A stretch of 64,000 nucleotides of DNA. It comes from Oerskovia jenensis (GTDB lineage Bacteria > Actinomycetota > Actinomycetes > Actinomycetales > Cellulomonadaceae). Location of the stretch: positions 186,001 to 250,000 of the forward strand of contig NZ_JAFBBO010000001.1 in the NCBI RefSeq assembly GCF_016907235.1. Reading direction: 5' to 3'. Below the pieces are notes generated by a model, which did no database searches, was not told the DNA's origin, and saw only the letters and a list, made by a program, of their open reading frames with translations. Below, one piece after another: positions 1 through 64,000 of this stretch. Made by a program: the position numbers and the translations under genes. Positions within the stretch are counted from its first letter, which is position 1, and the number at the start of each line of letters is the position of its first letter.

Positions 1-1
1 C

Positions 2-592
2 TCAGCTCCCGTCGCGCAGGTCGCCGGGAGCGGTGTCGTCGAGCACGATCCGGTCGAAGACCGCGGTGCACGTCTCGCCCAGCGGTGCCTGCGCGAGGAA
101 GCCCACCCGGACCGGCAGGTCGGAGTAGAGGCGGAAGAGGCGGACGAACTCCCAGGTCTCGCCGTCGCGCGAGGCGTGGAACGCCCAGGCGGGGCCGGTC
201 CGCACGACCCGCAGGTGCACGGTCTCGTCGTCGACGTCCCACGAGTTGCAGTCGTCGGTGTAGTCGTTCGTGACCGTCGAGACGACCATGACCCGACCGT
301 TCGGCGCCTGCTCGAAGCAGAGCTTGGCCCAGTGCGCGTCGTCGGCCCACAGGACCAGGGCGCCCGCGTCGAACGTCGTGCGCTCGGTCGTGACCCGGAC
401 CCGGGCGGACAGAGCGAACTCGGCCGGCGCCTCGAACACGAGCGCCGGGGCAGCATGCTGCGGAGGGGTGCCCAGGGCGTCGTTCGTCCAGTCGGTGCCG
501 GCAGGGGCGGTCAGGGTCACGGCGTCGTCGTCGACCTGACCTGCACCTTCGTGGGACAACCAGTGCAGCGGGGGGAGGGAGATCTTCGTCAC
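2..592 (-). CDS. DUF1349 family beta-sandwich protein
   Basis: Predicted 196-residue soluble protein of the DUF1349 (YesU-like, concanavalin-type beta-sandwich) family. The match rests on the family pattern: an N-terminal Lys-Ile-Ser-Leu-Pro stretch, a central segment around ALVLWADDAHWAKLCFE, and the VGFLAQAP strand near the C-terminus. Such proteins probably bind sugars or glycans, but no enzymatic role is established. I chose the GTG at 592 because GGGAGGG lies 5-6 nt before it on the minus strand; the frame stays open further upstream, but that part is not protein-like. No signal peptide is visible, so it is likely cytoplasmic. It is divergent from the DinB gene to its right. Confidence 0.8.
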   Translation of the reverse strand: MTKISLPPLHWLSHEGAGQVDDDAVTLTAPAGTDWTNDALGTPPQHAAPALVFEAPAEFALSARVRVTTERTTFDAGALVLWADDAHWAKLCFEQAPNGRVMVVSTVTNDYTDDCNSWDVDDETVHLRVVRTGPAWAFHASRDGETWEFVRLFRLYSDLPVRVGFLAQAPLGETCTAVFDRIVLDDTAPGDLRDGS

Positions 593-761
593 GCCGACAC
601 CCTCCCACGGGAGGCCCCGAAGGTGGAAGCGCTCCCGCGTGGCGCGCGGCGCGTGCCGCCGTCGGACGCCGGTGGACCAGCCCGGCCTCACGTGGAGTGC
701 CGGTCCCACACGCACGGTCGGTCCCGTTGCGCTCCGCGCGGCGCGGAGCGAGACTCGGTCG

Positions 762-1430
762 ATGGCGAGCGCGCGCACCACGGCGACCGACGACAAGGCG
801 GTCCTGCACCGGTATCTCCAGGCGGCGCGCGACGCGTTGCTCTGGAAGGTCGAGGGGCTCGACGAGCGCGCGGCCCGCTGGCCGTGGACCCCCACGGGGA
901 CCAACCTGCTCGGTCTGGTCAAGCACGCGGCCGGGGTCGAGGTCGGCTACTTCGGCCAGACGTTCGGGCGCGAGTGGCCGAGCCCTGACGAGATGCCCTG
1001 GATCGCCGACGACGCCGAGGCCGACGCCGACGCCGACATGTGGGCCACCCTGGACGAGCCGGTCGACGCGGTCGTCGACCTCTACCGCCGCGTCTGGGCC
1101 TTCGCCGACGAGACGATCGCGTCGCGCGATCTCGACGCGACCGGGCGGGTGCCCTGGTGGCCGGCCGAGCGCGCCGACGTCACGCTCCTCCAGGTCATGG
1201 TCCACGTCACGGGCGACCTGGCCCGCCACGCCGGCCACGCGGACGTGCTGCGCGAGCTGACCGACGGGAGCGCGGGGCTCAGGGTCGACGACGACAACCT
1301 GTCGGCCCGCTCGGCGGCCGACCGGTCGCGGCACGTCGAGCGGCTGCGCGCGGTCGCGGACGAGGCCCAGCGACGCTCGGGAGCGCCCGGCGGCCCCCGC
1401 GGCTCGGACGGCGCGAGGCCACGCGCCTGA
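762..1430 (+). CDS. DinB/DUF664 family putative metal-dependent protein
   Basis: A 222-residue four-helix-bundle protein of the DinB/DUF664 superfamily, which includes mycothiol-dependent thiol transferases. Putative metal-ligand histidines are visible in the first helix region (LVKHAAGVEVGYF) and in the later helix (VHVTGDLARHAGHAD), the usual spacing for the three-His site. The substrate is unknown. The ATG at 762 is preceded by GAGACT at 750-755, a weak -10-like hexamer exactly 6 nt upstream, and has no Shine-Dalgarno sequence, so a leaderless transcript is possible. The C-terminal 25 residues are Gly/Arg/Pro rich and probably disordered. Confidence 0.8.
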   Translation: MASARTTATDDKAVLHRYLQAARDALLWKVEGLDERAARWPWTPTGTNLLGLVKHAAGVEVGYFGQTFGREWPSPDEMPWIADDAEADADADMWATLDEPVDAVVDLYRRVWAFADETIASRDLDATGRVPWWPAERADVTLLQVMVHVTGDLARHAGHADVLRELTDGSAGLRVDDDNLSARSAADRSRHVERLRAVADEAQRRSGAPGGPRGSDGARPRA

Positions 1431-1513
1431 CCGACCCCGCACAGGTGCACGGTCCGGCCTGCCCGGCGGGGAGGGAGCCGACGACGCCGGGGGCGTGACG
1501 TCGTCGGGCCCGG

Positions 1514-2353
1514 TCAGCGCGGGGGCGGGGCGCCCGCTGCGACGCCCGCGGCCGCGGAACGGCCGTCCCTTCGCCGGGAGGCCGTGCCTACGGCGGCCCA
1601 GGCGACCAGGCCGATCCCCGCGCCGAGCACGGGGTACGTCGCGGCCAGGCGTGCGAAGGACAGCACGGACACGGCGTGGTCCGTCGCGACGAGGCGCACC
1701 ACCGCCCCCACCATCCCGACAGTCGCGCCCGTGCACACCGCGAGCACCGCGGAGCGCAGGTGCTGCGGGTGGGGGACGGGCAGGGCGCGGCGCCACCAGC
1801 GCACCGTGAGGACCGCGATCGTCACGAACCCGACGAACGAGCTCCCGTGCTGGAGGTACTTGTAGGCCATCACGCCTGCGACGGGCGTGCGCAGCGCGTC
1901 CCAGGTCTGGACGGCGGTCCCGCGCAGGTGCGTGAAGTCGTCCCAGAGGATGTGCGTGAGCGTGCCTGCCACGGCGAACCCGACGACGGCCCCTGCGACC
2001 GCGAGCGGGGGCGCCGCGCGCGTCGACACGTGGGGCACCGGCGTGGCCCGGCGGGGGAGCGCGGCCAGGAACGGCGTCCGGACGACCAGGACCCACAGCG
2101 CGGTGAACGCGAGCGTGAGCGCGAGGTCGACGGTCACGACCCCGAGCAGGCGGTGCGTGGGGTGGGCCAGCTCGTCGGTCCCTGGGACCAGGACGTCGAG
2201 GAAGAGCGGGGCGTCCGGCACCATCGCGCCGACCGCGAAGGCGGGCAGCGCCCAGAGCAGCAGGTTCGGGGGGAGGGCACGGCGTGCGCGGCGGCCGGCG
2301 AGGGGAAGGGACACCAGGGCGTGGACGGGCGTGTAGGGCACGCGGCACAGCAT
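1514..2353 (-). CDS. DUF4184 family membrane protein
   Basis: A 279-residue polytopic membrane protein. The N-terminus PYTPVHALVSLPL and the following GAMVPDAPLF segment match DUF4184, whose members start with a His-containing TP.H motif and resemble membrane-bound metal-dependent hydrolases. A second conserved region carries THILWDDFTH. About five to six hydrophobic segments are visible. The ATG at 2353 is favoured by GGAGGG 7 nt upstream; an in-frame upstream start would add 44 non-family residues. Function is unknown; the conserved His/Asp residues suggest catalysis at the membrane, which is inference. Confidence 0.78.
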   Translation of the reverse strand: MLCRVPYTPVHALVSLPLAGRRARRALPPNLLLWALPAFAVGAMVPDAPLFLDVLVPGTDELAHPTHRLLGVVTVDLALTLAFTALWVLVVRTPFLAALPRRATPVPHVSTRAAPPLAVAGAVVGFAVAGTLTHILWDDFTHLRGTAVQTWDALRTPVAGVMAYKYLQHGSSFVGFVTIAVLTVRWWRRALPVPHPQHLRSAVLAVCTGATVGMVGAVVRLVATDHAVSVLSFARLAATYPVLGAGIGLVAWAAVGTASRRRDGRSAAAGVAAGAPPPR

Positions 2354-2649
2354 GGCAGCGCCCTCCAGGAGCGGGAAGAGGGTCCCAGGAATCGGGCGCA
2401 CGGCGGTTTCGTCGGACATCTCACACTTTTCGGGCTTACCTGTTCGTGGTGAAAAATAGTGTGCCAAGCGGAGACCTGCCTCCACCCGACCTCACGACGC
2501 CGGCTCACCGACCAGCAGGGAAGGAGCGGGTGTCGTCGAGCACGCAGCGCCTGGGCCCGCCCTCCCGTGGAAGGAGCCCCGGGACGGCGGTAGTTTCGCT
2601 GGGGTGGGGCGAACGCCTCGCGAAGGACCCCGGTGCGAAGGAGACGAGC

Positions 2650-2856
2650 ATGGGAATCGACGACGCCAAGGACAAGGCGGCGACCGCCGGCAACGAGGCC
2701 AAGGAGGGACTGGGGGGACTGGTCGACAAGGCCAAGGGCTTCCTGACCGACGACAAGATCGACGAGGTCGCCGAGAAGATCAAGGGAATCGCGCCGGACT
2801 CGGTCGACGGGCACGTCGACACCCTGGCCGAGAAGGCCAAGGAAGCGAACGACTGA
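2650..2856 (+). CDS. Small charged helical protein, MT0933/Rv0909-like
   Basis: A 68-residue protein, almost entirely amphipathic helix with alternating Lys/Asp/Glu and Ala (for example DKAKGFLTDDKIDEVAEKIKG). Composition and size resemble the actinobacterial MT0933-like antitoxin family (PF14013) and CsbD-like stress proteins. No toxin partner of the Rv0910 type is next to it, so an antitoxin role is not supported by context. AAGGAG lies 6 nt before the ATG, and a TAGTTT hexamer at 2591-2596 could be its -10 box. Two hairpins follow the stop codon, suggesting a single-gene transcript. Confidence 0.75.
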   Translation: MGIDDAKDKAATAGNEAKEGLGGLVDKAKGFLTDDKIDEVAEKIKGIAPDSVDGHVDTLAEKAKEAND

Positions 2857-2857
2857 T

Positions 2858-2880
2858 CGGTCGCGGTAAGCACGCGACCG
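2858..2880 (+). terminator. Hairpin directly after the small helical protein gene
   Basis: Perfect 8-bp inverted repeat CGGTCGCG/CGCGACCG with a 7-nt loop, starting 2 nt after the TGA. There is no T-run, as is common for terminators in very GC-rich genomes. Confidence 0.5.
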
Positions 2881-2901
2881 GCCGAGGTCGGTAACATCGA
2901 G

Positions 2902-2928
2902 GGGCGCCGCCGTCTGGTGGCGCCCTTT
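2902..2928 (+). terminator. Terminator-like hairpin with T-run upstream of thrS
   Basis: GGGCGCC pairs with GGCGCCC around a 10-nt loop (two inner G-T/C-G pairs possible) and is followed by TTT. It may be the second terminator of the preceding small gene. A TAACAT hexamer at 2892-2897 could alternatively be a thrS -10 box, which would place this hairpin at the very start of the thrS mRNA as a leader structure. I cannot decide between the two from sequence alone. Confidence 0.45.
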
Positions 2929-2962
2929 CCACTGCCCTGTCGAGCCGCTAGGAGCGCGCACC

Positions 2963-4987
2963 GTGTCAGACGTTCTCTCGTCACCCTTGTCCATCACTCT
3001 CGACGGAGAACGGACCACGGTGGAGACGGGGACGACCGGCGTGGACCTCTTCCAGGGTCGCCGCGACGTCGTCGTCCTGCGCGTCAACGGTCAGCTCAAG
3101 GACCTCGACACCCCCCTCGCCGAGGGCGACGACGTCGAGGGCGTCACCATCGACTCGCCCGACGGCCTCGACGTGCTGCGCCACTCCGCCGCGCACGTCC
3201 TGGCCCAGGCCGTGCAGCAGGTGAACCCCGACGCGAAGCTCGGCATCGGGCCGCCCATCCGTGACGGCTTCTACTACGACTTCGACGTCGAGACCCCGTT
3301 CACGCCCGACGACCTCAAGGCGCTCGACAAGGCCATGGCCCGCATCGTCAAGGACGGCCAGACGTTCAAGCGTCGTGTCGTGACCGAGGACGAGGCGCGC
3401 GCCGAGCTCGCGAACGAGCCCTACAAGCTCGAGCTGATCGGCCTCAAGGGCTCCGGGTCGGCCGACGAGGAGGCAGGGGAGGGCGTGTCGGTCGAGGTCG
3501 GCGCCGGCGAGCTCACCATCTACGACAATCTGCGTCGCGACGGCTCCGTGGCCTGGAAGGACCTGTGCCGCGGCCCGCACCTGCCCAGCACCCGCCTCAT
3601 CGGCAACGGCTTCCAGCTCATGCGCAGCGCCGCGGCCTACTGGCGCGGCAGCGAGAAGAACCCCCAGCTCCAGCGCGTCTACGGCACGGCGTGGCCCACC
3701 AAGGACGAGCTGCGCGCCTACACCGAGCGACTGGCCGAGGCCGAGCGTCGCGACCACCGTCGCCTGGGCGTCGAGCTCGACCTCTTCTCGTTCCCGGACG
3801 AGATCGGCTCCGGGCTCGCGGTCTTCCACCCCAAGGGCGGGATCATCCGCAACGAGATGGAGGAGTACTCGCGCAAGCGGCACATCGAGGCGGGCTACTC
3901 GTTCGTCAACTCCCCGCACATCACCAAGGAGAAGCTGTACCAGGTCTCCGGGCACCTCGACTGGTACGCCGAGGGCATGTACCCCCCCATGCACCTCGAC
4001 GAGGAGCGCGACGCCGACGGCACGCTGCGACGCGCCGGGCAGAACTACTACCTCAAGCCCATGAACTGCCCCATGCACAACCTGATCTTCGACGCGCGCG
4101 GCCGCTCGTACCGTGAGCTCCCGCTGCGCCTCTTCGAGTTCGGGACGGTCTACCGCTACGAGAAGTCCGGCGTCGTGCACGGCCTGACCCGGGCCCGTGG
4201 CTTCACCCAGGACGACGCGCACATCTACTGCACGCGCGACCAGATGAAGTCCGAGCTGACCGACGCGCTCAACTTCGTGCTCGACCTGCTCAAGGACTAC
4301 GGGCTCGACGACTTCTACCTCGAGCTCTCGACGCGCGACCCCGAGAAGTCGGTCGGCACCGACGACGCGTGGGAGGAAGCGACCGAGACGCTGCGTCAGG
4401 TCGCCGAGGAGTCCGGTCTGGCGCTCGTGCCGGACCCGGGCGGCGCCGCGTTCTACGGCCCCAAGATCTCGGTCCAGGCGAAGGACGCGATCGGTCGTAC
4501 GTGGCAGATGTCGACCATCCAGCTCGACTTCAACCTGCCGGAGAAGTTCGACCTCGAGTACCAGGCCTCGGACGGCACGCGCCAGCGCCCCGTCATGATC
4601 CACCGTGCGCTCTTCGGGTCGATCGAGCGCTTCTTCGCGGTGCTCACCGAGCACTACGCGGGCGCCTTCCCGGCGTGGCTCGCGCCGGTCCAGGTCGTCG
4701 CGGTTCCCGTCGCGGAGCCCTTCAACGACTACCTGGCCGACGTCGTCGCCCAGCTCCGGGCGCAGGGCATCCGCGCCGAGGTCGACTACTCGGACGACCG
4801 CTTCGGCAAGAAGATCCGCACGGCCAGCACCCAGAAGGTGCCGTTCGTGCTCATCGCCGGTGGCGAGGACGTCGAGGCCGGCGCGGTGTCGTTCCGGTAC
4901 CGCGACGGGCGCCAGGACAACGGCGTGCCCGTGGCCGAGGCCATCGAGCGGATCGTGTCTGCGGTCCGCGAGCGCAGCCAGGTCTGA
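2963..4987 (+). CDS. thrS: Threonine--tRNA ligase
   Basis: Cytoplasmic class II aminoacyl-tRNA synthetase, 674 residues, charging tRNA-Thr. Domains in order: N-terminal TGS-like region (about 1-70), the editing domain with [10 protein letters not shown] (His-x3-His variant near residue 75), the class II catalytic core from about 270 with motif 2 in [22 protein letters not shown], the Zn-site region PMNCPMHN, and a C-terminal anticodon-binding domain ending near residue 670. The GTG start has AGGAG upstream. It is the first gene of the block thrS / HIT / PIM operon, the order I recall from M. tuberculosis (Rv2614c-Rv2610c). The HIT gene follows after 4 nt, so the genes are probably cotranscribed. 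Confidence 0.97.
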
Positions 4988-4991
4988 CGCA

Positions 4992-5690
4992 GTGACGTCG
5001 GACGGCGCAGGGGCCGGGTACTCGGTCGAGGGCCCGCAGGGGCATCCTCGGTTCGACGACGGGATGGACCGGTTGTGGACGCCGCACCGGATGGTCTACA
5101 TCGGTGGGCAGGACAAGCCGGTCGACGACCGGGCGTCGTCGTGCCCGTTCTGCCGGGTCCCTGCGCTGTCCGACGAGGAGGGGTTGGTCGTGGCGCGAGG
5201 CACGTGGTGCTTCGTGGTGCTCAACCTGTACCCGTACAACCCGGGGCACCTGATGGTGTGCCCGTACCGGCACGTGTCGGACTACACCGAGCTCACGCCG
5301 GAGGAGACCGACGAGCTGGCGCGGCTGACGCAGCAGGCCATGCGGGTCACGCGTGCGGTGTCGGGTCCTGACGGCTTCAACCTGGGCATGAACCAGGGGG
5401 CGGTCGCGGGGGCCGGGATCGCGGCGCACCTGCACCAGCACGTGGTGCCGCGCTGGTCGGGGGACGCGAACTTCCTGCCGATCGTGGCGCACACCAAGGC
5501 CGTGCCCGAGCTGCTGGGCGACACCCGGGCCCGGTTGGCCGCGGCGTGGGACGGCGCAGGGCTGGCGGCGAGGGGCGAGGTACCCGTCGCCGACAGTGAC
5601 GTGGCTGACGTGGCCGACGTGGCCGACGAGAACGACGAGAACGACGAGAACGACGTGGCGCCGGTGGCGCCCACTTCCGAGGAGAGCTAG
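4992..5690 (+). CDS. HIT family protein, Ap4A phosphorylase-like
   Basis: A 232-residue histidine-triad protein. The triad HLHQHVV is at about residues 142-148, with a Cys pair SCPFC near residue 50 that may bind zinc. The M. tuberculosis gene in the same place (Rv2613c) encodes a diadenosine tetraphosphate phosphorylase, so nucleotide dinucleoside turnover is the likely role. The GTG start is 4 nt after thrS, and the stop abuts the pgsA start. Unusual is the C-terminal tail: after about residue 200 it becomes a low-complexity acidic stretch built of three-residue units (DVA, DEN) encoded by 9-bp repeats. Confidence 0.9.
   Translation: MTSDGAGAGYSVEGPQGHPRFDDGMDRLWTPHRMVYIGGQDKPVDDRASSCPFCRVPALSDEEGLVVARGTWCFVVLNLYPYNPGHLMVCPYRHVSDYTELTPEETDELARLTQQAMRVTRAVSGPDGFNLGMNQGAVAGAGIAAHLHQHVVPRWSGDANFLPIVAHTKAVPELLGDTRARLAAAWDGAGLAARGEVPVADSDVADVADVADENDENDENDVAPVAPTSEES
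5598..5660 (+). repeat. In-frame 9-bp tandem repeats in the HIT gene tail
   Basis: Seven consecutive 9-nt units: GACGTGGCY three times, GACGAGAAC three times, then GACGTGGCG. They encode Asp-Val-Ala and Asp-Glu-Asn triplets. Because the unit length is a multiple of three, copy-number change would lengthen or shorten the tail without a frameshift. Confidence 0.9.
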
Positions 5691-6338
5691 ATGTTCGGTC
5701 GGCTGCGCGCCGTCGTGACGAGGTTGTTCACGCCGATCGCGGCGTTCCTGCTGCGTGTCGGGGTGTCTCCGGACGCGGTCACGATCGTGGGGACCCTCGG
5801 GGTCGTGGGGTCCGCGCTGTGGCTGTTCCCCACGGGGCACCTGTTCGCGGGCACCATGGCGATCATGGTCTTCGCCTTCTCGGACGCGCTCGACGGTGTG
5901 ATGGCCCGGCTGTCGGGGCGCTCGGGGCCGTGGGGTGCGTTCCTGGACTCGACGTTGGACCGCCTGGCGGACGCCGCGATCTTCACGGGGCTGATCGTGT
6001 GGTTCGTGCGCACCGAGAACACGTGGGGCATCACGGTGGGGCTCGCGTGCCTGGTCCTGGGTTCGGTGGTCCCGTACGCGCGTGCTCGGGCCGAGGGCCT
6101 GGGCATGACCGCCTCGGTCGGGATCGCGGAGCGCGCCGACCGCCTGGTCGTGACGCTCGTCGCGGCGGGGCTCGTGGGTCTGGGGCTCCCGGTGACGGTG
6201 CTCGTCGTGGTGCTGGGGCTGCTCGCGGCCGCGAGCGCCGTGACGGTCGTGCAGCGCATGGCGACGGTGCGTCGTCAGACGGTCGCTGCTTCGGGTGCGT
6301 CGGCGGGGGGCGCTGCGGCGTCCGAGGGTGGTGCCTGA
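5691..6338 (+). CDS. pgsA: Phosphatidylinositol phosphate synthase (CDP-alcohol phosphatidyltransferase)
   Basis: A 215-residue integral membrane enzyme that joins CDP-diacylglycerol to inositol phosphate, first step towards phosphatidylinositol and PIMs. The complete family signature D-x2-D-G-x2-A-R-x8-G-x3-D-x3-D is present from DALDGVMAR to GAFLDSTLD, at about residues 65-91. Five to six hydrophobic segments follow the family pattern. Position between the HIT gene and the PatA/PimA genes matches M. tuberculosis pgsA1, which supports inositol phosphate rather than glycerol phosphate as substrate; that choice is inference from context. The ATG directly follows the HIT stop codon. Confidence 0.93.
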   Translation: MFGRLRAVVTRLFTPIAAFLLRVGVSPDAVTIVGTLGVVGSALWLFPTGHLFAGTMAIMVFAFSDALDGVMARLSGRSGPWGAFLDSTLDRLADAAIFTGLIVWFVRTENTWGITVGLACLVLGSVVPYARARAEGLGMTASVGIAERADRLVVTLVAAGLVGLGLPVTVLVVVLGLLAAASAVTVVQRMATVRRQTVAASGASAGGAAASEGGA

Positions 6339-6345
6339 GGTGGGG

Positions 6346-7326
6346 GTGAGTGCGGACAAGGCGTTCACGTTCGCGTGGCGCAACGCGCACAAGGTGCCGG
6401 AGCCGCTGCTGCGTGGGGTGTTCACCGCGATCGCGGACGTGGCGTGGGCCGCTCGCAAGGGGGGTGTGCCGCAGCTGGAGAGGAATCTGGCGCGGGTGCG
6501 TCCTGACCTGGACGCGAGGGGGGTGCGCCGGTTGAGCCGTGCGGGCATGCGTTCGTACATGCGGTACTACCGCGAGGCGTTCACGCTACCGGCGGCGTCG
6601 GCTGCGCAGATCGAGGCGCGGGTGCGGCTGGAGGGGTACGAGAACTGCCTGCGGTTCACGTCGCAGGGGGTGACGCCGGTGCTGGCGCTGGGTCACATGG
6701 GCAACTGGGACCTGGCGGGGGCGTACGCGACGCCGCACATCGCGCCGGTGCTGACGGTCGCGGAGCGGCTCAAGCCCGAGGAGCTGTTCCAGGAGTTCCT
6801 GGCGTTCCGTAACTCGTTGGGGATCGAGATCCTGGCGCTGGGTGACGGGGACGTGTTCCGTGAGCTGATGCGCGGTGCGCGGGGGCCGGGCAAGCTCATC
6901 CCGTTGCTCGCGGACCGTGACCTGACGTCGCGGGGCGTGGAGGTGGACCTGTTCGGTGAGCGGGCCCGGGTGGCGGCGGGACCGGCGGCGCTGGCGGTCT
7001 CGACGGGGGCGCCGTTGTTGACGGCCTCGATCCGGTACGAACGGTTGACGGGGCCTCGTCGGCGGGCGGCGGGGACGCCGTGGGGGATCGTGATCCGGTT
7101 CTTCCCGCCGGTCACGGTGCCGGACGGCGTGCCGCGCAGCGAGCGGGTGGCGGCGGTGACGCAGGCGTGGGTGGACCAGCTGGCGGAGGGCGTCGCCGCG
7201 GACCCGGAGGACTGGCACATGCTGCAGAAGGTGTTCGTGGCGGACCTGGACCCGGACCGGTACGCCCGGACACGGGCGAAGGACGCGCAGGGTTCGACTG
7301 GTGGAGGGGCGGTGGGCTCGGCATGA
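6346..7326 (+). CDS. patA: Phosphatidylinositol mannoside acyltransferase (PatA/LpxL-HtrB family)
   Basis: A 326-residue membrane-associated lysophospholipid acyltransferase family protein that should acylate the mannose of PIM. The catalytic His-x4-Asp is present as HMGNWD near residue 107, followed by the family blocks VAERLKPEELF and LLADRDLTSRGVEVDLFGE. The C-terminal DPEDWHMLQ block is also typical. Three GTG codons are possible (6331, 6340, 6346); I chose 6346 because GAGG lies 5 nt before it, but 6331 would overlap the pgsA end and cannot be excluded. The gene overlaps pimA by 4 nt (ATGA), so translation is probably coupled. Confidence 0.92.
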   Translation: MSADKAFTFAWRNAHKVPEPLLRGVFTAIADVAWAARKGGVPQLERNLARVRPDLDARGVRRLSRAGMRSYMRYYREAFTLPAASAAQIEARVRLEGYENCLRFTSQGVTPVLALGHMGNWDLAGAYATPHIAPVLTVAERLKPEELFQEFLAFRNSLGIEILALGDGDVFRELMRGARGPGKLIPLLADRDLTSRGVEVDLFGERARVAAGPAALAVSTGAPLLTASIRYERLTGPRRRAAGTPWGIVIRFFPPVTVPDGVPRSERVAAVTQAWVDQLAEGVAADPEDWHMLQKVFVADLDPDRYARTRAKDAQGSTGGGAVGSA

Positions 7327-8540
7327 GCCTGAAGGTCGGGATCGTGTGCCCGTACTCGTTCGACGTCCCGGGGGGTGTGCAGTTCCACATCCGGGACCTG
7401 GCGGAGGCGCTCATGGCCCAGGGGCACGAGGTGTCGGTGCTGGCTCCTGCGGACGAGGACACCCCGATCCCGGACTACATCACGTCCGCGGGTCGTGCGG
7501 TGCCGGTGAAGTACAACGGGTCGGTGGCGCGCATGACGTTCGGTCCGGTCACGGCGGCGCGCGTGCGCCGATGGTTGGACGCGGGTCAGTTCGACGTGCT
7601 GCACCTGCACGAGCCGGTGACGCCGTCGCTGAGCATGCTGGCGTTGTGGATCGCGCAGGGTCCGATCGTGGCGACGTTCCACACGGCCTTGATCCGTTCG
7701 CGGGCGCTGCAGGTGGTGTACCCGTTGGTGCGGCAGAGCCTGGAGAAGATCTCGGCGCGCATCGCGGTCTCGGAGGACGCGCGGCGCACCCTGGTGGAGC
7801 ACATGGGTGGTGACGCGGTCGTGATCCCGAACGGGGTGTACGTCGACACGTTCGCCGACGCCGAGCCGTCGGCGAAGTGGCAGGGCACCGCGGAGGCGCC
7901 GACGATCGCGTTCCTGGGGCGTCTGGACGAGCCGCGCAAGGGTCTGCCGGTCCTGACGGCCGCGATCCCGCGCATCCTCGAGCAGGTCCCGGGGGCGCGC
8001 TTCCTGGTCGCGGGCCGGGGGGACCAGGGGCGGGCCGACGCTCTGGAAGCCCTGGGCGAGGCCGCGAGCGCCGTGGAGTTCCTGGGGTCGATCTCGGACG
8101 AGGAGAAGGCGTCGCTGCTGTCGTCGGTGGACGTGTACATCGCGCCGCAGACGGGTGGGGAGTCCTTCGGGATCGTGCTGGTGGAGGCGATGAGCGCGGG
8201 GGCGTGCGTGGTGGCCTCGGACCTGGGGGCGTTCCGGCGGGTCCTGGACGAGGGGGAGGCGGGGGCGTTGTTCCCGGTGGGGGACTCCGTCGCGCTCGCG
8301 GAGACGGTCGTGAGGGTGTTGGCGGACCCGGCGGGCCGGGAGGTGTACTGCGGACGGGCGATCTCGTTCGTGCGCCGGTTCGACTGGTCGACCGTGACGG
8401 CCGAGGTGCTCGCGGTGTACGAGATGGCGTTGGCGGCCTCGGACGCCGTGATCCCGGTGCACGAGGACCCGGCATCGTTGCGCGGCGGTCGCCGTCTGGG
8501 GTTGTGGCCCCGCCCTGAGCAGGAGAGGAGCTCGTCGTGA
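7323..8540 (+). CDS. pimA: Phosphatidylinositol alpha-mannosyltransferase
   Basis: A GT-B fold, GT4-family glycosyltransferase of 405 residues that transfers mannose from GDP-mannose to phosphatidylinositol on the inner face of the membrane. Seen: the N-terminal Gly-rich loop in YSFDVPGGVQFHIRDLA, the HTAL segment, and the C-terminal nucleotide-sugar motif ESFGIVLVEAMSAG (E-x7-E). It overlaps patA by 4 nt and its stop overlaps the next gene's GTG, which makes thrS to 9.2 kb one likely transcription unit. Confidence 0.95.
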   Translation: MSLKVGIVCPYSFDVPGGVQFHIRDLAEALMAQGHEVSVLAPADEDTPIPDYITSAGRAVPVKYNGSVARMTFGPVTAARVRRWLDAGQFDVLHLHEPVTPSLSMLALWIAQGPIVATFHTALIRSRALQVVYPLVRQSLEKISARIAVSEDARRTLVEHMGGDAVVIPNGVYVDTFADAEPSAKWQGTAEAPTIAFLGRLDEPRKGLPVLTAAIPRILEQVPGARFLVAGRGDQGRADALEALGEAASAVEFLGSISDEEKASLLSSVDVYIAPQTGGESFGIVLVEAMSAGACVVASDLGAFRRVLDEGEAGALFPVGDSVALAETVVRVLADPAGREVYCGRAISFVRRFDWSTVTAEVLAVYEMALAASDAVIPVHEDPASLRGGRRLGLWPRPEQERSSS

Positions 8541-9208
8541 CGTGGTCGGAGATCGCCATCATCGTGGTGGCCGTGCTCTTGGTGGCGGGGTGGGCGCTGT
8601 GGGTCGCGGCGTCGCGCCTGGACCGGTTGCACCGCAAGGTCATGGCCTCGCGTCTGGCGCTGGACGCGCAGCTCGAGCGTCGTGCGTCGGCTGCGCTGGA
8701 CCTGGCGGGGGCGGGGGAGCTGGACCCGGCGAGCTCGGTCCTGGTCGCGGAGGCCGCGTACGCGGTCCTGGACGACGACCTGCGCATGCGGGAGGTGGCG
8801 GCCGCGGTCCCGGGGCTGGCCGAGCTGGTGTCCGCGCCGGAGGGGGTGCGCAGGCCCGACGGCGGCGCGCCCCTGGTGCAGGCTCCTCGCCTCCTGGCGG
8901 GGGTCGGGATGCAGCGCGCGATGGCGGAGAGCGACCTGTCGGCGACGTTGCGCTCGGCGCTGGAGGACCCGCAGGAGGTCGCGGAGATCCGGGCCTCGCC
9001 CCTGGGGGCGCAGCTCCTGGGCGCGCTGGCGGGGGCCTGGTACCGGGCGCAGATCGCCCGCCGCTTCCACAACGAGGCCGTGGCGCAGACGCAGCGCCTG
9101 CGCCGCACCTGGTACGCCCGGGCGTTCTCGCTCGCGGGGCACGCGCCCATGCCGGTCACGGTCGAGCTGGACGACGCGTGGCCGCCGGGGCTGGACCGCA
9201 ACCCCTGA
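8537..9208 (+). CDS. LemA-like membrane-anchored protein of the PIM operon
   Basis: A 223-residue protein with one N-terminal transmembrane segment (about residues 5-27) followed by a helical cytoplasmic or extracytoplasmic domain. The helix RLDRLHRKVMASRLALDAQL, followed by ERR, and the C-terminal RRFHNEAVAQTQRLRR resemble the LemA family fold. The C-terminal GHAPMPVTVELDD tail is also seen in related actinobacterial proteins. GTG overlaps the pimA stop by 4 nt, so it belongs to the PIM operon; a role in envelope lipid assembly is only inferred from that. It sits where M. tuberculosis carries Rv2609c, but it has no NUDIX box. Confidence 0.75.
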   Translation: MTWSEIAIIVVAVLLVAGWALWVAASRLDRLHRKVMASRLALDAQLERRASAALDLAGAGELDPASSVLVAEAAYAVLDDDLRMREVAAAVPGLAELVSAPEGVRRPDGGAPLVQAPRLLAGVGMQRAMAESDLSATLRSALEDPQEVAEIRASPLGAQLLGALAGAWYRAQIARRFHNEAVAQTQRLRRTWYARAFSLAGHAPMPVTVELDDAWPPGLDRNP

Positions 9209-9218
9209 CCCGCCGGTG

Positions 9219-9269
9219 CCCACAGCGCCCACAGCGCCCACAGCGGCCACGGGGCCGCTGGGGCCGCTG
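9219..9269 (+). terminator. Repeat-built hairpin after the PIM operon
   Basis: Three exact copies of the 9-mer CCCACAGCG (9219-9245) are followed by two copies of GGGCCGCTG (9252-9269). CAGCGGCC at 9241-9248 pairs perfectly with GGCCGCTG at 9253-9260 around a 4-nt loop. It lies 10 nt after the stop of the operon's last gene and is the likely transcription terminator, although no T-run follows. Confidence 0.55.
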
Positions 9270-9467
9270 GGACTCCGGTGCCTCTACCGCCTGCGGGGAC
9301 CGCTGGGCGTCGTGCCCGTGACCTGCGGGCGACCGACCGGCCAGGCCGGGCGGGGTGCCCGAAGGGTGGGCGGACCTCCGTAGAGTGGGGGGTGACGTGC
9401 AAGCATGTCGGCGGCGCGAGCGTGACCCCTGTTCGCGCGTCCCAACGTGAAGATTCGAGGTTTCGCG

Positions 9468-10391
9468 GTGTCCGTGGAGAATTCCGGCGAGAACAGCCCC
9501 CAGGTGACAGACGTCGTCGGCTCGGCCAAGGTCAAGCGCGGCATGGCCGAGATGCTCAAGGGCGGCGTCATCATGGACGTCGTCACGCCCGACCAGGCGA
9601 AGATCGCCGAGGACGCCGGCGCGGTGGCCGTCATGGCCCTCGAGCGTGTCCCGGCCGACATCCGCGCCCAGGGCGGGGTCTCGCGCATGAGCGACCCCGA
9701 CATGATCGACGGCATCATCGCGGCCGTCTCGATCCCCGTCATGGCCAAGGCCCGCATCGGCCACTTCGTCGAGGCGCAGGTGCTGCAGGCGCTGGGTGTC
9801 GACTACATCGACGAGTCCGAGGTCCTGACCCCGGCCGACTACGCCAACCACATCGACAAGTGGGCGTTCGACGCACCGTTCGTGTGCGGGGCGACGAACC
9901 TGGGCGAGGCCCTGCGCCGCATCACCGAGGGCGCGGCCATGATCCGCTCCAAGGGCGAGGCAGGCACGGGCGACGTGTCCAACGCGACCACGCACATGCG
10001 CACCATCCGCGGCGAGATCCGCCGCCTGACCTCCCTGCCCGAGGACGAGCTGTTCGTCGCGGCCAAGGAGCTCCAGGCCCCGTACGAGCTCGTCAAGGAG
10101 ATCGCCGCCACGGGCAAGCTCCCCGTGGTCATGTTCACCGCGGGCGGCATCGCGACCCCGGCCGACGCCGCGATGATGATGCAGCTCGGCGCCGAGGGCG
10201 TGTTCGTCGGCTCGGGCATCTTCAAGTCGGGCAACCCCGCCCAGCGTGCCGCCGCCATCGTCAAGGCCACCACGTTCTACGACGACCCGGCCGTCCTCGC
10301 GGACGTCTCGCGCGGCCTGGGCGAGGCCATGGTCGGCATCAACGTCGACGACATCCCCGTCCCGCACCGCCTCGCCGAGCGCGGCTGGTGA
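9468..10391 (+). CDS. pdxS: Pyridoxal 5'-phosphate synthase lyase subunit
   Basis: A 307-residue (beta/alpha)8 protein that makes PLP from ribose 5-phosphate, glyceraldehyde 3-phosphate and ammonia supplied by PdxT. Both active-site lysines are in their family contexts, [14 protein letters not shown] and [10 protein letters not shown], and the phosphate loop [10 protein letters not shown] is intact. I start at GTG 9468, which has GAGG 8 nt upstream; the earlier in-frame GTG at 9447 has no ribosome binding site. The partner pdxT is 0.9 kb downstream, separated by a NUDIX gene. Confidence 0.96.
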
Positions 10392-10449
10392 CCTCGCGGG
10401 CCGGTCGGGGAGTCCCGGAGCCCCGGGGCCACGCCCCCGTGACCTCCTC

Positions 10450-11109
10450 ATGACGAGCACCCCCGACCAGCCCGTCGGCCACGCCCCGACCGGGGCGGAC
10501 GCACCCGCTGCGCCCGCCCCGGCGCCGGCGGGCCCTGACGCGGAGCCCGGCACCGCCGAACAGGTGCCCCCCAGCACGCTCGGCCCCGACTGGGTCCTGG
10601 GCCCCGACGGCCTGCGCCACCGCCGCGGCGCCCGGGTCCTGCTCCTCGACGCCGCGCACCGGGTCCTGCTCGCGCGCGGCCACGACACCGACCAGCCCGA
10701 ACGCTCCTGGTGGTTCACCATCGGCGGCGGCATCGAACCGGGCGAGAGTGACCTCGACGCCGCGGTGCGCGAGGTCCGCGAGGAGACCGGGCTGCACCTG
10801 GACCCCGACACGCTCGAGGGGCCCGTGTGGACCCGCTCGGCCGTCTTCGACTTCTACCGCGAACGCTGCCGCCAGGACGAGGTCTTCTACCTCGCCCGCC
10901 TCACCCACCCCCAGGGCGAGCCCGCCCTGACCCGCGACGGCTGGACCGAGGTCGAGCACGACGTCGTCGACGAGATGCGCTGGTTCACACTCCCCGAGCT
11001 GCGCACCGTGACCATCGAGGTGTTCCCCGCCGGGCTGCCCGACCTCCTCGCACCGCTCCTCGACGGCTGGGACGGGCGCACCCGCCACCTCGGCGAGGCC
11101 ACCGAGTAG
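10450..11109 (+). CDS. NUDIX hydrolase
   Basis: A 219-residue NUDIX-domain protein. The full box G-x5-E-x7-R-E-U-x-E-E-x-G-U is present as GGIEPGE followed by REVREETGL, at about residues 98-120. The first 45 residues are Ala/Pro rich and likely disordered. The substrate cannot be read from the sequence. It lies between pdxS and pdxT, which suggests the three are expressed together; a link to B6 metabolism is inference only. The ATG at 10450 has no clear Shine-Dalgarno sequence, so the start is uncertain. Confidence 0.88.
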
Positions 11110-11291
11110 ACCACCCGGCAACCCCCGCGCCCTGCCGCTCGGCAGCGCAGCGCAGCGCCACCGACCCGCCCCGGGGCGCGACCCGCCCCACGCCACCCCC
11201 GGGCCCGTTCGCACGCCGTACGCGCCGCCGTCGGGCCGCCCGCAGCCCCACGGATGGGCGGACGCCCGGGCGGCGGGCCGCGGGCGCCACG

Positions 11292-11297
11292 TACGAT
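11292..11297 (+). promoter_or_regulatory. -10 box TACGAT before pdxT
   Basis: TACGAT lies 8 nt before the pdxT GTG, and no Shine-Dalgarno sequence is present. This spacing would give a leaderless or near-leaderless pdxT mRNA. No convincing -35 box is visible. Confidence 0.4.
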
Positions 11298-11305
11298 GGG
11301 CGATC

Positions 11306-11962
11306 GTGAAACCGGTCATTGGAGTTCTCGCCCTGCAGGGCGACGTCCGCGAGCACGTGGCCGCCCTCGAGGTGGCCGGCGCTCGTCCCGTCACCGTGCG
11401 ACGCCCCACCGAGCTGGGCGGCCTCGACGGCCTCGTGCTCCCCGGCGGGGAGTCGACCACGATCGACAAGCTGCTGCGGATCTTCGAGCTGTTCGACCCG
11501 CTGCGCACCGCGATCGGGGCCGGGCTGCCCGTGTACGGGTCGTGCGCCGGCATGATCCTGCTCGCCGACCGCGTCCTGGGCGCCACGCACGACCAGCAGA
11601 CCCTCGGGGGGCTGGACGTCACGGTGCGCCGCAACGCGTTCGGGCGACAGGTCGACTCGTTCGAGTCGTCCGTCGAGATGACGGGCGTACCGGGCGGGCC
11701 CGTGCCCGCCGCGTTCATCCGCGCACCGTGGGTCGAGGACACCGGGCCCGGGGTCCAGGTCCTGGCCCGCACCCGCCACCGCGGCGCCGCCGCGCACGCG
11801 CGCTCCGGTGACGAGCCGGGCGCCGGTGCCGCCAGGACGGGTGACGCCGCAGGTAGAATCGTCGCAGTACGTCAGGGAACGTTGCTCGCCACCTCCTTCC
11901 ACCCCGAGATCACGGGCGATGCGCGGGTGCACGAGCTCTTCGTCGCAATCGTGAAGGAGTAA
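11306..11962 (+). CDS. pdxT: Pyridoxal 5'-phosphate synthase glutaminase subunit
   Basis: A class I glutamine amidotransferase of 218 residues that delivers ammonia to PdxS. The nucleophile is in [12 protein letters not shown] (about residue 80) and the His-Glu pair in SFHPEIT near the C-terminus. The N-terminal [12 protein letters not shown] and LPGGEST blocks are canonical. An insertion of about 20 Gly/Ala/Arg-rich residues (about 155-178, before GRIVAVRQG) is longer than in most homologues. yebC follows after 7 nt. Confidence 0.95.
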
Positions 11963-11969
11963 CAGGGGT

Positions 11970-12728
11970 ATGTCAGGACACTCCAAGTGGGCTACGACCA
12001 AGCACAAGAAGGCCGTGATCGACGCCAAGCGCGGCAAGCTGTTCGCCAAGCTCATCAAGAACATCGAGGTCGCGGCCCGCACGGGCGGCGGGGACCTCGC
12101 CGGTAACCCCACGCTCTTCGACGCCGTCCAGAAGGCCAAGAAGTCCTCGGTGCCCAACGACAACATCGACCGCGCCCTCAAGCGCGGCTCGGGCCAGGAA
12201 GCCGGCGGCGCCGACTACCAGACGATCATGTACGAGGGCTACGGCACGGGCGGCATCGCCGTCCTCGTCGAGTGCCTCACGGACAACAAGAACCGTGCCG
12301 CCGCCGAGGTCCGCATCGCGTTCACGCGCAACGGCGGCCAGCTCGCCGACCCGGGCTCGGTGTCCTACCTGTTCTCCCGCAAGGGCGTCATCGTGGTCCC
12401 CAAGGAGGGCACCACCGAGGACGACGTCATGGAGGCAGTCCTGGAGGCGGGCGGCGAGGAGGTCACCGACGAGGGCGACACGTTCGAGATCCTCACCGAG
12501 GCCACGGACCTCGTCGCGGTGCGCACCGCGCTGCAGGACGCCGGCATCGAGTACGACTCCGCCGACGTCGTCTTCCACCCCTCCATGGAGGTCGAGGTCG
12601 ACGCCGAGGGCGCCCGCAAGATCCTGCGCCTCATCGACGCCCTCGAGGACAGCGACGACGTGCAGAACGTCTACGCCAACTTCACCGCGAGCGACGAGGT
12701 CATGGCCGAGCTCGAGAACGACGACTGA
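11970..12728 (+). CDS. yebC: YebC/PmpR family transcription or translation regulator
   Basis: A 252-residue YebC-family protein with the signature start [22 protein letters not shown] and the acidic C-terminal domain. Family members act as DNA-binding regulators or help ribosomes at difficult motifs. AAGGAG, inside the end of pdxT, is its ribosome binding site. The strong terminator after it ends the pdxT-yebC unit; ruvC starts just beyond. The order pdxT-yebC-ruvC is conserved in many actinobacteria. Confidence 0.95.
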
Positions 12729-12744
12729 CCCACCCCTGGTGTGA

Positions 12745-12784
12745 CGAAGGGCTCCCGCGTGCACGCACGCGTGGGAGCCCTTCG
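12745..12784 (+). terminator. Strong intrinsic terminator after yebC
   Basis: A 12-bp perfect stem CGAAGGGCTCCC/GGGAGCCCTTCG, extended inwards by GC-rich pairs. It lies between yebC and ruvC and should separate their transcription. Confidence 0.85.
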
Positions 12785-12813
12785 CCGTGGGCGGCCCGTG
12801 AGAAGGTGAGCGC

Positions 12814-13377
12814 GTGCGCGTGCTCGGAGTGGACCCAGGACTGACCCGTTGCGGTGTCGGCGTCGTCGACTCGCTGCCCGGCCGGCGCGCCCGCATGGTC
12901 GCGGTCGGGGTCCTGCAGAGCCCCCCGGACATGTCGGTGGACCTGCGCCTGCTCACCATCTCCCAGCGCCTGGACGCGTGGATGGACGAGCACGTGCCGG
13001 ACGTCGTGGCCGTCGAACGCGTCTTCGCCCAGCACAACGTCAGCACCGTCATGGGCACCGCCCAGGTCGCGGGCCTGGCGATGGTCGCCGCGGCCCGCCG
13101 CGGGGTGCCCGTCGCGATGCACACCCCGAGCGAGGTCAAGGCCGCCGTGACCGGGACCGGACGCGCCGACAAGATCCAGGTCCAGCGCATGGTCGCGCGC
13201 ATCCTCGAGCTCGCCGAGCTGCCCAAGCCCGCCGACGCCGCCGACGCCCTCGCCCTCGCGATCTGCCACCTGTGGCGCCCCGCGGGCGCCCTGCAGGGCG
13301 GCGACCGCCACCAGCTCACCCCCGCCCAGCGCGCCTGGGCCGCGGCCGAGCAGGCCTCGCGCGGCCCGCGCCGCTGA
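12814..13377 (+). CDS. ruvC: Crossover junction endodeoxyribonuclease RuvC
   Basis: A 187-residue Holliday-junction resolvase with RNase H-like fold. Catalytic acids are visible: Asp in [10 protein letters not shown] at the N-terminus, Glu in [17 protein letters not shown], and the Asp pair in [15 protein letters not shown]. The GTG start has GAAGG 7 nt upstream. It lies upstream of ruvA with a 189-nt gap containing a separate LexA-like box, so ruvC may have its own promoter; GAAGGT at 12802-12807 could act as either -10 box or ribosome binding site. Confidence 0.96.
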
Positions 13378-13504
13378 CCGGCCGCACCCCCGTGGGCACG
13401 AGGTCACGCGCCGCGTGCTGAGGCAGGACAGGAGCCGGGGTACCGCGCCCGACGGCGAGGCTCGCCCGGGCGGACCACCCCGCGTTGCTAGAGTGGCCCA
13501 GGAT

Positions 13505-13520
13505 TCGTACAGGTGTTCGG
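13505..13520 (+). promoter_or_regulatory. LexA-like SOS box upstream of ruvA
   Basis: TCGTAC-AGGT-GTTCGG matches 10 of the 12 fixed positions of the actinobacterial/Bacillus SOS box TCGAAC-N4-GTTCGA. It begins 10 nt after a -10-like TAGAGT (13489-13494), so LexA bound here would block the ruvAB start site. The gene it precedes is a known SOS target in other bacteria. Confidence 0.55.
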
Positions 13521-13566
13521 GACCGGTCGCACGTGGCCCGGCCCCGCGAGCAAGCATGGAGGCACA

Positions 13567-14205
13567 GTGATCGCTTCGCTGTCGGGCACGGTCGCGGACG
13601 TCCGTCTGGACCGAGCCGTCATCGACGTCGGAGGCGCCGGGGGAGCCGTGGGCTACCTCGTCCACGCGACCCCCGCGACGCTGTCCGCGCTGCGCGTGGG
13701 CGAGCCCGCCCGGCTGGCCACGAGCATGGTCGTCCGGGAGGACTCCTTCACGCTGTTCGGGTTCGCCGACGACGACGAGCGCGCCGTGTTCGAGGCCGTG
13801 CAGACCGTCAGCGGCGTCGGGCCGCGCCTGGCCCTGGCGATGCTCGCGGTCCACACCCCCGACGGCCTGCGCCGCGCCGTCGCGGGCGAGGACATCGCCG
13901 CGCTCATGCGCGTGCCCGGCATCGGGCGCAAGGGCGCCCAGCGCATCGCGCTCGAGCTCGGCGACAAGCTCGGGGCCCCCACAGGCACCGACCCGGACGC
14001 CGCGTCCGCCGTCGGCGGCGCCGTGGCCGACGACCAGCGCGACCAGGTCGTCCAGGCCCTCGTGGGCCTCGGGTGGAACCCCAAGGCCGCCGAGGACGCC
14101 CTCGCCACGGTCCTGACCCAGGCCGGGGCCGACGCCGTGGCCCCCGACGAGATCGCGGGCGCACTGCGCGCGTCGCTGCGCGTCCTGGGCGGCCCCCGTG
14201 GCTGA
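13567..14205 (+). CDS. ruvA: Holliday junction branch migration protein RuvA
   Basis: A 212-residue DNA-junction binding subunit of RuvAB. Order: N-terminal OB fold, two helix-hairpin-helix motifs ([12 protein letters not shown] and [20 protein letters not shown]), an Ala/Asp-rich linker, and a C-terminal RuvB-binding domain with [17 protein letters not shown] chose GTG 13567 because GGAGG is 6 nt before it. It overlaps ruvB by 8 nt. Confidence 0.95.
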
Positions 14206-15331
14206 CTTCGACCGCGTCGGGTACGAGGAGGGGCACGAGCCGTTCACGTCCGAACGGATCGTGACCTCGACGGCCGACGACCTCGAACGCGCGGCCGAGG
14301 CCGCCCTGCGCCCACGTCGCCTCGAGGAGTTCGTCGGGCAGCTCGTCGTGCGCGACCAGCTCTCCCTCGTGCTCCAGGCCGCCCTCGCCCGCGGCGCGAC
14401 GCCCGACCACGTCCTGCTCTCGGGTCCGCCCGGCCTCGGCAAGACGACCCTCGCGATGATCATCGCGGCCGAGCTCGGCACCTCCCTGCGCGTCACGTCG
14501 GGTCCCGCGATCCAGCACGCGGGCGACCTCGCCGCAGTCCTGTCCTCCCTCGAGGAGGGCGAGGTCCTGTTCATCGACGAGATCCACCGCCTCGCCCGCC
14601 CCGCCGAAGAGCTGCTCTACGTCGCGATGGAGGACTTCCGGGTCGACGTCATCGTCGGCAAGGGGGCAGGGGCCAGCGCCATCCCGCTGTCCCTGCCACC
14701 GTTCACCGTCGTGGGCGCCACCACGCGCGCCGGACTCCTGCCCGCACCGCTGCGCGACCGCTTCGGCTTCACGGGCCACCTCGACTTCTACTCCGCCGAA
14801 GAGCTCGAGCGCGTCATCATCCGCTCGGCCGGGCTGCTCGGCGTCGAGATCAAGCACGCCGCCGCGCACGAGATCTCGGGCCGTTCGCGCGGCACGCCCC
14901 GCATCGCCAACCGGCTGCTGCGCCGCGTGCGCGACTGGGCGCAGGTCCGCGGCGACGGGACCATGGACCTGCGGGCGGCACGCTCGGCCCTGGAGGTCTA
15001 CGAGGTCGACGAGCTCGGCCTCGACCGCCTCGACCGGGCCGTCCTGGGGGCGCTGTGCACCCGGTTCGGCGGCGGACCAGTGGGCCTGAGCACGCTCGCG
15101 GTCACCGTGGGGGAGGAGTCCGAGACGGTCGAGACCGTCGCCGAGCCCTTCCTCGTGCGCGAGGGCCTGATCGGGCGCACCCCGCGCGGGCGCGTGGCCA
15201 CCCCCGCGGCCTGGGCCCACCTCGGGCTGACCCCGCCCGACCCGCTCACGCCCCGCGGACCGGGCGCCGGCCTCGGGCCGCGGACCGGCTCCGGGCGGTC
15301 GGGCGGAACCCTGTTCGACACGGGGGCCTAG
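14198..15331 (+). CDS. ruvB: Holliday junction branch migration ATPase RuvB
   Basis: A 377-residue AAA+ motor. Walker [10 protein letters not shown], Walker B FIDEIHR, sensor GATTRAG, and the C-terminal winged-helix region are all visible. The tail after LGLTPPD (about 340-377) is Gly/Pro rich and longer than in E. coli. The GTG start lies within the end of ruvA, so the two proteins are translationally coupled. The stop codon TAG is part of a TAGACT hexamer that could be another promoter element. Confidence 0.96.
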
Positions 15332-15375
15332 ACTGAGGGAATCTGAGCGGCGGAACTTCACGGCCGGACGGTTCG

Positions 15376-15404
15376 TTGGTGATCCGTACGCGTGCGCCTA
15401 GACT
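15376..15404 (+). promoter_or_regulatory. Promoter of the yajC-secDF unit
   Basis: -35 TTGGTG (15376-15381) and -10 TAGACT (15399-15404) with a 17-bp spacer. The start codon is 43 nt beyond the -10 box. A second CCTAGACTG occurs 70 bp upstream across the ruvB stop, without a good -35. Confidence 0.65.
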
Positions 15405-15447
15405 GCCGCGCAGATCCCAGCACAGAACAGGAACCGGTTACCCCGTC

Positions 15448-15882
15448 ATGGACTTCAGCCTCATTCTCATCCTCGCTCTCGCCGCCGGAGCGATGTTCCT
15501 CATGACCAACCGGTCGCGCAAGGCGCAGAAGGAAGCAGCCGCCTTCCGCACCAACCTGGCCCCCGGCCAGGAGGTCATGACCGGATCGGGCCTGTTCGGC
15601 ACCATCGTCGACGTCGACGAGGAGAAGGACATCATCACCATCGAGTCCACCCCCGGCACCCAGACGCGCTGGCTGCGTGCGGCGATCGCCAAGCTCGTCG
15701 ACCCGCCCGTCGAGGAAGAGGGCGTCGACGAGCTGGTCGAAGGCACCGAGAAGGACGCGGTCTACGGCGACGCGGACCAGATCTCCTCGGCGAACGACGA
15801 CGTCCTGGACGTCCCGGACGACCTGTCCGGGCTCACGGGCAAGCCGGGGGACAAGCGGGACGACGGCACCGACAGCAAGTGA
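15448..15882 (+). CDS. yajC: Preprotein translocase subunit YajC
   Basis: A 144-residue single-pass membrane protein that accompanies SecDF at the Sec translocon. It has one N-terminal transmembrane helix (FSLILILALAAGAMFLM) followed by the conserved RSRKAQKEAAAFR and GQEVMTGSGLFGTI blocks. The C-terminal 60 residues are acidic and poorly conserved. secD and secF follow, the standard order. A strong hairpin separates it from secD. Confidence 0.93.
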   Translation: MDFSLILILALAAGAMFLMTNRSRKAQKEAAAFRTNLAPGQEVMTGSGLFGTIVDVDEEKDIITIESTPGTQTRWLRAAIAKLVDPPVEEEGVDELVEGTEKDAVYGDADQISSANDDVLDVPDDLSGLTGKPGDKRDDGTDSK

Positions 15883-15886
15883 CACC

Positions 15887-15916
15887 ACGTCGCACCCCGA
15901 TCCCGGGGTGCGACGT
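15887..15916 (+). terminator. 13-bp hairpin between yajC and secD
   Basis: Perfect 13-bp stem ACGTCGCACCCCG/CGGGGTGCGACGT with a 4-nt loop, starting 5 nt after the yajC stop. No T-run follows. It could be a partial terminator or an mRNA-stability element setting yajC above secDF; secD has no obvious own promoter in the 49 nt that follow. Confidence 0.6.
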
Positions 15917-15964
15917 CGACCCGCGCCATCTCGCGATGTCGCGCGCACGAGAAGAGACGGATAG

Positions 15965-17776
15965 TTGGCCACCTCCAACACACGACGCGCCAGGCCCGTA
16001 CGCACCCTGGTGACCCTCGCTGTACTGATCCTCGCGCTGTTCGCGTCGATCTTCGCCGGCACCAAGTGGTCGGACGCGAGCATCACGCCCGGACTCGCCC
16101 TCGACCTGGAGGGCGGCACGCAGATCATCCTGACGCCGATCGCCTCCGAGGGTGAGGTCACCGACGAGACGATCACGCAGGCGATCAACGTGATCCGCCA
16201 GCGCGTCGACTCCTCAGGAGTCACCGAGGCGGAGATCACGAGCCAGGGCAAGAACATCGTCGTCGGTCTGCCCGGCACCCCGAGCGACGAGACGCTCGAC
16301 CTCGTGCGCAAGTCCGCGCAGATGCGGTTCCGCCCGGTCCTGACCGTCGGCGCCCCCGCCCCGGTGGTCTCCGAGACCCCGACCGACGCCCCCGCGGAGC
16401 CGGAGACCCCCGTCGTCCCCGCGAACCCGAGCGACCTCGCGCAGATCACCCCCGCGATCACCGCCGAGTTCGACGCGCTCGACTGCACCGACCCCAAGAA
16501 CCTCACGGGCGGACTGGGCGACGAGCCCGACGCGCCCCTGGTCACGTGCGCCGACGACGGCAGCGCCAAGTACATCCTGGGACCGGTCGAGATCGAGGGC
16601 ACCGAGATCTCCAACGCGAGCTCGGGCATGGGCACCACGGCGCAGGGCGTGAGCACCGGCCAGTGGGTCGTCAACCTCGAGTTCAACAACCAGGGCACCA
16701 AGGAGTTCGAGGAGACCACGAGCCGCCTCGTGTCCCTGCCCTCCCCGCAGAACGCGTTCGCGCTCGTGCTCGACGGGCTCGTCATCTCCGCCCCGACCGC
16801 GAACGACGTCATCAGGGACGGCAAGGCCGAGATCTCCGGCAGCTTCACGCGCGAGAGCGCCGCGCTCCTGGCCAACCAGCTCAACTTCGGCTCGCTCCCG
16901 CTGACCTTCGAGGTCCAGAGCGAGCAGCAGATCTCCGCGACCCTCGGTAGCGAGCAGCTCGAGAAGGGCCTCATCGCGGGCGCGATCGGCCTCCTGCTCG
17001 TCGTGATCTACTCGCTCTTCCAGTACCGGGCCCTGGGCCTGGTGACGGTCGCCTCGCTCGGCATCGCCGCCGTGCTCACCTTCGGGGTGATCCTGCTGCT
17101 GTCCTGGACGATCGGGTACCGCCTGTCGCTGCCCGGTGTCGCGGGCATCATCGTCGCGATCGGCATCACCGCGGACTCGTTCATCGTGTACTTCGAACGC
17201 ATCCGCGACGAGCTGCGCGACGGCCGCACCCTGAACTCGGCCGTCGAGAAGGGCTGGGACCGCGCCCGGCGCACCATCCTGGCCTCCGACGCGGTCAACT
17301 TCCTCGCCGCGGTCGTGCTCTACTTCCTGGCCGTGGGCGGCGTGCGCGGCTTCGCGTTCACGCTCGGACTGACGACCCTGATCGACCTCGTCGTCGTCTT
17401 CATGTTCACGCACCCGGTCATGCAGCTCCTCGCCCGGACCAAGTTCTTCGCGAACGGGCACCCGGCCTCGGGCCTGGACCCGCGCCGGCTCGGCGCGACC
17501 ACGCGCTACGCCGGACGTGGACGCGTCACGAGCCCCGGTGCCGCCGACGCGAAGGACGCACCGGTCACCGACGCGCCCGTCGACGAGCCCTTCGGCAGCC
17601 CCGCACGCGAGAAGGTCGGCGCCGGAGCGAGCCTCCACAGCACGAGCACGAGCACGGGCGAGGGGGGCCGGATGACGATCGCCGAGCGCCGCGCCGCGGC
17701 CCGCCGCGCTGCCGAGACCGACGCCACCACCACCGGCTCCTCGACCGAGGGCGACAAGAACGAGGAGAACCTCTGA
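15965..17776 (+). CDS. secD: Protein translocase subunit SecD
   Basis: A 603-residue membrane protein that uses proton motive force to pull substrates through SecYEG. It has an N-terminal transmembrane helix, the signature GLALDLEGGTQIILTP, a large periplasmic-type P1 domain with a Pro/Ala/Glu-rich insertion at about residues 125-150, then five transmembrane helices from about residue 335 with the GIAVLTFG-type and GITADSFIVYFERIRDE blocks. The C-terminal 90 residues are a hydrophilic tail not found in most homologues. It starts with TTG at 15965 and overlaps secF by one base. Confidence 0.95.
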   Translation: MATSNTRRARPVRTLVTLAVLILALFASIFAGTKWSDASITPGLALDLEGGTQIILTPIASEGEVTDETITQAINVIRQRVDSSGVTEAEITSQGKNIVVGLPGTPSDETLDLVRKSAQMRFRPVLTVGAPAPVVSETPTDAPAEPETPVVPANPSDLAQITPAITAEFDALDCTDPKNLTGGLGDEPDAPLVTCADDGSAKYILGPVEIEGTEISNASSGMGTTAQGVSTGQWVVNLEFNNQGTKEFEETTSRLVSLPSPQNAFALVLDGLVISAPTANDVIRDGKAEISGSFTRESAALLANQLNFGSLPLTFEVQSEQQISATLGSEQLEKGLIAGAIGLLLVVIYSLFQYRALGLVTVASLGIAAVLTFGVILLLSWTIGYRLSLPGVAGIIVAIGITADSFIVYFERIRDELRDGRTLNSAVEKGWDRARRTILASDAVNFLAAVVLYFLAVGGVRGFAFTLGLTTLIDLVVVFMFTHPVMQLLARTKFFANGHPASGLDPRRLGATTRYAGRGRVTSPGAADAKDAPVTDAPVDEPFGSPAREKVGAGASLHSTSTSTGEGGRMTIAERRAAARRAAETDATTTGSSTEGDKNEENL

Positions 17777-18894
17777 TGGCGCAGGGATTCGCCCAGTGGG
17801 GCAACGACCTCTACACGGGGCGCAAGTCCTACCAGATCGTCGGCCACCGCCGCCGCTTCTACATCGTCGCGATCGTCATGGTCGTGCTGTCGTTCGGGGT
17901 CCTGCTCACCAAGGGCTTCAACCTCGGCATCGACTTCCGCGGCGGCTCGGAGTTCGTCGTCTCCAACGTGAGCGACACCAGCCAGCAGCCCGCGATCGAC
18001 GCCGTGGCCGAGGTAGCACCCGACGAGGTCCCGCGCGTCACGACCGTCGGCGGCAGCGCAGTCCGCATCCAGACCGACCGCCTGACCGCGGACGAGGTCA
18101 CCGAGGTGCGCGACGCGCTCGCGGGGGCCTACTCCGTGACCGAGAACGACGTCACGACCGCGTTCATCGGCCCCAGCTGGGGCAAGGACGTCTCGCAGAA
18201 GGCCATCACCGGACTCATCGTCTTCCTGGCCCTCGTGGGCCTGGTCATGACGATCTACTTCCGCAACTGGCGCATGGCCGCGGCCGCGCTCATCGCGCTG
18301 TTCCACGACCTCATCATCACGGTCGGGATCTACGCGGCGATCGGCTGGGAGGTCACCCCCGCGACCGTGATCGGCTTCCTGACGATCCTCGGGTACTCGA
18401 TCTACGACACCGTCGTGGTCTTCGACAAGGTCCGTGAGAACACGCACGGCGTGCTCGACCAGACCCGCAGCACCTACGCCGAGCGTGCCAACCTGGCGGT
18501 CAACCAGACCCTCGTCCGGTCGATCAACACCTCGGTCGTGGCGCTGCTGCCCGTGAGCGCCATCCTGTTCATCGGCGCGTTCCTCCTGGGAGCCGGCACG
18601 CTGCGCGACATCTCGCTCGCGCTGTTCGTCGGCATGGCCGTCGGTGCCTACTCCTCGATCTTCCTGGCCACGCCCCTGGAGGTCACGCTGCGCGAGCGCG
18701 AGCCCGCCATCAAGGAGCACACCAAGAAGGTCCTCGAGAAGCGTGCGGCGCTCGTCGCACAGGCCACGGAGTCGACGGGCGGCGCGACGGACGACGCGGC
18801 GCTGGCCGCGGCCGGGGTCCAGGGCGGGGCCCAGCTCCAGCCGGGCTCCCACCAGGGCGTCAAGGCGCAGCCGCGACGCAAGCGGGGGCACTGA
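17776..18894 (+). CDS. secF: Protein translocase subunit SecF
   Basis: A 372-residue partner of SecD. Six transmembrane segments, the SecF signature FNLGIDFRGGSEF, and the conserved ILGYSIYDTVVVFDKVREN block are present. Its ATG shares the last base of the secD stop (TGATG). A basic C-terminal tail (QPRRKRGH) remains in the cytoplasm. apt follows after 6 nt. Confidence 0.95.
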   Translation: MAQGFAQWGNDLYTGRKSYQIVGHRRRFYIVAIVMVVLSFGVLLTKGFNLGIDFRGGSEFVVSNVSDTSQQPAIDAVAEVAPDEVPRVTTVGGSAVRIQTDRLTADEVTEVRDALAGAYSVTENDVTTAFIGPSWGKDVSQKAITGLIVFLALVGLVMTIYFRNWRMAAAALIALFHDLIITVGIYAAIGWEVTPATVIGFLTILGYSIYDTVVVFDKVRENTHGVLDQTRSTYAERANLAVNQTLVRSINTSVVALLPVSAILFIGAFLLGAGTLRDISLALFVGMAVGAYSSIFLATPLEVTLREREPAIKEHTKKVLEKRAALVAQATESTGGATDDAALAAAGVQGGAQLQPGSHQGVKAQPRRKRGH

Positions 18895-18900
18895 GCACCG

Positions 18901-19473
18901 ATGAGCACCAGCAGCATCCTTCCCGTCGGACTCACGGGCCTGGGGGACGAGCGCGCGGCCGAGGTCCTCGGCCTGATCCGCGACGTCCCGGACTACCCCC
19001 AGCCCGGCGTCACGTTCCGTGACATCACCGGCCTGCTCGCCGACGGCAAGGCGCTCGGCGACGTGGTCGACTCCCTCGCGGCCTTCGCCGCGGGGGGCGT
19101 CGACCTCGTCGCCGGTCTCGAGGCCCGTGGCTTCCTGATCGGCGCCCCGCTCGCGACCCGCCTGGGTGTCGGCTTCCTGCCGTTGCGCAAGGCCGGCAAG
19201 CTCCCGCCCCCCACCGAGACCGTGACCTACGACCTCGAGTACGGCACGGCCTCGATCGAGCTGCGCACCGGGACGCTGACCCCCGGCGCGCGGGTCCTCG
19301 TGGTCGACGACGTCCTGGCCACGGGCGGGACCGCCTCGGCCGGTGCGGAGCTCGTGGAGCGCTGCGGGGGCGTCGTCGTGGGCGTCGCGTTCCTGCTCGA
19401 GCTCGACGGCCTGGGCGGACGTGAGCGGCTCGCGGGCCGCCAGGTCGACACGCTCCTGCGCGTGGAGTCGTAG
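18901..19473 (+). CDS. apt: Adenine phosphoribosyltransferase
   Basis: A 190-residue type I phosphoribosyltransferase that salvages adenine to AMP using PRPP. The PRPP-binding motif [14 protein letters not shown] is at about residues 136-149, and the N-terminal [19 protein letters not shown] block is diagnostic of Apt. It lies 6 nt after secF and just before rel, a common actinobacterial order. A TAGGAT hexamer overlapping its stop codon may be a -10 box for rel. Confidence 0.95.
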
Positions 19474-19529
19474 GATTGCCACTCCGACGGACGTCGAGAT
19501 TCTCCGGCGATCAGGGTGAGGAGGCACGC

Positions 19530-21845
19530 ATGAGCGAAGAGACACGGACCGGTCGGTCCACGAGCGACAGCGGGCAGTCCTCGGCAGCGCGGGTGCGGTC
19601 CCGCTTGGTGCGGTTCGGGGTCCGGGGGAGCCAGGGGGGTATCCCGGCGCTCGAGCCCGTGCTCCAGGCTGTTCGAACGAACCATCCCAAGTCGGACCTG
19701 TCGGTCATCGAGCGCGCGTACGTGACCGCGGAGAAGGCCCACCGCGGTCAGCTGCGCAAGAGCGGCGACCCGTACATCACCCACCCGGTCGCGGTCGCGA
19801 CGATCCTCGCGGACCTCGGTTTCGACGGCGCGACGCTCGCCGCGGCCCTGCTGCACGACACGGTCGAGGACACCGAGTACTCGCTCGAACGCCTCACCGA
19901 GGAGTACGGCGAAGAGATCGCCATGCTCGTCGACGGCGTCACCAAGCTCGACAAGGTCAAGTACGGCGACGCGGCGCAGGCCGAGACCGTGCGCAAGATG
20001 GTCGTGGCCATGGCCCGTGACATCCGTGTCCTCGTCATCAAGCTCGCCGACCGCCTGCACAACGCCCGGACCTGGAAGTTCGTCCCGTCGTCCTCGGCCG
20101 AGCGCAAGGCACGCGAGACGCTCGAGATCTACGCGCCGCTCGCGCACCGCCTCGGCATGAACACCATCAAGTGGGAGCTCGAGGACCTGTCGTTCGCGAC
20201 GCTCTACCCCAAGGTGTACGAGGAGATCGTGCACCTGGTCGCCGAGCGCGCGCCGGCGCGCGAGGAGTACCTCGCCGTGGTCCGCGAGCAGGTGACCGCA
20301 GACCTGCGCACCGCGAAGATCAAGGCGACCGTGACGGGGCGCCCCAAGCACTACTACTCGATCTACCAGAAGATGATCGTGCGCGGGCACGACTTCGCGG
20401 AGATCTACGACCTGGTCGGCGCGCGTGTCCTCGTGGACACCGTGCGGGACTGCTACGCGGCGCTCGGCGCCCTGCACGCACGATGGAACCCTGTGCCCGG
20501 GCGGTTCAAGGACTACATCGCGATGCCCAAGTTCAACATGTACCAGTCGTTGCACACCACGGTCATCGGTCCCGGCGGCAAGCCCGTCGAGATCCAGATC
20601 CGCACGCACGACATGCACCGCCGCGCCGAGTACGGGGTCGCGGCGCACTGGAAGTACAAGGAGGTCGCCAAGTCGAGCGGCGCTCCGGACACCGCCTCGA
20701 CCGACATGCAGTGGCTGCGCCAGCTCGTCGACTGGCAGCGCGAGACCGCGGACCCCTCGGAGTTCCTCGACTCGCTGCGCTTCGAGATCGGCGGCGCGGA
20801 GGTCTACGTCTTCACACCCAAGGGCGACGTCATCGCGCTGCCCGCGGGCTCGACCCCTGTCGACTTCTCCTACGCGGTGCACACCGAGGTCGGCCACCGC
20901 ACCATGGGTGCGCGCGTCAACGGGCGCCTCGTCCCGCTCGACTCCAAGCTGGAGAACGGCGACGTCGTCGACGTCCTGACGTCCAAGTCGGAGACCGCGG
21001 GCCCCAGCCGTGACTGGCTCGCGTTCGTCTCCAGCCCGCGTGCCCGCAACAAGATCCGGCAGTGGTTCTCCAAGGAGCGCCGCGAGGAGGCCGTCGAGCA
21101 CGGCAAGACCGCGATCGCCAAGGCCATGCGCAAGCAGAACCTGCCGATCCAGCGCCTGCTCAGCCACGAGTCCCTCGTGGGTCTCGCGAACGAGATGCGC
21201 TACCCCGACGTCTCGGCGCTGTACGCGGCGATCGGCGAGGGGCAGATCTCGGCCGCGAGCGTCGTGCAGAAGCTCGTGCACGCCATGGGTGGCGAGGACG
21301 GCGCGTCCGAGGACCTCGCCGAGGTCGCCCGTCCCGGGCACACGTCCCGCCGACCCCGCACGGGCGACCCGGGTGTGGTCGTCAAGGGCGTGGACGACAT
21401 CTGGGTCAAGCTCGCCAAGTGCTGCACCCCGGTGCCGGGCGACGAGATCATCGGCTTCATCACGCGCGGTCAGGGCGTCAGCGTCCACCGTGCGGACTGC
21501 GCCAACGTCGTGGGCCTGCGCAACCAGCCCGAGCGCATCGTCGAGGTCGACTGGACCACGGGCAGCAACGCCCTGTTCCTCGTGCAGATCCAGGTCGAGG
21601 CGCTCGACCGTTCCCGCCTGCTCTCGGACGTGACCCGGGTCCTGTCCGACCACCACGTCAACATCCTGTCCGCGACGGTCTCGACGTCGAACGACCGGGT
21701 CGCGATGTCCCGGTTCGTGTTCGAGATGGCCGAGCCCGGGCACCTGGCCACGGTCCTGTCCGCGGTCCGCAAGATCGACGGCGTGTTCGACGTCTACCGC
21801 ATCACGGGCTCCAAGGCCGCCGAGCAGCCGCCGCTCCCGGCGTAG
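19530..21845 (+). CDS. relA: Bifunctional (p)ppGpp synthetase/hydrolase Rel
   Basis: A 771-residue stringent-response enzyme that makes and degrades (p)ppGpp. Order: HD hydrolase domain with HPVAVATIL and LLHDTVEDT; synthetase domain with [12 protein letters not shown] and the RFKD motif (the RxKD form typical of bifunctional Rel, not the ExDD form of RelA); TGS domain with [20 protein letters not shown]; zinc-finger-like CCTPVPGDE; and a C-terminal ACT domain. All hydrolase and synthetase motifs are intact, so both activities are expected. ATG 19530 is preceded by GAGGAGG. Confidence 0.96.
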
Positions 21846-21874
21846 GGCCGGGCTGGGTACCCCCCGCCCGGCCC
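21845..21874 (+). terminator. Intrinsic terminator at the rel stop codon
   Basis: Perfect 9-bp stem GGGCCGGGC/GCCCGGCCC with a 12-nt loop, beginning at the last base of the rel stop codon. An imperfect 15-nt direct repeat (CGACGCCGCTSACCA, two copies) follows in the same intergenic region. Confidence 0.6.
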
Positions 21875-22018
21875 GTCCCGACGACGCCGCTGACCACGAC
21901 GCCGCTCACCACGGGGCCGCCCGGCCCGCGGTGAGCGGCCGTCCCCCGGGGGCCGCGTGCCCAGGCCCCAGCGCCCGTTCGGCGGGTGCCCGCGCGCGGC
22001 CGGTGGCAGCATCGGGGC

Positions 22019-23134
22019 ATGGACCTGCCCGTGCTCCCGCCCACGCTGCCCATGCTCGCGAAGTCGGTCTCGGGCGTCCCGGACCCGGACACGGTCGAGG
22101 GCGGCCTGGTGTTCGAGCCCAAGTGGGACGGGTTTCGCGCGATCGTCTACCGCGACGGCGACGAGGTCCGCCTCGACAGCCGCAGCGCCAAACCCATGGA
22201 GCGCTACTTCCCGGACGTCGTGGCGGCCGTGCTCGACGCCCTGCCCGAGCGGTGCGTGGTCGACGGCGAGATCGTGCTCGCGCAAGGGGGCCGTCTCGAC
22301 TTCGAGGCCCTCCAGCAGCGCATCCACCCCGCGGCCTCGCGCGTCGCGCGACTGGCCGAGGAGACCCCCGCGAGCCTCGTGGTGTTCGACCTGCTGGCCC
22401 TGGGCGACGACGACGTCACGGCCGAGCCGCTGAGCCGACGCCAGGAGCGGCTGGAGGGTCTGGGCCTCGACGGCCCGCACGTGCACCTGACCCCGCGCAC
22501 GACCGACCGTGCGGTGGCCCAGGAGTGGTTCGCCGTCTTCGAGGGGGCCGGGCTGGACGGGGTCGTCGCCAAGCCGCTCGCGGCGCCCTACCAGCCGAAC
22601 AAGCGCGCCATGCTCAAGGTCAAGCACGAGCGCACGGCCGACGTCGTGCTCGCCGGGTACCGCCTGCACAAGACCTCGACCCCCGAGGAGCCGCTCGTGG
22701 GGTCGCTGCTCCTGGGGCTGTACGACGACGCGGGGTCGCTGCAGTTCGTCGGTGTCGCGGCGTCGTTCCCGCGGGCGCGCCGGGCCGAGCTCGTCTCCGA
22801 GCTGGCTCCCCTCGTGCTCGACCCGGACGACCCGGACGGCCGGGACGCAGGCGAGCACCCCTGGGCCGGGTGGGAGAGCCCCGGTACGGGCCGCATGCCC
22901 GGCGCGCAGTCACGCTGGAGCGGCACGAAGGACCTGTCGTTCGTGCCGTTGCGGATCGAGAAGGTGCTCGAGGTCGCGTACGACCACATGGAGGGCAGCC
23001 GGTTCCGGCACACCGTCCAGCTCCGGCGCTGGCGCACCGACCGCGAGCCGTCGTCGTGCACGTACGACCAGCTCGAGGAGCCCGTGAGCTACCGCCTCGA
23101 CGAGCTGCTGCCGGGGGCGCCGGGCGTCGCGTGA
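22019..23134 (+). CDS. ligC: ATP-dependent DNA ligase, LigC type
   Basis: A 371-residue ATP-dependent DNA ligase. The adenylation lysine lies in EPKWDGFRAIVYR (K-x-D-G), with downstream motifs VVDGEIVL, FDLLALG, DGVVAK and MLKVKHERTADVV, then the OB-fold C-terminal domain. It has no polymerase or phosphoesterase module, so it is the stand-alone LigC type. The PrimPol gene lies convergently 108 nt downstream, as I recall for M. tuberculosis Rv3731/Rv3730c, which suggests they cooperate in gap repair. The sequence 6 nt before the ATG (CAGCAT) is only weakly -10-like. Confidence 0.93.
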   Translation: MDLPVLPPTLPMLAKSVSGVPDPDTVEGGLVFEPKWDGFRAIVYRDGDEVRLDSRSAKPMERYFPDVVAAVLDALPERCVVDGEIVLAQGGRLDFEALQQRIHPAASRVARLAEETPASLVVFDLLALGDDDVTAEPLSRRQERLEGLGLDGPHVHLTPRTTDRAVAQEWFAVFEGAGLDGVVAKPLAAPYQPNKRAMLKVKHERTADVVLAGYRLHKTSTPEEPLVGSLLLGLYDDAGSLQFVGVAASFPRARRAELVSELAPLVLDPDDPDGRDAGEHPWAGWESPGTGRMPGAQSRWSGTKDLSFVPLRIEKVLEVAYDHMEGSRFRHTVQLRRWRTDREPSSCTYDQLEEPVSYRLDELLPGAPGVA

Positions 23135-23242
23135 GCGCACGGCGCAGGGCTGGACGGGCAGCGCCGGCCGTGACGGCAGCGCTGCCATGCCCCCAGGGGG
23201 CGCCTCAGGGCTCCTTCTCGGCGCGTGCGGACCGGGGGAGGG

Positions 23243-24334
23243 TCACTCGCCCGGTGCGGTCTCCTCGTGGCGCGAGGCGTCCTTGCTGGGCTGCACACGC
23301 TTGGGCTCGCCGGGCATCTTGGGGTGCTCGGGCGGGTAGGGCAGGTCGCCCAGGCCGTGGTCGCGCTCGTCGCGCGCCGCGAGCTCGAGCGTCTGCTCGA
23401 GCGAGAACCGTGGCTCGGGGGCCGCGGCGTCGAGGCGTGCGTGCAGGTCACCCACCTGCTCGAAGCGCGCGGGCATGGTCAGCACGTCGAAGTCGTCCGG
23501 CCCGACGTCGGGCACCTCCTCCCAGCGCAGCGGCGCCGAGACCGTGGCCCGGGCGTTCGAACGGATCGAGTACGCCGAGGCGATCGTGCGGTCGCGCGCC
23601 ATCTGGTTGTAGTCGACGAAGATCTTGACCCCGCGCTCCTCCTTCCACCACTTCGTGGTGACCTGGTCGGGCAGGCGCCGTTCGAGCTCGCGACCGATCG
23701 CGATCGTCGCGCGGCGCGCCTGCACGAAGGTCCATCTCGGCTGGATCGGGACGAAGACGTGCAGCCCGCGGCCGCCCGAGGTCTTGGGGAAGCCCTCCAG
23801 GCCCAGCTCGCCCAGCAGCTCGCGCAGGTGCGGGGCGACACGTGCGGCGTCCGAGTAGTCGGTGCCGGGCTGCGGGTCCAGGTCGATACGGAGCTGGTCG
23901 GGGGACTCCACGTCCGCGCCCGTCACGGGCCACGGGTGGAAGGTCAGGGTCCCGAGGTTCGCCGCCCACAGCACCACGGCCAGCTCGGTCGGTCGGACCT
24001 CGTCGGCGGTACGGCCGCTCGGGAATGCGATCCTGGCCGTCTCGACGTAGTCCGGGGCCCCCTGGGGGATGCGCTTCTGGTAGAACGCGTCGCCGCTGTT
24101 GTCCGTGCGGGTGCTCAGCCGCGCGCCCTCGAAGACTCCCTTGGGCCAGCGTTCGAGCGTCGTGGGCCGCTCACGCAGCGCCGCGAGGATGCCGGGCCCG
24201 ACGGACCGGAAGTAGGTGACGACGTCGAGCTTGGTCAGCCCGCGGCTGGGGAAGACGACACGGTCGGGGCTCGTGACGCGCACGGTGCGCCCGTCGACGT
24301 CGAGCTCGACCGCCGGGGTCGTGGAACGAGGCAT
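23243..24334 (-). CDS. LigD-polymerase-like primase-polymerase (PrimPol-C type)
   Basis: A 363-residue archaeo-eukaryotic primase-family protein equivalent to the polymerase domain of LigD. Seen: the catalytic acid pair in RIDLDPQPG, the nucleotide-binding SGGRGLHVFVPI, and the late VKIFVDYNQMARDRTIASAYS block with its third catalytic Asp. N-terminal VTSPDRVVFP and LTKLDVVTYF match LigD-pol. It should add short nucleotide patches during end or base repair. The basic, Lys/Glu-rich C-terminal tail has no known domain. No ku gene is in the window, so non-homologous end joining cannot be claimed here. Its ATG is preceded by TACCGT-N6, but this lies within the upstream gene's 3' end. Confidence 0.92.
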   Translation of the reverse strand: MPRSTTPAVELDVDGRTVRVTSPDRVVFPSRGLTKLDVVTYFRSVGPGILAALRERPTTLERWPKGVFEGARLSTRTDNSGDAFYQKRIPQGAPDYVETARIAFPSGRTADEVRPTELAVVLWAANLGTLTFHPWPVTGADVESPDQLRIDLDPQPGTDYSDAARVAPHLRELLGELGLEGFPKTSGGRGLHVFVPIQPRWTFVQARRATIAIGRELERRLPDQVTTKWWKEERGVKIFVDYNQMARDRTIASAYSIRSNARATVSAPLRWEEVPDVGPDDFDVLTMPARFEQVGDLHARLDAAAPEPRFSLEQTLELAARDERDHGLGDLPYPPEHPKMPGEPKRVQPSKDASRHEETAPGE

Positions 24335-24338
24335 CCCC

Positions 24339-25046
24339 TCACGGTAGACGTGGGGCCGTCCCGGCGCCCGGCGACGATCCGGCGTCCTGCGGCGTGGACC
24401 GGGCCAGGAAGTCGGTGAGCAGCGCCCTCGCCTGCGGACGGCCCGTACGGCGGTGCCGCAGATCGAGGATCCGCAGGGCGGCCCCGACGTCCAGCCCGGC
24501 CTGCTCCAGCAGGGCCCGCAGCACGGGCACCGCGACGTGGGGGTCGGTGAGGCAGGCGATGTCCACCGCAGTCCGTTCGACGGTCGTCACGAGGACCGTC
24601 CCGAGCTCGATCGTCTCGGGTCGCAGCAGGGCGCTCTGGCGCGCCACCCGGCCGTGGCGCGGCGGCGGGCGGTGGACCCCCAACGGGTGGACGACCTCGA
24701 GCACGGCGCCTGCCGCGACCCCGCAGTGCACCCACGCGGCACTGACGCCGCCGACCACGGTGCGTGGGGGCACGAGGGGCGCGAGGGAGAGTGCGCGGAC
24801 CGCGGGGGTGAGATCCGTCGTCGGGCGCACCGCGGCGTCCTCCCGGACCCGCACGAGCGCCCCGCACCGGACCAGGTCCGTCCAGGCGACCCGACCACCC
24901 ACGTGCTCGGGGCGCACCAGCAGCGGTGCTTCCTCGACCCGGACGTCCATCGCGACGTCCGCCGGCGTGCGGACGCGAGCCGGCGGCGCGGCAGGGAGCG
25001 GGAGCAGGGTGGTCACGAACCCCAGCCTGACGTGCTTCCGGGGCAT
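24339..25046 (-). CDS. Uncharacterised protein, AbiEi-antitoxin-like
   Basis: A 235-residue protein of a large actinobacterial family of uncertain function. The middle reads LVRCGALVRVREDAAV, then VVGGVSAAWVHCGV, then VTTVERTAVDIACLTDP, the pattern shared by AbiEi-type antitoxins and by DUF559-nuclease-associated proteins (winged-helix region, then a helical domain). No nuclease domain or toxin gene follows. I use ATG 25046; ATG 24950 (203 residues) is the main alternative, and neither has a good ribosome binding site. It ends 4 nt before primPol on the same strand, so the two may be cotranscribed. Confidence 0.55.
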   Translation of the reverse strand: MPRKHVRLGFVTTLLPLPAAPPARVRTPADVAMDVRVEEAPLLVRPEHVGGRVAWTDLVRCGALVRVREDAAVRPTTDLTPAVRALSLAPLVPPRTVVGGVSAAWVHCGVAAGAVLEVVHPLGVHRPPPRHGRVARQSALLRPETIELGTVLVTTVERTAVDIACLTDPHVAVPVLRALLEQAGLDVGAALRILDLRHRRTGRPQARALLTDFLARSTPQDAGSSPGAGTAPRLP

Positions 25047-25050
25047 GCGC

Positions 25051-25109
25051 GAGGGGCCCGCGCGAGCCTGTGGACAGGGCGTTCGTCCACAGGCCCTCAC
25101 GGGCCCCTC
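25051..25109. terminator. Long two-part hairpin after the DUF349 gene
   Basis: Two 10-bp perfect arms: GAGGGGCCCG/CGGGCCCCTC outside and GCCTGTGGAC/GTCCACAGGC inside, separated by symmetric 5-nt internal loops and a 9-nt terminal loop. It lies 13 nt past the stop of the minus-strand DUF349 gene and should end that transcript. Confidence 0.85.
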
Positions 25110-25122
25110 GTGCGGTGCGGGA

Positions 25123-26862
25123 TCAGCCGCGCGAGTCCTCGGCGGCCTTGACGACCTGCTCGAGCCACGCACGACGAGCCGTGATCGCCGACTCGATCTC
25201 GGCGATCTTGCGCTTGTCACCCTTGGCCGTCGCGGCAGCCAGGTCGTCCTCGAGGCCCGCGATCGCGGACTCGAGCTGGGCAGCAGCCCCCTCGGCGCGC
25301 GCACGCGTCTCGGGGTTCGAGCGCGACCACTGCGACTGCTCGGCGTCACGGACAGCGGTCTCGACCGCGCGCAGGCGAGCCTCGACGCGCTGGACGTCGG
25401 CACGCGGCACCTTGCCCGCGTCCTCCCACTTCTCCTGGATGTCGCGCAGGGCGACCTTCGCCTGGGCCAGGTCCGTGACCGGCACGAGCTTCTCGGCCTG
25501 CTCCAGGAGGGCCTCCTTGACCACGAGGTTCTGCGCGTACTCGGCGTCCGTCGCGGCGTTGAGCTCGTCGCGAGCCTGGAAGAACGCGTCCTGCGCCGCG
25601 CGGAAACGAGCCCACAGGGCGTCGTCGTCGCGACGGTTGGCCCGCCCGGCGGCCTTCCACTCGGTCATGAGGTCGCGGAAGGCTCCCGCCGTCGCGCCCC
25701 AGTCCGTGCTGTTCTGCAGGGCCTCGGCGCGCTGGACCAGCTTCTCCTTGACGTCCTTGGCCGAGGAGTTGCGCTGCTCGAGCTCGGCGAAGTAGTGCCG
25801 GCGCTCGCGGTCGAACGCCGTCCGGGCGTGGCTGAAGCGCTTCCAGAGCGCCTCCTCGCTGGTCCGGTCGATCCTCGGCCCGTTGCGCTGGGCGTCCTTC
25901 CACTGGTCGAGGAGCTTGCGCAGCTCCTCGCCGGCCGGACGCCACTGGATGCGCGACGGATCGGTCGAGGCGATCTTCTCGGCAGCCTCGATGATCTCGG
26001 TGCGCGCCGCGAGCGCCGCCTCCTTGGCCGCGTTGCGCTCGGCCTCGAGCTCGGCGCGGCGGGCGGCCGCGACCGTGCGCAGCGACTCGACGTGCGCGCG
26101 CAGGCCGTCGAGGTCGCCCACGGCGGACGGCTCGGCGGTCTCCTCGGTGAGCTTGGCGAGCGTCGAGTCGATCTCCTTGACGGACAGGTCCGTGCCGGTC
26201 AGGCGCGCCTCGAAGAGCGCGACCTTGGCCTGGAGGTCGAGGTAGCGGCGCACGTAGAGCGCGAGCGCCTCCTCGGGAGTGACCCCGGGGAACTGCCCGA
26301 CGCTGCGCTCGCCCGCGGCCTCGGTCACGTAGACCGTGCCGTCCTCGTCGACGCGGCCGAAGCCCGCGGCGGCCTTGGCGGCCGCGCTGTCGTCGGGGAT
26401 GACCGCGGCGGCGGCGGCCGGGGCGATGGTCGCGGCGGCCGGAGCGGCCGGTGCCGGGATCCCCGGCTTGGGGGGACGCGGCACGGGGATCGCGCTCGGC
26501 TTGGGCGCTGCAGAGGGCTTGGGCGTGGCGGTCGGCCGGGGGGCCGGTGCGGCCTCGTCGGTGGCTTCGACCTCAGGCTCTGCTGGAGCCTCGACCTCAA
26601 CCTCGACCTCAGCCTTGGGCTCGGCGGTGGGCTCGGTCACCTCGGCCTCGGTGACGGGCTGCTCGGAAGGAGTCTCGTCCGTGACGGGCGCGCTGTCCTC
26701 GTCGCTCGCGGCGGCGGGGGGCGTGGACTCGACCTGCTCGGCTGCGTCGGGCGCGGCCTCGGCCGGTTCAGCGACCGCCGGCACCTCGACCTGCTCCGTT
26801 GCGGTGGCCTCCTCGGATGCCTGCGCCGGAGAGTTCGCGTGGTTCTCGGTGCTCTCGCTCAC
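25123..26862 (-). CDS. DUF349 repeat protein
   Basis: A 579-residue, mostly helical, probably cytoplasmic protein. The first 150 residues are Ala/Pro/Glu low complexity (disordered). From about residue 170 come repeated DUF349 units, each with a W..G.....D..LW.RF..A.......R pattern, for example around LWKRFSHARTAFDRERRHYF and LWARFRAAQDAFFQARDEL. The function of DUF349 is not established. The GTG start overlaps the cyclophilin stop by 4 nt, and AAGGAG precedes it, so the two are coupled. Confidence 0.88.
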   Translation of the reverse strand: MSESTENHANSPAQASEEATATEQVEVPAVAEPAEAAPDAAEQVESTPPAAASDEDSAPVTDETPSEQPVTEAEVTEPTAEPKAEVEVEVEAPAEPEVEATDEAAPAPRPTATPKPSAAPKPSAIPVPRPPKPGIPAPAAPAAATIAPAAAAAVIPDDSAAAKAAAGFGRVDEDGTVYVTEAAGERSVGQFPGVTPEEALALYVRRYLDLQAKVALFEARLTGTDLSVKEIDSTLAKLTEETAEPSAVGDLDGLRAHVESLRTVAAARRAELEAERNAAKEAALAARTEIIEAAEKIASTDPSRIQWRPAGEELRKLLDQWKDAQRNGPRIDRTSEEALWKRFSHARTAFDRERRHYFAELEQRNSSAKDVKEKLVQRAEALQNSTDWGATAGAFRDLMTEWKAAGRANRRDDDALWARFRAAQDAFFQARDELNAATDAEYAQNLVVKEALLEQAEKLVPVTDLAQAKVALRDIQEKWEDAGKVPRADVQRVEARLRAVETAVRDAEQSQWSRSNPETRARAEGAAAQLESAIAGLEDDLAAATAKGDKRKIAEIESAITARRAWLEQVVKAAEDSRG

Positions 26863-27566
26863 TGGGTCTCAACTCCTTCGATGGTGACCGGGTTGGCGGG
26901 GGACCCGTTGCCGGACCCGTCCGCCGTGCCCGCGTCAGCGACTGCTCGGACGACGTCCAAGCCGGATGTGATCTTGCCGAAGACGGTGTACCCGCCCGTG
27001 GTGGTCGGCAAGGTGGTGTCCTCGTAGACGAGGAAGAACTGGCTGCCCATGGTGTCCGTGCCGGCGTCGGTGCGCGCCATGGCGATGGTGCCGGCCGGGT
27101 AGAGACCGTCCTCGGGGGCGTTCTCGACCGGCCCGAACTCGTACCCCGGGCCCCCGGTGCCGGTGCCCGTCGGGTCACCGCACTGCAGGATGAAGATGCC
27201 CTCGGTGGTCAGCCGGTGGCAGTCCGTGCCGTCGAAGAACCCGCCCTGGGCGAGCGAGACGAAGTTCGCGACGGCCTGGGGGGCTGCCTGCCCGTCGAGG
27301 GTGAACGCGATCTCTCCCGCGCTGGTGCGCAGGTCGCCCGTCCACTCCCGGCCCTCGGCGTCGGCGGCCGGCGGGAGGGTGAAGGTCTTGTCGGGGGCGT
27401 TCGCCCGGACGGCGAGCACGGTCACGACCGCGACGACCGCGACGCCGGTGAGCGCGCCGGCGATCGTCCATGCCCGACGCCTGCGCGCGCGAGCCTCGGA
27501 CTGGCGCTGGGTCCACTTCTGCTCACGCAGACGGGCACGCTCGCGTTCGCGCTTGCTCGTTGACAC
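26859..27566 (-). CDS. Membrane-anchored cyclophilin-type peptidyl-prolyl isomerase
   Basis: A 235-residue protein with a very basic N-terminus (about residues 1-34), one transmembrane helix (about 35-57) and an outer cyclophilin domain. Family blocks are PQAVANFVSLAQGGFFDG, CHRLTTEGIFILQCGDPTGTG, and GSQFFLVYEDT. Actinobacterial versions often deviate in the catalytic Phe-His-Arg pocket; here CHRLT replaces FHRV. The GTG at 27566 has GGAG upstream. It should help proteins fold at or outside the membrane and is cotranscribed with the DUF349 gene. Confidence 0.9.
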   Translation of the reverse strand: MSTSKRERERARLREQKWTQRQSEARARRRRAWTIAGALTGVAVVAVVTVLAVRANAPDKTFTLPPAADAEGREWTGDLRTSAGEIAFTLDGQAAPQAVANFVSLAQGGFFDGTDCHRLTTEGIFILQCGDPTGTGTGGPGYEFGPVENAPEDGLYPAGTIAMARTDAGTDTMGSQFFLVYEDTTLPTTTGGYTVFGKITSGLDVVRAVADAGTADGSGNGSPANPVTIEGVETQ

Positions 27567-27741
27567 CCCAACTCCTTCGTCTCCCGCCACGGGCAGGTCC
27601 GCGTGCCGGCGCGAAGGCGCGTGATCGCACGGGTGATGCACGGTTTCAGAGGACAGTCTAGGCATCGGGAGCGTTCTGGCGCCGTGTCTTATCGCCTTTC
27701 AGGTCACGGTCCGGTATCAGGTGTCCTGTTTGTGAGGTCGG

Positions 27742-27747
27742 TACTGT
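27742..27747 (+). promoter_or_regulatory. -10 box TACTGT, leaderless spacing to MBL gene
   Basis: TACTGT ends 6 nt before the ATG at 27754 and there is no Shine-Dalgarno sequence, which is the arrangement of a leaderless mRNA. No clear -35 is seen. Confidence 0.45.
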
Positions 27748-27753
27748 CCCTGC

Positions 27754-28572
27754 ATGGACATCTTTCTGGTGGTCGCCCCGGTGTTCGGGACCAACTGCAC
27801 GATCGTCGTGCCGGACCCGCAGGGCACCCTGCCCGACGACGTGCCTCGCCCGTGCGTGATCGTCGACGCCGGGGCGGGGGTCGTCGCGGGCGTCACGGCG
27901 CTCGTGCGTGAGCACGATCTGGCACCCACCGCGGTCCTGGCCACGCACGGGCACGCCGACCACACGTGGGACGCCGCCGAGCTGTGCGACCAGTACGAGG
28001 TCCCGCTGTGGATCCACGCGGCCGACGCGTACCGGCTCGCCGACCCGCTCGGCACGATCGAGCACGGGACCTCGACGGGCGGACCTCTCACGAGCGGGCC
28101 GCTGGCCGCCGCGCTCGCGGCAGGCGGCGCCCGGGCCGAGGACTACCGGGAACCGGGCGAGGTGCGGACGTTCGGCTCGGGCGGTGGGTCCGGCGCCTCG
28201 CTGGTGCCCGGACCTGGCGGCACGTCGGTGGCCGACCCGCGCGTACGGCTCGACCTGGGTGGCGTCCTGGTCGACGCGCTGCACGCGCCGGGCCACACCC
28301 AGGGCTCGACGCTCTACCTCCCGGTCGCCCCGGGGCGCGAGGACGGCGCCGTCGACGGACAGGCGGCCGGGGTCGTGCTCGCCGGGGACGTCCTGTTCGC
28401 CGGGTCCGTCGGGCGGACCGACCTGCCCGGAGGGGACGGCGAGACGATGCAGCGAACCCTGCGCGACGTCGTCGGGCGCCTCGACGACCGGCTCGAGGTG
28501 GTTCCCGGCCACGGGCCCCTGACGACGATCGGCCGCGAGCGCCGCACCAACCCGTACCTGCGGGGCCTGTGA
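27754..28572 (+). CDS. Metallo-beta-lactamase fold hydrolase, glyoxalase II-like
   Basis: A 272-residue MBL-fold protein. The metal site THGHADH is at about residues 68-74, with further ligands in HAPGHTQGS, VLAGDVLF and VPGHGP. The set matches hydroxyacylglutathione-hydrolase-like enzymes of actinobacteria, whose thiol substrate would be mycothiol rather than glutathione; that point is inference. A Gly/Ala-rich insertion (about 110-165) is longer than usual. hisS follows after 44 nt, the common rel/ppi/MBL/hisS order in actinobacteria. Confidence 0.88.
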   Translation: MDIFLVVAPVFGTNCTIVVPDPQGTLPDDVPRPCVIVDAGAGVVAGVTALVREHDLAPTAVLATHGHADHTWDAAELCDQYEVPLWIHAADAYRLADPLGTIEHGTSTGGPLTSGPLAAALAAGGARAEDYREPGEVRTFGSGGGSGASLVPGPGGTSVADPRVRLDLGGVLVDALHAPGHTQGSTLYLPVAPGREDGAVDGQAAGVVLAGDVLFAGSVGRTDLPGGDGETMQRTLRDVVGRLDDRLEVVPGHGPLTTIGRERRTNPYLRGL

Positions 28573-28616
28573 ATCGATTGCTCGTTCGGTCGGAACGTCT
28601 GGAAGGATCGGGTCCC

Positions 28617-30020
28617 ATGGCCCGACCTACACCTCTCTCCGGTTTCCCCGAATGGCTCCCTGCTGGACGCGTCGTGGAGCAGCACGTGCTCGACACGCTG
28701 CGCCGCACGTTCGAGCTCCATGGTTTCGCGGGGATCGAGACGCGGGCCGTCGAGCCCCTGGACCAGCTGCTGCGCAAGGGCGAGACCTCCAAGGAGGTGT
28801 ACGTGCTGCGCCGGCTCCAGGAGGAGGCCGACTCGTCCGAGGGGGCCGCGCGGGACCGGGGCGGCAAGGGGGACAAGCAGCTCGGCCTGCACTTCGACCT
28901 GACGGTGCCGTTCGCGCGGTACGTGCTGGAGAACGCCGGGCACCTCGCGTTCCCGTTCAAGCGCCACCAGATCCAGAAGGTGTGGCGCGGTGAGCGTCCG
29001 CAGGACGGGCGCTTCCGTGAGTTCGTGCAGGCGGACATCGACGTCGTGGGTGCGGGCGAGCTGCCCTACCACTTCGAGGTCGAGCTGCCGCTGGTCATGG
29101 CCGAGGCGCTGGGCGAGCTGCGCTCGATCGGTGTCCCCGAGGTCCGCATCCTGGTGAACAACCGCAAGGTCGCCGAGGGCTTCTACCGCGGGCTGGGCCT
29201 GGACGACGTCGAGGGCGTGCTGCGCTCGATCGACAAGCTCGACAAGATCGGGCCGGACAAGGTCGCGGCGCTGCTGGTCGCCGAGACGGGCGCGACGTCC
29301 GAGCAGGCGGCCGCGTGCCTGGCGCTCGCGGCGATCTCCGGATCGGACGCGACCGTCGCGGTGCGGGTGCGGGCGCTCGCGGCAGAGCACGCCGTGACGT
29401 CCGAGCTGCTCGAGGAGGGGCTTCGTGAGCTGTCGGCGCTGATCGACGCGGCGGCCGTGCGGGCGCCGGGCGTCGTGGTCGCGGACCTGAAGATCGCGCG
29501 CGGCCTGGACTACTACACGGGCTCGGTCTACGAGACCGTCCTGGTGGGGCACGAGCAGCTCGGGTCGATCTGCTCGGGCGGGCGCTACGACACCCTTGCC
29601 TCGGACGGCGCGAACACCTATCCGGGCGTGGGGCTGTCGATCGGGGTCTCCCGCCTGGTCTCGCGCCTGCTGAGCGCGGGCCTGGTCCGTTCGACGCGGT
29701 CGGTGCCGAGCGCGGTGGTGGTCGCGGTCACGAGCGAGGAGACGCGGCCCGCGTCGGACGCGGTCGCGGTGGCGCTGCGTTCGCGCGGCATCCCGGTCGA
29801 GGTCGCGCCGAGCGCGGCGAAGTTCGGCAAGCAGATCAAGTTCGCGGACCGTCGCGGCATCCCGTTCGTGTGGTTCCCCGCGGGGATCGGCGCGGACGGC
29901 GAGGTCGTGCCGCACCAGGTCAAGGACATCCGCTCGGGCGAGCAGGTCGCCGTGGACCCGGCGGTGTGGGTGCCGTCCGAGGCGGACCTGTGGCCGCGGG
30001 TCGTGCCCGCGGAGGAGTGA
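28617..30020 (+). CDS. hisS: Histidine--tRNA ligase
   Basis: A 467-residue class II synthetase charging tRNA-His. Motif LGLHFDLTVPFARYV, the histidine-binding ARGLDYYTGSVYE, and SGGRYDTLA are present, and the C-terminal anticodon domain contains AKFGKQIKFADRRGIPFVWF. It is longer than E. coli HisRS by about 40 residues. GGAAGG lies 9 nt before the ATG. A strong terminator follows. Confidence 0.95.
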   Translation: MARPTPLSGFPEWLPAGRVVEQHVLDTLRRTFELHGFAGIETRAVEPLDQLLRKGETSKEVYVLRRLQEEADSSEGAARDRGGKGDKQLGLHFDLTVPFARYVLENAGHLAFPFKRHQIQKVWRGERPQDGRFREFVQADIDVVGAGELPYHFEVELPLVMAEALGELRSIGVPEVRILVNNRKVAEGFYRGLGLDDVEGVLRSIDKLDKIGPDKVAALLVAETGATSEQAAACLALAAISGSDATVAVRVRALAAEHAVTSELLEEGLRELSALIDAAAVRAPGVVVADLKIARGLDYYTGSVYETVLVGHEQLGSICSGGRYDTLASDGANTYPGVGLSIGVSRLVSRLLSAGLVRSTRSVPSAVVVAVTSEETRPASDAVAVALRSRGIPVEVAPSAAKFGKQIKFADRRGIPFVWFPAGIGADGEVVPHQVKDIRSGEQVAVDPAVWVPSEADLWPRVVPAEE

Positions 30021-30053
30021 GACCGGTGCCCGGGCGCTGACCCGGGTGGACGT

Positions 30054-30093
30054 GCGTGAGGCCCGGCGGGGGAGTCCCTGCCGGGCCTCACGC
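30054..30093 (+). terminator. Strong intrinsic terminator after hisS
   Basis: Perfect 14-bp stem GCGTGAGGCCCGGC/GCCGGGCCTCACGC with a 12-nt loop, 34 nt past the hisS stop. Confidence 0.85.
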
Positions 30094-30182
30094 GTGAATG
30101 TCGGGTGGTGCGGGCGACGATCCAGGCCCCGGACGTCTCGCGGCCGAAGGTCATGCGGACGGCGACTGCGTCGACAAGTGGT

Positions 30183-30198
30183 TCGAACGTGTGTTCGA
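30183..30198 (+). promoter_or_regulatory. Perfect LexA SOS box before the radical-SAM gene
   Basis: TCGAAC-GTGT-GTTCGA matches all 12 fixed positions of the TCGAAC-N4-GTTCGA consensus used by LexA in mycobacteria and Bacillus. It ends 8 nt before the ATG at 30207, so bound LexA would cover the transcription and translation start. Confidence 0.85.
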
Positions 30199-30206
30199 AT
30201 GGTGCG

Positions 30207-31349
30207 ATGAGGTGGGACGGGCAGGCGATCACGGCGGACGACGGGGCGCTGCCCGGGCTCGGGCGCATGGCGGGGCTCGTGCGGACGGTGCGCACCCCGG
30301 AGTTCGCCGGGGTCACGTTCCACGAGGTGCTCGCCAAGAGCGCGCTGTCCAAGGTGCCGGGGGAGTCCCGGATGCCGTTCACCTGGACCATCAACCCGTA
30401 CCGCGGGTGTTCCCATGCGTGCTCGTACTGCTTCGCGCGCCCCTCGCACCGTTACCTCGACATGAACCCCGGCGAGGACTTCGACAGCCAGATCGTCGTG
30501 AAGATGAACGTCGCCGAGGTGCTGCGTGCCGAGCTCGCCAAGCCGTCCTGGGCGGGCGACGCGGTCGCGCTCGGCACCAACACGGACCCGTACCAGCGCG
30601 CCGAGGGGCGCTACCGGCTCATGCCCGGGATCATCGACGCCCTCGAGGCCGCGCGCACACCGTTCTCGATCCTCACCAAGGGCACGCTCCTGCGCCGAGA
30701 CCTCCCGCGCCTGACGCAGGCGGCCGAGCACGTGGACGTCGGCATCGGGGTCTCCCTGGCCTTCGTCGACGAGGACCTCCAGCAGGCCGTCGAGCCCGGC
30801 ACCCCCACGCCGCGCGCCCGTCTTGACCTGATCCGTGCCGCCCGGGCCGCCGGGCTGCCGTGCGGGGTCATGATCGCCCCGGTCCTGCCGTGGCTCACCG
30901 ACTCGACCGACCACCTCACGCGCCTGCTCGACGCGGTCCACGAGGCCGGCGCGACCGGCGCCACGGTGCTCCCGCTGTTCCTCAAGCCCGGCACCCGCGA
31001 GTGGTTCATGGCCTGGCTGCGCCGCGACCACCCCGAGCGGGTCGCGGGGTACGAACGCATCTACGCGGGCGGGTCGTACGCGAGCCGCGCGTACCGGGAC
31101 TGGTTGTGGGACCGGGTGCGCCCCCTGCTCGTCGAGCGCGGCTTCGCGAGCGCAGGGCACCGGTCCCGGGCGCGCACGTCCGGCCACGCCCGGACCGCCT
31201 GGCACCCCGAGACCCCTGGTGAGCGAGCGCGGCCCGACGAGGGCGACTACCCGGCCGGGAGTCTGGTGACGCAGCACCGGGACAGCGGCGGACCGCCAGG
31301 ACGTACGGGCACGAGCGCGGCCGCGAGCGCCGAGCAGCTGCTCTTCTAG
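30207..31349 (+). CDS. Rv2578c-family radical SAM protein (SplB-like)
   Basis: A 380-residue radical-SAM enzyme related to spore photoproduct lyase and to Rv2578c of M. tuberculosis. The [4Fe-4S] motif is C-x3-C-x2-C in GCSHACSYCFARPSH, with TNTDPYQ, LTKGTLLRRD and the IAPVLPWLTD block. The C-terminus after about residue 315 is low complexity. A perfect SOS box overlaps its promoter, indicating DNA-damage induction and supporting a role in DNA repair or nucleotide damage reversal; the exact lesion is unknown. The ATG at 30207 was chosen because the upstream frame would cross the LexA box. Confidence 0.9.
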   Translation: MRWDGQAITADDGALPGLGRMAGLVRTVRTPEFAGVTFHEVLAKSALSKVPGESRMPFTWTINPYRGCSHACSYCFARPSHRYLDMNPGEDFDSQIVVKMNVAEVLRAELAKPSWAGDAVALGTNTDPYQRAEGRYRLMPGIIDALEAARTPFSILTKGTLLRRDLPRLTQAAEHVDVGIGVSLAFVDEDLQQAVEPGTPTPRARLDLIRAARAAGLPCGVMIAPVLPWLTDSTDHLTRLLDAVHEAGATGATVLPLFLKPGTREWFMAWLRRDHPERVAGYERIYAGGSYASRAYRDWLWDRVRPLLVERGFASAGHRSRARTSGHARTAWHPETPGERARPDEGDYPAGSLVTQHRDSGGPPGRTGTSAAASAEQLLF

Positions 31350-31372
31350 CGTGTCGGCGACTGCCCCCGCGC

Positions 31373-31840
31373 TCAGTCCTGCGCGAGCCGCGCCGGGAAC
31401 CCGCCCGTGGCCACGGGCCCCCAGCCCGTGATCGTCACGCGCAGCAGCGACTTGCCCTGCGCGACCATGGCCTGGCGGTACTCGTCCCAGTCGGGGTGCT
31501 CCCCGGCGATCGACCGGTAGTACTCGACGAGGGGCTCGACCGAGTCGGGCAGGTCGATCACCTCGGCCGTGCCGTCGACCTGCACCCAGGCGTCGTCGAA
31601 GTCCTCGCCCAGGACGCACAGCGACGCGGCGGGGTCGCGCCGCAGGTTCACGGCCTTGGCGCGGTCGGGGTAGGTCGAGACCACGACGCGCCCCTCGCCG
31701 TCGACCCCGTACGTGACGGGGCTCATCTGCGGGGCGCCGCTCGCGCGCCGGGTCAGCAGCACGGCCCGCCGGTCGGCGCGCAGGAACTCGACGAGCTCGG
31801 CGCGCCCGAGCCGTTGGGTGGTCGCGATCCGTCTGGTCAT
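31373..31840 (-). CDS. Split-barrel (PPOX-type) F420- or FMN-dependent protein
   Basis: A 155-residue single-domain protein of the pyridoxamine-phosphate-oxidase-like split-barrel fold. The [17 protein letters not shown] and [19 protein letters not shown] blocks match the actinobacterial F420-dependent branch. Such enzymes reduce various small molecules; the substrate here is unknown. GGGAGG is 5 nt before ATG 31840. It is divergent from aspS and convergent with the radical-SAM gene. Confidence 0.83.
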
Positions 31841-31862
31841 GGGTGCCTCCCGGGGAGTTCTC

Positions 31863-31891
31863 CTGAACGTGGTCCGCTCAGAGACTAGACT
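31863..31891 (+). promoter_or_regulatory. Promoter of aspS
   Basis: -35-like CTGAAC (31863-31868) and -10 TAGACT (31886-31891), 17-bp spacer. The resulting leader before the aspS GTG is about 80 nt. Confidence 0.55.
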
Positions 31892-31976
31892 CGTCCGAGT
31901 GCGTCGTCTGCGCACTCCCCACTCCCATCCCGGGACGCCACTGCGCGCCCCGGCATGTTCCGGAAGGACTCACTCC

Positions 31977-33800
31977 GTGCTCCGCACCCACACAGCCGGC
32001 TCCCTGCGGGCCGAGCAGATCGGTCAGACCGTCACCCTCACCGGGTGGGTCGATCGTCGCCGCGATCACGGTGGAGTGGCCTTCATCGACTTGCGCGACG
32101 CCTCGGGCATCGCCCAGGTCGTCATCCGTGACGAGTCGATCGCGCACCCGCTGCGCGCCGAGTTCGTGCTCCAGGTCACCGGTGTCGTCTCCCGGCGCCC
32201 CGAGGGCAACGAGAACAAGAACCTCCCCACGGGTGAGGTCGAGGTCGTGGTGAGCGACGTCGTCGTGCTCAACGAGTCCGCACCGCTGCCGTTCCAGGTC
32301 TCCACGGCCCTCGAGGGCACCGAGGTCATCGGCGAGGAGGCGCGCCTCAAGCACCGCTACCTCGATCTGCGCCGCCCCACCCCGGCCCACGCCCTGCGCC
32401 TGCGCGCCAAGGCCAACCAGGCTGCACGCCGCGTGCTCGACGCGCAGGACTTCGTCGAGATCGAGACCCCGACCCTGACGCGCTCGACCCCGGAGGGCGC
32501 GCGCGACTTCCTGGTTCCCGCACGCCTGGCCCCCGGCTCCTGGTACGCGCTGCCGCAGTCCCCGCAGCTCTTCAAGCAGCTGCTCATGGTCTCGGGCATG
32601 GAGCGCTACTACCAGATCGCCCGCTGCTACCGCGACGAGGACTTCCGCGCGGACCGCCAGCCCGAGTTCACGCAGCTCGACGTCGAGATGAGCTTCGTCG
32701 AGCAGGACGACGTGATCGCGCTCGGCGAGCAGATCCTCGTCGCGCTGTGGGACCTCATCGGGTACAAGATCCCCACGCCCATCCCGCGCATGACGTTCCA
32801 CGACGCGATGCGCCTGTACGGGTCGGACAAGCCGGACCTGCGCTTCGGCAACCCGCTCGTCGAGCTCACGGACTACTTCAAGGACACGCCGTTCCGCGTC
32901 TTCCAGGCCGAGTACGTGGGCGCCGTCGTCATGGCGGGCGGGGCCTCGCAGCCGCGCCGCCAGTTCGACGCCTGGCAGGAGTGGGCCAAGCAGCGCGGGG
33001 CCAAGGGCCTGGCGTACGTGACGTTCCAGGAGGACGGGACCCTCGCGGGCCCGGTCGCCAAGAACCTGTCCGACGCCGAGCGCGAGGGCCTGCGCGACGC
33101 GACCGGCGCCCAGCCGGGCGACGCGGTGTTCTTCGCGGCGGGCCGGACCAACGAGTCGCGCGCCCTGCTGGGCGCCGCCCGTCAGGAGATCGCCAAGCGC
33201 ACCGGGCAGATCGACGAGAACGCCTGGGCGTTCGTCTGGATCGTCGACGCCCCGCTGTTCAAGCCCACGGGTGAGGCCGCCGACGAGGGCGACGTCGCCC
33301 TCGGCAACTCGGCCTGGACCGCGGTGCACCACGCGTTCACCTCGCCCACGCCCGAGTGGATCGACACGTTCGAGCAGAACCCGGGCGAGGCGCTCGCGTA
33401 CGCGTACGACATCGTGTGCAACGGCAACGAGATCGGCGGCGGCTCGATCCGTATCCACCGCCGCGACGTCCAGGAGCGCGTGTTCGCGGTCATGGGCATC
33501 GGCGAGGAGGAGGCGCAGGAGAAGTTCGGCTTCCTGCTCGACGCCTTCGCGTTCGGCGCCCCGCCGCACGGCGGCATCGCGTTCGGCTGGGACCGCATCG
33601 TGGCGCTGCTGACGAAGTCGGAGTCGATCCGCGACGTCATCGCGTTCCCCAAGTCGGGCGGCGGGTACGACCCGCTGACCCAGGCGCCCGCGCCCATCAC
33701 GGCGCAGCAGCGCAAGGAGGCGGGCGTCGACGCCAAGCCCAAGGCCGCGCCCGCCGACGAGCCGGCCGCCGCGGACGCTGCCGTCACCGGGAAGGCGTGA
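31977..33800 (+). CDS. aspS: Aspartate--tRNA(Asp/Asn) ligase
   Basis: A 607-residue class II synthetase. N-terminal OB-fold anticodon domain (to about 110), core with [33 protein letters not shown] and the motif 2 region [19 protein letters not shown], the bacterial GAD insertion domain (about 300-410), and motif 3 in [14 protein letters not shown]. The C-terminal 35 residues are Ala/Pro/Lys rich. Whether it also charges tRNA-Asn cannot be told from this window. GTG 31977 has GGAAGGA upstream. The GNAT gene overlaps it by 4 nt. Confidence 0.95.
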
Positions 33801-34642
33801 GCGCCCCGGACACCCGCACGCTGGCAAGGACGCTGGGAGGCTCGACCGGTCTGAGGGACCGGTGGGCCTCCCACCCCTTTGTCCTGGTGGACCTCCCCGA
33901 GTGGGACGTGCGCGGGGTGTGGCAGGACGAGCACGCGTGCGTGCTGAGCGTGGCGGCACGGGTCCCTCTCGGTGAGGGCGAGGTGCCCGACGGCGGCGCT
34001 CACCACGAGCGTGTCGGCCTGTGGGGCATGGGCTCGCCCGAGGCGACCGCGACCCTGCTGGCACGCGTGGCCCAGGACGGCGAGCTCGGGGAGCACGTCG
34101 TGAGCGCGGGCCTGCCGCGCGGGACCCTCACGGTCCTGGGGGACCGGTGCGCGAGCGAGGACCTGCCGACGATCCTGCGCGAGCCCGACCGCGAGAAGTC
34201 GGTCTCGACGTGGGACTTCTTCGCGACCCGCGAGGCCCCCGCCGCCCAGCCGGGCGAGGAGCACGTCGAGGCCCTGACCGGCCCCGCGGCGCCGGCCGAG
34301 GTCCGGGAGTGCCTGGACGTGGCGAACCCGCTCGCGGAGATGAGCCCCGAGGACCCGCTGACGCGCTGGTGGGGCTGGCGCGACCCCGACGGGGTGCTGC
34401 GCGGCGTCGTCGGCGCCCGGCAGGCGGTCCCCGGAGCCCCGTGGTCGCTGGGCAGCGTCGCGACCGACCCCACGTGGCGCGGGCACGGCATCGCTGCGGC
34501 CACGACGGCCGTCGTGACCCGGGCCGGGCTCGCCGAGTCGGACTGGGTCACGCTGGGCATGTACGCCGACAACGACGCCGCCCGGCGCGTCTACACCCGG
34601 CTGGGCTACGCCGTCGTGCAGGAGTTCGAGAGCCGGCACTGA
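33797..34642 (+). CDS. GNAT family N-acetyltransferase
   Basis: A 281-residue protein with a C-terminal GNAT domain. The acetyl-CoA motif is read as [20 protein letters not shown] (about residues 223-242), followed by [19 protein letters not shown]. The N-terminal 150 residues form a divergent, possibly degenerate, second domain. Substrate unknown. Start GTG overlaps the aspS stop (GTGA), so it is the second gene of the aspS operon. Confidence 0.85.
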
Positions 34643-34670
34643 GCCGCGCCCGCCCCTGGTGTCCCGCTGG

Positions 34671-34722
34671 GTGCGGAGCAGCCGTCGCCGAACGCCCGTC
34701 GTTCTCGACAGCTGCTCCGCAC
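34671..34722. terminator. Shared terminator between convergent GNAT and MMPL genes
   Basis: Perfect 12-bp arms GTGCGGAGCAGC/GCTGCTCCGCAC with a 28-nt loop, in the 106-nt gap between converging genes. It can serve both strands. Confidence 0.6.
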
Positions 34723-34748
34723 TCGGCGACCGGGCACGGCCACCCGGG

Positions 34749-37064
34749 TCAGTGGGTGATCGAGAACTTCGAGTACAGCCACCTCAGGTGCTTGGGCGCC
34801 CACCAGTTGGCCCGGCCCAGCAGCGTCATGGTCGCGGGCACCAGCAGGATCCGCACGATCGTCGCGTCGATGAAGACCGCCACGGCCAGCGCGAAGCCGA
34901 CCTCCTTGATGACGAGCAGCTCGCCGAACACGAAGCCCGCGAACACCACGATGATGATGGCCGCGGCCGACGTGATGATGCGTCCCGAGCGCTGCAGCCC
35001 CAGACGCACCGCCTCGTCGTTCGACAGGCCCGCGTCGTGCAGCTCCTTGATCCGGGACAGCAGGAACACCTCGTAGTCCATCGCCAGCCCGAACGCGAAC
35101 GCGACGACCAGGGCCACGACGTACGTCTCGATGCCGCCCGCCGACGCGAAGTCGAGCACGCCCTCCAGGTGCCCCTCCTGGAACACCCACACCAGCACGC
35201 CCAACGACGCGGCCAACGACAGAGCGTTCGTCAGGAGCGCCTTGACCGGGATGAGGACCGAGCCCGTCATGAGGAACAGCAGCACGAACGTCGCGACCAC
35301 CACGATCCCCACGGCCCACCACACCCGGTCCGCGAGCGCCGCCCGGAAGTCGACCTGCCCGGCGGCCTGCCCGGTGACGTAGTACGTGAACCCGGGGTCC
35401 TGGGCGCGCAGCTCCTCGACGACGGCCACGGCCTCGGGGCCGCCCGCGTCGGCGGCGTCGAGGTGGACCCCGACGAGCGCGTGGTCGTCGCCGACGGGGA
35501 CCACGGGGTCCACCCGCTCGACGCCGTCGAGGCCCGCGATCTCGTCGGCCCAGACCTGGGCGTCCTCGGTCGTGGAGTCGGTCACGACGCGGACGTCGGC
35601 GCTCGCGGACGCGGGGAACTGGGCGGAGAGCTCGTCGACGAACTCGCGCTGGGGCGAGCTCTGGGGCAGGAGCTCGATGCCCGAGTTGCGCATCTGCAGC
35701 CCGAGCACGGGCAGCGCGAGCACCACCAGGACGGCGACGGTCGCGAGCATGACCCACACCGGGTGGCGTTGGACGCGGCCCGTGAGCCGGGAGAAGAAGC
35801 CCTCGTCGGACTGGACGTCGGCCGTGCGGGCCAGGACGGCGCGCAGCCCGGGGACCTTGCTCAGGACGCCGGGCCGGATGAGCCGGTGACCGGCGAGCGC
35901 GAGCAGGGCGGGCACGAGCGTCATCGCGGTCGCCACGGCGATGAGGATGACGGCGAGCCCGGCGGCGCCGATGGCCCGCAGGATGTCGGGCTCGAAGACC
36001 ATGAGGCCCGCGATCGAGATCGCGACGGTCAGCGCGGAGAAGGCCACGGTGCGGCCCGCGGTGGCCATGGTGCGCACGACGGCGGTGGTCACGTCGGCGT
36101 CGCGTCGGCGTGAGCGGCGGGTCGCGCGGCCGGAACGGGCCCCACCGGCCGCACCGGACCCCGGCGCCGTCCCGGGCGCGGCCTCGACTGCCGGTGCCGC
36201 GCGCCCCGGCGACGCGTCGTCGAGCAGGTGCAGCTCCTCGCGGAAGCGCGAGACGATGAGCAGCCCGTAGTCGATCGACAGGCCCAGGCCCAGCAGGGTC
36301 ACGACGTTGACGACCGACGCGTCGATGGTCAACGGGTAGGACAGGCCCAGGAGGACCCCGAGCCCGGCCCCGATCGAGGCGATGGCCCCGGCCATGGGCA
36401 TCGCGGCCGCGAGGAACCCCCCGAAGACCAGGACCATGACGAGCAGGGCGATGGGCAGGGCGATCATCTCGCCCGTCGTGAGGTCCTTCTCGACCTGCGA
36501 GGTGATGGCCTCGACGATCAGGTCGTTGCTCGACACGAGCCCGGTCGCGTCGGGCGCGACGTCGGCGAGGTCCGCGGGGACCGCCTCGAGGATCTCGACG
36601 ACGTCGGTCGCCGCGGCCGACTGGGCGTCCTCGTCGAGGCCCGGCTCGAGCGTCACCGACAGCACGAACCCGTCGCCGTCGGCTGCGACGAGCGACTGCG
36701 CGGCCTCGGTCTCGACGCCGCCGGGGATCACGAACGGGTCGACGACGGTCTCGACCCCGGCGACCGCGGCGAGGTCCTGGTGCACGGGGGTCATGACCTC
36801 GGCGACGGCCGGGTCCGCAGGATCGACCCCGCTCAGCAGCAGCGAGATCGTCTCGCCCGTCTCCGCCTGGTCGGTCAGGATCTGCGTGCCGCGTTCGCTC
36901 TGCGAGCCCGGCACCGAGGGCTCGCCCGTGGTCAGGCGGTCGAACAGGCTCTCGCCGTGGACCCCCACGACGGCGAGCGCGAACCCGGCGACGGTCAGCA
37001 CCACCCACACGGCGACGGTCAGACGGGGACGGTGGGCGACGGCGCGGCCAAGGCTCTCGAACAC
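34749..37064 (-). CDS. MMPL/RND family transporter
   Basis: A 771-residue membrane protein with the MMPL architecture: one N-terminal helix, an outer domain, five helices, then the same again. The two conserved helix motifs are GLGLSIDYGLLIVSRFREEL and AFGLAMDYEVFLLSRIKELH. A basic, Ala/Gly/Arg-rich cytoplasmic loop of about 45 residues lies between the halves. MMPL proteins export lipids, siderophores or drugs; the cargo cannot be assigned. I start at GTG 37064 (no Shine-Dalgarno); CATGCT lies exactly 6 nt upstream and might be a -10 box. It is divergent from rarA. Confidence 0.88.
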   Translation of the reverse strand: MFESLGRAVAHRPRLTVAVWVVLTVAGFALAVVGVHGESLFDRLTTGEPSVPGSQSERGTQILTDQAETGETISLLLSGVDPADPAVAEVMTPVHQDLAAVAGVETVVDPFVIPGGVETEAAQSLVAADGDGFVLSVTLEPGLDEDAQSAAATDVVEILEAVPADLADVAPDATGLVSSNDLIVEAITSQVEKDLTTGEMIALPIALLVMVLVFGGFLAAAMPMAGAIASIGAGLGVLLGLSYPLTIDASVVNVVTLLGLGLSIDYGLLIVSRFREELHLLDDASPGRAAPAVEAAPGTAPGSGAAGGARSGRATRRSRRRDADVTTAVVRTMATAGRTVAFSALTVAISIAGLMVFEPDILRAIGAAGLAVILIAVATAMTLVPALLALAGHRLIRPGVLSKVPGLRAVLARTADVQSDEGFFSRLTGRVQRHPVWVMLATVAVLVVLALPVLGLQMRNSGIELLPQSSPQREFVDELSAQFPASASADVRVVTDSTTEDAQVWADEIAGLDGVERVDPVVPVGDDHALVGVHLDAADAGGPEAVAVVEELRAQDPGFTYYVTGQAAGQVDFRAALADRVWWAVGIVVVATFVLLFLMTGSVLIPVKALLTNALSLAASLGVLVWVFQEGHLEGVLDFASAGGIETYVVALVVAFAFGLAMDYEVFLLSRIKELHDAGLSNDEAVRLGLQRSGRIITSAAAIIIVVFAGFVFGELLVIKEVGFALAVAVFIDATIVRILLVPATMTLLGRANWWAPKHLRWLYSKFSITH

Positions 37065-37210
37065 CCCGCCAGCATGGCACCTCGGGCTCCTGCGTGCCGG
37101 GGTGTGCACAGTGTGGGCGGCACGCTCTCGCCCGGTGCGACCACCCGGGCGGCGTGCGCCGTATCAGGGGGTCCAGGGCGGGGTGGTCGAGGGGTGTGGG
37201 TGGCGGTGCG

Positions 37211-37216
37211 TAGGCT
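37211..37216 (+). promoter_or_regulatory. -10 box TAGGCT, leaderless spacing to rarA
   Basis: TAGGCT ends 6 nt before ATG 37223. The only GGAG nearby is 1 nt from the ATG, too close to act as a Shine-Dalgarno sequence, so a leaderless transcript is likely. Confidence 0.5.
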
Positions 37217-37222
37217 CGGAGC

Positions 37223-38755
37223 ATGCTTCCCGGGATGGACCTGTTCGACTCCGCGACCTCAGGCACCCAGGGGACTCCTCGCCCGGGGCCGGGTGCGCCG
37301 CTCGCGGTGCGCATGCGCCCCGCCGCGCTCGACGAGGTCGCCGGTCAGGAGCACCTGCTCGTCGCGGGGTCGCCGCTGCGCCGACTCATCGAGGTGGACG
37401 GGCCCGGCGCCTCGCGCGCCGCCCCGGGCTCCGTCATCCTGTGGGGCCCGCCGGGCACGGGCAAGACGACCCTGGCCTACCTCATCGCCACGACCTCGGG
37501 TCGGCGCTTCGTCGAGCTCTCGGCCGTGACCGCGGGCGTCAAGGACGTGCGCCAGGTCATCGAGGACGCCCGCCGGCGCCTCGCGACGGGCGGCGAGGAG
37601 ACGGTCCTGTTCATCGACGAGGTCCACCGCTTCTCCAAGTCCCAGCAGGACGCGCTGCTGCCCAGCGTCGAGAACCGCTGGGTCACGCTCGTGGCCGCCA
37701 CGACCGAGAACCCGAGCTTCTCGGTCAACTCCCCGTTGCTCTCGCGCTCGCTCCTGCTCACGCTCAAGCCCCTCACTGCCGACGACGTGCGCGCGCTGGT
37801 GCGTCGCGCACTGGACGACGAGCGTGGGCTCGGCGGCACGGTCGCGCTCGCCGAGGAGGCCGAGGAGCACCTGGTCCGCCTCGCGGGCGGCGACGCCCGC
37901 AAGGCCCTGACCATCCTCGAGGCCGCCGCGGGGGCCGCGCTGTCCGAGGTCCCGGACGCCCCCGTGCGCACCACGGACCGGCCCGACGCCGACGTCGCGG
38001 ACGTGAGCGGCGCCGTCGGGCCCGGCGACGAACCGGGGGAGGGCGCGTCGTCCGACACGCCCGACGAGACGGACGAGGCCGCCTCGACCGACGAGCCCAC
38101 GCCGCACGCGCCGCCCGACGTCGTGGTCGTCGACCTCGAGACCATGGAACGTGCGATCGACGTCGCCGCGGTGCGCTACGACCGTGACGGCGACCAGCAC
38201 TACGACGTCACGAGCGCGTTCATCAAGTCCGTGCGCGGTTCCGACGTCGACGCCTCGCTGCACTACCTCGCGCGCATGATCGCCGCGGGGGAGGACCCGC
38301 GGTTCATCGCCCGGCGCATCGTCATCTCGGCCGCGGAGGACGTCGGCATGGCCGACCCCAGCGCGCTGCAGACCGCGGTCGCCGCGGCCCAGGCCGTCGC
38401 GCTCATCGGCATGCCCGAGGCCCGGATCATCCTCGCGGAGGCCGTCGTGCACCTCGCGACCGCCCCCAAGTCCAACGCGGCGTACCTCGGGATCGACGCG
38501 GCGCTCGCGGACGTGCGGGCCGGGAAGGTCGGCACGGTGCCCGCCCACCTGCGCGACGCGCACTACGCGGGTGCCAAGGAGCTGGGGCACGGCAAGGGGT
38601 ACAAGTACGCGCACGACGCCCCGCACGCGGTCGCGCGCCAGCAGTACCTGCCCGACGTCCTGCAGGGCACGCGCTACTACACACCCACCGACCGCGGGTT
38701 CGAGCGGTCGGTGACCGAGCGGCTCGACCGGATCCGCCAGATCCTCGGGGACTGA
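37223..38755 (+). CDS. rarA: Replication-associated recombination ATPase RarA (MgsA)
   Basis: A 510-residue AAA+ clamp-loader-like protein acting at stalled forks. Walker [11 protein letters not shown], Walker [15 protein letters not shown], sensor AATTENPSF, and the C-terminal tetramerisation region with [18 protein letters not shown] and [19 protein letters not shown]. Odd: an acidic, Asp/Glu/Pro/Thr-rich linker of about 60 residues (about 250-310) is inserted between AAA+ and C-terminal parts. ATG 37235 (MDLFDSA) is an alternative start without the leaderless spacing. Confidence 0.93.
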
Positions 38756-38801
38756 CCCCGCGCGGTCCCACCGTGTGGGGCTCGCCCCCGCGCCCGTGCG
38801 G

Positions 38802-39002
38802 TAGACTTCTCAGGTTGTCTCCGCCCGTCAGGGCAGGGACGGCCACCTGGGACCTCGGCCCCGCAGCCCCGCAGGCCCCCCCGACCCCGGTCGAGGGGAG
38901 TCGACATCCTCACGGATCACGGCGGTGGCTCATCGGCTGGTCCCGCACCCGGCAATCCGCACGGGTGTGACGTCAGTACACACGACAGGACAGGAACACA
39001 CT
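38802..39002 (+). promoter_or_regulatory. rpsD: rpsD -10 box and long 5' leader
   Basis: TAGACT at 38802-38807 is a good -10 hexamer, and the rpsD GTG is at 39003, leaving a leader of about 190 nt. The leader is GC rich with several possible hairpins. Ribosomal protein S4 represses its own mRNA in other bacteria, so this is a candidate autoregulatory leader; I could not match it to a specific known structure. Confidence 0.4.
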
Positions 39003-39629
39003 GTGTCTTCAGTGACTCGTTCGCGCCGCCAGGTTCGCCTGAGCCGCGCGCTGGGCCTCGCGCTCACGCCCAAGGCAGTCAAGCACTTCGAGAAGCGTCC
39101 CTACCCGCCCGGTGAGCACGGCCGTGCCCGTCGCCGCACCGAATCGGACTACGCGGTGCGTCTTCGCGAGAAGCAGCGTCTGCGCGCCCAGTACGCGCTC
39201 CGCGAGAAGCAGATGGCTCGCGCCTACGAGGACGCTCGCAAGGACGCCGGTCTGACCGGTGAGGCCATGGTCGAGAACCTCGAGATGCGTCTCGACGCGC
39301 TCGTGCTGCGTTCGGGCTTCGCCCGCACCATCCTGCAGGCGCGCCAGGCCGTCGGCCACCGCCACATCCTCGTCGACGGCAAGATCGTCGACCGCCCCTC
39401 GTTCAAGGTGAAGCCGGGTCAGACGATCCAGGTCAAGCCGAAGAGCCAGGCCACCACGCCGTTCCAGGTCGCCGCCGCCGGTGCGCACCGCGACGTCCTG
39501 CCGGCCGTCCCGGCCTACCTCGACGTCCAGCTCGAGAAGCTGAGCGCCGTCCTGGTGCGTCGCCCCAAGCGCGTCGAGGTCCCCGTGACCTGCGAGGTCC
39601 AGCTCGTCGTCGAGTACTACGCTCGCTGA
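39003..39629 (+). CDS. rpsD: 30S ribosomal protein S4
   Basis: A 208-residue primary 16S rRNA-binding protein. The KRPYPPGEHGRARRR segment, the S4 RNA-binding domain around MRLDALVLRSGFARTILQAR and the C-terminal VEYYAR are canonical. The N-terminal Cys residues of the zinc-binding form are absent, so it is the zinc-independent (C-minus) type. It is alone here, outside the alpha-operon cluster, and followed by its own terminator. The GTG at 39003 has AGGACAGGAA-type purines upstream but no perfect ribosome binding site. Confidence 0.95.
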   Translation: MSSVTRSRRQVRLSRALGLALTPKAVKHFEKRPYPPGEHGRARRRTESDYAVRLREKQRLRAQYALREKQMARAYEDARKDAGLTGEAMVENLEMRLDALVLRSGFARTILQARQAVGHRHILVDGKIVDRPSFKVKPGQTIQVKPKSQATTPFQVAAAGAHRDVLPAVPAYLDVQLEKLSAVLVRRPKRVEVPVTCEVQLVVEYYAR

Positions 39630-39659
39630 TCCTCCTGCGCGGCTGCTGCCGCGCGCCGC

Positions 39660-39707
39660 GCACGAACGCCTCGCTCACCGCTTCGACGGGGAGCGGGGCG
39701 TTCGTGC
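39660..39707 (+). terminator. Terminator after rpsD
   Basis: Perfect 11-bp stem GCACGAACGCC/GGCGTTCGTGC, continued by CGCTC/GAGCG pairs around a 14-nt loop. It starts 30 nt after the rpsD stop. Confidence 0.8.
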
Positions 39708-39768
39708 ATCCGGGTAAGGTTTCGCGAGGCGTGGACGTCACGTCGCGCCGTCGAAGGAGGAGCAGGAG

Positions 39769-40149
39769 ATGTCCGTAGGAGATGTGGCCGGGCTGATCGC
39801 CGCCATCGCATTCGTGCTGCTGGTCGGGGTCCTCGCGGTTCCTCTGGTCAAGCTCGGCCGGGTGCTCGACGAGGCACGGGTGAGCATCAAGGAGGTCACG
39901 GACCACTCGGTGCCGATCCTCGACGAGGCCGCGACCACCGTGGCCACGACGAACAGCCAGCTCGTCAAGGTCGACACGATCACGACGTCCGCAGCACAGG
40001 TCAGCGAGAACGTCTCGGCCCTCACGGGGCTGTACGCGGCGACCTTCGGGGCCCCGCTCGTCAAGGTCGCGGCGTTCACGTACGGCGTGCGCCAGGCGTT
40101 CGCGCGGGCCTCGGGCCGCTCGGGCTCCGGACCGCGGACCGGCCGCTGA
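39769..40149 (+). CDS. DUF948 family membrane protein
   Basis: A 126-residue protein with one N-terminal transmembrane helix (about residues 7-28) and a helical stalk containing the DUF948 pattern LVKLGRVLDEARVSIKEVTDHSVPILDEA. Function unknown; homologues commonly lie just before alaS in actinobacteria. GAAGGAGGAG makes a very strong ribosome binding site, and a TAAGGT hexamer at 39715-39720 could be its -10 box. The next gene overlaps it by one base. Confidence 0.85.
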   Translation: MSVGDVAGLIAAIAFVLLVGVLAVPLVKLGRVLDEARVSIKEVTDHSVPILDEAATTVATTNSQLVKVDTITTSAAQVSENVSALTGLYAATFGAPLVKVAAFTYGVRQAFARASGRSGSGPRTGR

Positions 40150-40487
40150 TGCGTCGGGTCTTCTGGGTCGGCGTCGGCGTCGCCATCACGGTCGTGGTGG
40201 TCGTCAAGGGGCGGCAGGTGATCGCTCGCTACGCGCCCGCCTCGCTCGTCGACCAGGCCACCGACCAGGTCAACTCGCTCGGCGAGAAGGCCACGAGCTT
40301 CGTGTCCGTCTTCCGCGAGGAGTTCCGCACCGCGCGCGACGCGCGCGAGGCCGAGCTGCTCGCGTCCCTGCTCGCCGAGGGCCAGCCGAACCCCGACGAC
40401 GTGCGCGCGGCCCGTGCGGCGCGCCGCGAGCGCGCGGGGGACGGCGCCGACGACGACGAGGACCTGCTCGGGTACTCGTTCTACTGA
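40149..40487 (+). CDS. Small membrane protein upstream of alaS
   Basis: A 112-residue protein with one N-terminal transmembrane helix (VFWVGVGVAITVVVVVKG) and a charged helical tail ending in acidic residues and LLGYSFY. Not a family I can name, but a gene of this shape usually sits between the DUF948 gene and alaS in actinobacteria. Start and stop overlap (TGATG) couple it to the DUF948 gene. Confidence 0.8.
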   Translation: MRRVFWVGVGVAITVVVVVKGRQVIARYAPASLVDQATDQVNSLGEKATSFVSVFREEFRTARDAREAELLASLLAEGQPNPDDVRAARAARRERAGDGADDDEDLLGYSFY

Positions 40488-40507
40488 TCCACCCACCGGG
40501 CCCGCTG

Positions 40508-40541
40508 CCTCCCGCGCGACGTGCGTCGCGCGCACGGGAGG
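40508..40541 (+). terminator. Terminator hairpin before alaS
   Basis: Two stacked 7-bp perfect stems, CCTCCCG/CGGGAGG and CGCGACG/CGTCGCG, with a 2-nt tip and a 4-nt bulge. It ends the DUF948 operon; alaS likely has its own promoter in the following 90 nt (CATACT at 40557-40562 is a candidate -10). Confidence 0.6.
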
Positions 40542-40633
40542 GAAGCGCGCCGGGAACATACTTGTTCTAGCCGGTGTCGCACGCCCCTGCGGCGCGCCCC
40601 GGCCCGTTCCGTCTCCGACTTCCGAAGGACAAC

Positions 40634-43327
40634 ATGCGTACCGCCGAGATCCGCAAGCGTTGGCTCGACTACTTCGCCGCCCAGGACCACACCGTCGTGC
40701 CCTCGGCGTCGCTCATCTCGCCGGACCCCTCGACCTTGTTCACCATCGCGGGCATGGTGCCGTTCATCCCGTACATGACCGGTGAGCAGACGGCGCCGTG
40801 GGCCCGCGCGACGAGCGTGCAGAAGTGCGTGCGCACCCTCGACATCGACGACGTGGGCAAGACCACGCGCCACGGCACGTTCTTCCAGATGAACGGCAAC
40901 TTCTCGTTCGGGGACTACTTCAAGGAAGGCGCGATCACCTACGCCTGGGACCTCATCACGCGCTCGCAGGACGAGGGCGGGTACGGCATCCCCGAGGACA
41001 AGATCTGGGTGACCGTCTTCCACGAGGACGACGAGGCGCGCCGGCTCTGGAAGAAGATCGCCGGTCTGCCGGACGAGCGCATCCAGGGCCTCGGCATGGG
41101 TCCCAACTACTGGTCCACGGGTGCCCGCGGCCCCGCCGGCCCCTGCTCGGAGATCTTCTACGACCGTGGCCCGGCCTACGGCCCCGACGGCGGACCCGCG
41201 ATCGACCTCGCGGGCGACCGGTTCCTGGAGATCTGGAACCTCGTCTTCATGCAGTACGAGCGCGGGGACGGTGGGACCAAGGAGTCCTTCCCCATCCTGG
41301 GCGAGCTCACGAAGAAGAACATCGACACCGGCATGGGGCTCGAGCGCGTCGCGTTCGTCCTGCAGGGCGTCGACAACATGTACGAGATCGACGAGGTCTT
41401 CCCCGTCATCGCTGCGGCCCAGGAGCTGTCCGGCAAGCGCTACGGCGCGGACACCGACGACGACGTGCGCATGCGCGTGGTCGCCGACCACGTCCGCTCG
41501 GCCCTCATGATCATCAGCGACGGCGTGCGCCCCTCGAACGAGGGCCGCGGCTACGTCCTGCGCCGGCTGCTGCGCCGCTCGGTGCGCGCCATGCGACTGC
41601 TGGGCGTCGAGGACCCCTCGCTGCCGCAGCTGTTCCCCGTCTCGCGCGACGCCATGCAGGCCTCCTACCCGGAGGTCGGCGCCGACTTCGAGCGCATCTC
41701 GCAGATCGCGTACGCCGAGGAGGAGGCGTTCCGCCGCACCCTGACCTCGGGCACCACGATCCTGGACACCGCGGTCGCGGCCGCCAAGACCACGGCCGGG
41801 GCGGGCGCGACGCCCGTGCTGCCCGGCGACCAGGCGTTCGCCCTGCACGACACCTACGGCTTCCCGATCGACCTGACCCTCGAGATGGCCGCCGAGCAGG
41901 GCGTCCAGGTCGACGAGAAGGCGTTCCGCGCCCTCATGCAGGAGCAGCGCACCCGTGCACGCGCCGACGCGCTCGCCAAGCGCACGGGCGGGGTGGACAC
42001 CGCGGCCTACGAGGCCCTGCAGAGCGAGCTCGCGCGCCCCGTGGAGTTCCTGGGCTACACCGACGCCACGGCGTCGGTCAACGTCGTGGGCCTCCTGGTC
42101 GACGGCGTGCCCTCCCCGGCCGCGACGGCCCCGGCCGACGTCGAGGTCGTCCTCGACCGCACGCCCTTCTACGCCGAGGCCGGCGGCCAGCTCGCCGACC
42201 ACGGCACGATCGTGCTCGACGGCGGCGCGACCATCGAGGTCGACGACGTGCAGCGCCCCATCAAGGGCTTCTCGGTCCACCGCGGGCGCCTCGTCGAGGG
42301 CGTCGTGGCGCTGGGCGACCCCGGCACCGCGCAGATCGACACGGCGCGCCGCAAGGCCATCAGCCGCGCCCACACCGCGACGCACATGATCCACAAGTCC
42401 ATCCAGGAAGCCTTGGGCAAGGACGCGACGCAGGCCGGTTCGGAGAACGCCCCGAGCCGCATCCGCTTCGACTTCCGGGCCTCGAGCGCCGTGCCCGCAG
42501 GGGTGCTGTCCGAGGTCGAGGAGCGCGTCAACACCCAGCTCGCCGAGAACCTCGAGGTCACCGACAAGGTCATGCCCATCGCCGAGGCCAAGGCGCTCGG
42601 CGCCATGGCCCTGTTCGGCGAGAAGTACGGCGACCAGGTGCGCGTCGTCTCGATCGGCGGCGACTGGTCGCGCGAGCTGTGCGCGGGCACGCACGTCAAG
42701 CAGTCCGGTCAGCTCGGCCTGGTCACGCTGCTCGGCGAGTCCTCGATCGGCTCGGGCGTGCGCCGTGTCGACGCGCTCGTCGGCGACGGCGCCTACGGCT
42801 TCCAGGCCAAGGAGCACGCCCTGGTGGGGCAGCTCACGGGCCTGCTCAACGTGCGCACCGAGGAGCTGCCGGACCGGGTCGGCTCGCTCGTGGCGCGCCT
42901 GCGTGACGCCGAGAAGGAGCTCGCGGCGCTGCGTCAGGCCCAGCTCCTCGCGGCCGCCGCGAACCTCGCGGCGGGCGCGGAGACCGTCGGGACCGTGCGC
43001 GTCGTCGTGCACGACGCCGGTGAGGTCGCCTCCGCGGACGACCTGCGGGCCCTCGCGCTCGACGTGCGCGGACGCCTCGCGGACTCCGCACCCAGCGTCG
43101 TCGCGGTCGGTGGCGTCAGCAAGGAGCGCCCGCAGGTCGTCATCGTGACCAACGCACCCGCCCGTGAGGCGGGCCTGCGGGCCGGGGCGCTGGCGAAGAA
43201 GGCGTCGGGCGTGCTCGGCGGCGGCGGTGGCGGCAAGGACGACATGGCCCAGGGCGGCGGCACCGACGTGTCCGCACTCCCGGCGGCGCTCTCGGGCATC
43301 CGCGACGACGTCGCCTCGGCGCTCTGA
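40634..43327 (+). CDS. alaS: Alanine--tRNA ligase
   Basis: An 897-residue class II synthetase. Aminoacylation core at the N-terminus (MNGNFSFGDYFKEGAI, GPCSEIFYDRGP), editing domain with zinc ligands HTATHMIH (about 580) and CAGTHVKQSG (about 683), and a C-terminal DHHA1 oligomerisation domain ending in the Gly-rich GVLGGGGGGKDDMAQGGG typical of AlaRS. GAAGGA lies 8 nt before the ATG. ruvX starts 11 nt after the stop, so alaS-ruvX-mltG-aroE form one unit. Confidence 0.96.
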   Translation: MRTAEIRKRWLDYFAAQDHTVVPSASLISPDPSTLFTIAGMVPFIPYMTGEQTAPWARATSVQKCVRTLDIDDVGKTTRHGTFFQMNGNFSFGDYFKEGAITYAWDLITRSQDEGGYGIPEDKIWVTVFHEDDEARRLWKKIAGLPDERIQGLGMGPNYWSTGARGPAGPCSEIFYDRGPAYGPDGGPAIDLAGDRFLEIWNLVFMQYERGDGGTKESFPILGELTKKNIDTGMGLERVAFVLQGVDNMYEIDEVFPVIAAAQELSGKRYGADTDDDVRMRVVADHVRSALMIISDGVRPSNEGRGYVLRRLLRRSVRAMRLLGVEDPSLPQLFPVSRDAMQASYPEVGADFERISQIAYAEEEAFRRTLTSGTTILDTAVAAAKTTAGAGATPVLPGDQAFALHDTYGFPIDLTLEMAAEQGVQVDEKAFRALMQEQRTRARADALAKRTGGVDTAAYEALQSELARPVEFLGYTDATASVNVVGLLVDGVPSPAATAPADVEVVLDRTPFYAEAGGQLADHGTIVLDGGATIEVDDVQRPIKGFSVHRGRLVEGVVALGDPGTAQIDTARRKAISRAHTATHMIHKSIQEALGKDATQAGSENAPSRIRFDFRASSAVPAGVLSEVEERVNTQLAENLEVTDKVMPIAEAKALGAMALFGEKYGDQVRVVSIGGDWSRELCAGTHVKQSGQLGLVTLLGESSIGSGVRRVDALVGDGAYGFQAKEHALVGQLTGLLNVRTEELPDRVGSLVARLRDAEKELAALRQAQLLAAAANLAAGAETVGTVRVVVHDAGEVASADDLRALALDVRGRLADSAPSVVAVGGVSKERPQVVIVTNAPAREAGLRAGALAKKASGVLGGGGGGKDDMAQGGGTDVSALPAALSGIRDDVASAL

Positions 43328-43338
43328 GCGGCGACCGG

Positions 43339-43869
43339 GTGACGTTCGACGACCACCAGGTGGGCACCCCTCTACCGAGGGGCGCCCGCCTGGGCGTCGA
43401 CGTGGGCAGCGTGCGCGTCGGGCTCGCCGCGAGCGACCCCGACGGCCTCATCGCGACCCCCGTCGAGACCCTGCCACGGGACATGAAGACCGCACCGTCG
43501 GCCCCCGAGGACCCCGTCGCCACGTTCCCGAGCGACGTCGCGCGGATCGCGACGGAAGTGGAGGAACGGGGTGCACGTGTGGTGTACATCGGGCTTCCTC
43601 GGCACCTTTCCGGCGCGGAAGGTGCCGCCACAGCATCCGCACGTGCGTACGCTGGGCTGGTGGCACGTGCCGTCGCACCGGTCCCGGTGCACCTCGTCGA
43701 CGAACGCATGACGACCGTGAGCGCCCACCAGGCGCTGCGGGCCTCGGGACGCGCCGGGCGCAAGCAGCGCTCTGTCGTCGATCAGGCCGCGGCGGTTATC
43801 ATCCTCCAGACCGCTCTGGACCGCGAGCGGAGCGCGGGGGCGCGCGCTGGAGAGTACGTAGAACGTTGA
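43339..43869 (+). CDS. ruvX: Putative pre-16S rRNA nuclease RuvX/YqgF
   Basis: A 176-residue RNase H-fold protein of the YqgF/RuvX family, thought to trim the 5' end of pre-16S rRNA. GVDVGSVRVGLAASD, VVYIGLPRHLSG, VHLVDERMTT and the late VDQAAAVIILQTALD blocks are in order. It is about 30 residues longer than E. coli YqgF because of a Pro/Ala insertion after the TLPRD region. Position between alaS and mltG is standard. Confidence 0.93.
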   Translation: MTFDDHQVGTPLPRGARLGVDVGSVRVGLAASDPDGLIATPVETLPRDMKTAPSAPEDPVATFPSDVARIATEVEERGARVVYIGLPRHLSGAEGAATASARAYAGLVARAVAPVPVHLVDERMTTVSAHQALRASGRAGRKQRSVVDQAAAVIILQTALDRERSAGARAGEYVER

Positions 43870-43924
43870 TCGTTGCGTCGTGGCAAGGACCGCCGCGCGC
43901 ACACCCGTCAGGAGGCAGCCTCCC

Positions 43925-45070
43925 GTGACCGACCTATTCGAACGCCCGCCGGTGCAGCAACAACCACCGTCGCGGGCGACCCGTACGGGGAGCCGAGACC
44001 GTCGCGCCGCCAAGAAGCGCGCGCAGCGACGGCGACGCCGCAGCCTGATCGTGGTGCTCGCGCTGGTCCTCGTGGGCGGGGCCGGGTACTACCTGGCCAC
44101 CAACGCCTCGAACCTCCTGGGCTTCGAGAACCCTTTCAGCGCCTCCGACTACGAGGGCCAGGGGGTCGACCCGGTCGACGTGACGATCGAGCCGCAGTCG
44201 TCCGGGACGGCCATGGGGGAGGCGCTCCTCGAGGCGGGGGTCGTGAAGTCGGTCAACGCCTTCGTGAAGGCGTTCGAGGCGAACCCGGACGCAGGCAAGA
44301 TCCAGCCGGGCAACTACACGCTGCTCACCGAGATGAAGGCGTCCGACGCGATCACGCTGCTGCTCTCGAAGGAGAGCAAGAACGAGATGAAGCTGACGGT
44401 CCCCGAAGGTTTTACGGCCGCACAGGTCATCGAACGGGCGGTCTCGGTGACCGGCAAGTCGCAGGAGGACTTCGCCGCCGCGATGGCAGACCCTGCTGCG
44501 GTTGGACTGCCTGCCGAGGCCGGCGGCAATTTCGAAGGATGGTTCTTCCCGAGCACCTATGTCCTCGAGCCGGACGACACGGCTTCGACCATCGTGGCCA
44601 ACATGGTCGCCACGACGGTCAGCAACCTCGACTCGCTGGGTGTCCAGCCTGCAGACCGCCAGACCGTCATCATCAAGGCGTCGCTGGTCGAGCGCGAGGG
44701 GATCTCGCTCGAGCAGTTCGGCAAGGTGGCGCGTGTCATCGAGAATCGCCTTGCGATCGAGATGCCGCTGGGGCTCGACGCAATCGACTCCTACGGGCTG
44801 GGCAAGAAGTCCTCGGAGATCACCGTCGACGAGTTCAAGGATCCCAACAACCCGTATGCATCGCGGGTTCACAAGGGGCTGCCGCCGACGCCCATCGGGA
44901 ACCCTGGCCTTGAGGCCCTGACAGCGGTGCTCAACGCCCCTGCAGGCGACTGGCTGTGGTACGTCACGGTGAATCTCGACACGGGTGAGACCAAGTTCAC
45001 CGACAAGTACAGCGAGTTCGAGAAGTTCAAGAAGGAGTACAAGGAATGGGAAGCGCAGCAGAACGGATGA
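43925..45070 (+). CDS. mltG: Endolytic transglycosylase MltG
   Basis: A 381-residue inner-membrane lytic transglycosylase that cuts nascent glycan strands to set their length. Basic cytoplasmic segment (about 20-45), one transmembrane helix (LIVVLALVLVGGAGYYLA), a LysM-like domain, then the catalytic YceG domain with the active Glu in KASLVEREG and the later NRLAIEMPLGLDAIDSYGLG. GTG 43925 is chosen for GGAGG upstream; 43880 is possible. The codon use of the second half (about 44400-45050) is visibly less GC-biased than that of its neighbours. Its stop overlaps the aroE ATG. Confidence 0.93.
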   Translation: MTDLFERPPVQQQPPSRATRTGSRDRRAAKKRAQRRRRRSLIVVLALVLVGGAGYYLATNASNLLGFENPFSASDYEGQGVDPVDVTIEPQSSGTAMGEALLEAGVVKSVNAFVKAFEANPDAGKIQPGNYTLLTEMKASDAITLLLSKESKNEMKLTVPEGFTAAQVIERAVSVTGKSQEDFAAAMADPAAVGLPAEAGGNFEGWFFPSTYVLEPDDTASTIVANMVATTVSNLDSLGVQPADRQTVIIKASLVEREGISLEQFGKVARVIENRLAIEMPLGLDAIDSYGLGKKSSEITVDEFKDPNNPYASRVHKGLPPTPIGNPGLEALTAVLNAPAGDWLWYVTVNLDTGETKFTDKYSEFEKFKKEYKEWEAQQNG

Positions 45071-45939
45071 TGTCTCGCTGCGCCGCCGTCCTGGGCCACC
45101 CCGTCGCCCACTCCCTCTCACCCGTCCTGCACTCGGCCGCGTACCGCGCGCTCGGGCTGGACGGGTGGGAGTACTCCGCGGTCGACGTGACCGAGGAGGA
45201 GCTGGCGTCGTTCGTGGAAGGGCTCGACGAGCGCTGGGCCGGGCTGAGCCTGACCATGCCGCTCAAGCAGGTCGTGCTGCCCCTCCTCGACCACGTCGAG
45301 CCGCTCGCGGACGTCGTCGGTGCCGTGAACACGGTCCTGTTCCAGCCCACGGGCTCGGGGCGCACGCTCGTGGGGGCCAACACCGACGTCCACGGCCTCG
45401 TGGCCGCGCTGCGCGAGGGGCTGGGGGACCGCCCGGTCGGATCGGCCGTCGTGCTGGGGGCGGGCGCGACCGCAGCCTCGACGCTGGCCGCGCTCGCCGA
45501 GCTCGGCTGCACGGCCCCGACCGTCCTGGTGCGCTCCCTGGGGCGCACGGGCGGTCTGCAGCGGGCCGCGCACCGCATGGGCGTGGCCCCGCGGTTCGCG
45601 GTGCTCGACCCCGCGTCACCACTCGTCGCGCAGGCTGACGTCGTCGTCTCGACGCTGCCCTCCCTGGCCGCCGACCCGGTGGCCGAGGCCGTCGCGGCGA
45701 GCGTCGGCGCGGGCGGCGCGGCCCCGCGCGGGGTGCTGCTCGACGTGGTCTACGACCCACGCCCGACGGCGCTCTCCCGCGCCTGGGAGAAGGCGGGCGC
45801 GACCGTGGTGGGCGGTGAGCGCATGCTCCTGCACCAGGCCGCCGAGCAGGTACGCCTCATGACGGGGCACGTCGCCCCGCTGGCGGCCATGGCCGAGGCG
45901 CTGGAAGTCGCCCTCGTGCCAGAGGCCGCAGCGTCCTGA
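45067..45939 (+). CDS. aroE: Shikimate dehydrogenase
   Basis: A 290-residue NADP-dependent enzyme that reduces 3-dehydroshikimate. Shikimate-site residues are in VAHSLSPVLHSAAY, the catalytic Lys in SLTMPLKQ, and Asp in GANTDVHG; the NADP loop is VVLGAGATAAS. Family members often continue to aroC through the prepilin peptidase gene, as here after the interrupting island. Start is one of two adjacent ATGs (45067 or 45070); 45067 overlaps the mltG stop. Confidence 0.93.
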   Translation: MMSRCAAVLGHPVAHSLSPVLHSAAYRALGLDGWEYSAVDVTEEELASFVEGLDERWAGLSLTMPLKQVVLPLLDHVEPLADVVGAVNTVLFQPTGSGRTLVGANTDVHGLVAALREGLGDRPVGSAVVLGAGATAASTLAALAELGCTAPTVLVRSLGRTGGLQRAAHRMGVAPRFAVLDPASPLVAQADVVVSTLPSLAADPVAEAVAASVGAGGAAPRGVLLDVVYDPRPTALSRAWEKAGATVVGGERMLLHQAAEQVRLMTGHVAPLAAMAEALEVALVPEAAAS

Positions 45940-45948
45940 CCGGGATCG

Positions 45949-45966
45949 GGGCCGGGCCTGCGGCCC
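45949..45966 (+). terminator. Hairpin after aroE
   Basis: GGGCCG/CGGCCC 6-bp stem with a 6-nt loop, 9 nt past the aroE stop. It is the last element of the conserved region before the foreign island. Confidence 0.5.
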
Positions 45967-46012
45967 GACCGGTCCTCGGCTGCTAGATGAGATGCCCAGG
46001 CGGGTTGTCTCC

Positions 46013-46360
46013 TAGTGATAGCGCGCGGCTAGTCGACGCGCACTTCCTAGTGTCGTTGGTCGACCCGATCGCGCACGTCCAGGCGGGCCTGCTGCGGGGC
46101 TCACCGCCCGCCAAAGCGCCCGCCAAAGCGCCCACCACGACACTCCCAGCCTACGTGCGAGCCGGCGAAGGGTCGTGTTCTCAGTGCGGCTGCCCGATCG
46201 CCCAGGCCACGGATCGCGTTGCGATCGAGCTTTGCGGCAGAACAGGGAGCAGGACCTGCTCGACGTCACGACCCGTGCGCACAGGAAGGGTTCGGGTATT
46301 GCCAGGCATTGGCAGAAGATCCCTCCGAATTGCCGTGCGGCAGGCCATGCAGATCTTCCG
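46013..46360 (-). pseudogene. ISL3-family transposase remnant (frameshifted)
   Basis: On the minus strand, one frame reads IATRSVAWAIGQ (46187-46222) and, after a frameshift near 46180, another reads RTENTTLRRLARRLGVSWW followed by ALWRAL. Together these match the ISL3 transposase helix-turn-helix region (pattern AVAWAIGQLR..N....LAR.LGVSWW.LWRA). A 12-bp tandem duplication doubles the Trp-Arg-Ala-Leu unit (seen on the plus strand as CGCCCGCCAAAG twice, about 46105-46130), and a stop follows at 46013. No catalytic domain or terminal repeats remain. The 612-nt gap 45940-46551 holds nothing else I can identify. Confidence 0.5.
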
Positions 46361-46497
46361 GCGTCGGCTGTGGCTCGGGGCCACGCCCCGAAAGCCCGGG
46401 AAACCTCACAACCGGAAGGGATTGGAGAATGTGACCGTCCTCCGGCCCCTGCCGCGCTCGACTGCTTGATGTTCGAGTGCTCACGTCGACGATCTGC

Positions 46498-46503
46498 TAC
46501 AGT
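46498..46503 (+). promoter_or_regulatory. -10 box TACAGT of the peptidoglycan-binding protein gene
   Basis: TACAGT lies 49 nt before the ATG, in an AT-richer patch. No convincing -35 is at 17 bp (CGAGTG is there); TTGATG is too far upstream. Confidence 0.4.
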
Positions 46504-46551
46504 TCCCGGGCCGTCAACAGGCGCGAAAAGGATAACTCGGAGGTCTTCCAA

Positions 46552-46986
46552 ATGCAGCAGATTTCGCGACGCACAGTCAGCGCCCTTGTCACCCTCACTC
46601 TCACCCTCGGCGGCATCGCCGTCGCAACGGCAGTCGCGGCTCCCGCCTCGGCGGCCATTCCGTTCTGCAACAACCACTACCTGCCCGCCGGAAACTCCGG
46701 CGTGCCCGGATTTGTGAGCGGCAGCACGACAACTTACAACTGCACCCTCTCCCAGGGGCGTACCGGGTACCCCGTCAGCCTGCTGCAGGAGAGCCTCAGG
46801 TTCTGCTATGGCCAGAACATCGCAGTCGACGGTTCCTTCGGGCCCGCGACCCGATCGGCGCTCATCGCGGCGCAGAAGAGGGTCGGAGTCGCTGCCGACG
46901 GTGTCTACGGCCCCGTGACCGCCAAGGCGATCGCGCACTCGGGCTACGCGAACGGCAGTGGCACGCAGTTCTGCAGGAAGCTCTGA
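46552..46986 (+). CDS. Secreted peptidoglycan-binding domain protein
   Basis: A 144-residue exported protein. It has a Sec signal peptide (basic start, hydrophobic stretch, cleavage expected after PASAA, about residue 35) and a C-terminal PG_binding_1 domain whose repeat is read in VSLLQESLRFC, VDGSFGPATRSALIAAQ and ADGVYGPVTAKAI. Four cysteines in the mature part allow two disulfides. There is no catalytic domain, so it may bind cell wall, compete with hydrolases or act as an inhibitor-like decoy; none is proven. GGAGG is 8 nt before the ATG. It stands alone between IS remnants, in DNA of lower GC than its surroundings, which suggests horizontal gain. Confidence 0.85.
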   Translation: MQQISRRTVSALVTLTLTLGGIAVATAVAAPASAAIPFCNNHYLPAGNSGVPGFVSGSTTTYNCTLSQGRTGYPVSLLQESLRFCYGQNIAVDGSFGPATRSALIAAQKRVGVAADGVYGPVTAKAIAHSGYANGSGTQFCRKL

Positions 46987-46997
46987 TCAACCCCAGT

Positions 46998-47027
46998 CGG
47001 CGTGGCACCACTGCTGGTGCCACGCCG
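46998..47027 (+). terminator. Terminator after the peptidoglycan-binding protein gene
   Basis: Perfect 13-bp stem CGGCGTGGCACCA/TGGTGCCACGCCG with a 4-nt loop, 11 nt past the stop codon. Confidence 0.85.
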
Positions 47028-47125
47028 GCCAGGAACCTCGCAGGGGCGTAACGCCTTGAACCGTCACGCTTTCCGTGCCGTCTATATGCTCGCTGCGGCT
47101 CCGGCTGGAACGCGGGAGTTGTAGC

Positions 47126-47389
47126 TTAGTAGGTGATTTCGGCCTCGGCAGGGGTGAGTATCGCGATGGTCGTGTGCAGTCGGCGGTGACTCCACCAGCC
47201 GACCCAGGCCATGGTTGCCATCATGACGTCAACCAGGCTCTTTATCGGCCGGGTGGCGATTGGACCGAACTTCGTGTATTAGTTCTTGAAGAGCCCGATG
47301 ATTGACTCCATCAGGTAGTTGTCGTCGCCGACGGTGCCGATCGAGGTCGCGATTCCCTCCCGGGCGAGGTACCCGGCGAAGCGCATCGA
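47126..47389 (-). pseudogene. IS3-family transposase C-terminal remnant
   Basis: Reading the minus strand from 47389, the frame gives GYLAREGIATSIGTVGDD, then MESIIGLFKN containing the final Glu of the DDE triad, an in-frame TAA at 47279-47281, and then continues as LVDVMMATMAWVGWWSHRRL, HTTIAILTPAEAEITYY, and a natural stop at 47126. W..W..HRRLH and the P-A-E ending are hallmarks of IS3 OrfB. Only about 87 codons remain, interrupted by the nonsense codon and missing a few residues before the Glu, so it is inactive. Confidence 0.75.
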
Positions 47390-47616
47390 CAAGCAGTGGG
47401 ACACCCTGCGTCCAAGTGCGCCGTCAGCTGGCCTCCGATAGTCGGGTGCATCTGCTGGTCCTGCTACCAGCGCGTCATCCGCAACGAGACCAGGACCAGG
47501 GGGCCCGGAGCGGCTCCGCAAGCGTCCCGCCCGGTCCTGGCCGACGACGGCGTACGTACTCCCCCCGCCACCCGACGCACGCTGTGCGCCCGGAGCGTCG
47601 CGTTCGCCAGCCCGGA
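47390..47616. other. Non-coding remainder of the island
   Basis: Between the IS3 remnant and the prepilin peptidase no protein-like frame is convincing. The only structure I see is a 9-bp inverted repeat CTGGTCCTG (47455-47463)/CAGGACCAG (47491-47499). No clear IS terminal repeat or target duplication was found. Confidence 0.4.
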
Positions 47617-48330
47617 TCAACCGACCAGCAGCGCCTCATCGAGCACTGCGGGACCACCGATCAGACCGACGAACGCGCCCGCGAGCATGAACGGTCCGAA
47701 CGGGATCGCGGTGCGTCGTCCTGCCCGCCCGGCGGCGAGCAGGACGACGGCCCAGGCGCCGCCGAGGAAGAAGGCCGAGCTCGCCCCCACGGCGAGCTCG
47801 GCCCACCCGCACGCCGCGAGCACCGCACCGACGAGCCCCGCGAGCTTGACGTCTCCGAAGCCCAGCCCCGACGGGGCGAGGGCCAGCAGGAAGTACGCGC
47901 CGTAGAGGCCCAGACCGCCGGCCAGGGCGCGGGCGATCGCGCCGCCGTCGGGCCCGAGGACGCTCGCCAGGCCCAGCAGCGCTACCAGGAGCGGGTACGA
48001 CGGCAGGACCAGGGCGTCCGGGAGACGGTGCGTGCGGGCATCGATCACGGCGAGCGCCGACCCCACGAGCGCGAGGTACCCGGCCGCGGGCAGCAGCGCG
48101 ACGGGCTGGCCCGCGCTCACCATCCCCGCGACGGTCGCGGGCACGGCCACCGCCGCCACCGTGAGGGCGGCGCGCCGGTGCGGGCGCACCTCGCTGCCGG
48201 CCCGGCGCCAGGCCCGGGCCGGCAGGTGCCCGGCGGACGGGCCCGCCGCTCCGACCTCGCCCGCGCTCGTCGTCACGGAACCGTCCTGCCCCGGCGCGTC
48301 GACCGGGCCCCCGCCCCCTGCGTTCGTCAC
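47617..48330 (-). CDS. Prepilin peptidase (A24 family)
   Basis: A 237-residue membrane aspartic peptidase that cleaves type IV prepilin-like signal peptides. The two catalytic Asp are in VIDARTHRLPDAL and GLGFGDVKLAG. About six hydrophobic segments follow a hydrophilic N-terminus of about 50 residues. The methylase domain of full-length PilD is absent, so it is the short TadV/actinobacterial type. GTG 48330 follows TAGGTT at 6-nt spacing. It lies opposite aroC; the pilus genes it would serve are outside the window. Confidence 0.85.
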   Translation of the reverse strand: MTNAGGGGPVDAPGQDGSVTTSAGEVGAAGPSAGHLPARAWRRAGSEVRPHRRAALTVAAVAVPATVAGMVSAGQPVALLPAAGYLALVGSALAVIDARTHRLPDALVLPSYPLLVALLGLASVLGPDGGAIARALAGGLGLYGAYFLLALAPSGLGFGDVKLAGLVGAVLAACGWAELAVGASSAFFLGGAWAVVLLAAGRAGRRTAIPFGPFMLAGAFVGLIGGPAVLDEALLVG

Positions 48331-48336
48331 CCGGCG

Positions 48337-48342
48337 AACCTA
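48337..48342 (-). promoter_or_regulatory. -10 box TAGGTT, leaderless spacing to prepilin peptidase
   Basis: On the minus strand TAGGTT ends exactly 6 nt before the GTG at 48330, with no Shine-Dalgarno sequence between. Confidence 0.45.
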
Positions 48343-48492
48343 GCGCAGCGCGCCGCGCCGGGGCAGGCGTCGTCCACAGGCCCGCCGCCTCGCTCACGCC
48401 GCCCGACGTGGCAGGCGGGACGCGACCGGGGCGCCGGTCCGCAGTGCGGGCGGGTTCGGGGGCGCGCCGCGTGACGTGGGAGGATTCTCCTC

Positions 48493-49710
48493 ATGCTTCG
48501 TTGGTTGACATCGGGTGAGTCGCACGGTCCGGCGCTGGTCGGCATCCTGGAAGGGCTGCCCGCAGGGGTCGAGCTCGTGACGAGGGACGTGCAGGACGCG
48601 CTCGCGCGCCGCCGCCTCGGGTACGGGCGCGGTGCGCGCATGAAGTTCGAGCAGGACGAGGTCCGCATCCTCGCGGGCCTGCGCCTGGGGCTGACGCAGG
48701 GCGGGCCGCTCGCGATCGAGATCGCCAACACCGAGTGGCCCAAGTGGATCGACGTCATGAGCGCGGACCCCGTGCCCGCCGAGGCGCTGCAGGTCGACGC
48801 CGGGACGGGTGACGTGCGGGAGATCGCCCGCAACCGTCCCCTGACGCGCCCCCGTCCCGGGCACGCGGACCTGATCGGCATGCGCAAGTACGCGTTCGAC
48901 GACGCCCGTCCGGTCCTGGAACGCGCCTCGGCCCGCGAGACCGCGACCCGCGTCGCGCTCGGGGTGGCCGCGGCCAAGTTCCTCGAGCAGGCCGCCGGGA
49001 TCCGCCTCGTCTCGCACGTCGTGGGCATCGGCACGGTCGACGTGCCGCAGGACGCGGCGCTCCCGCACCCCGACGACGTCGCGCGGCTCGACGCCGACCC
49101 GGTCCGCTGCTTCGACCCCGCGAGCTCCGCCGCGATGGTCGCCGAGATCGACGAGTGCCACAAGGACGGCGACACCCTGGGCGGCGTGGTCGAGGTCCTG
49201 GCGTACGGCGTCCCGTCGGGGCTGGGCACCTACGTGCAGTCGGACCGCCGCCTCGACGCTCGCCTCGCGGCCGTGCTCATGGGGATCCAGGCCATCAAGG
49301 GCGTCGAGGTCGGCGACGGCTTCCGCACCGCACGCCGTCGCGGCTCGCAGGCGCACGACGAGATCGTGCGCGGCGAGGACGGTCACCTGCACCGCCTCAG
49401 CAACCGTGCGGGCGGCGTCGAGGGCGGCATGTCCAACGGCGAGGTGCTGCGCGTGCGTGCGGCCATGAAGCCCATCTCCACGGTGCCGCGCGCCCTCGCG
49501 ACGGTCGACGTCGCGACGGGCGAACCTGCCAAGGCCCAGCACCAGCGCTCGGACGTGTGCGCCGTGCCGCCCGCGGCCGTCGTCGCGGAGGCCATGGTCG
49601 CGCTCGTCCTCGCCGAGGCCGTCCTGGAGAAGTTCGGCGGGGACTCGGTCTCCGAGGTCCGCCGCAACGTCGAGGGCTACCTCGCGTCGGTCCCCGAGCT
49701 GCTGCGCTGA
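48493..49710 (+). CDS. aroC: Chorismate synthase
   Basis: A 405-residue FMN-dependent enzyme that makes chorismate from EPSP, the last shikimate step. Signatures are [18 protein letters not shown] at the N-terminus, [13 protein letters not shown], the [11 protein letters not shown] block and [14 protein letters not shown] near the C-terminus. aroK starts 1 nt after its stop and aroB overlaps aroK, forming aroCKB. Confidence 0.97.
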
Positions 49711-49711
49711 G

Positions 49712-50284
49712 ATGACCACGACCAGCGGCCCGCGCGTCGTCCTCATCGGCCCTCCCGGCAGCGGCAAGTCCACGGTCGCGAACGTCCTGGCCGAACGTCT
49801 GGGTCTCGCGGCCCGTGACACCGACACCGACGTCGAGGTCCTCGCGGGCAAGACCGTCGCCGACGTCTTCCTCGAGGACGGCGAGCCGCACTTCCGCGAC
49901 CTCGAGCGCGAGGCCGTGACCCAGGCGCTCGCGGTCCACGAGGGCGTCCTCGCCCTGGGGGGCGGTGCCGTCCTCGACGAGCACTCCCAGACGGCCCTGG
50001 CGGCCTACTCGGCCACGGGGGGCGTCGTGGTCTTCCTCGACGTGTCCCTGGCCCACGCCGGGCCGCGGGTCGGGTTCAACCAGGCGCGCCCCCTGCTGCT
50101 CGGCAACCCCCGGGCCAGGTGGCAGGCGCTCATGGAGCAGCGTCGTCCCGTCTACGAGCGGCTCGCCACGGTGCGGGTCGTCACGGACGCGCGCAGCCCC
50201 CGCCAGGTGGCCGGGGAGATCGAAGCAGCACTCGGCGGCACGTCCCAGGACGTCGCGGCCGACCAGACGAGGAGCGAGCAGTGA
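49712..50284 (+). CDS. aroK: Shikimate kinase
   Basis: A 190-residue P-loop kinase phosphorylating shikimate. Walker A is GPPGSGKST, the shikimate-binding Asp is in DTDTDVE, and GGGAVL with [13 protein letters not shown] complete the family set; the lid Arg is in [13 protein letters not shown]. The C-terminal 20 residues are dispensable-looking. Its stop overlaps the aroB GTG by 4 nt. Confidence 0.95.
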
Positions 50285-51489
50285 ACGACCAGCAGACGAC
50301 CGAGACCGACGGGCCGTCCCGCGCAGCCGCGACCACCGACGTCCCGCAGGGCACCCCGGCGACCCCGGCCCGCGTGCGCGTCGAGGGCGCCCAGCCCTAC
50401 GACGTCCTCATCGGGCGTCACCTCCTGGGCGAGCTGCCCACGATGCTGGGCCCGGACGTGCGGCGCGTCCTCGTGATCCACCCGGCCGCGCTCGCGACGT
50501 CCGCGGACACGGTCCGCGAGGACCTGCTCGCGGTCGGCTACGAGGCGTACATCGCCGAGGTCCCCGACGCCGAGGAGGCCAAGACCGCGCAGGTCGCGGC
50601 GTTCCTGTGGCAGGTGCTCGGTCAGGCCGACTTCACGCGCAGCGACGCGATCGTCTCGGTCGGCGGCGGCGCCACGACCGACCTCGCGGGCTTCGTCGCC
50701 GCGACCTGGCTGCGCGGCATCAAGGTCGTGCACGTCCCGACGACGCTGCTCGCCATGGTCGACGCGGCGGTAGGCGGCAAGACGGGCATCAACACGGCCG
50801 AGGGCAAGAACCTCGTGGGCGCGTTCCACCCGCCCGCGGGGGTCCTGTGCGACGTCGCGGCCCTCGAGTCGCTGCCCAAGTTCGACTTCGTCGCCGGGCT
50901 CGCGGAGATCGTCAAGACCGGCTTCATCGCCGACCCGCGCATCCTCGAGCTCGTCGAGGAGAACGTCGACGAGCTCAAGGCATGGGGCGGGGCCGAGGTG
51001 CCTGCCTCGACGTGGGCCGTGGTCGTCGAGCTCATCGAGCGTTCCGTCGCGGTCAAGGCGCGGGTCGTGGGCGAGGACCTCAAGGAGGCCGGCCTGCGCG
51101 AGATCCTCAACTACGGGCACACCCTGGGCCACGCGGTCGAGCTCACCGAGCGCTACGCGTGGCGTCACGGCGCGGCCGTGTCGGTCGGGATGGTCTTCGC
51201 GGCCGAGCTCGCACGCCTCGCGGGGCGCCTCGACGACGAGACCGTGGACCGCCACCGCGCGATCCTCGGCAGCCTGGGCCTGCCGCTGACCTACCGCGGC
51301 GACCGGTGGGAGCAGCTCCTGTCCGCGATGCGCCGCGACAAGAAGTCGCGCGGCGACATGCTGCGTTTCGTGGTGCTCGACGGCCTGGCCAAGCCCGGGC
51401 GCCTCGAGGGCCCGGACCCTGCGCTCCTCGCGGCCGCGTACGCCGAGATCTCGATCGACGCCCCGAGGGGCGGCCCGATCGCCCTCTGA
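50281..51489 (+). CDS. aroB: 3-dehydroquinate synthase
   Basis: A 402-residue NAD/metal-dependent enzyme converting DAHP to 3-dehydroquinate. Conserved blocks: [40 protein letters not shown], the zinc ligands in [12 protein letters not shown] and [11 protein letters not shown]. The first 35 residues are an extra, Thr/Ala-rich, non-conserved segment. GTG 50281 was chosen over later codons because it overlaps the aroK stop. aroQ lies 4 kb away behind a minus-strand operon. Confidence 0.95.
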
Positions 51490-51521
51490 CGCGCCGCCGT
51501 CGGGTCCCTGCACGGCACCAC

Positions 51522-51557
51522 CACGGCCCGCCTCCCTGTTCGGGGAGGCGGGCCGTG
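51522..51557 (+). terminator. Strong intrinsic terminator after aroB
   Basis: Perfect 15-bp stem CACGGCCCGCCTCCC/GGGAGGCGGGCCGTG with a 6-nt loop. It lies between the convergent aroB and phosphodiesterase genes and may serve both. Confidence 0.9.
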
Positions 51558-51601
51558 CGTCGTCCCGTCGCGGAGGCGCCGGGCGCGACGAGGCAGCGGC
51601 G

Positions 51602-52426
51602 TCAGCCCCAGCGGCCCCGCGCGGCCAGCACGTCGCGCAGCAGGTCCGCCCGGTCGGTCACGATGCCGTCCACGCCCAGGTCCAGCAGGCGCACCATCTC
51701 GACGGGGTCGTTGATCGTCCACACGTGCACCTGGCGCCCCGCGGCGTGCGCGGCGGCCACCGACCGGGCGTCCACGACGCTCACTCGGCCGTGGGCCACG
51801 GGGACCTGCAGGCAGTCCGCGCCCCGCAGCGCCCACGAGGCCAGGGCCCCGAACGGCCACCGGGGAGCCCCCGCCCGGGCGGCGAGCAGGAACGTGGCGA
51901 CCTCGCTCGTCCCGGTCGAGGTGGCCACCGGCCGGGTCAGGAGAGCGACCGTCCGACGACGCCGGACGGGAGAGAACGACGTGACGCACACCCGCTCGTG
52001 CGCACGGGTGCGTTCGATCGCACGGGCGACCGGCCCGACGGCGGAGTCCGCCTTGACGTCGACGTTCACGCGCAGGTCCGGCCAGGTCCCCAGGACGTCC
52101 TCCAGGAGCGGGACGGGCTCGACCCCACCGATCCGCGCGCGTCGCACGGTCTCCCAGGGCAGGTCCACGACCAGGCCCGTGCCGTCGGACGTCCGGTCCA
52201 GGCTCGCGTCGTGCAGGGCGACCGCGACGCCGTCGGACGTCGCGTGCGCGTCGGTCTCGACGTAGCGGAAGCCCAGGTCCCGGGCCGCGGCGAACGCCGC
52301 GAGCGAGTTCTCGAGCCCGTCCCGGGAAAATCCCCGGTGCGCGAGCGCCACGAAACCGATGGGGGAGTCGAGGTAGGGGTGGTGCCAGGCGCCCGGGCGG
52401 CCGCCCCGGGACTCGGGACCACTCAT
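51602..52426 (-). CDS. Glycerophosphodiester phosphodiesterase
   Basis: A 274-residue GDPD TIM-barrel enzyme. The catalytic His and metal ligands are in ALAHRGFSRDGLENSLAAF, the E-x-D pair in VETDAHATSDG, and the HD of VALHDASLDR. It hydrolyses glycerophosphodiesters to glycerol 3-phosphate and an alcohol. No signal peptide is visible, so it should work in the cytoplasm on imported or recycled lipid head groups. It is the last gene of the three-gene minus-strand operon and overlaps the hydrolase stop by 4 nt. Confidence 0.9.
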   Translation of the reverse strand: MSGPESRGGRPGAWHHPYLDSPIGFVALAHRGFSRDGLENSLAAFAAARDLGFRYVETDAHATSDGVAVALHDASLDRTSDGTGLVVDLPWETVRRARIGGVEPVPLLEDVLGTWPDLRVNVDVKADSAVGPVARAIERTRAHERVCVTSFSPVRRRRTVALLTRPVATSTGTSEVATFLLAARAGAPRWPFGALASWALRGADCLQVPVAHGRVSVVDARSVAAAHAAGRQVHVWTINDPVEMVRLLDLGVDGIVTDRADLLRDVLAARGRWG

Positions 52427-53613
52427 CGGGCGGCGCCCGCTGCGCGCCCGTCGCCCTGCACGTCGCCCTGCCCGACCCGGTCGCCGAGCCAGCCCAACAC
52501 CGCGTCCAGGTAGGCGAGCCGCGGGCCCTGCGCGGACAGCGTGAGGTCGTGCACCCCGCCCTCGATCGCCCGGACCGTCACGTCCGACCCGATGCGCGGC
52601 GCGAGCCGCTCGATCTGGGCGACGTCCAGGACCGTGTCCTGCGAGTCGAGCAGCGGGTTGTCCAGGTCGTCGGGCCCCGAGGACGCCGAGTGCGCGACCA
52701 GCACGGGGCACGAGACGTCGAGCCCCCGCGCCAGCCGTGCCTGTCCCTGCCGCACTGCGCGCAACCACCCCGCCCGCACGGGCAGACCCTCGGGACGCTT
52801 GAGCGTCGGGTCGAAGTCCCACCGGCCCCCGTTCGCGGCGAGCAGGTGCGCCGCGTACGCCGAGGGCGCTGCGCTCAGCACGGCGAGCGGAGACCACGGC
52901 CCGACGGCGTCGAGCACGCGGGTGGCGATCGTCCGGTTCAGCCAGCTCGAGTTGAGGTCGAGGAACGGCGAGTCCAGCACGAGCGCGTCGATCAGGCGCC
53001 CGTGACGGTGCGCGTGCGCCCACAACGGCGCCACGAGCCCTCCCGTCGAGTGCGCATGCACCACGACCGGCAGCCCCGGGTGCAGGCCCCGGACGGCCGC
53101 GACCGCGACCGACAGGTCCGTCGCGGGCTCCCGCAGGTCCTCGACGAAGTGCGGCACCTGCCCCGGGCGCCACGACCGACCCGCCGCGCGCAGGTCCACC
53201 GCGAAGAACGCGTAGCCCGCGTCCTCGACCGCCCGCGCGAGGTGCCCCTGGAAGAAGTAGTCGTTGTACCCGTGCACGTGCAGGAAGACGCCACGCGGGC
53301 CGTCCGAGACGCTGCCTGGGTCTGGGCCCGGCGCTCTCCGCACGAGCGTCGCGACGGGCGCCGGCGCGGGCTCGGGGACCGTCACGGGGCCAGGGTCCGC
53401 GTCACGGTCCGGGGCGGCGCTCGCGGCCCGGTGGGGCAGGGGAGGGACGAGCGCGAAGAGGCCGTTCCTCGCCGCGGGCGGAGGGCCGCCCGTGGGCAGG
53501 GTCGCGGCCTCGAACCCGTCGAGCAGCCGGTCGGGCTCCCACGGCAGCCTCGTGTCTGGCACGCCTGCTGTGCCGGTCCTGCCCGCCGTGCCTGTCATGA
53601 CCGGCTCCACCAT
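52423..53613 (-). CDS. Alpha/beta hydrolase (serine lipase/esterase type)
   Basis: A 396-residue alpha/beta-hydrolase. The oxyanion region is LHVHGYNDYFFQGHLA, the nucleophile elbow HAHSTGGLVAP (Ser at about residue 191), the acid probably the Asp in LLDSQDTVLD, and the His in EGGVHDLTLS. The fold resembles monoacylglycerol/lysophospholipase enzymes. The first 85 residues are Pro/Ala rich with no signal peptide. Next to GDPD and a transporter, it may deacylate phospholipids before the phosphodiesterase acts; this is inference. ATG 53613 has GGAGG upstream and is 2 nt from the transporter stop. Confidence 0.85.
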   Translation of the reverse strand: MVEPVMTGTAGRTGTAGVPDTRLPWEPDRLLDGFEAATLPTGGPPPAARNGLFALVPPLPHRAASAAPDRDADPGPVTVPEPAPAPVATLVRRAPGPDPGSVSDGPRGVFLHVHGYNDYFFQGHLARAVEDAGYAFFAVDLRAAGRSWRPGQVPHFVEDLREPATDLSVAVAAVRGLHPGLPVVVHAHSTGGLVAPLWAHAHRHGRLIDALVLDSPFLDLNSSWLNRTIATRVLDAVGPWSPLAVLSAAPSAYAAHLLAANGGRWDFDPTLKRPEGLPVRAGWLRAVRQGQARLARGLDVSCPVLVAHSASSGPDDLDNPLLDSQDTVLDVAQIERLAPRIGSDVTVRAIEGGVHDLTLSAQGPRLAYLDAVLGWLGDRVGQGDVQGDGRAAGAAR

Positions 53614-53615
53614 CC

Positions 53616-55079
53616 TCAGACCTCCGTGCTCGACCCTGCCGGCCCCGCGGGCGTCGTCGCGAGGTCCTTGCCGCCGTCCACGCCGTCCCCGGCGGGGAAG
53701 CGCACGAAGAGCATGAGCACGAGGCCCACGAGGATCACGGCGACGATCCCCAGGATGCCCCAGTACTGCTGACCGGACACGGCGACCATCGTCGCGAAGG
53801 CCATGGGGGCCAGGAAGCTCGCCGCGCGCCCCGTGGTCGCGTACAGGCCGAACGCCTCGGCCTCGCGGCCCTCGTCGCTGATCCGTCCGAGGAGCCCGCG
53901 GCTCGCGGACTGCGCCGGGCCGACGAACGCGCACAGCAGCAGACCCCACAGCCAGAAGACGCTCGCGCCGCCGTCGTGCTGGACGAAGACCGCGGTGCCG
54001 GAGATGACGAGGCCCACGAGCGAGGCGAGGATCACCCGTCGCGGTCCGATCCTGTCGTCGAGCCAGCCGGCCGCGATCGTGGACAGTCCCGCGACGACGT
54101 TCGCCGCGATCGCGAACACGATGACCTCGCTCGCGCTGAAGCCGAACGTGCCCGACGCGATCACGGCACCGAACGTGAAGACGCCCGCGAGGCCGTCGCG
54201 GTAGACGGCGCTCGCGACGAGGTAGCCGAGCGTCGAGCGGCGGGTGCGCCACAGGTGCACCAGGTCGCGGCCGAGCTTGCGGTAGGCGCCGACGACGCCG
54301 ATCGGGGTCGAGCCGCCGCGGCGCGGTGACTCGGGGACCGCGAGGAGCACGGGGATCGCGAACACCGCGAACCACACGGCGGACAGCAGGACGCTGACGC
54401 GGATGTCCAGGCCGTCGGCGCCCGTGATCCCGAACCAGCCGACCTCCGGGTTGATGAAGCCGACGAACAGCACGAGCAGCAGCACGATCCCGCCGACGTA
54501 CCCGGCGCCCCACCCGATGCCGCTGATGCGCCCGATCGTGCGCGGTGTGGAGATGTCGAGCAGCAGCGCGTTGTACGCGACCGAGGCCAGCTCGAAGAAG
54601 ACGTTGCCCGCCGAGAGCAGCACGATGCCCAGGATCACGGCGTCGGACAGCGACCCGGGGGTCGGCTGCACGAAGAACATCGCGACCATGGCCGCGACGG
54701 TCGCCGCGGTGTTGACCCCGAGCCACACCTTGCGCCGGCCCGAGGCGTCCGCGAGCGCCCCGAGCGCGGGCGCGAGCAGCGCGATGAGGGCCCCGGCGAT
54801 GGTGAGCCCCCACCCGAGCCAGGCAGTGTGGTCGGCCATGACTGCCTGGGGGTCGGCCGCGCCGGCCTCGACGAACGCGTCGCTCGTGATCCAGCGCGTG
54901 AAGACGAAGGTCGTGACGACGGCGTTGAACGCGGCCGACCCCCAGTCCCACAGGGACCAGGCGAGGACCTGGCGGCGACCGACCGCAGGACGGGGCGCGG
55001 GGGAGCCGTGGCCTGCGTCGGGGGCGCTGGGGGCGTCGCCGTCGGATGTGGCGGGGGTCACGTTCGTGTGATCAGGCAC
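53616..55079 (-). CDS. UMF1-type MFS transporter (Atg22-like)
   Basis: A 487-residue major-facilitator protein of the UMF1/Atg22-like family, with 12 predicted helices. The family start WSLWDWGSAAFNAVVTTFVF is present, as are the MFS loop ALGALADASGRRK and the second-half GPAQSASRGLLGRISDEGREAEAF. The transported molecule is unknown; related proteins handle small amphipathic metabolites. Its GTG follows TACGAT by 6 nt. It heads the operon transporter - hydrolase - GDPD. Confidence 0.88.
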   Translation of the reverse strand: MPDHTNVTPATSDGDAPSAPDAGHGSPAPRPAVGRRQVLAWSLWDWGSAAFNAVVTTFVFTRWITSDAFVEAGAADPQAVMADHTAWLGWGLTIAGALIALLAPALGALADASGRRKVWLGVNTAATVAAMVAMFFVQPTPGSLSDAVILGIVLLSAGNVFFELASVAYNALLLDISTPRTIGRISGIGWGAGYVGGIVLLLVLFVGFINPEVGWFGITGADGLDIRVSVLLSAVWFAVFAIPVLLAVPESPRRGGSTPIGVVGAYRKLGRDLVHLWRTRRSTLGYLVASAVYRDGLAGVFTFGAVIASGTFGFSASEVIVFAIAANVVAGLSTIAAGWLDDRIGPRRVILASLVGLVISGTAVFVQHDGGASVFWLWGLLLCAFVGPAQSASRGLLGRISDEGREAEAFGLYATTGRAASFLAPMAFATMVAVSGQQYWGILGIVAVILVGLVLMLFVRFPAGDGVDGGKDLATTPAGPAGSSTEV

Positions 55080-55085
55080 GCGCGC

Positions 55086-55091
55086 ATCGTA
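55086..55091 (-). promoter_or_regulatory. -10 box TACGAT, leaderless spacing to UMF1 transporter gene
   Basis: On the minus strand TACGAT ends 6 nt before the GTG at 55079, without a Shine-Dalgarno sequence. Confidence 0.5.
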
Positions 55092-55207
55092 GACCGTCCG
55101 GCGGGCGTGGAGGTGAACGCCCAGGGGACGGGGCCTGCTGTACGGTCGGGGCACCTTGCCCGGCCGCGCTGCGGCGGCCGGTGCCCCGTGCAGAAAGGGT
55201 GGCGTTC

Positions 55208-55573
55208 GTGGGAGATCGAGCGGAGGGCGACGGCCCCGGCGGACGTGCCCTGGCCATGCCGACGCCCGAGTACCCGGGCCGAGCCCCGGTCTGGGAGAAC
55301 TACGTCGTCGCGCAGGTGGCGCAGGCGTCGCTCGGGCTGGTTCCTCGCAACGCGGTCGCACTGGGGGTCCGGGTCGACGGGTACGACCTCACGCTCCTCG
55401 GCGTGCTCGAGCGACGAACCGCGAAGGCTCAGGAAGATCTCGAGGAGATCGTCGACGAGCTCGAGATGCTGCTCGGCCCCCGTCCCCGGGTCGAGCTGTC
55501 CGTGGAGGTGCTGGCTCGGCGCGAGATCTGGCGCCATCGCGACGTTCGCTGGACGTTCCTGGCTCGTTCGTGA
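55208..55573 (+). CDS. Uncharacterised actinobacterial protein
   Basis: A 121-residue protein I cannot assign to a named family. From about residue 20 it reads PGRAPVWENYVVAQVAQASL, then VRVDGYDLTLLGVLERRT, an acidic helix DLEEIVDELEMLLG, and ends REIWRHRDVRWTFLARS. The pattern, two beta strands around an amphipathic helix, suggests a small alpha/beta domain; the composition is that of a real gene. I use GTG 55208 with AAGGG upstream; ATG 55256 would remove 16 residues. TACGGT at 55141-55146 may be its -10 box. It lies between the transporter promoter and aroQ. Confidence 0.6.
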   Translation: MGDRAEGDGPGGRALAMPTPEYPGRAPVWENYVVAQVAQASLGLVPRNAVALGVRVDGYDLTLLGVLERRTAKAQEDLEEIVDELEMLLGPRPRVELSVEVLARREIWRHRDVRWTFLARS

Positions 55574-55619
55574 GCCGGCCGGGCATGGACGGTCACGGCC
55601 ACGGCCGCGCCCTCCCCGC

Positions 55620-55625
55620 TAGGCT
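55620..55625 (+). promoter_or_regulatory. -10 box TAGGCT, leaderless spacing to aroQ
   Basis: TAGGCT ends 6 nt before ATG 55632, and no Shine-Dalgarno sequence is present. Confidence 0.5.
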
Positions 55626-55631
55626 CTGCGC

Positions 55632-56078
55632 ATGACTCGTGTCCTGATCCTCAACGGTCCCAACCTCGGTCGCCTGGGCGTCCGCGAGCCCGACGTCTAC
55701 GGCGCGGCGTCCTACGCCGACCTGGTCGCGGCGGGGGAGCGCTGGGGGGCGGAGAACGGCCTCGAGGTCCAGGTGCGTCAGACGGACGACGAGTCGGAGC
55801 TGGTCGGGTGGCTGCACGGTGCGGTCGACGACGGCGCGCACGTGGTGCTCAACCCCGCGGCGTTCACGCACTACTCGTACGCCCTGCGCGACGCGGCGGC
55901 GCAGGTGACCAAGGCGGGCCTGCTGCTGGTCGAGGTGCACCTGAGCAACCCGGCCGCGCGCGAGGAGTTCCGCCACAACTCGGTCATCGGCGGGGTGGCG
56001 ACGGGGACGGTGGCCGGGTTCGGGTTCGACTCGTACCGCCTGGCGGTCCTCGCGATCGTGTCGAAGCTCGCGGTCTAG
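55632..56078 (+). CDS. aroQ: Type II 3-dehydroquinate dehydratase
   Basis: A 148-residue dodecameric enzyme converting 3-dehydroquinate to 3-dehydroshikimate. [16 protein letters not shown] (catalytic Arg and Tyr), [16 protein letters not shown] and [15 protein letters not shown] carry the active-site residues. It is 4 kb from aroB but in the same aromatic-pathway neighbourhood. An inverted repeat of the next gene's operator follows its stop and may double as its terminator. Confidence 0.95.
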
Positions 56079-56098
56079 GACTCCTCAAGTGGTGGGGC

Positions 56099-56116
56099 TT
56101 GATTCCCACCCATCAA
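56099..56116 (+). promoter_or_regulatory. Operator half 1, TTGAT-N8-ATCAA
   Basis: Palindrome TTGAT-N8-ATCAA. The arms extend outwards to a 10-bp stem GGGGCTTGAT/ATCAAGCCCC (56094-56121), so it may also act as terminator of aroQ. Confidence 0.6.
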
Positions 56117-56126
56117 GCCCCAGCCA

Positions 56127-56155
56127 TTGATCATGAGGGATCAAGCGTCTACCGT
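56127..56155 (+). promoter_or_regulatory. Promoter of the SatD-like gene with operator half 2
   Basis: -35 TTGATC (56127-56132) and -10 TACCGT (56150-56155) with a 17-bp spacer. The same -35 is the left arm of a second TTGAT-N8-ATCAA palindrome (56127-56144), whose centre is 28 bp from that of the first. A factor bound there would block RNA polymerase. The -10 ends 6 nt before the ATG; GGAGGG fills that gap. Confidence 0.7.
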
Positions 56156-56161
56156 GGAGGG

Positions 56162-56776
56162 ATGTTCGTCCTGACCGTGGACCAGAGGGCCAGCACCCGC
56201 CGAGGAGACCTCGTGCCGGAGGTGCTCGCCGCGCTCGCGCCCTTCGACGCGCGGGACGGGATCGTCATCGGCTTCGACCGCACCGTCGGCGACGAGGTCC
56301 AGGCCGTGCTCGACGACGCCGCGCTCGTCGTGGAGATCGTCCTCGCCCTGGGCAGGTGGGGAGGGTGGAGCACGGGCCTCGGCCTCGGGACCGTGCTGCC
56401 CGGCCAGGACGGTCACCTGCCCTCGGCCTCGCGCGAGGCGTCCGGGTCGGCTTTCGTGCACGCCCGGGCCGCGGTCGAGCGGGCCAAGACCCGCCGCACA
56501 CACATCCCGCTCGCGGTCGAGGGGCCGGATCCTGCCGCGGCGGGAGAGGTCGAGGCGCTCCTGCGGCTCCTGCTCGCCGTCGGCGCCCGCCGCACCCCGG
56601 CGGGGTGGGAGGTCGTGGACGCGCTGGCGCGTGTGGGTGGCACCCAGAAGGATGTGGCCCGAGACCTCGGGATCAGCGAGCAGGCCGTGAGCCAACGGCT
56701 GCGCGCGAGCCTGTGGTCCGAGGAATCGGCCGTCCGGCCGGTAGCAACGAGGCTCCTCCAGGAGGCGGACGCATGA
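56162..56776 (+). CDS. SatD-like protein with C-terminal helix-turn-helix
   Basis: A 204-residue protein of the SatD family. The N-terminal part reads [47 protein letters not shown] and [14 protein letters not shown], the pattern I recall for SatD; the C-terminus [20 protein letters not shown] is a clear helix-turn-helix. It probably regulates transcription, and the paired palindromes over its own promoter suggest autoregulation, which is inference. The GDE motif and fold of the N-terminal half hint at ligand binding. The next gene overlaps it by 4 nt. Confidence 0.75.
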
Positions 56777-57390
56777 GCTTCACCACCGGTCTGGCCGTCG
56801 CAGGGGTCGTGCTGGCGACGCTCGTGCTGAGCGTGCTGGGCGGCATGCTCGTGACGCCGTGGGTCCTGCGGGCCGCCGCGCGTCGCTCCGAGGCGGAGGG
56901 CGAGGTCCCACCCGCCCGGGACCCCGGCCCCGTCCCACCGCCGCCCGGACGCGTCGTCCCCGCCGCGGGGGTCGCCACGGCGGCGAGCGCTCCCGTGCCC
57001 CCTCCGCCCGCGGCAGGGCCCCCCGCGCCGGCCCCCGCGGCCTCAGCGCCCACAGGGCCCTCGGCGACGCACGTGCCCGCTGCGCCCGCCCCGGCGACCG
57101 GTGCGACGCCGTCGGACCCTGGCGGGCCCGTGGGCGTCGAAGCCGTCCGGACGCTGCGCGGCGGGACCTGGATCGGGATCCTCGAACGCCTCGCGATCAC
57201 GGGCTGCCTGCTCGCCGGATACCCGGCCGGGATCGCCGTCGTGGTGGCCATCAAGGGCCTCGGGCGCTACCCCGAGCTGCGCGAGCACCCGGTCGGCGCC
57301 GAGCGCTTCCTGATCGGCACGCTCACCTCGATGATCTGGGCAGGTGGGGTCGGACTGCTCGGCGCAGCGATCCTGGGACTCCTCCGGTAG
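56773..57390 (+). CDS. Membrane protein coupled to the SatD-like regulator
   Basis: A 205-residue protein with one N-terminal helix, a Pro/Ala-rich loop of about 90 residues, and two C-terminal hydrophobic segments around [21 protein letters not shown] and [20 protein letters not shown]. The pattern [20 protein letters not shown] between them is probably the functional part; Pfam family unknown to me. ATGA overlap with the SatD-like gene makes translational coupling likely, so the pair may sense and respond to an envelope or metabolite signal. This is inference. Confidence 0.7.
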
Positions 57391-57393
57391 ACT
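57388..57393 (+). promoter_or_regulatory. efp: -10 box TAGACT of efp
   Basis: TAGACT overlaps the stop codon of the preceding membrane-protein gene. A leader of about 190 nt follows and begins with a GGGCC/GGCCC hairpin (about 57400-57416). Confidence 0.45.
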
Positions 57394-57587
57394 GGACCGG
57401 GCCTTTCGCGGCCCCTGAGAACTCGCAGCGCCGACGTGCGCCCAGCGAAGCCCGGGGAGCCCGCCAGGGAAGGCCGGCTACCGCCAGGGCGCGCACCCGA
57501 ACGTGTGCGCATCAGTGGCTCGCACGCGGATCGCGCGGTGAGGCACCCCGACGGCAGCACCATGACAACGCGACAGGAAGACCGAAC

Positions 57588-58151
57588 GTGGCGACGACCA
57601 ACGACATCAAGAACGGCACCGTGCTCAAGCTCGACGGCCAGCTGTGGACGATCATCGAGTTCCAGCACGTCAAGCCCGGCAAGGGTGGCGCCTTCGTTCG
57701 CACCAAGATGAAGAACGTCCTGTCCGGCAAGACCGTCGACAAGACCTTCAATGCCGGCCTCAAGATCGAGACCGCGAACGTCGACAAGCGCGACATGCAG
57801 TACCTGTACAAGGACGGCGACGACTTCGTCTTCATGGACACCTCGACGTACGACCAGATCACGGTCCCGGCCGCGACCGTGGGCGACGCCGCCGACTACA
57901 TGCTGGAGAGCCAGAACGCGCTCGTCGCGACCAACGAGGGCGTCCCGCTCTACGTCGAGCTCCCTCCGTCGGTCGTCCTCGAGATCACCTACACCGAGCC
58001 GGGCCTGCAGGGCGACCGCTCGACCGGTGGCACCAAGCCCGCGACCCTCGAGACCGGTGCGCAGATCCAGGTCCCGCTCTTCCTCGAGCAGGGCACCAAG
58101 GTCAAGGTCGACACCCGCGACGGCTCCTACCTGGGGCGCGTGAACGACTGA
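57588..58151 (+). CDS. efp: Elongation factor P
   Basis: A 187-residue three-domain tRNA-shaped factor that helps ribosomes through polyproline. The tip Lys region is [12 protein letters not shown], and [19 protein letters not shown] with the C-terminal [20 protein letters not shown] match EF-P rather than YeiP. The tip carries Lys at the usual modification position, although no modifying enzyme is in the window. GTG 57588 follows AGGAAG. nusB follows after 1 nt. Confidence 0.96.
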
Positions 58152-58152
58152 C

Positions 58153-58569
58153 GTGGGTGCTCGAACCAAGGCACGCAAGCGCGCCCTCGACGTCCTCTTC
58201 GAGGCCGAGCAGCGCCAGCTGGACCCGCAGACCCTCCTCGCCGACCGGGTCGTCGACTCGGGCACCCAGACGCCCCTGCCGCAGTACAGCGTGGACCTCG
58301 TCGAGGGCGTCCTGGCGCACCGCGAGCGGATCGACGAGCTCCTCGAGACCTACTCGCACGGGTGGACGCTCGACCGCATGCCCGCGGTCGATCGTGCGCT
58401 CCTGCGCATCGGCAGCTGGGAGATCCTCTACAACGACGACGTCCCCGACGCCGTCGCGATCGACGAGGCCGTCGACCTGGCTCGCGAGCTGTCCACGGAC
58501 GACTCGCCGAGCTTCGTCAACGGCCTGCTGGCTCGCATCGAGGAGATGAAGCCGACGATCCTTGCCTGA
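58153..58569 (+). CDS. nusB: Transcription antitermination factor NusB
   Basis: A 138-residue all-helical protein of the rRNA antitermination complex. The N-terminal GARTKARKRALDVLFEAE, the middle DRMPAVDRALLRIGSWEILY and the C-terminal ELSTDDSPSFVNGLLARI are standard NusB. GTG 58153 is 1 nt after efp, so the two are cotranscribed; a terminator follows. Confidence 0.95.
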   Translation: MGARTKARKRALDVLFEAEQRQLDPQTLLADRVVDSGTQTPLPQYSVDLVEGVLAHRERIDELLETYSHGWTLDRMPAVDRALLRIGSWEILYNDDVPDAVAIDEAVDLARELSTDDSPSFVNGLLARIEEMKPTILA

Positions 58570-58641
58570 GGCCCGGACCTCTCCGTGCGTCCCCCGGACG
58601 CGCGGCCTCGTCGCCCGCGCCCAGGTGACGCCACGTGCCGT

Positions 58642-58680
58642 CGTGTGCCGGTCCCGTCCTCGTGACGGGGCCGGCACACG
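58642..58680 (+). terminator. Terminator between nusB and the pyr operon
   Basis: 10-bp perfect outer stem CGTGTGCCGG/CCGGCACACG plus CCCGTC/GACGGG inside. It separates efp-nusB from pyrR. The 312-nt gap 58570-58881 otherwise holds the pyrR promoter and leader. Confidence 0.8.
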
Positions 58681-58817
58681 TGCGTGCGGCCCCGTGGACG
58701 GCCCTGCCGGCGCCCGCCGACGGCCGGCCGCGTGGCGCGGTGCGCCCGCGACCCCGATGTGATCAACGACGCCCGCCCAGCCCGTGAGAAGCACCCGGGT
58801 CCTGTCCGGACGAGAGG

Positions 58818-58823
58818 TAGGGT
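58818..58823 (+). promoter_or_regulatory. pyrR: -10 box TAGGGT of the pyr operon
   Basis: TAGGGT would place transcription start near 58830, immediately before the PyrR hairpin. No good -35 is visible. Confidence 0.4.
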
Positions 58824-58835
58824 GAAGGCGTCAGA

Positions 58836-60553
<1,718 letters not shown>

Positions 60554-60557
<4 letters not shown>

Positions 60558-61900
60558 GCGAGCAGACCACGAACCCCACCTACGTCCTGCAGGGCGCGGC
60601 CCCGCTGGGCGCCGACCCCGTCGACCTGGTCCTGTCGAACGGCGTGATCACCGCGATCCGCGCGGCGCACAGCCCCGTCGCGGACGACGAGACGGCCGTC
60701 GACGCGACCGGCCTGGTCGCCCTGCCCGGCCTCGTCGACCTGCACACGCACCTGCGCGAGCCGGGCCGCGAGGACGCCGAGACCATCGTCTCGGGCACGC
60801 GCGCCGCAGCGGTGGGCGGCTTCACGGCCGTGCACGCCATGGCCAACACGACCCCGGTCGCGGACACCGCGGGCGTCGTCGAGCAGGTGTGGCGCATCGG
60901 GCGCGACGCGGGCTGGGTCGACGTCCACCCGGTCGGCGCGGTCAGCGTCGGCCTCGAGGGCCACCAGCTCGCCGAGATCGGCGCCATGGCCGACTCGGCC
61001 GCGCGCGTGCGCGTCTTCTCCGACGACGGAAAGTGCGTCTGGGACCCCATCCTCATGCGCCGCGCCCTGGAGTACGTCAAGGCGTTCGACGGCGTCGTGG
61101 CCCAGCACGCGCAGGAGCCGCGCCTCACGGAGGGCGCCCAGATGAACGAGGGCGTCGTCTCGGCCGAGCTCGGCCTCGCGGGCTGGCCCGCGGTCGCCGA
61201 GGAGGCGATCATCGCGCGCGACGTGCTGCTCGCCGAGCACGTGGGCTCGCGCCTGCACGTGTGCCACCTGTCGACGGCCGGCTCGGTCGAGATCGTCCGC
61301 TGGGCCAAGGGCCGCGGGATCGACGTCACGGCCGAGGTCACGCCGCACCACCTCGTCCTGACGGACGAGCTCGCCCGGGACTACGACCCGACGTTCAAGG
61401 TCAACCCGCCGCTGCGCACCGCGGTGGACGTCGAGGCCGTGCGCCAGGGACTGGCGGACGGCACGATCGACATCGTCGCGACCGACCACGCCCCGCACAC
61501 GCGCGAGGACAAGGACTGCGAGTGGGCCGCGGCCGCGTTCGGGATGACCGGCCTGGAGACGGCGCTCAGCGTCGTGCAGCAGACCATGGTCGACGCGGGT
61601 CGCATGACCTGGGCCGACGTGGCCCGCGTCCTGTCGGCGGCGCCCGCGCGCATCGGCCGCATCGACGAGGGCCCGACGGCGCAGGGGCGCCCCCTGGCGG
61701 TCGGCGAGCCCGCCAACGTGGTCCTCGTGGACCCGGCGGCCCGCCGCGTGGTCGACGGCCGCACGCAGGCCACGGCCAGCACCAACACCCCCTTCCACGG
61801 CTACGAGCTCCCGGGCCGCGTCGTCGCGACGTTCCTGCGCGGTCGCGCGACGGTCCTGGACGGCGCTCCCGTCGAGCAGGTCGCGGGGGTGCGGTCGTGA
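60554..61900 (+). CDS. pyrC: Dihydroorotase
   Basis: A 448-residue type I dihydroorotase. Metal ligands are visible in [29 protein letters not shown] and the catalytic Asp in [13 protein letters not shown]. It contains no carbamoylated-Lys sequence context that I can verify by eye. The start overlaps the pyrB stop (ATGA), and its stop overlaps the next gene (GTGA). Confidence 0.95.
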
Positions 61901-62460
61901 ACCTCCCCCTGCCCGTCGCGGTCGGCATCTGGGTCGTGATCGGCCTCGTCCTGCTCGCGGTCGTCTTCGTGGGCCTCAAGCGCCTGACGACGCGCACCGC
62001 CCAGACCGTCCCGGCCCCGCCGGCGGTCCCGGACGGCGACCTCGGCGAGGTCCTCGCCGGGCCGCTTACCGCGGTCTACGTGTCCAGCACGCTCGCGGGC
62101 GACTGGCTCGCCCGTGTCGGGGCCCACCGCCTCGGCTTCCGGTCGAACGCGACCGTGACCGTGCACCGCGGCGGGGTGCTCATCACCCGCCAGGGCGCGC
62201 CGGACCTCTTCCTGGCCGCGAGCGCCCTCGAGGCCGTCTCGCTGGCCCCCGGCATGGCGGGCAAGTACGTCGGCAAGGACGGTCTGGTCGTGCTGACCTG
62301 GACCGTCCCCGCTGCCGGCGACGCGCCGGCCACCCGTCTGGACACCGGACTCCGGACGCAGGTCTCGCCGGACCGTGCCACCCTCCTGAACGCAGTCCGC
62401 GAGCTTGTGCCCGCCGCCGACAGCGCACCGAACGACGACTCGAAGGAGCCGCAGCAGTGA
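61897..62460 (+). CDS. Rv1382-like PH-domain membrane protein
   Basis: A 187-residue protein with one N-terminal transmembrane helix (about 8-27) and a beta-rich C-terminal domain ([40 protein letters not shown]) resembling bacterial PH-like folds. The same slot between pyrC and carA is occupied by Rv1382 in M. tuberculosis. Why a membrane protein is locked into the pyr operon is unknown. GTG overlaps pyrC by 4 nt, and carA overlaps it by 4 nt. Confidence 0.8.
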
Positions 62461-63710
62461 GCATCTCGACCCCCAGCACTGACGCCCAGGACACCGACCG
62501 GACCGCGGTCCTGGTCCTCGAGGACGGCACGACCCTGACGGGCCGCGCCTTCGGGGCCCGTGGCACGACGTTCGGCGAGATCGTCTTCAACACCGGCATG
62601 ACCGGGTACCAGGAGACGCTGACCGACCCGTCCTACCACCGCCAGATCGTCGTCATGACGGCTCCCCACATCGGGAACACCGGGGTCAACGACGACGACC
62701 CCGAGTCCCGCAAGATCTGGGTCAGCGGCTTCGTGGTCCGCGACCCCGCGCGACGCCCGTCGAACTGGCGCTCGGCCGGTTCCCTGACCGACGAGCTCGT
62801 CGAGCAGGGGATCGTCGGGATCAGCGACATCGACACGCGCGCGCTGACCCGTCACCTGCGTGACCGCGGTGTGATGCGGGCCGGGGTGTTCTCGGGCGAG
62901 GCGCTCGTGCGTGACGGTTACCTGCGCCCGGTCGAGGAGCTCGTGGAGCTCGTCCGTTCCGCCCCCGCGATGGCCGGTGCGGACCTGGCCCGCGAGGTCA
63001 GCACCCCCACGGCCTACGTGGTCGAGCCCTCGGGGGAGTTCGCCGGCAAGGAGCCGCTCAAGACGGTCGTGGCGGTGGACCTCGGCATCAAGTCGATGAC
63101 CCCGCAGCGCCTGTCCGAGCGCGGCATCCGTGTGCACGTCGTGCCCTCGTCCTCGACGATCGACGACGTCCTGGCCCTCGACCCCGACGGCGTGTTCTTC
63201 TCGAACGGCCCCGGTGACCCGAGCGCCGCGACGCACGAGGTGGCGCTGCTCCGCGAGGTCCTCGACCGCCGGCTGCCGTACTTCGGCATCTGCTTCGGCA
63301 ACCAGATCCTGGGCCGCGCGCTGGGCTTCGGCACGTACAAGCTCGCGTACGGCCACCGCGGCATCAACCAGCCCGTGATGGACCTCGCGACCCGCAGGGT
63401 CGAGATCACATCCCAGAACCACGGCTTCGCGGTCGACGCCCCCATCGGGGAGCAGGCGACCGCGCCGCACGACGGCGGGCGCTACGGCCGCGTCGTCGTC
63501 TCGCACGTCGGGCTCAACGACAACGTGGTGGAGGGGCTCGAGTGCCTCGACATCCCCGCGTTCTCGGTCCAGTACCACCCGGAGGCAGCCGCCGGCCCGC
63601 ACGACGCCGCCTACCTCTTCGACCGCTTCCTCGACCTCATGACGTCCGGCGCGGCCACTGCCGCCGGCCTCTCGGCCGCCACGCCGTCGACGTCCGCAAA
63701 GGAGAACTGA
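62457..63710 (+). CDS. carA: Carbamoyl phosphate synthase small (glutaminase) subunit
   Basis: A 417-residue class I amidotransferase supplying ammonia to CarB. The N-terminal half has [20 protein letters not shown] and the [14 protein letters not shown] block; the glutaminase half carries the nucleophile Cys in FGICFGNQ and the His-Glu pair in [10 protein letters not shown]. The Ala/Thr-rich C-terminus is variable. carB starts 3 nt after its stop. Confidence 0.96.
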
Positions 63711-63713
63711 CCA

Positions 63714-64000
63714 GTGCCTCGCAGAACTGACATCAACAGCGTCCTGGTCATCGGGTCCGGCCCGATCGTCATCGGCCAGGCGTGCGAGTTCGACTACTCG
63801 GGCACCCAGGCCATCCGGGCGCTCAAGGAGGAGGGCCTGCGGGTCGTCCTGGTGAACTCGAACCCCGCCACGATCATGACGGACCCCGAGTTCGCGGACG
63901 CGACGTACGTCGAGCCGCTCACGACCGAGGTCCTGACGACGATCATCGCCAAGGAGCGCCCCGACGCGGTGCTCGCGACCCTGGGCGGGCAGACGGCGCT
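63714..64000 (+). CDS. carB: Carbamoyl phosphate synthase large subunit (partial)
   Basis: The first 95 residues of CarB, cut by the window end. The N-terminal ATP-grasp start is clear: [48 protein letters not shown], then [12 protein letters not shown] at 63714 follows carA closely. Confidence 0.95.

Follow-up and report, generated by a model that had tools for sequence, protein, structure and literature searches.

Which protein reads the two identical palindromes at the promoter of a SatD-like gene of Oerskovia jenensis, and to what effect? The gene stands in a stretch of 64,000 nucleotides, here called the window (contig NZ_JAFBBO010000001.1, positions 186,001 to 250,000; coordinates below count from its first letter), in the order aroQ, satD-like gene, membrane-protein gene, efp. 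A preliminary description, made from the letters alone, had suggested that the encoded protein and its membrane partner form an autoregulated pair.

An alternating half-site array at the satD-like promoter

The palindromes, TTGAT-N8-ATCAA, are exact and identical, as described; they occur twice in the window (56099-56116 and 56127-56144), where chance would give none, and their centres are 28 bp apart. With 10.5 bp per turn, this distance corresponds to 2.67 turns rather than to nearly three, as first proposed, and 14 bp to 1.33 turns. The palindromes prove to be part of a longer series over the promoter of the satD-like gene, as they supply four of five exact half-sites that alternate in orientation and follow each other in exact 14-bp steps (TCAA 56085, TTGA 56099, TCAA 56113, TTGA 56127, TCAA 56141). 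A sixth half-site at 56155 is degenerate (TGGA, one mismatch) and reads CTTGA in many relatives. Dinucleotide shuffling of the 110-bp upstream region gave at least four half-sites in register in 0 of 20,000 shuffles, and three in 2 of 20,000. The locus contains the following features:

56085..56089, minus strand: half-site 0, TCAAG (CTTGA on the minus strand); exact and in the 14-bp register, position near -77 weakly conserved
56098..56102, plus strand: half-site 1, CTTGA; exact and in register, position -64 to -60 conserved
56113..56117, minus strand: half-site 2, TCAAG; exact and in register, position -49 to -45 conserved
56126..56130, plus strand: half-site 3, ATTGA, overlapping the -35 box TTGATC (56127-56132); TTGA exact and in register, position -36 to -32 conserved
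56141..56145, minus strand: half-site 4, TCAAG, within the promoter spacer; exact and in register, position -21 to -17 conserved
56150..56155, plus strand: -10 box TACCGT (TANNNT), conserved at -12 to -7 over 81 promoters
56154..56158, plus strand: half-site 5, degenerate GTGGA, overlapping the end of the -10 box; one mismatch in the TTGA core, position -8 to -4 conserved
56162..56776, plus strand: satD-like gene, 204 aa, with a predicted class III cyclase/GGDEF-like domain (about 1-143) and a predicted C-terminal helix-turn-helix (HTH), recognition helix 173-183
56773..57390, plus strand: membrane-protein gene, 205 aa, with a conserved C-terminal region and no Pfam family; ATGA overlap with satD

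The -35 box had been placed within the second palindrome and the -10 box 17 bp on, and this layout holds (TTGATC at 56127-56132, a 17-bp spacer, TACCGT at 56150-56155). The label of a good promoter fared less well, in that a scan of the region gave 0 sites matching the E. coli consensus. We take the arrangement to be a promoter of the actinobacterial TANNNT type. Over 81 aligned promoters the T, the A and the last T of the -10 box are conserved at 0.86, 0.96 and 0.96, and the start codon follows at 6 to 7 bases in 80 of the 81. Because only 6 nt separate the -10 box from the ATG at 56162, the satD-like mRNA is likely leaderless.

Genome-wide, TTGAT-N8-ATCAA is found in three places and its reversed control in two; a lone palindrome is thus unremarkable, and it is the series in register that stands out. 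When the triple TTGA-N10-TCAA-N10-TTGA was searched in the 4.45-Mb genome with at most one mismatch, it occurred only at the satD-like promoter, and the reversed control gave 0 matches. The third palindrome (G000:C1:3740511-3740528; L003:1501-1518) was considered as a second genomic target and rejected, as it is not in any in-register triple; its GTTTGAT/ATCAAAC context may mark the site of another regulator. Across 119 genomes of the order the exact triple is present in 25, and comparison of coordinates places it directly upstream of satD in 20 of these; in five (G022, G029, G043, G088, G115) it lies solely away from satD. Two genomes, G053 (C1:513212-513243) and G111 (C5:28310-28341), have a satD array and one further TTGA triple elsewhere, which may be due to chance. 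With the reversed control, the 119 genomes yielded 4 forward and 5 reverse matches, a number similar to the seven triple places away from satD, which are therefore at about chance level.

Conservation and covariation with the recognition helix

Within the order, 150 of 248 genomes encode SatD-like proteins; 14 control genomes gave no PF16264 match. For the first comparison we used named loci, the best 80 of 152 found by protein similarity; within these the closest relatives of the window's protein belong to five Oerskovia species (87-95% identity). With an array defined as at least two TTG/CAA half-sites 14 bp apart, 72 of the 80 named loci carry one upstream of the SatD-like gene, a degree of conservation that the initial reading needed. 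The eight without are from Myceligenerans, Actinotalea, Isoptericola, Timonella and Kocuria (one each) and Brachybacterium (three). A gap-free upstream alignment of the 80 loci and the window shows CTTGA/TCAAG at -64, -49, -36, -21 and -8, and more weakly near -77, with almost no information in the loops between the half-sites (81 promoters).

The wider set consisted of the named loci and 110 further ones from the order; one of the 190 (L160) was dropped as its start codon was not found, and counting identical proteins once reduced the remaining 189 to 178. An array was called at 129 of these 178 loci, and the caller found none at 49. Concordant TTGN/N'CAA pairs number 307 at the 14-bp step, 17 at 13 and 10 at 15, with at most 14 at each of the remaining steps between 6 and 29 bp and about 1-2 in mononucleotide shuffles. 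At least three half-sites in register were found at 113 of the 178 loci, compared with 2 of 3,560 dinucleotide shuffles. The half-sites are also fixed relative to the start codon, mostly within one base (TTG at -63, -35 and -7; CAA at -77, -49 and -21).

Operators were called from the DNA alone and afterwards tabulated against the recognition helix (129 of the 178 loci, those with an array). The majority letter at base 5 of the half-site is A when residue 173 is E (40/41), P (25/27), K (23/25) or A (9/10), T when it is Q (13/15) and C when it is R (5/5). The corresponding words are CTTGA with E, P, A or K173, CTTGT with Q173 and CTTGC with R173; loci with K173 in addition have C at base 6 (21/25). 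Base 1 is C with Q178 (91/94), A178 (4/5) and D178 (4/4) and G with K178 (10/11), and no clear base-1 preference was seen for R, N or S at this residue among the 129 loci. Q174 is present at 127 of the 129 array-bearing loci and at 37 of the 49 others; Timonella, where A replaces Q174, has half-sites GTTAA arranged in the same geometry. A role for this residue is supported by few cases. Residues 173, 174 and 178 are positions 1, 2 and 6 of the recognition helix, a LacI-like specificity pattern. As the rules were formed from L011-L200, the tabulation on the 178 loci is descriptive.

The rule was written down before loci of the wider class were fetched; after exclusion of those at least 90% identical to earlier ones, and of L251, for which the start codon was not found, 64 remained. 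Base 5 matched the prediction from residue 173 in 26 of the 28 new loci with an array and was tied in the other 2, with none wrong, although these 28 arrays are not independent because 10 come from a single family (f38). Loci with Q178 had C at base 1 in 18 of 20 cases, the other 2 being ties. The part of the rule that assigned G to R178 or N178 was not borne out; the two new R178 loci lack the predicted G. At the other 36 of the 64 a TTG array was not called; ten of these carry R173 with Q174, and several array-less loci of this type mix CTTGC with CTTTC words.

An IQ-TREE phylogeny built from the first 150 residues at 155 loci yields 5 path-disjoint contrasts for Q173/T5, 4 for R173/C5, 5 for K173/C6 and 8 for K or R178/not C1; on average 4.2, 4.0, 3.4 and 7.0 of these agree, and none is opposed. 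Many of the loci are related, and on the well-supported branches of a FastTree phylogeny only 1, 1, 2 and 5 contrast pairs remain, in the same order; mutual support on this phylogeny is weak. The letters of the operator follow the helix of the adjacent protein, which points to the SatD-like protein as the candidate binder.

Where no TTG array was called (85 loci), inverted 5-mer pairs show a two- to four-fold enrichment that extends across widely differing gaps (observed/expected 36/10.5 at gap 13, 32/9.9 at gap 15, 37/8.9 at gap 9 and 29/9.5 at gap 14); because the enrichment spans many gaps, it does not by itself demonstrate a 14-bp step. For these loci the step is carried by three-site chains of other words in the same geometry only, found in 5 of the 85 with 0.02 expected, one of them a GCTGT chain at a locus with Q173 and R178. 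At 14 loci with TQQTVSR helices, some near-identical, ACAGC/GCTGT pairs in the array geometry are the most frequent entry (5 loci). A search for operators was without result for the D7N paralogues and for most loci that lack Q174. The D7N paralogues (D7 replaced by N in the context TINQ) form family f6, have a differing helix and no membrane partner (L143, L145, L147, L150, L151, L153, L154, L164, L169, L172, L190), and in several genomes one such copy occurs beside an ordinary satD-like copy. In family f11 (L198, L199, L200, L267, L268), with TQQTVSR helices, D7 and the partner are lost and the ORF listing places efp directly downstream.

Sensor domain and membrane partner

The identification of the window's protein as SatD-like held in part: it resembles PF16264 (23 bits, E 7e-5, residues 34-183), and this score lies under the 29-bit cut-off of the family, which is why we use the name SatD-like only. 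Of the 59 aligned relatives, 48 match PF16264 at E 0.01 or better (best 7.1e-12). The HTH noted earlier is present in the predicted fold as a C-terminal domain. The N-terminal domain, which the preliminary description had not noted, is predicted to have a class III nucleotidyl cyclase/GGDEF-like fold. No solved cyclase is among the 23 sequence-profile matches of this domain, and a link to nucleotides would therefore be drawn from the fold alone. D7, G43, D44 and E45 are invariant in the 59 relatives; the predicted model places D7 on strand 1 and G43-D44-E45 on the hairpin between strands 2 and 3, which may correspond to the metal positions of this fold.

The proposed coupling to a membrane-protein gene is confirmed by the ATGA overlap at 56773 and by the presence of a partner beside the satD-like gene in 226 of 256 loci. 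Of the 256, 221 have a membrane-protein gene with the conserved C-terminal region on the strand of satD and 5 have it on the other strand; it is absent in 27, and 3 stretches are too short to tell. Taking longest-ORF starts and counting the window, it overlaps satD in 164 of 220. The opposite-strand partners (L088, L120, L124, L128, L265) lie downstream, tail to tail with satD. The window's membrane protein has no Pfam match and a weak NCBIfam match under its cut-off; its C-terminal part may resemble proteins called DUF3307. Loci with D7 have the partner in 225 cases and lack it in 9, whereas those scored as lacking D7 have it in 1 (with a misplaced start) and lack it in 18 (one or two starts perhaps misplaced). 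A Fisher p of 6e-20 for this link is far too strong because the association comes mainly from two clades. The frequent loss of D7 where the partner is missing suggests joint action of the acidic site and the membrane protein.

Probable mode of action and relation to known systems

Retention of the array upstream of SatD-like genes and its covariation with the adjacent recognition helix support the autoregulation first proposed, and the SatD-like protein is probably an autorepressor acting on the 14-bp-step array. Bound to the promoter half-sites, it would block the polymerase and repress its own gene; repression is the best reading because the three gene-proximal half-sites overlap promoter elements, namely the -35 box, the spacer and the -10 box at its end. 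As 14 bp amounts to 1.33 turns, each dyad would face about 120 degrees away from its neighbour, with the protein wrapped around the DNA, and the constant step argues for contact among bound subunits. The leading candidates for a derepressing input would be a nucleotide ligand of the cyclase-like domain and a signal of the membrane partner. In a more speculative version, which we put forward tentatively, a nucleotide-responsive and possibly still catalytic cyclase-fold protein would assemble at one subunit per 14-bp step in 120-degree turns (three steps making four turns, 42 bp), gated by the membrane partner, with operators diversified under a three-position helix code.

The protein could also bind the array and activate its own promoter, or switch between activation and repression. 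Activators often bind upstream of the -35 box, where half-sites are indeed present at about -49, -63 and -77; the best-kept half-sites, however, overlap the -35 box, spacer and -10 box and should block the polymerase, which makes activation unlikely. We regard it as still less probable that another regulator binds the array and that the SatD-like protein is merely encoded downstream. The aroQ and efp neighbourhood is common to 40 of the 80 named loci, which would be in its favour, but the array is present in 28 of the 29 named loci that lack both genes in the DNA stretch covered, and thus belongs with satD and not with the neighbourhood; the position of the exact triple in most triple-bearing genomes and the agreement between operator letters and helix likewise speak against a foreign regulator. 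A terminator or RNA hairpin of the upstream aroQ is scarcely credible: although the first palindrome, just past the aroQ stop, has perfect 10-bp arms (GGGGCTTGAT/ATCAAGCCCC) and the RNA around it folds at -24 kcal/mol (z -5.6), a terminator-like T tract was looked for there and not found and arrays also occur at loci without aroQ, on which grounds it was rejected for the array as a whole, and a terminator would not be expected to show the spacing, the start-codon register or the covariation with the HTH.

For autorepression by the SatD-like protein, the array represents a defined candidate operator with a putative specificity code that can be tested by single substitutions. The predicted fold of the sensor domain points to nucleotides, the rigid alternation at 14 bp, out of step with whole helical turns, is an uncommon geometry for an operator, and pairs of regulator and operator whose specificity can be predicted could become tools.

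Literature matches listed for SatD, mostly other senses of the word, contained no operator, ligand, structure or mechanism for a SatD-like protein. The streptococcal SatD shares a related family name (PF16264) and is known, in the excerpts of the cited papers, for acid tolerance and essentiality: it belongs to an acid-resistance family (PMC10326533), was scored as essential in some S. pyogenes strains by transposon studies (PMC11323703) and is called a DNA-binding protein in a list of S. suis small-RNA targets (PMC12005413). Neither operator nor mechanism was found for it in the excerpts of two of these (PMC11323703, PMC12005413).

The systems compared here are taken as excerpts of the cited papers present them. 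In the LacI family, recognition positions 1, 2 and 6 of the HTH (AA-15, AA-16, AA-20) set specificity, as derived via autoregulatory sites (PMC2978694), and the putative SatD-like specificity code involves the same positions. LacI differs in its hinge helix, its other sensor domain, its base preferences and the lack of an alternating array (PMC2978694), and LacI profiles (HTH or ligand domain) were not among the 19 Pfam matches of the window's protein at E up to 1. PucR-type MabR likewise combines a GGDEF-like fold with an HTH, but its HTH differs, a globin-like domain is added at its N terminus and the catalytic motifs are missing from its GGDEF fold (PMC11617747), whereas D7, G43, D44 and E45 are retained in the SatD-like relatives. 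The PucR/CdaR profile PF13556 reached E 0.14 and 12.4 bits with 27 required, and a GGDEF-like profile was absent from the Pfam matches.

NrdR is a nucleotide-sensing repressor that forms oligomers on repeated boxes (PMC12051234; also PMC9110341, PMC12176259). The repeated boxes are a likeness, and nucleotide sensing by the SatD-like protein would be a second one, suggested by its predicted fold; the Zn-ribbon and ATP-cone domains of NrdR (PMC12051234) were both absent among the Pfam matches at E up to 1. NrdR works best with integer turns between its boxes (PMC12051234), whereas the SatD-like dyads are 14 bp apart. BldC, also actinobacterial, multimerises along repeated sites, but these are direct repeats read head to tail by a protein without a sensor domain, whereas the SatD-like sites alternate (PMC5859096). 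An autoregulated one-component regulator is thus known as a kind; what is new is the combination of this sensor and HTH with a rigid alternating array and a code.
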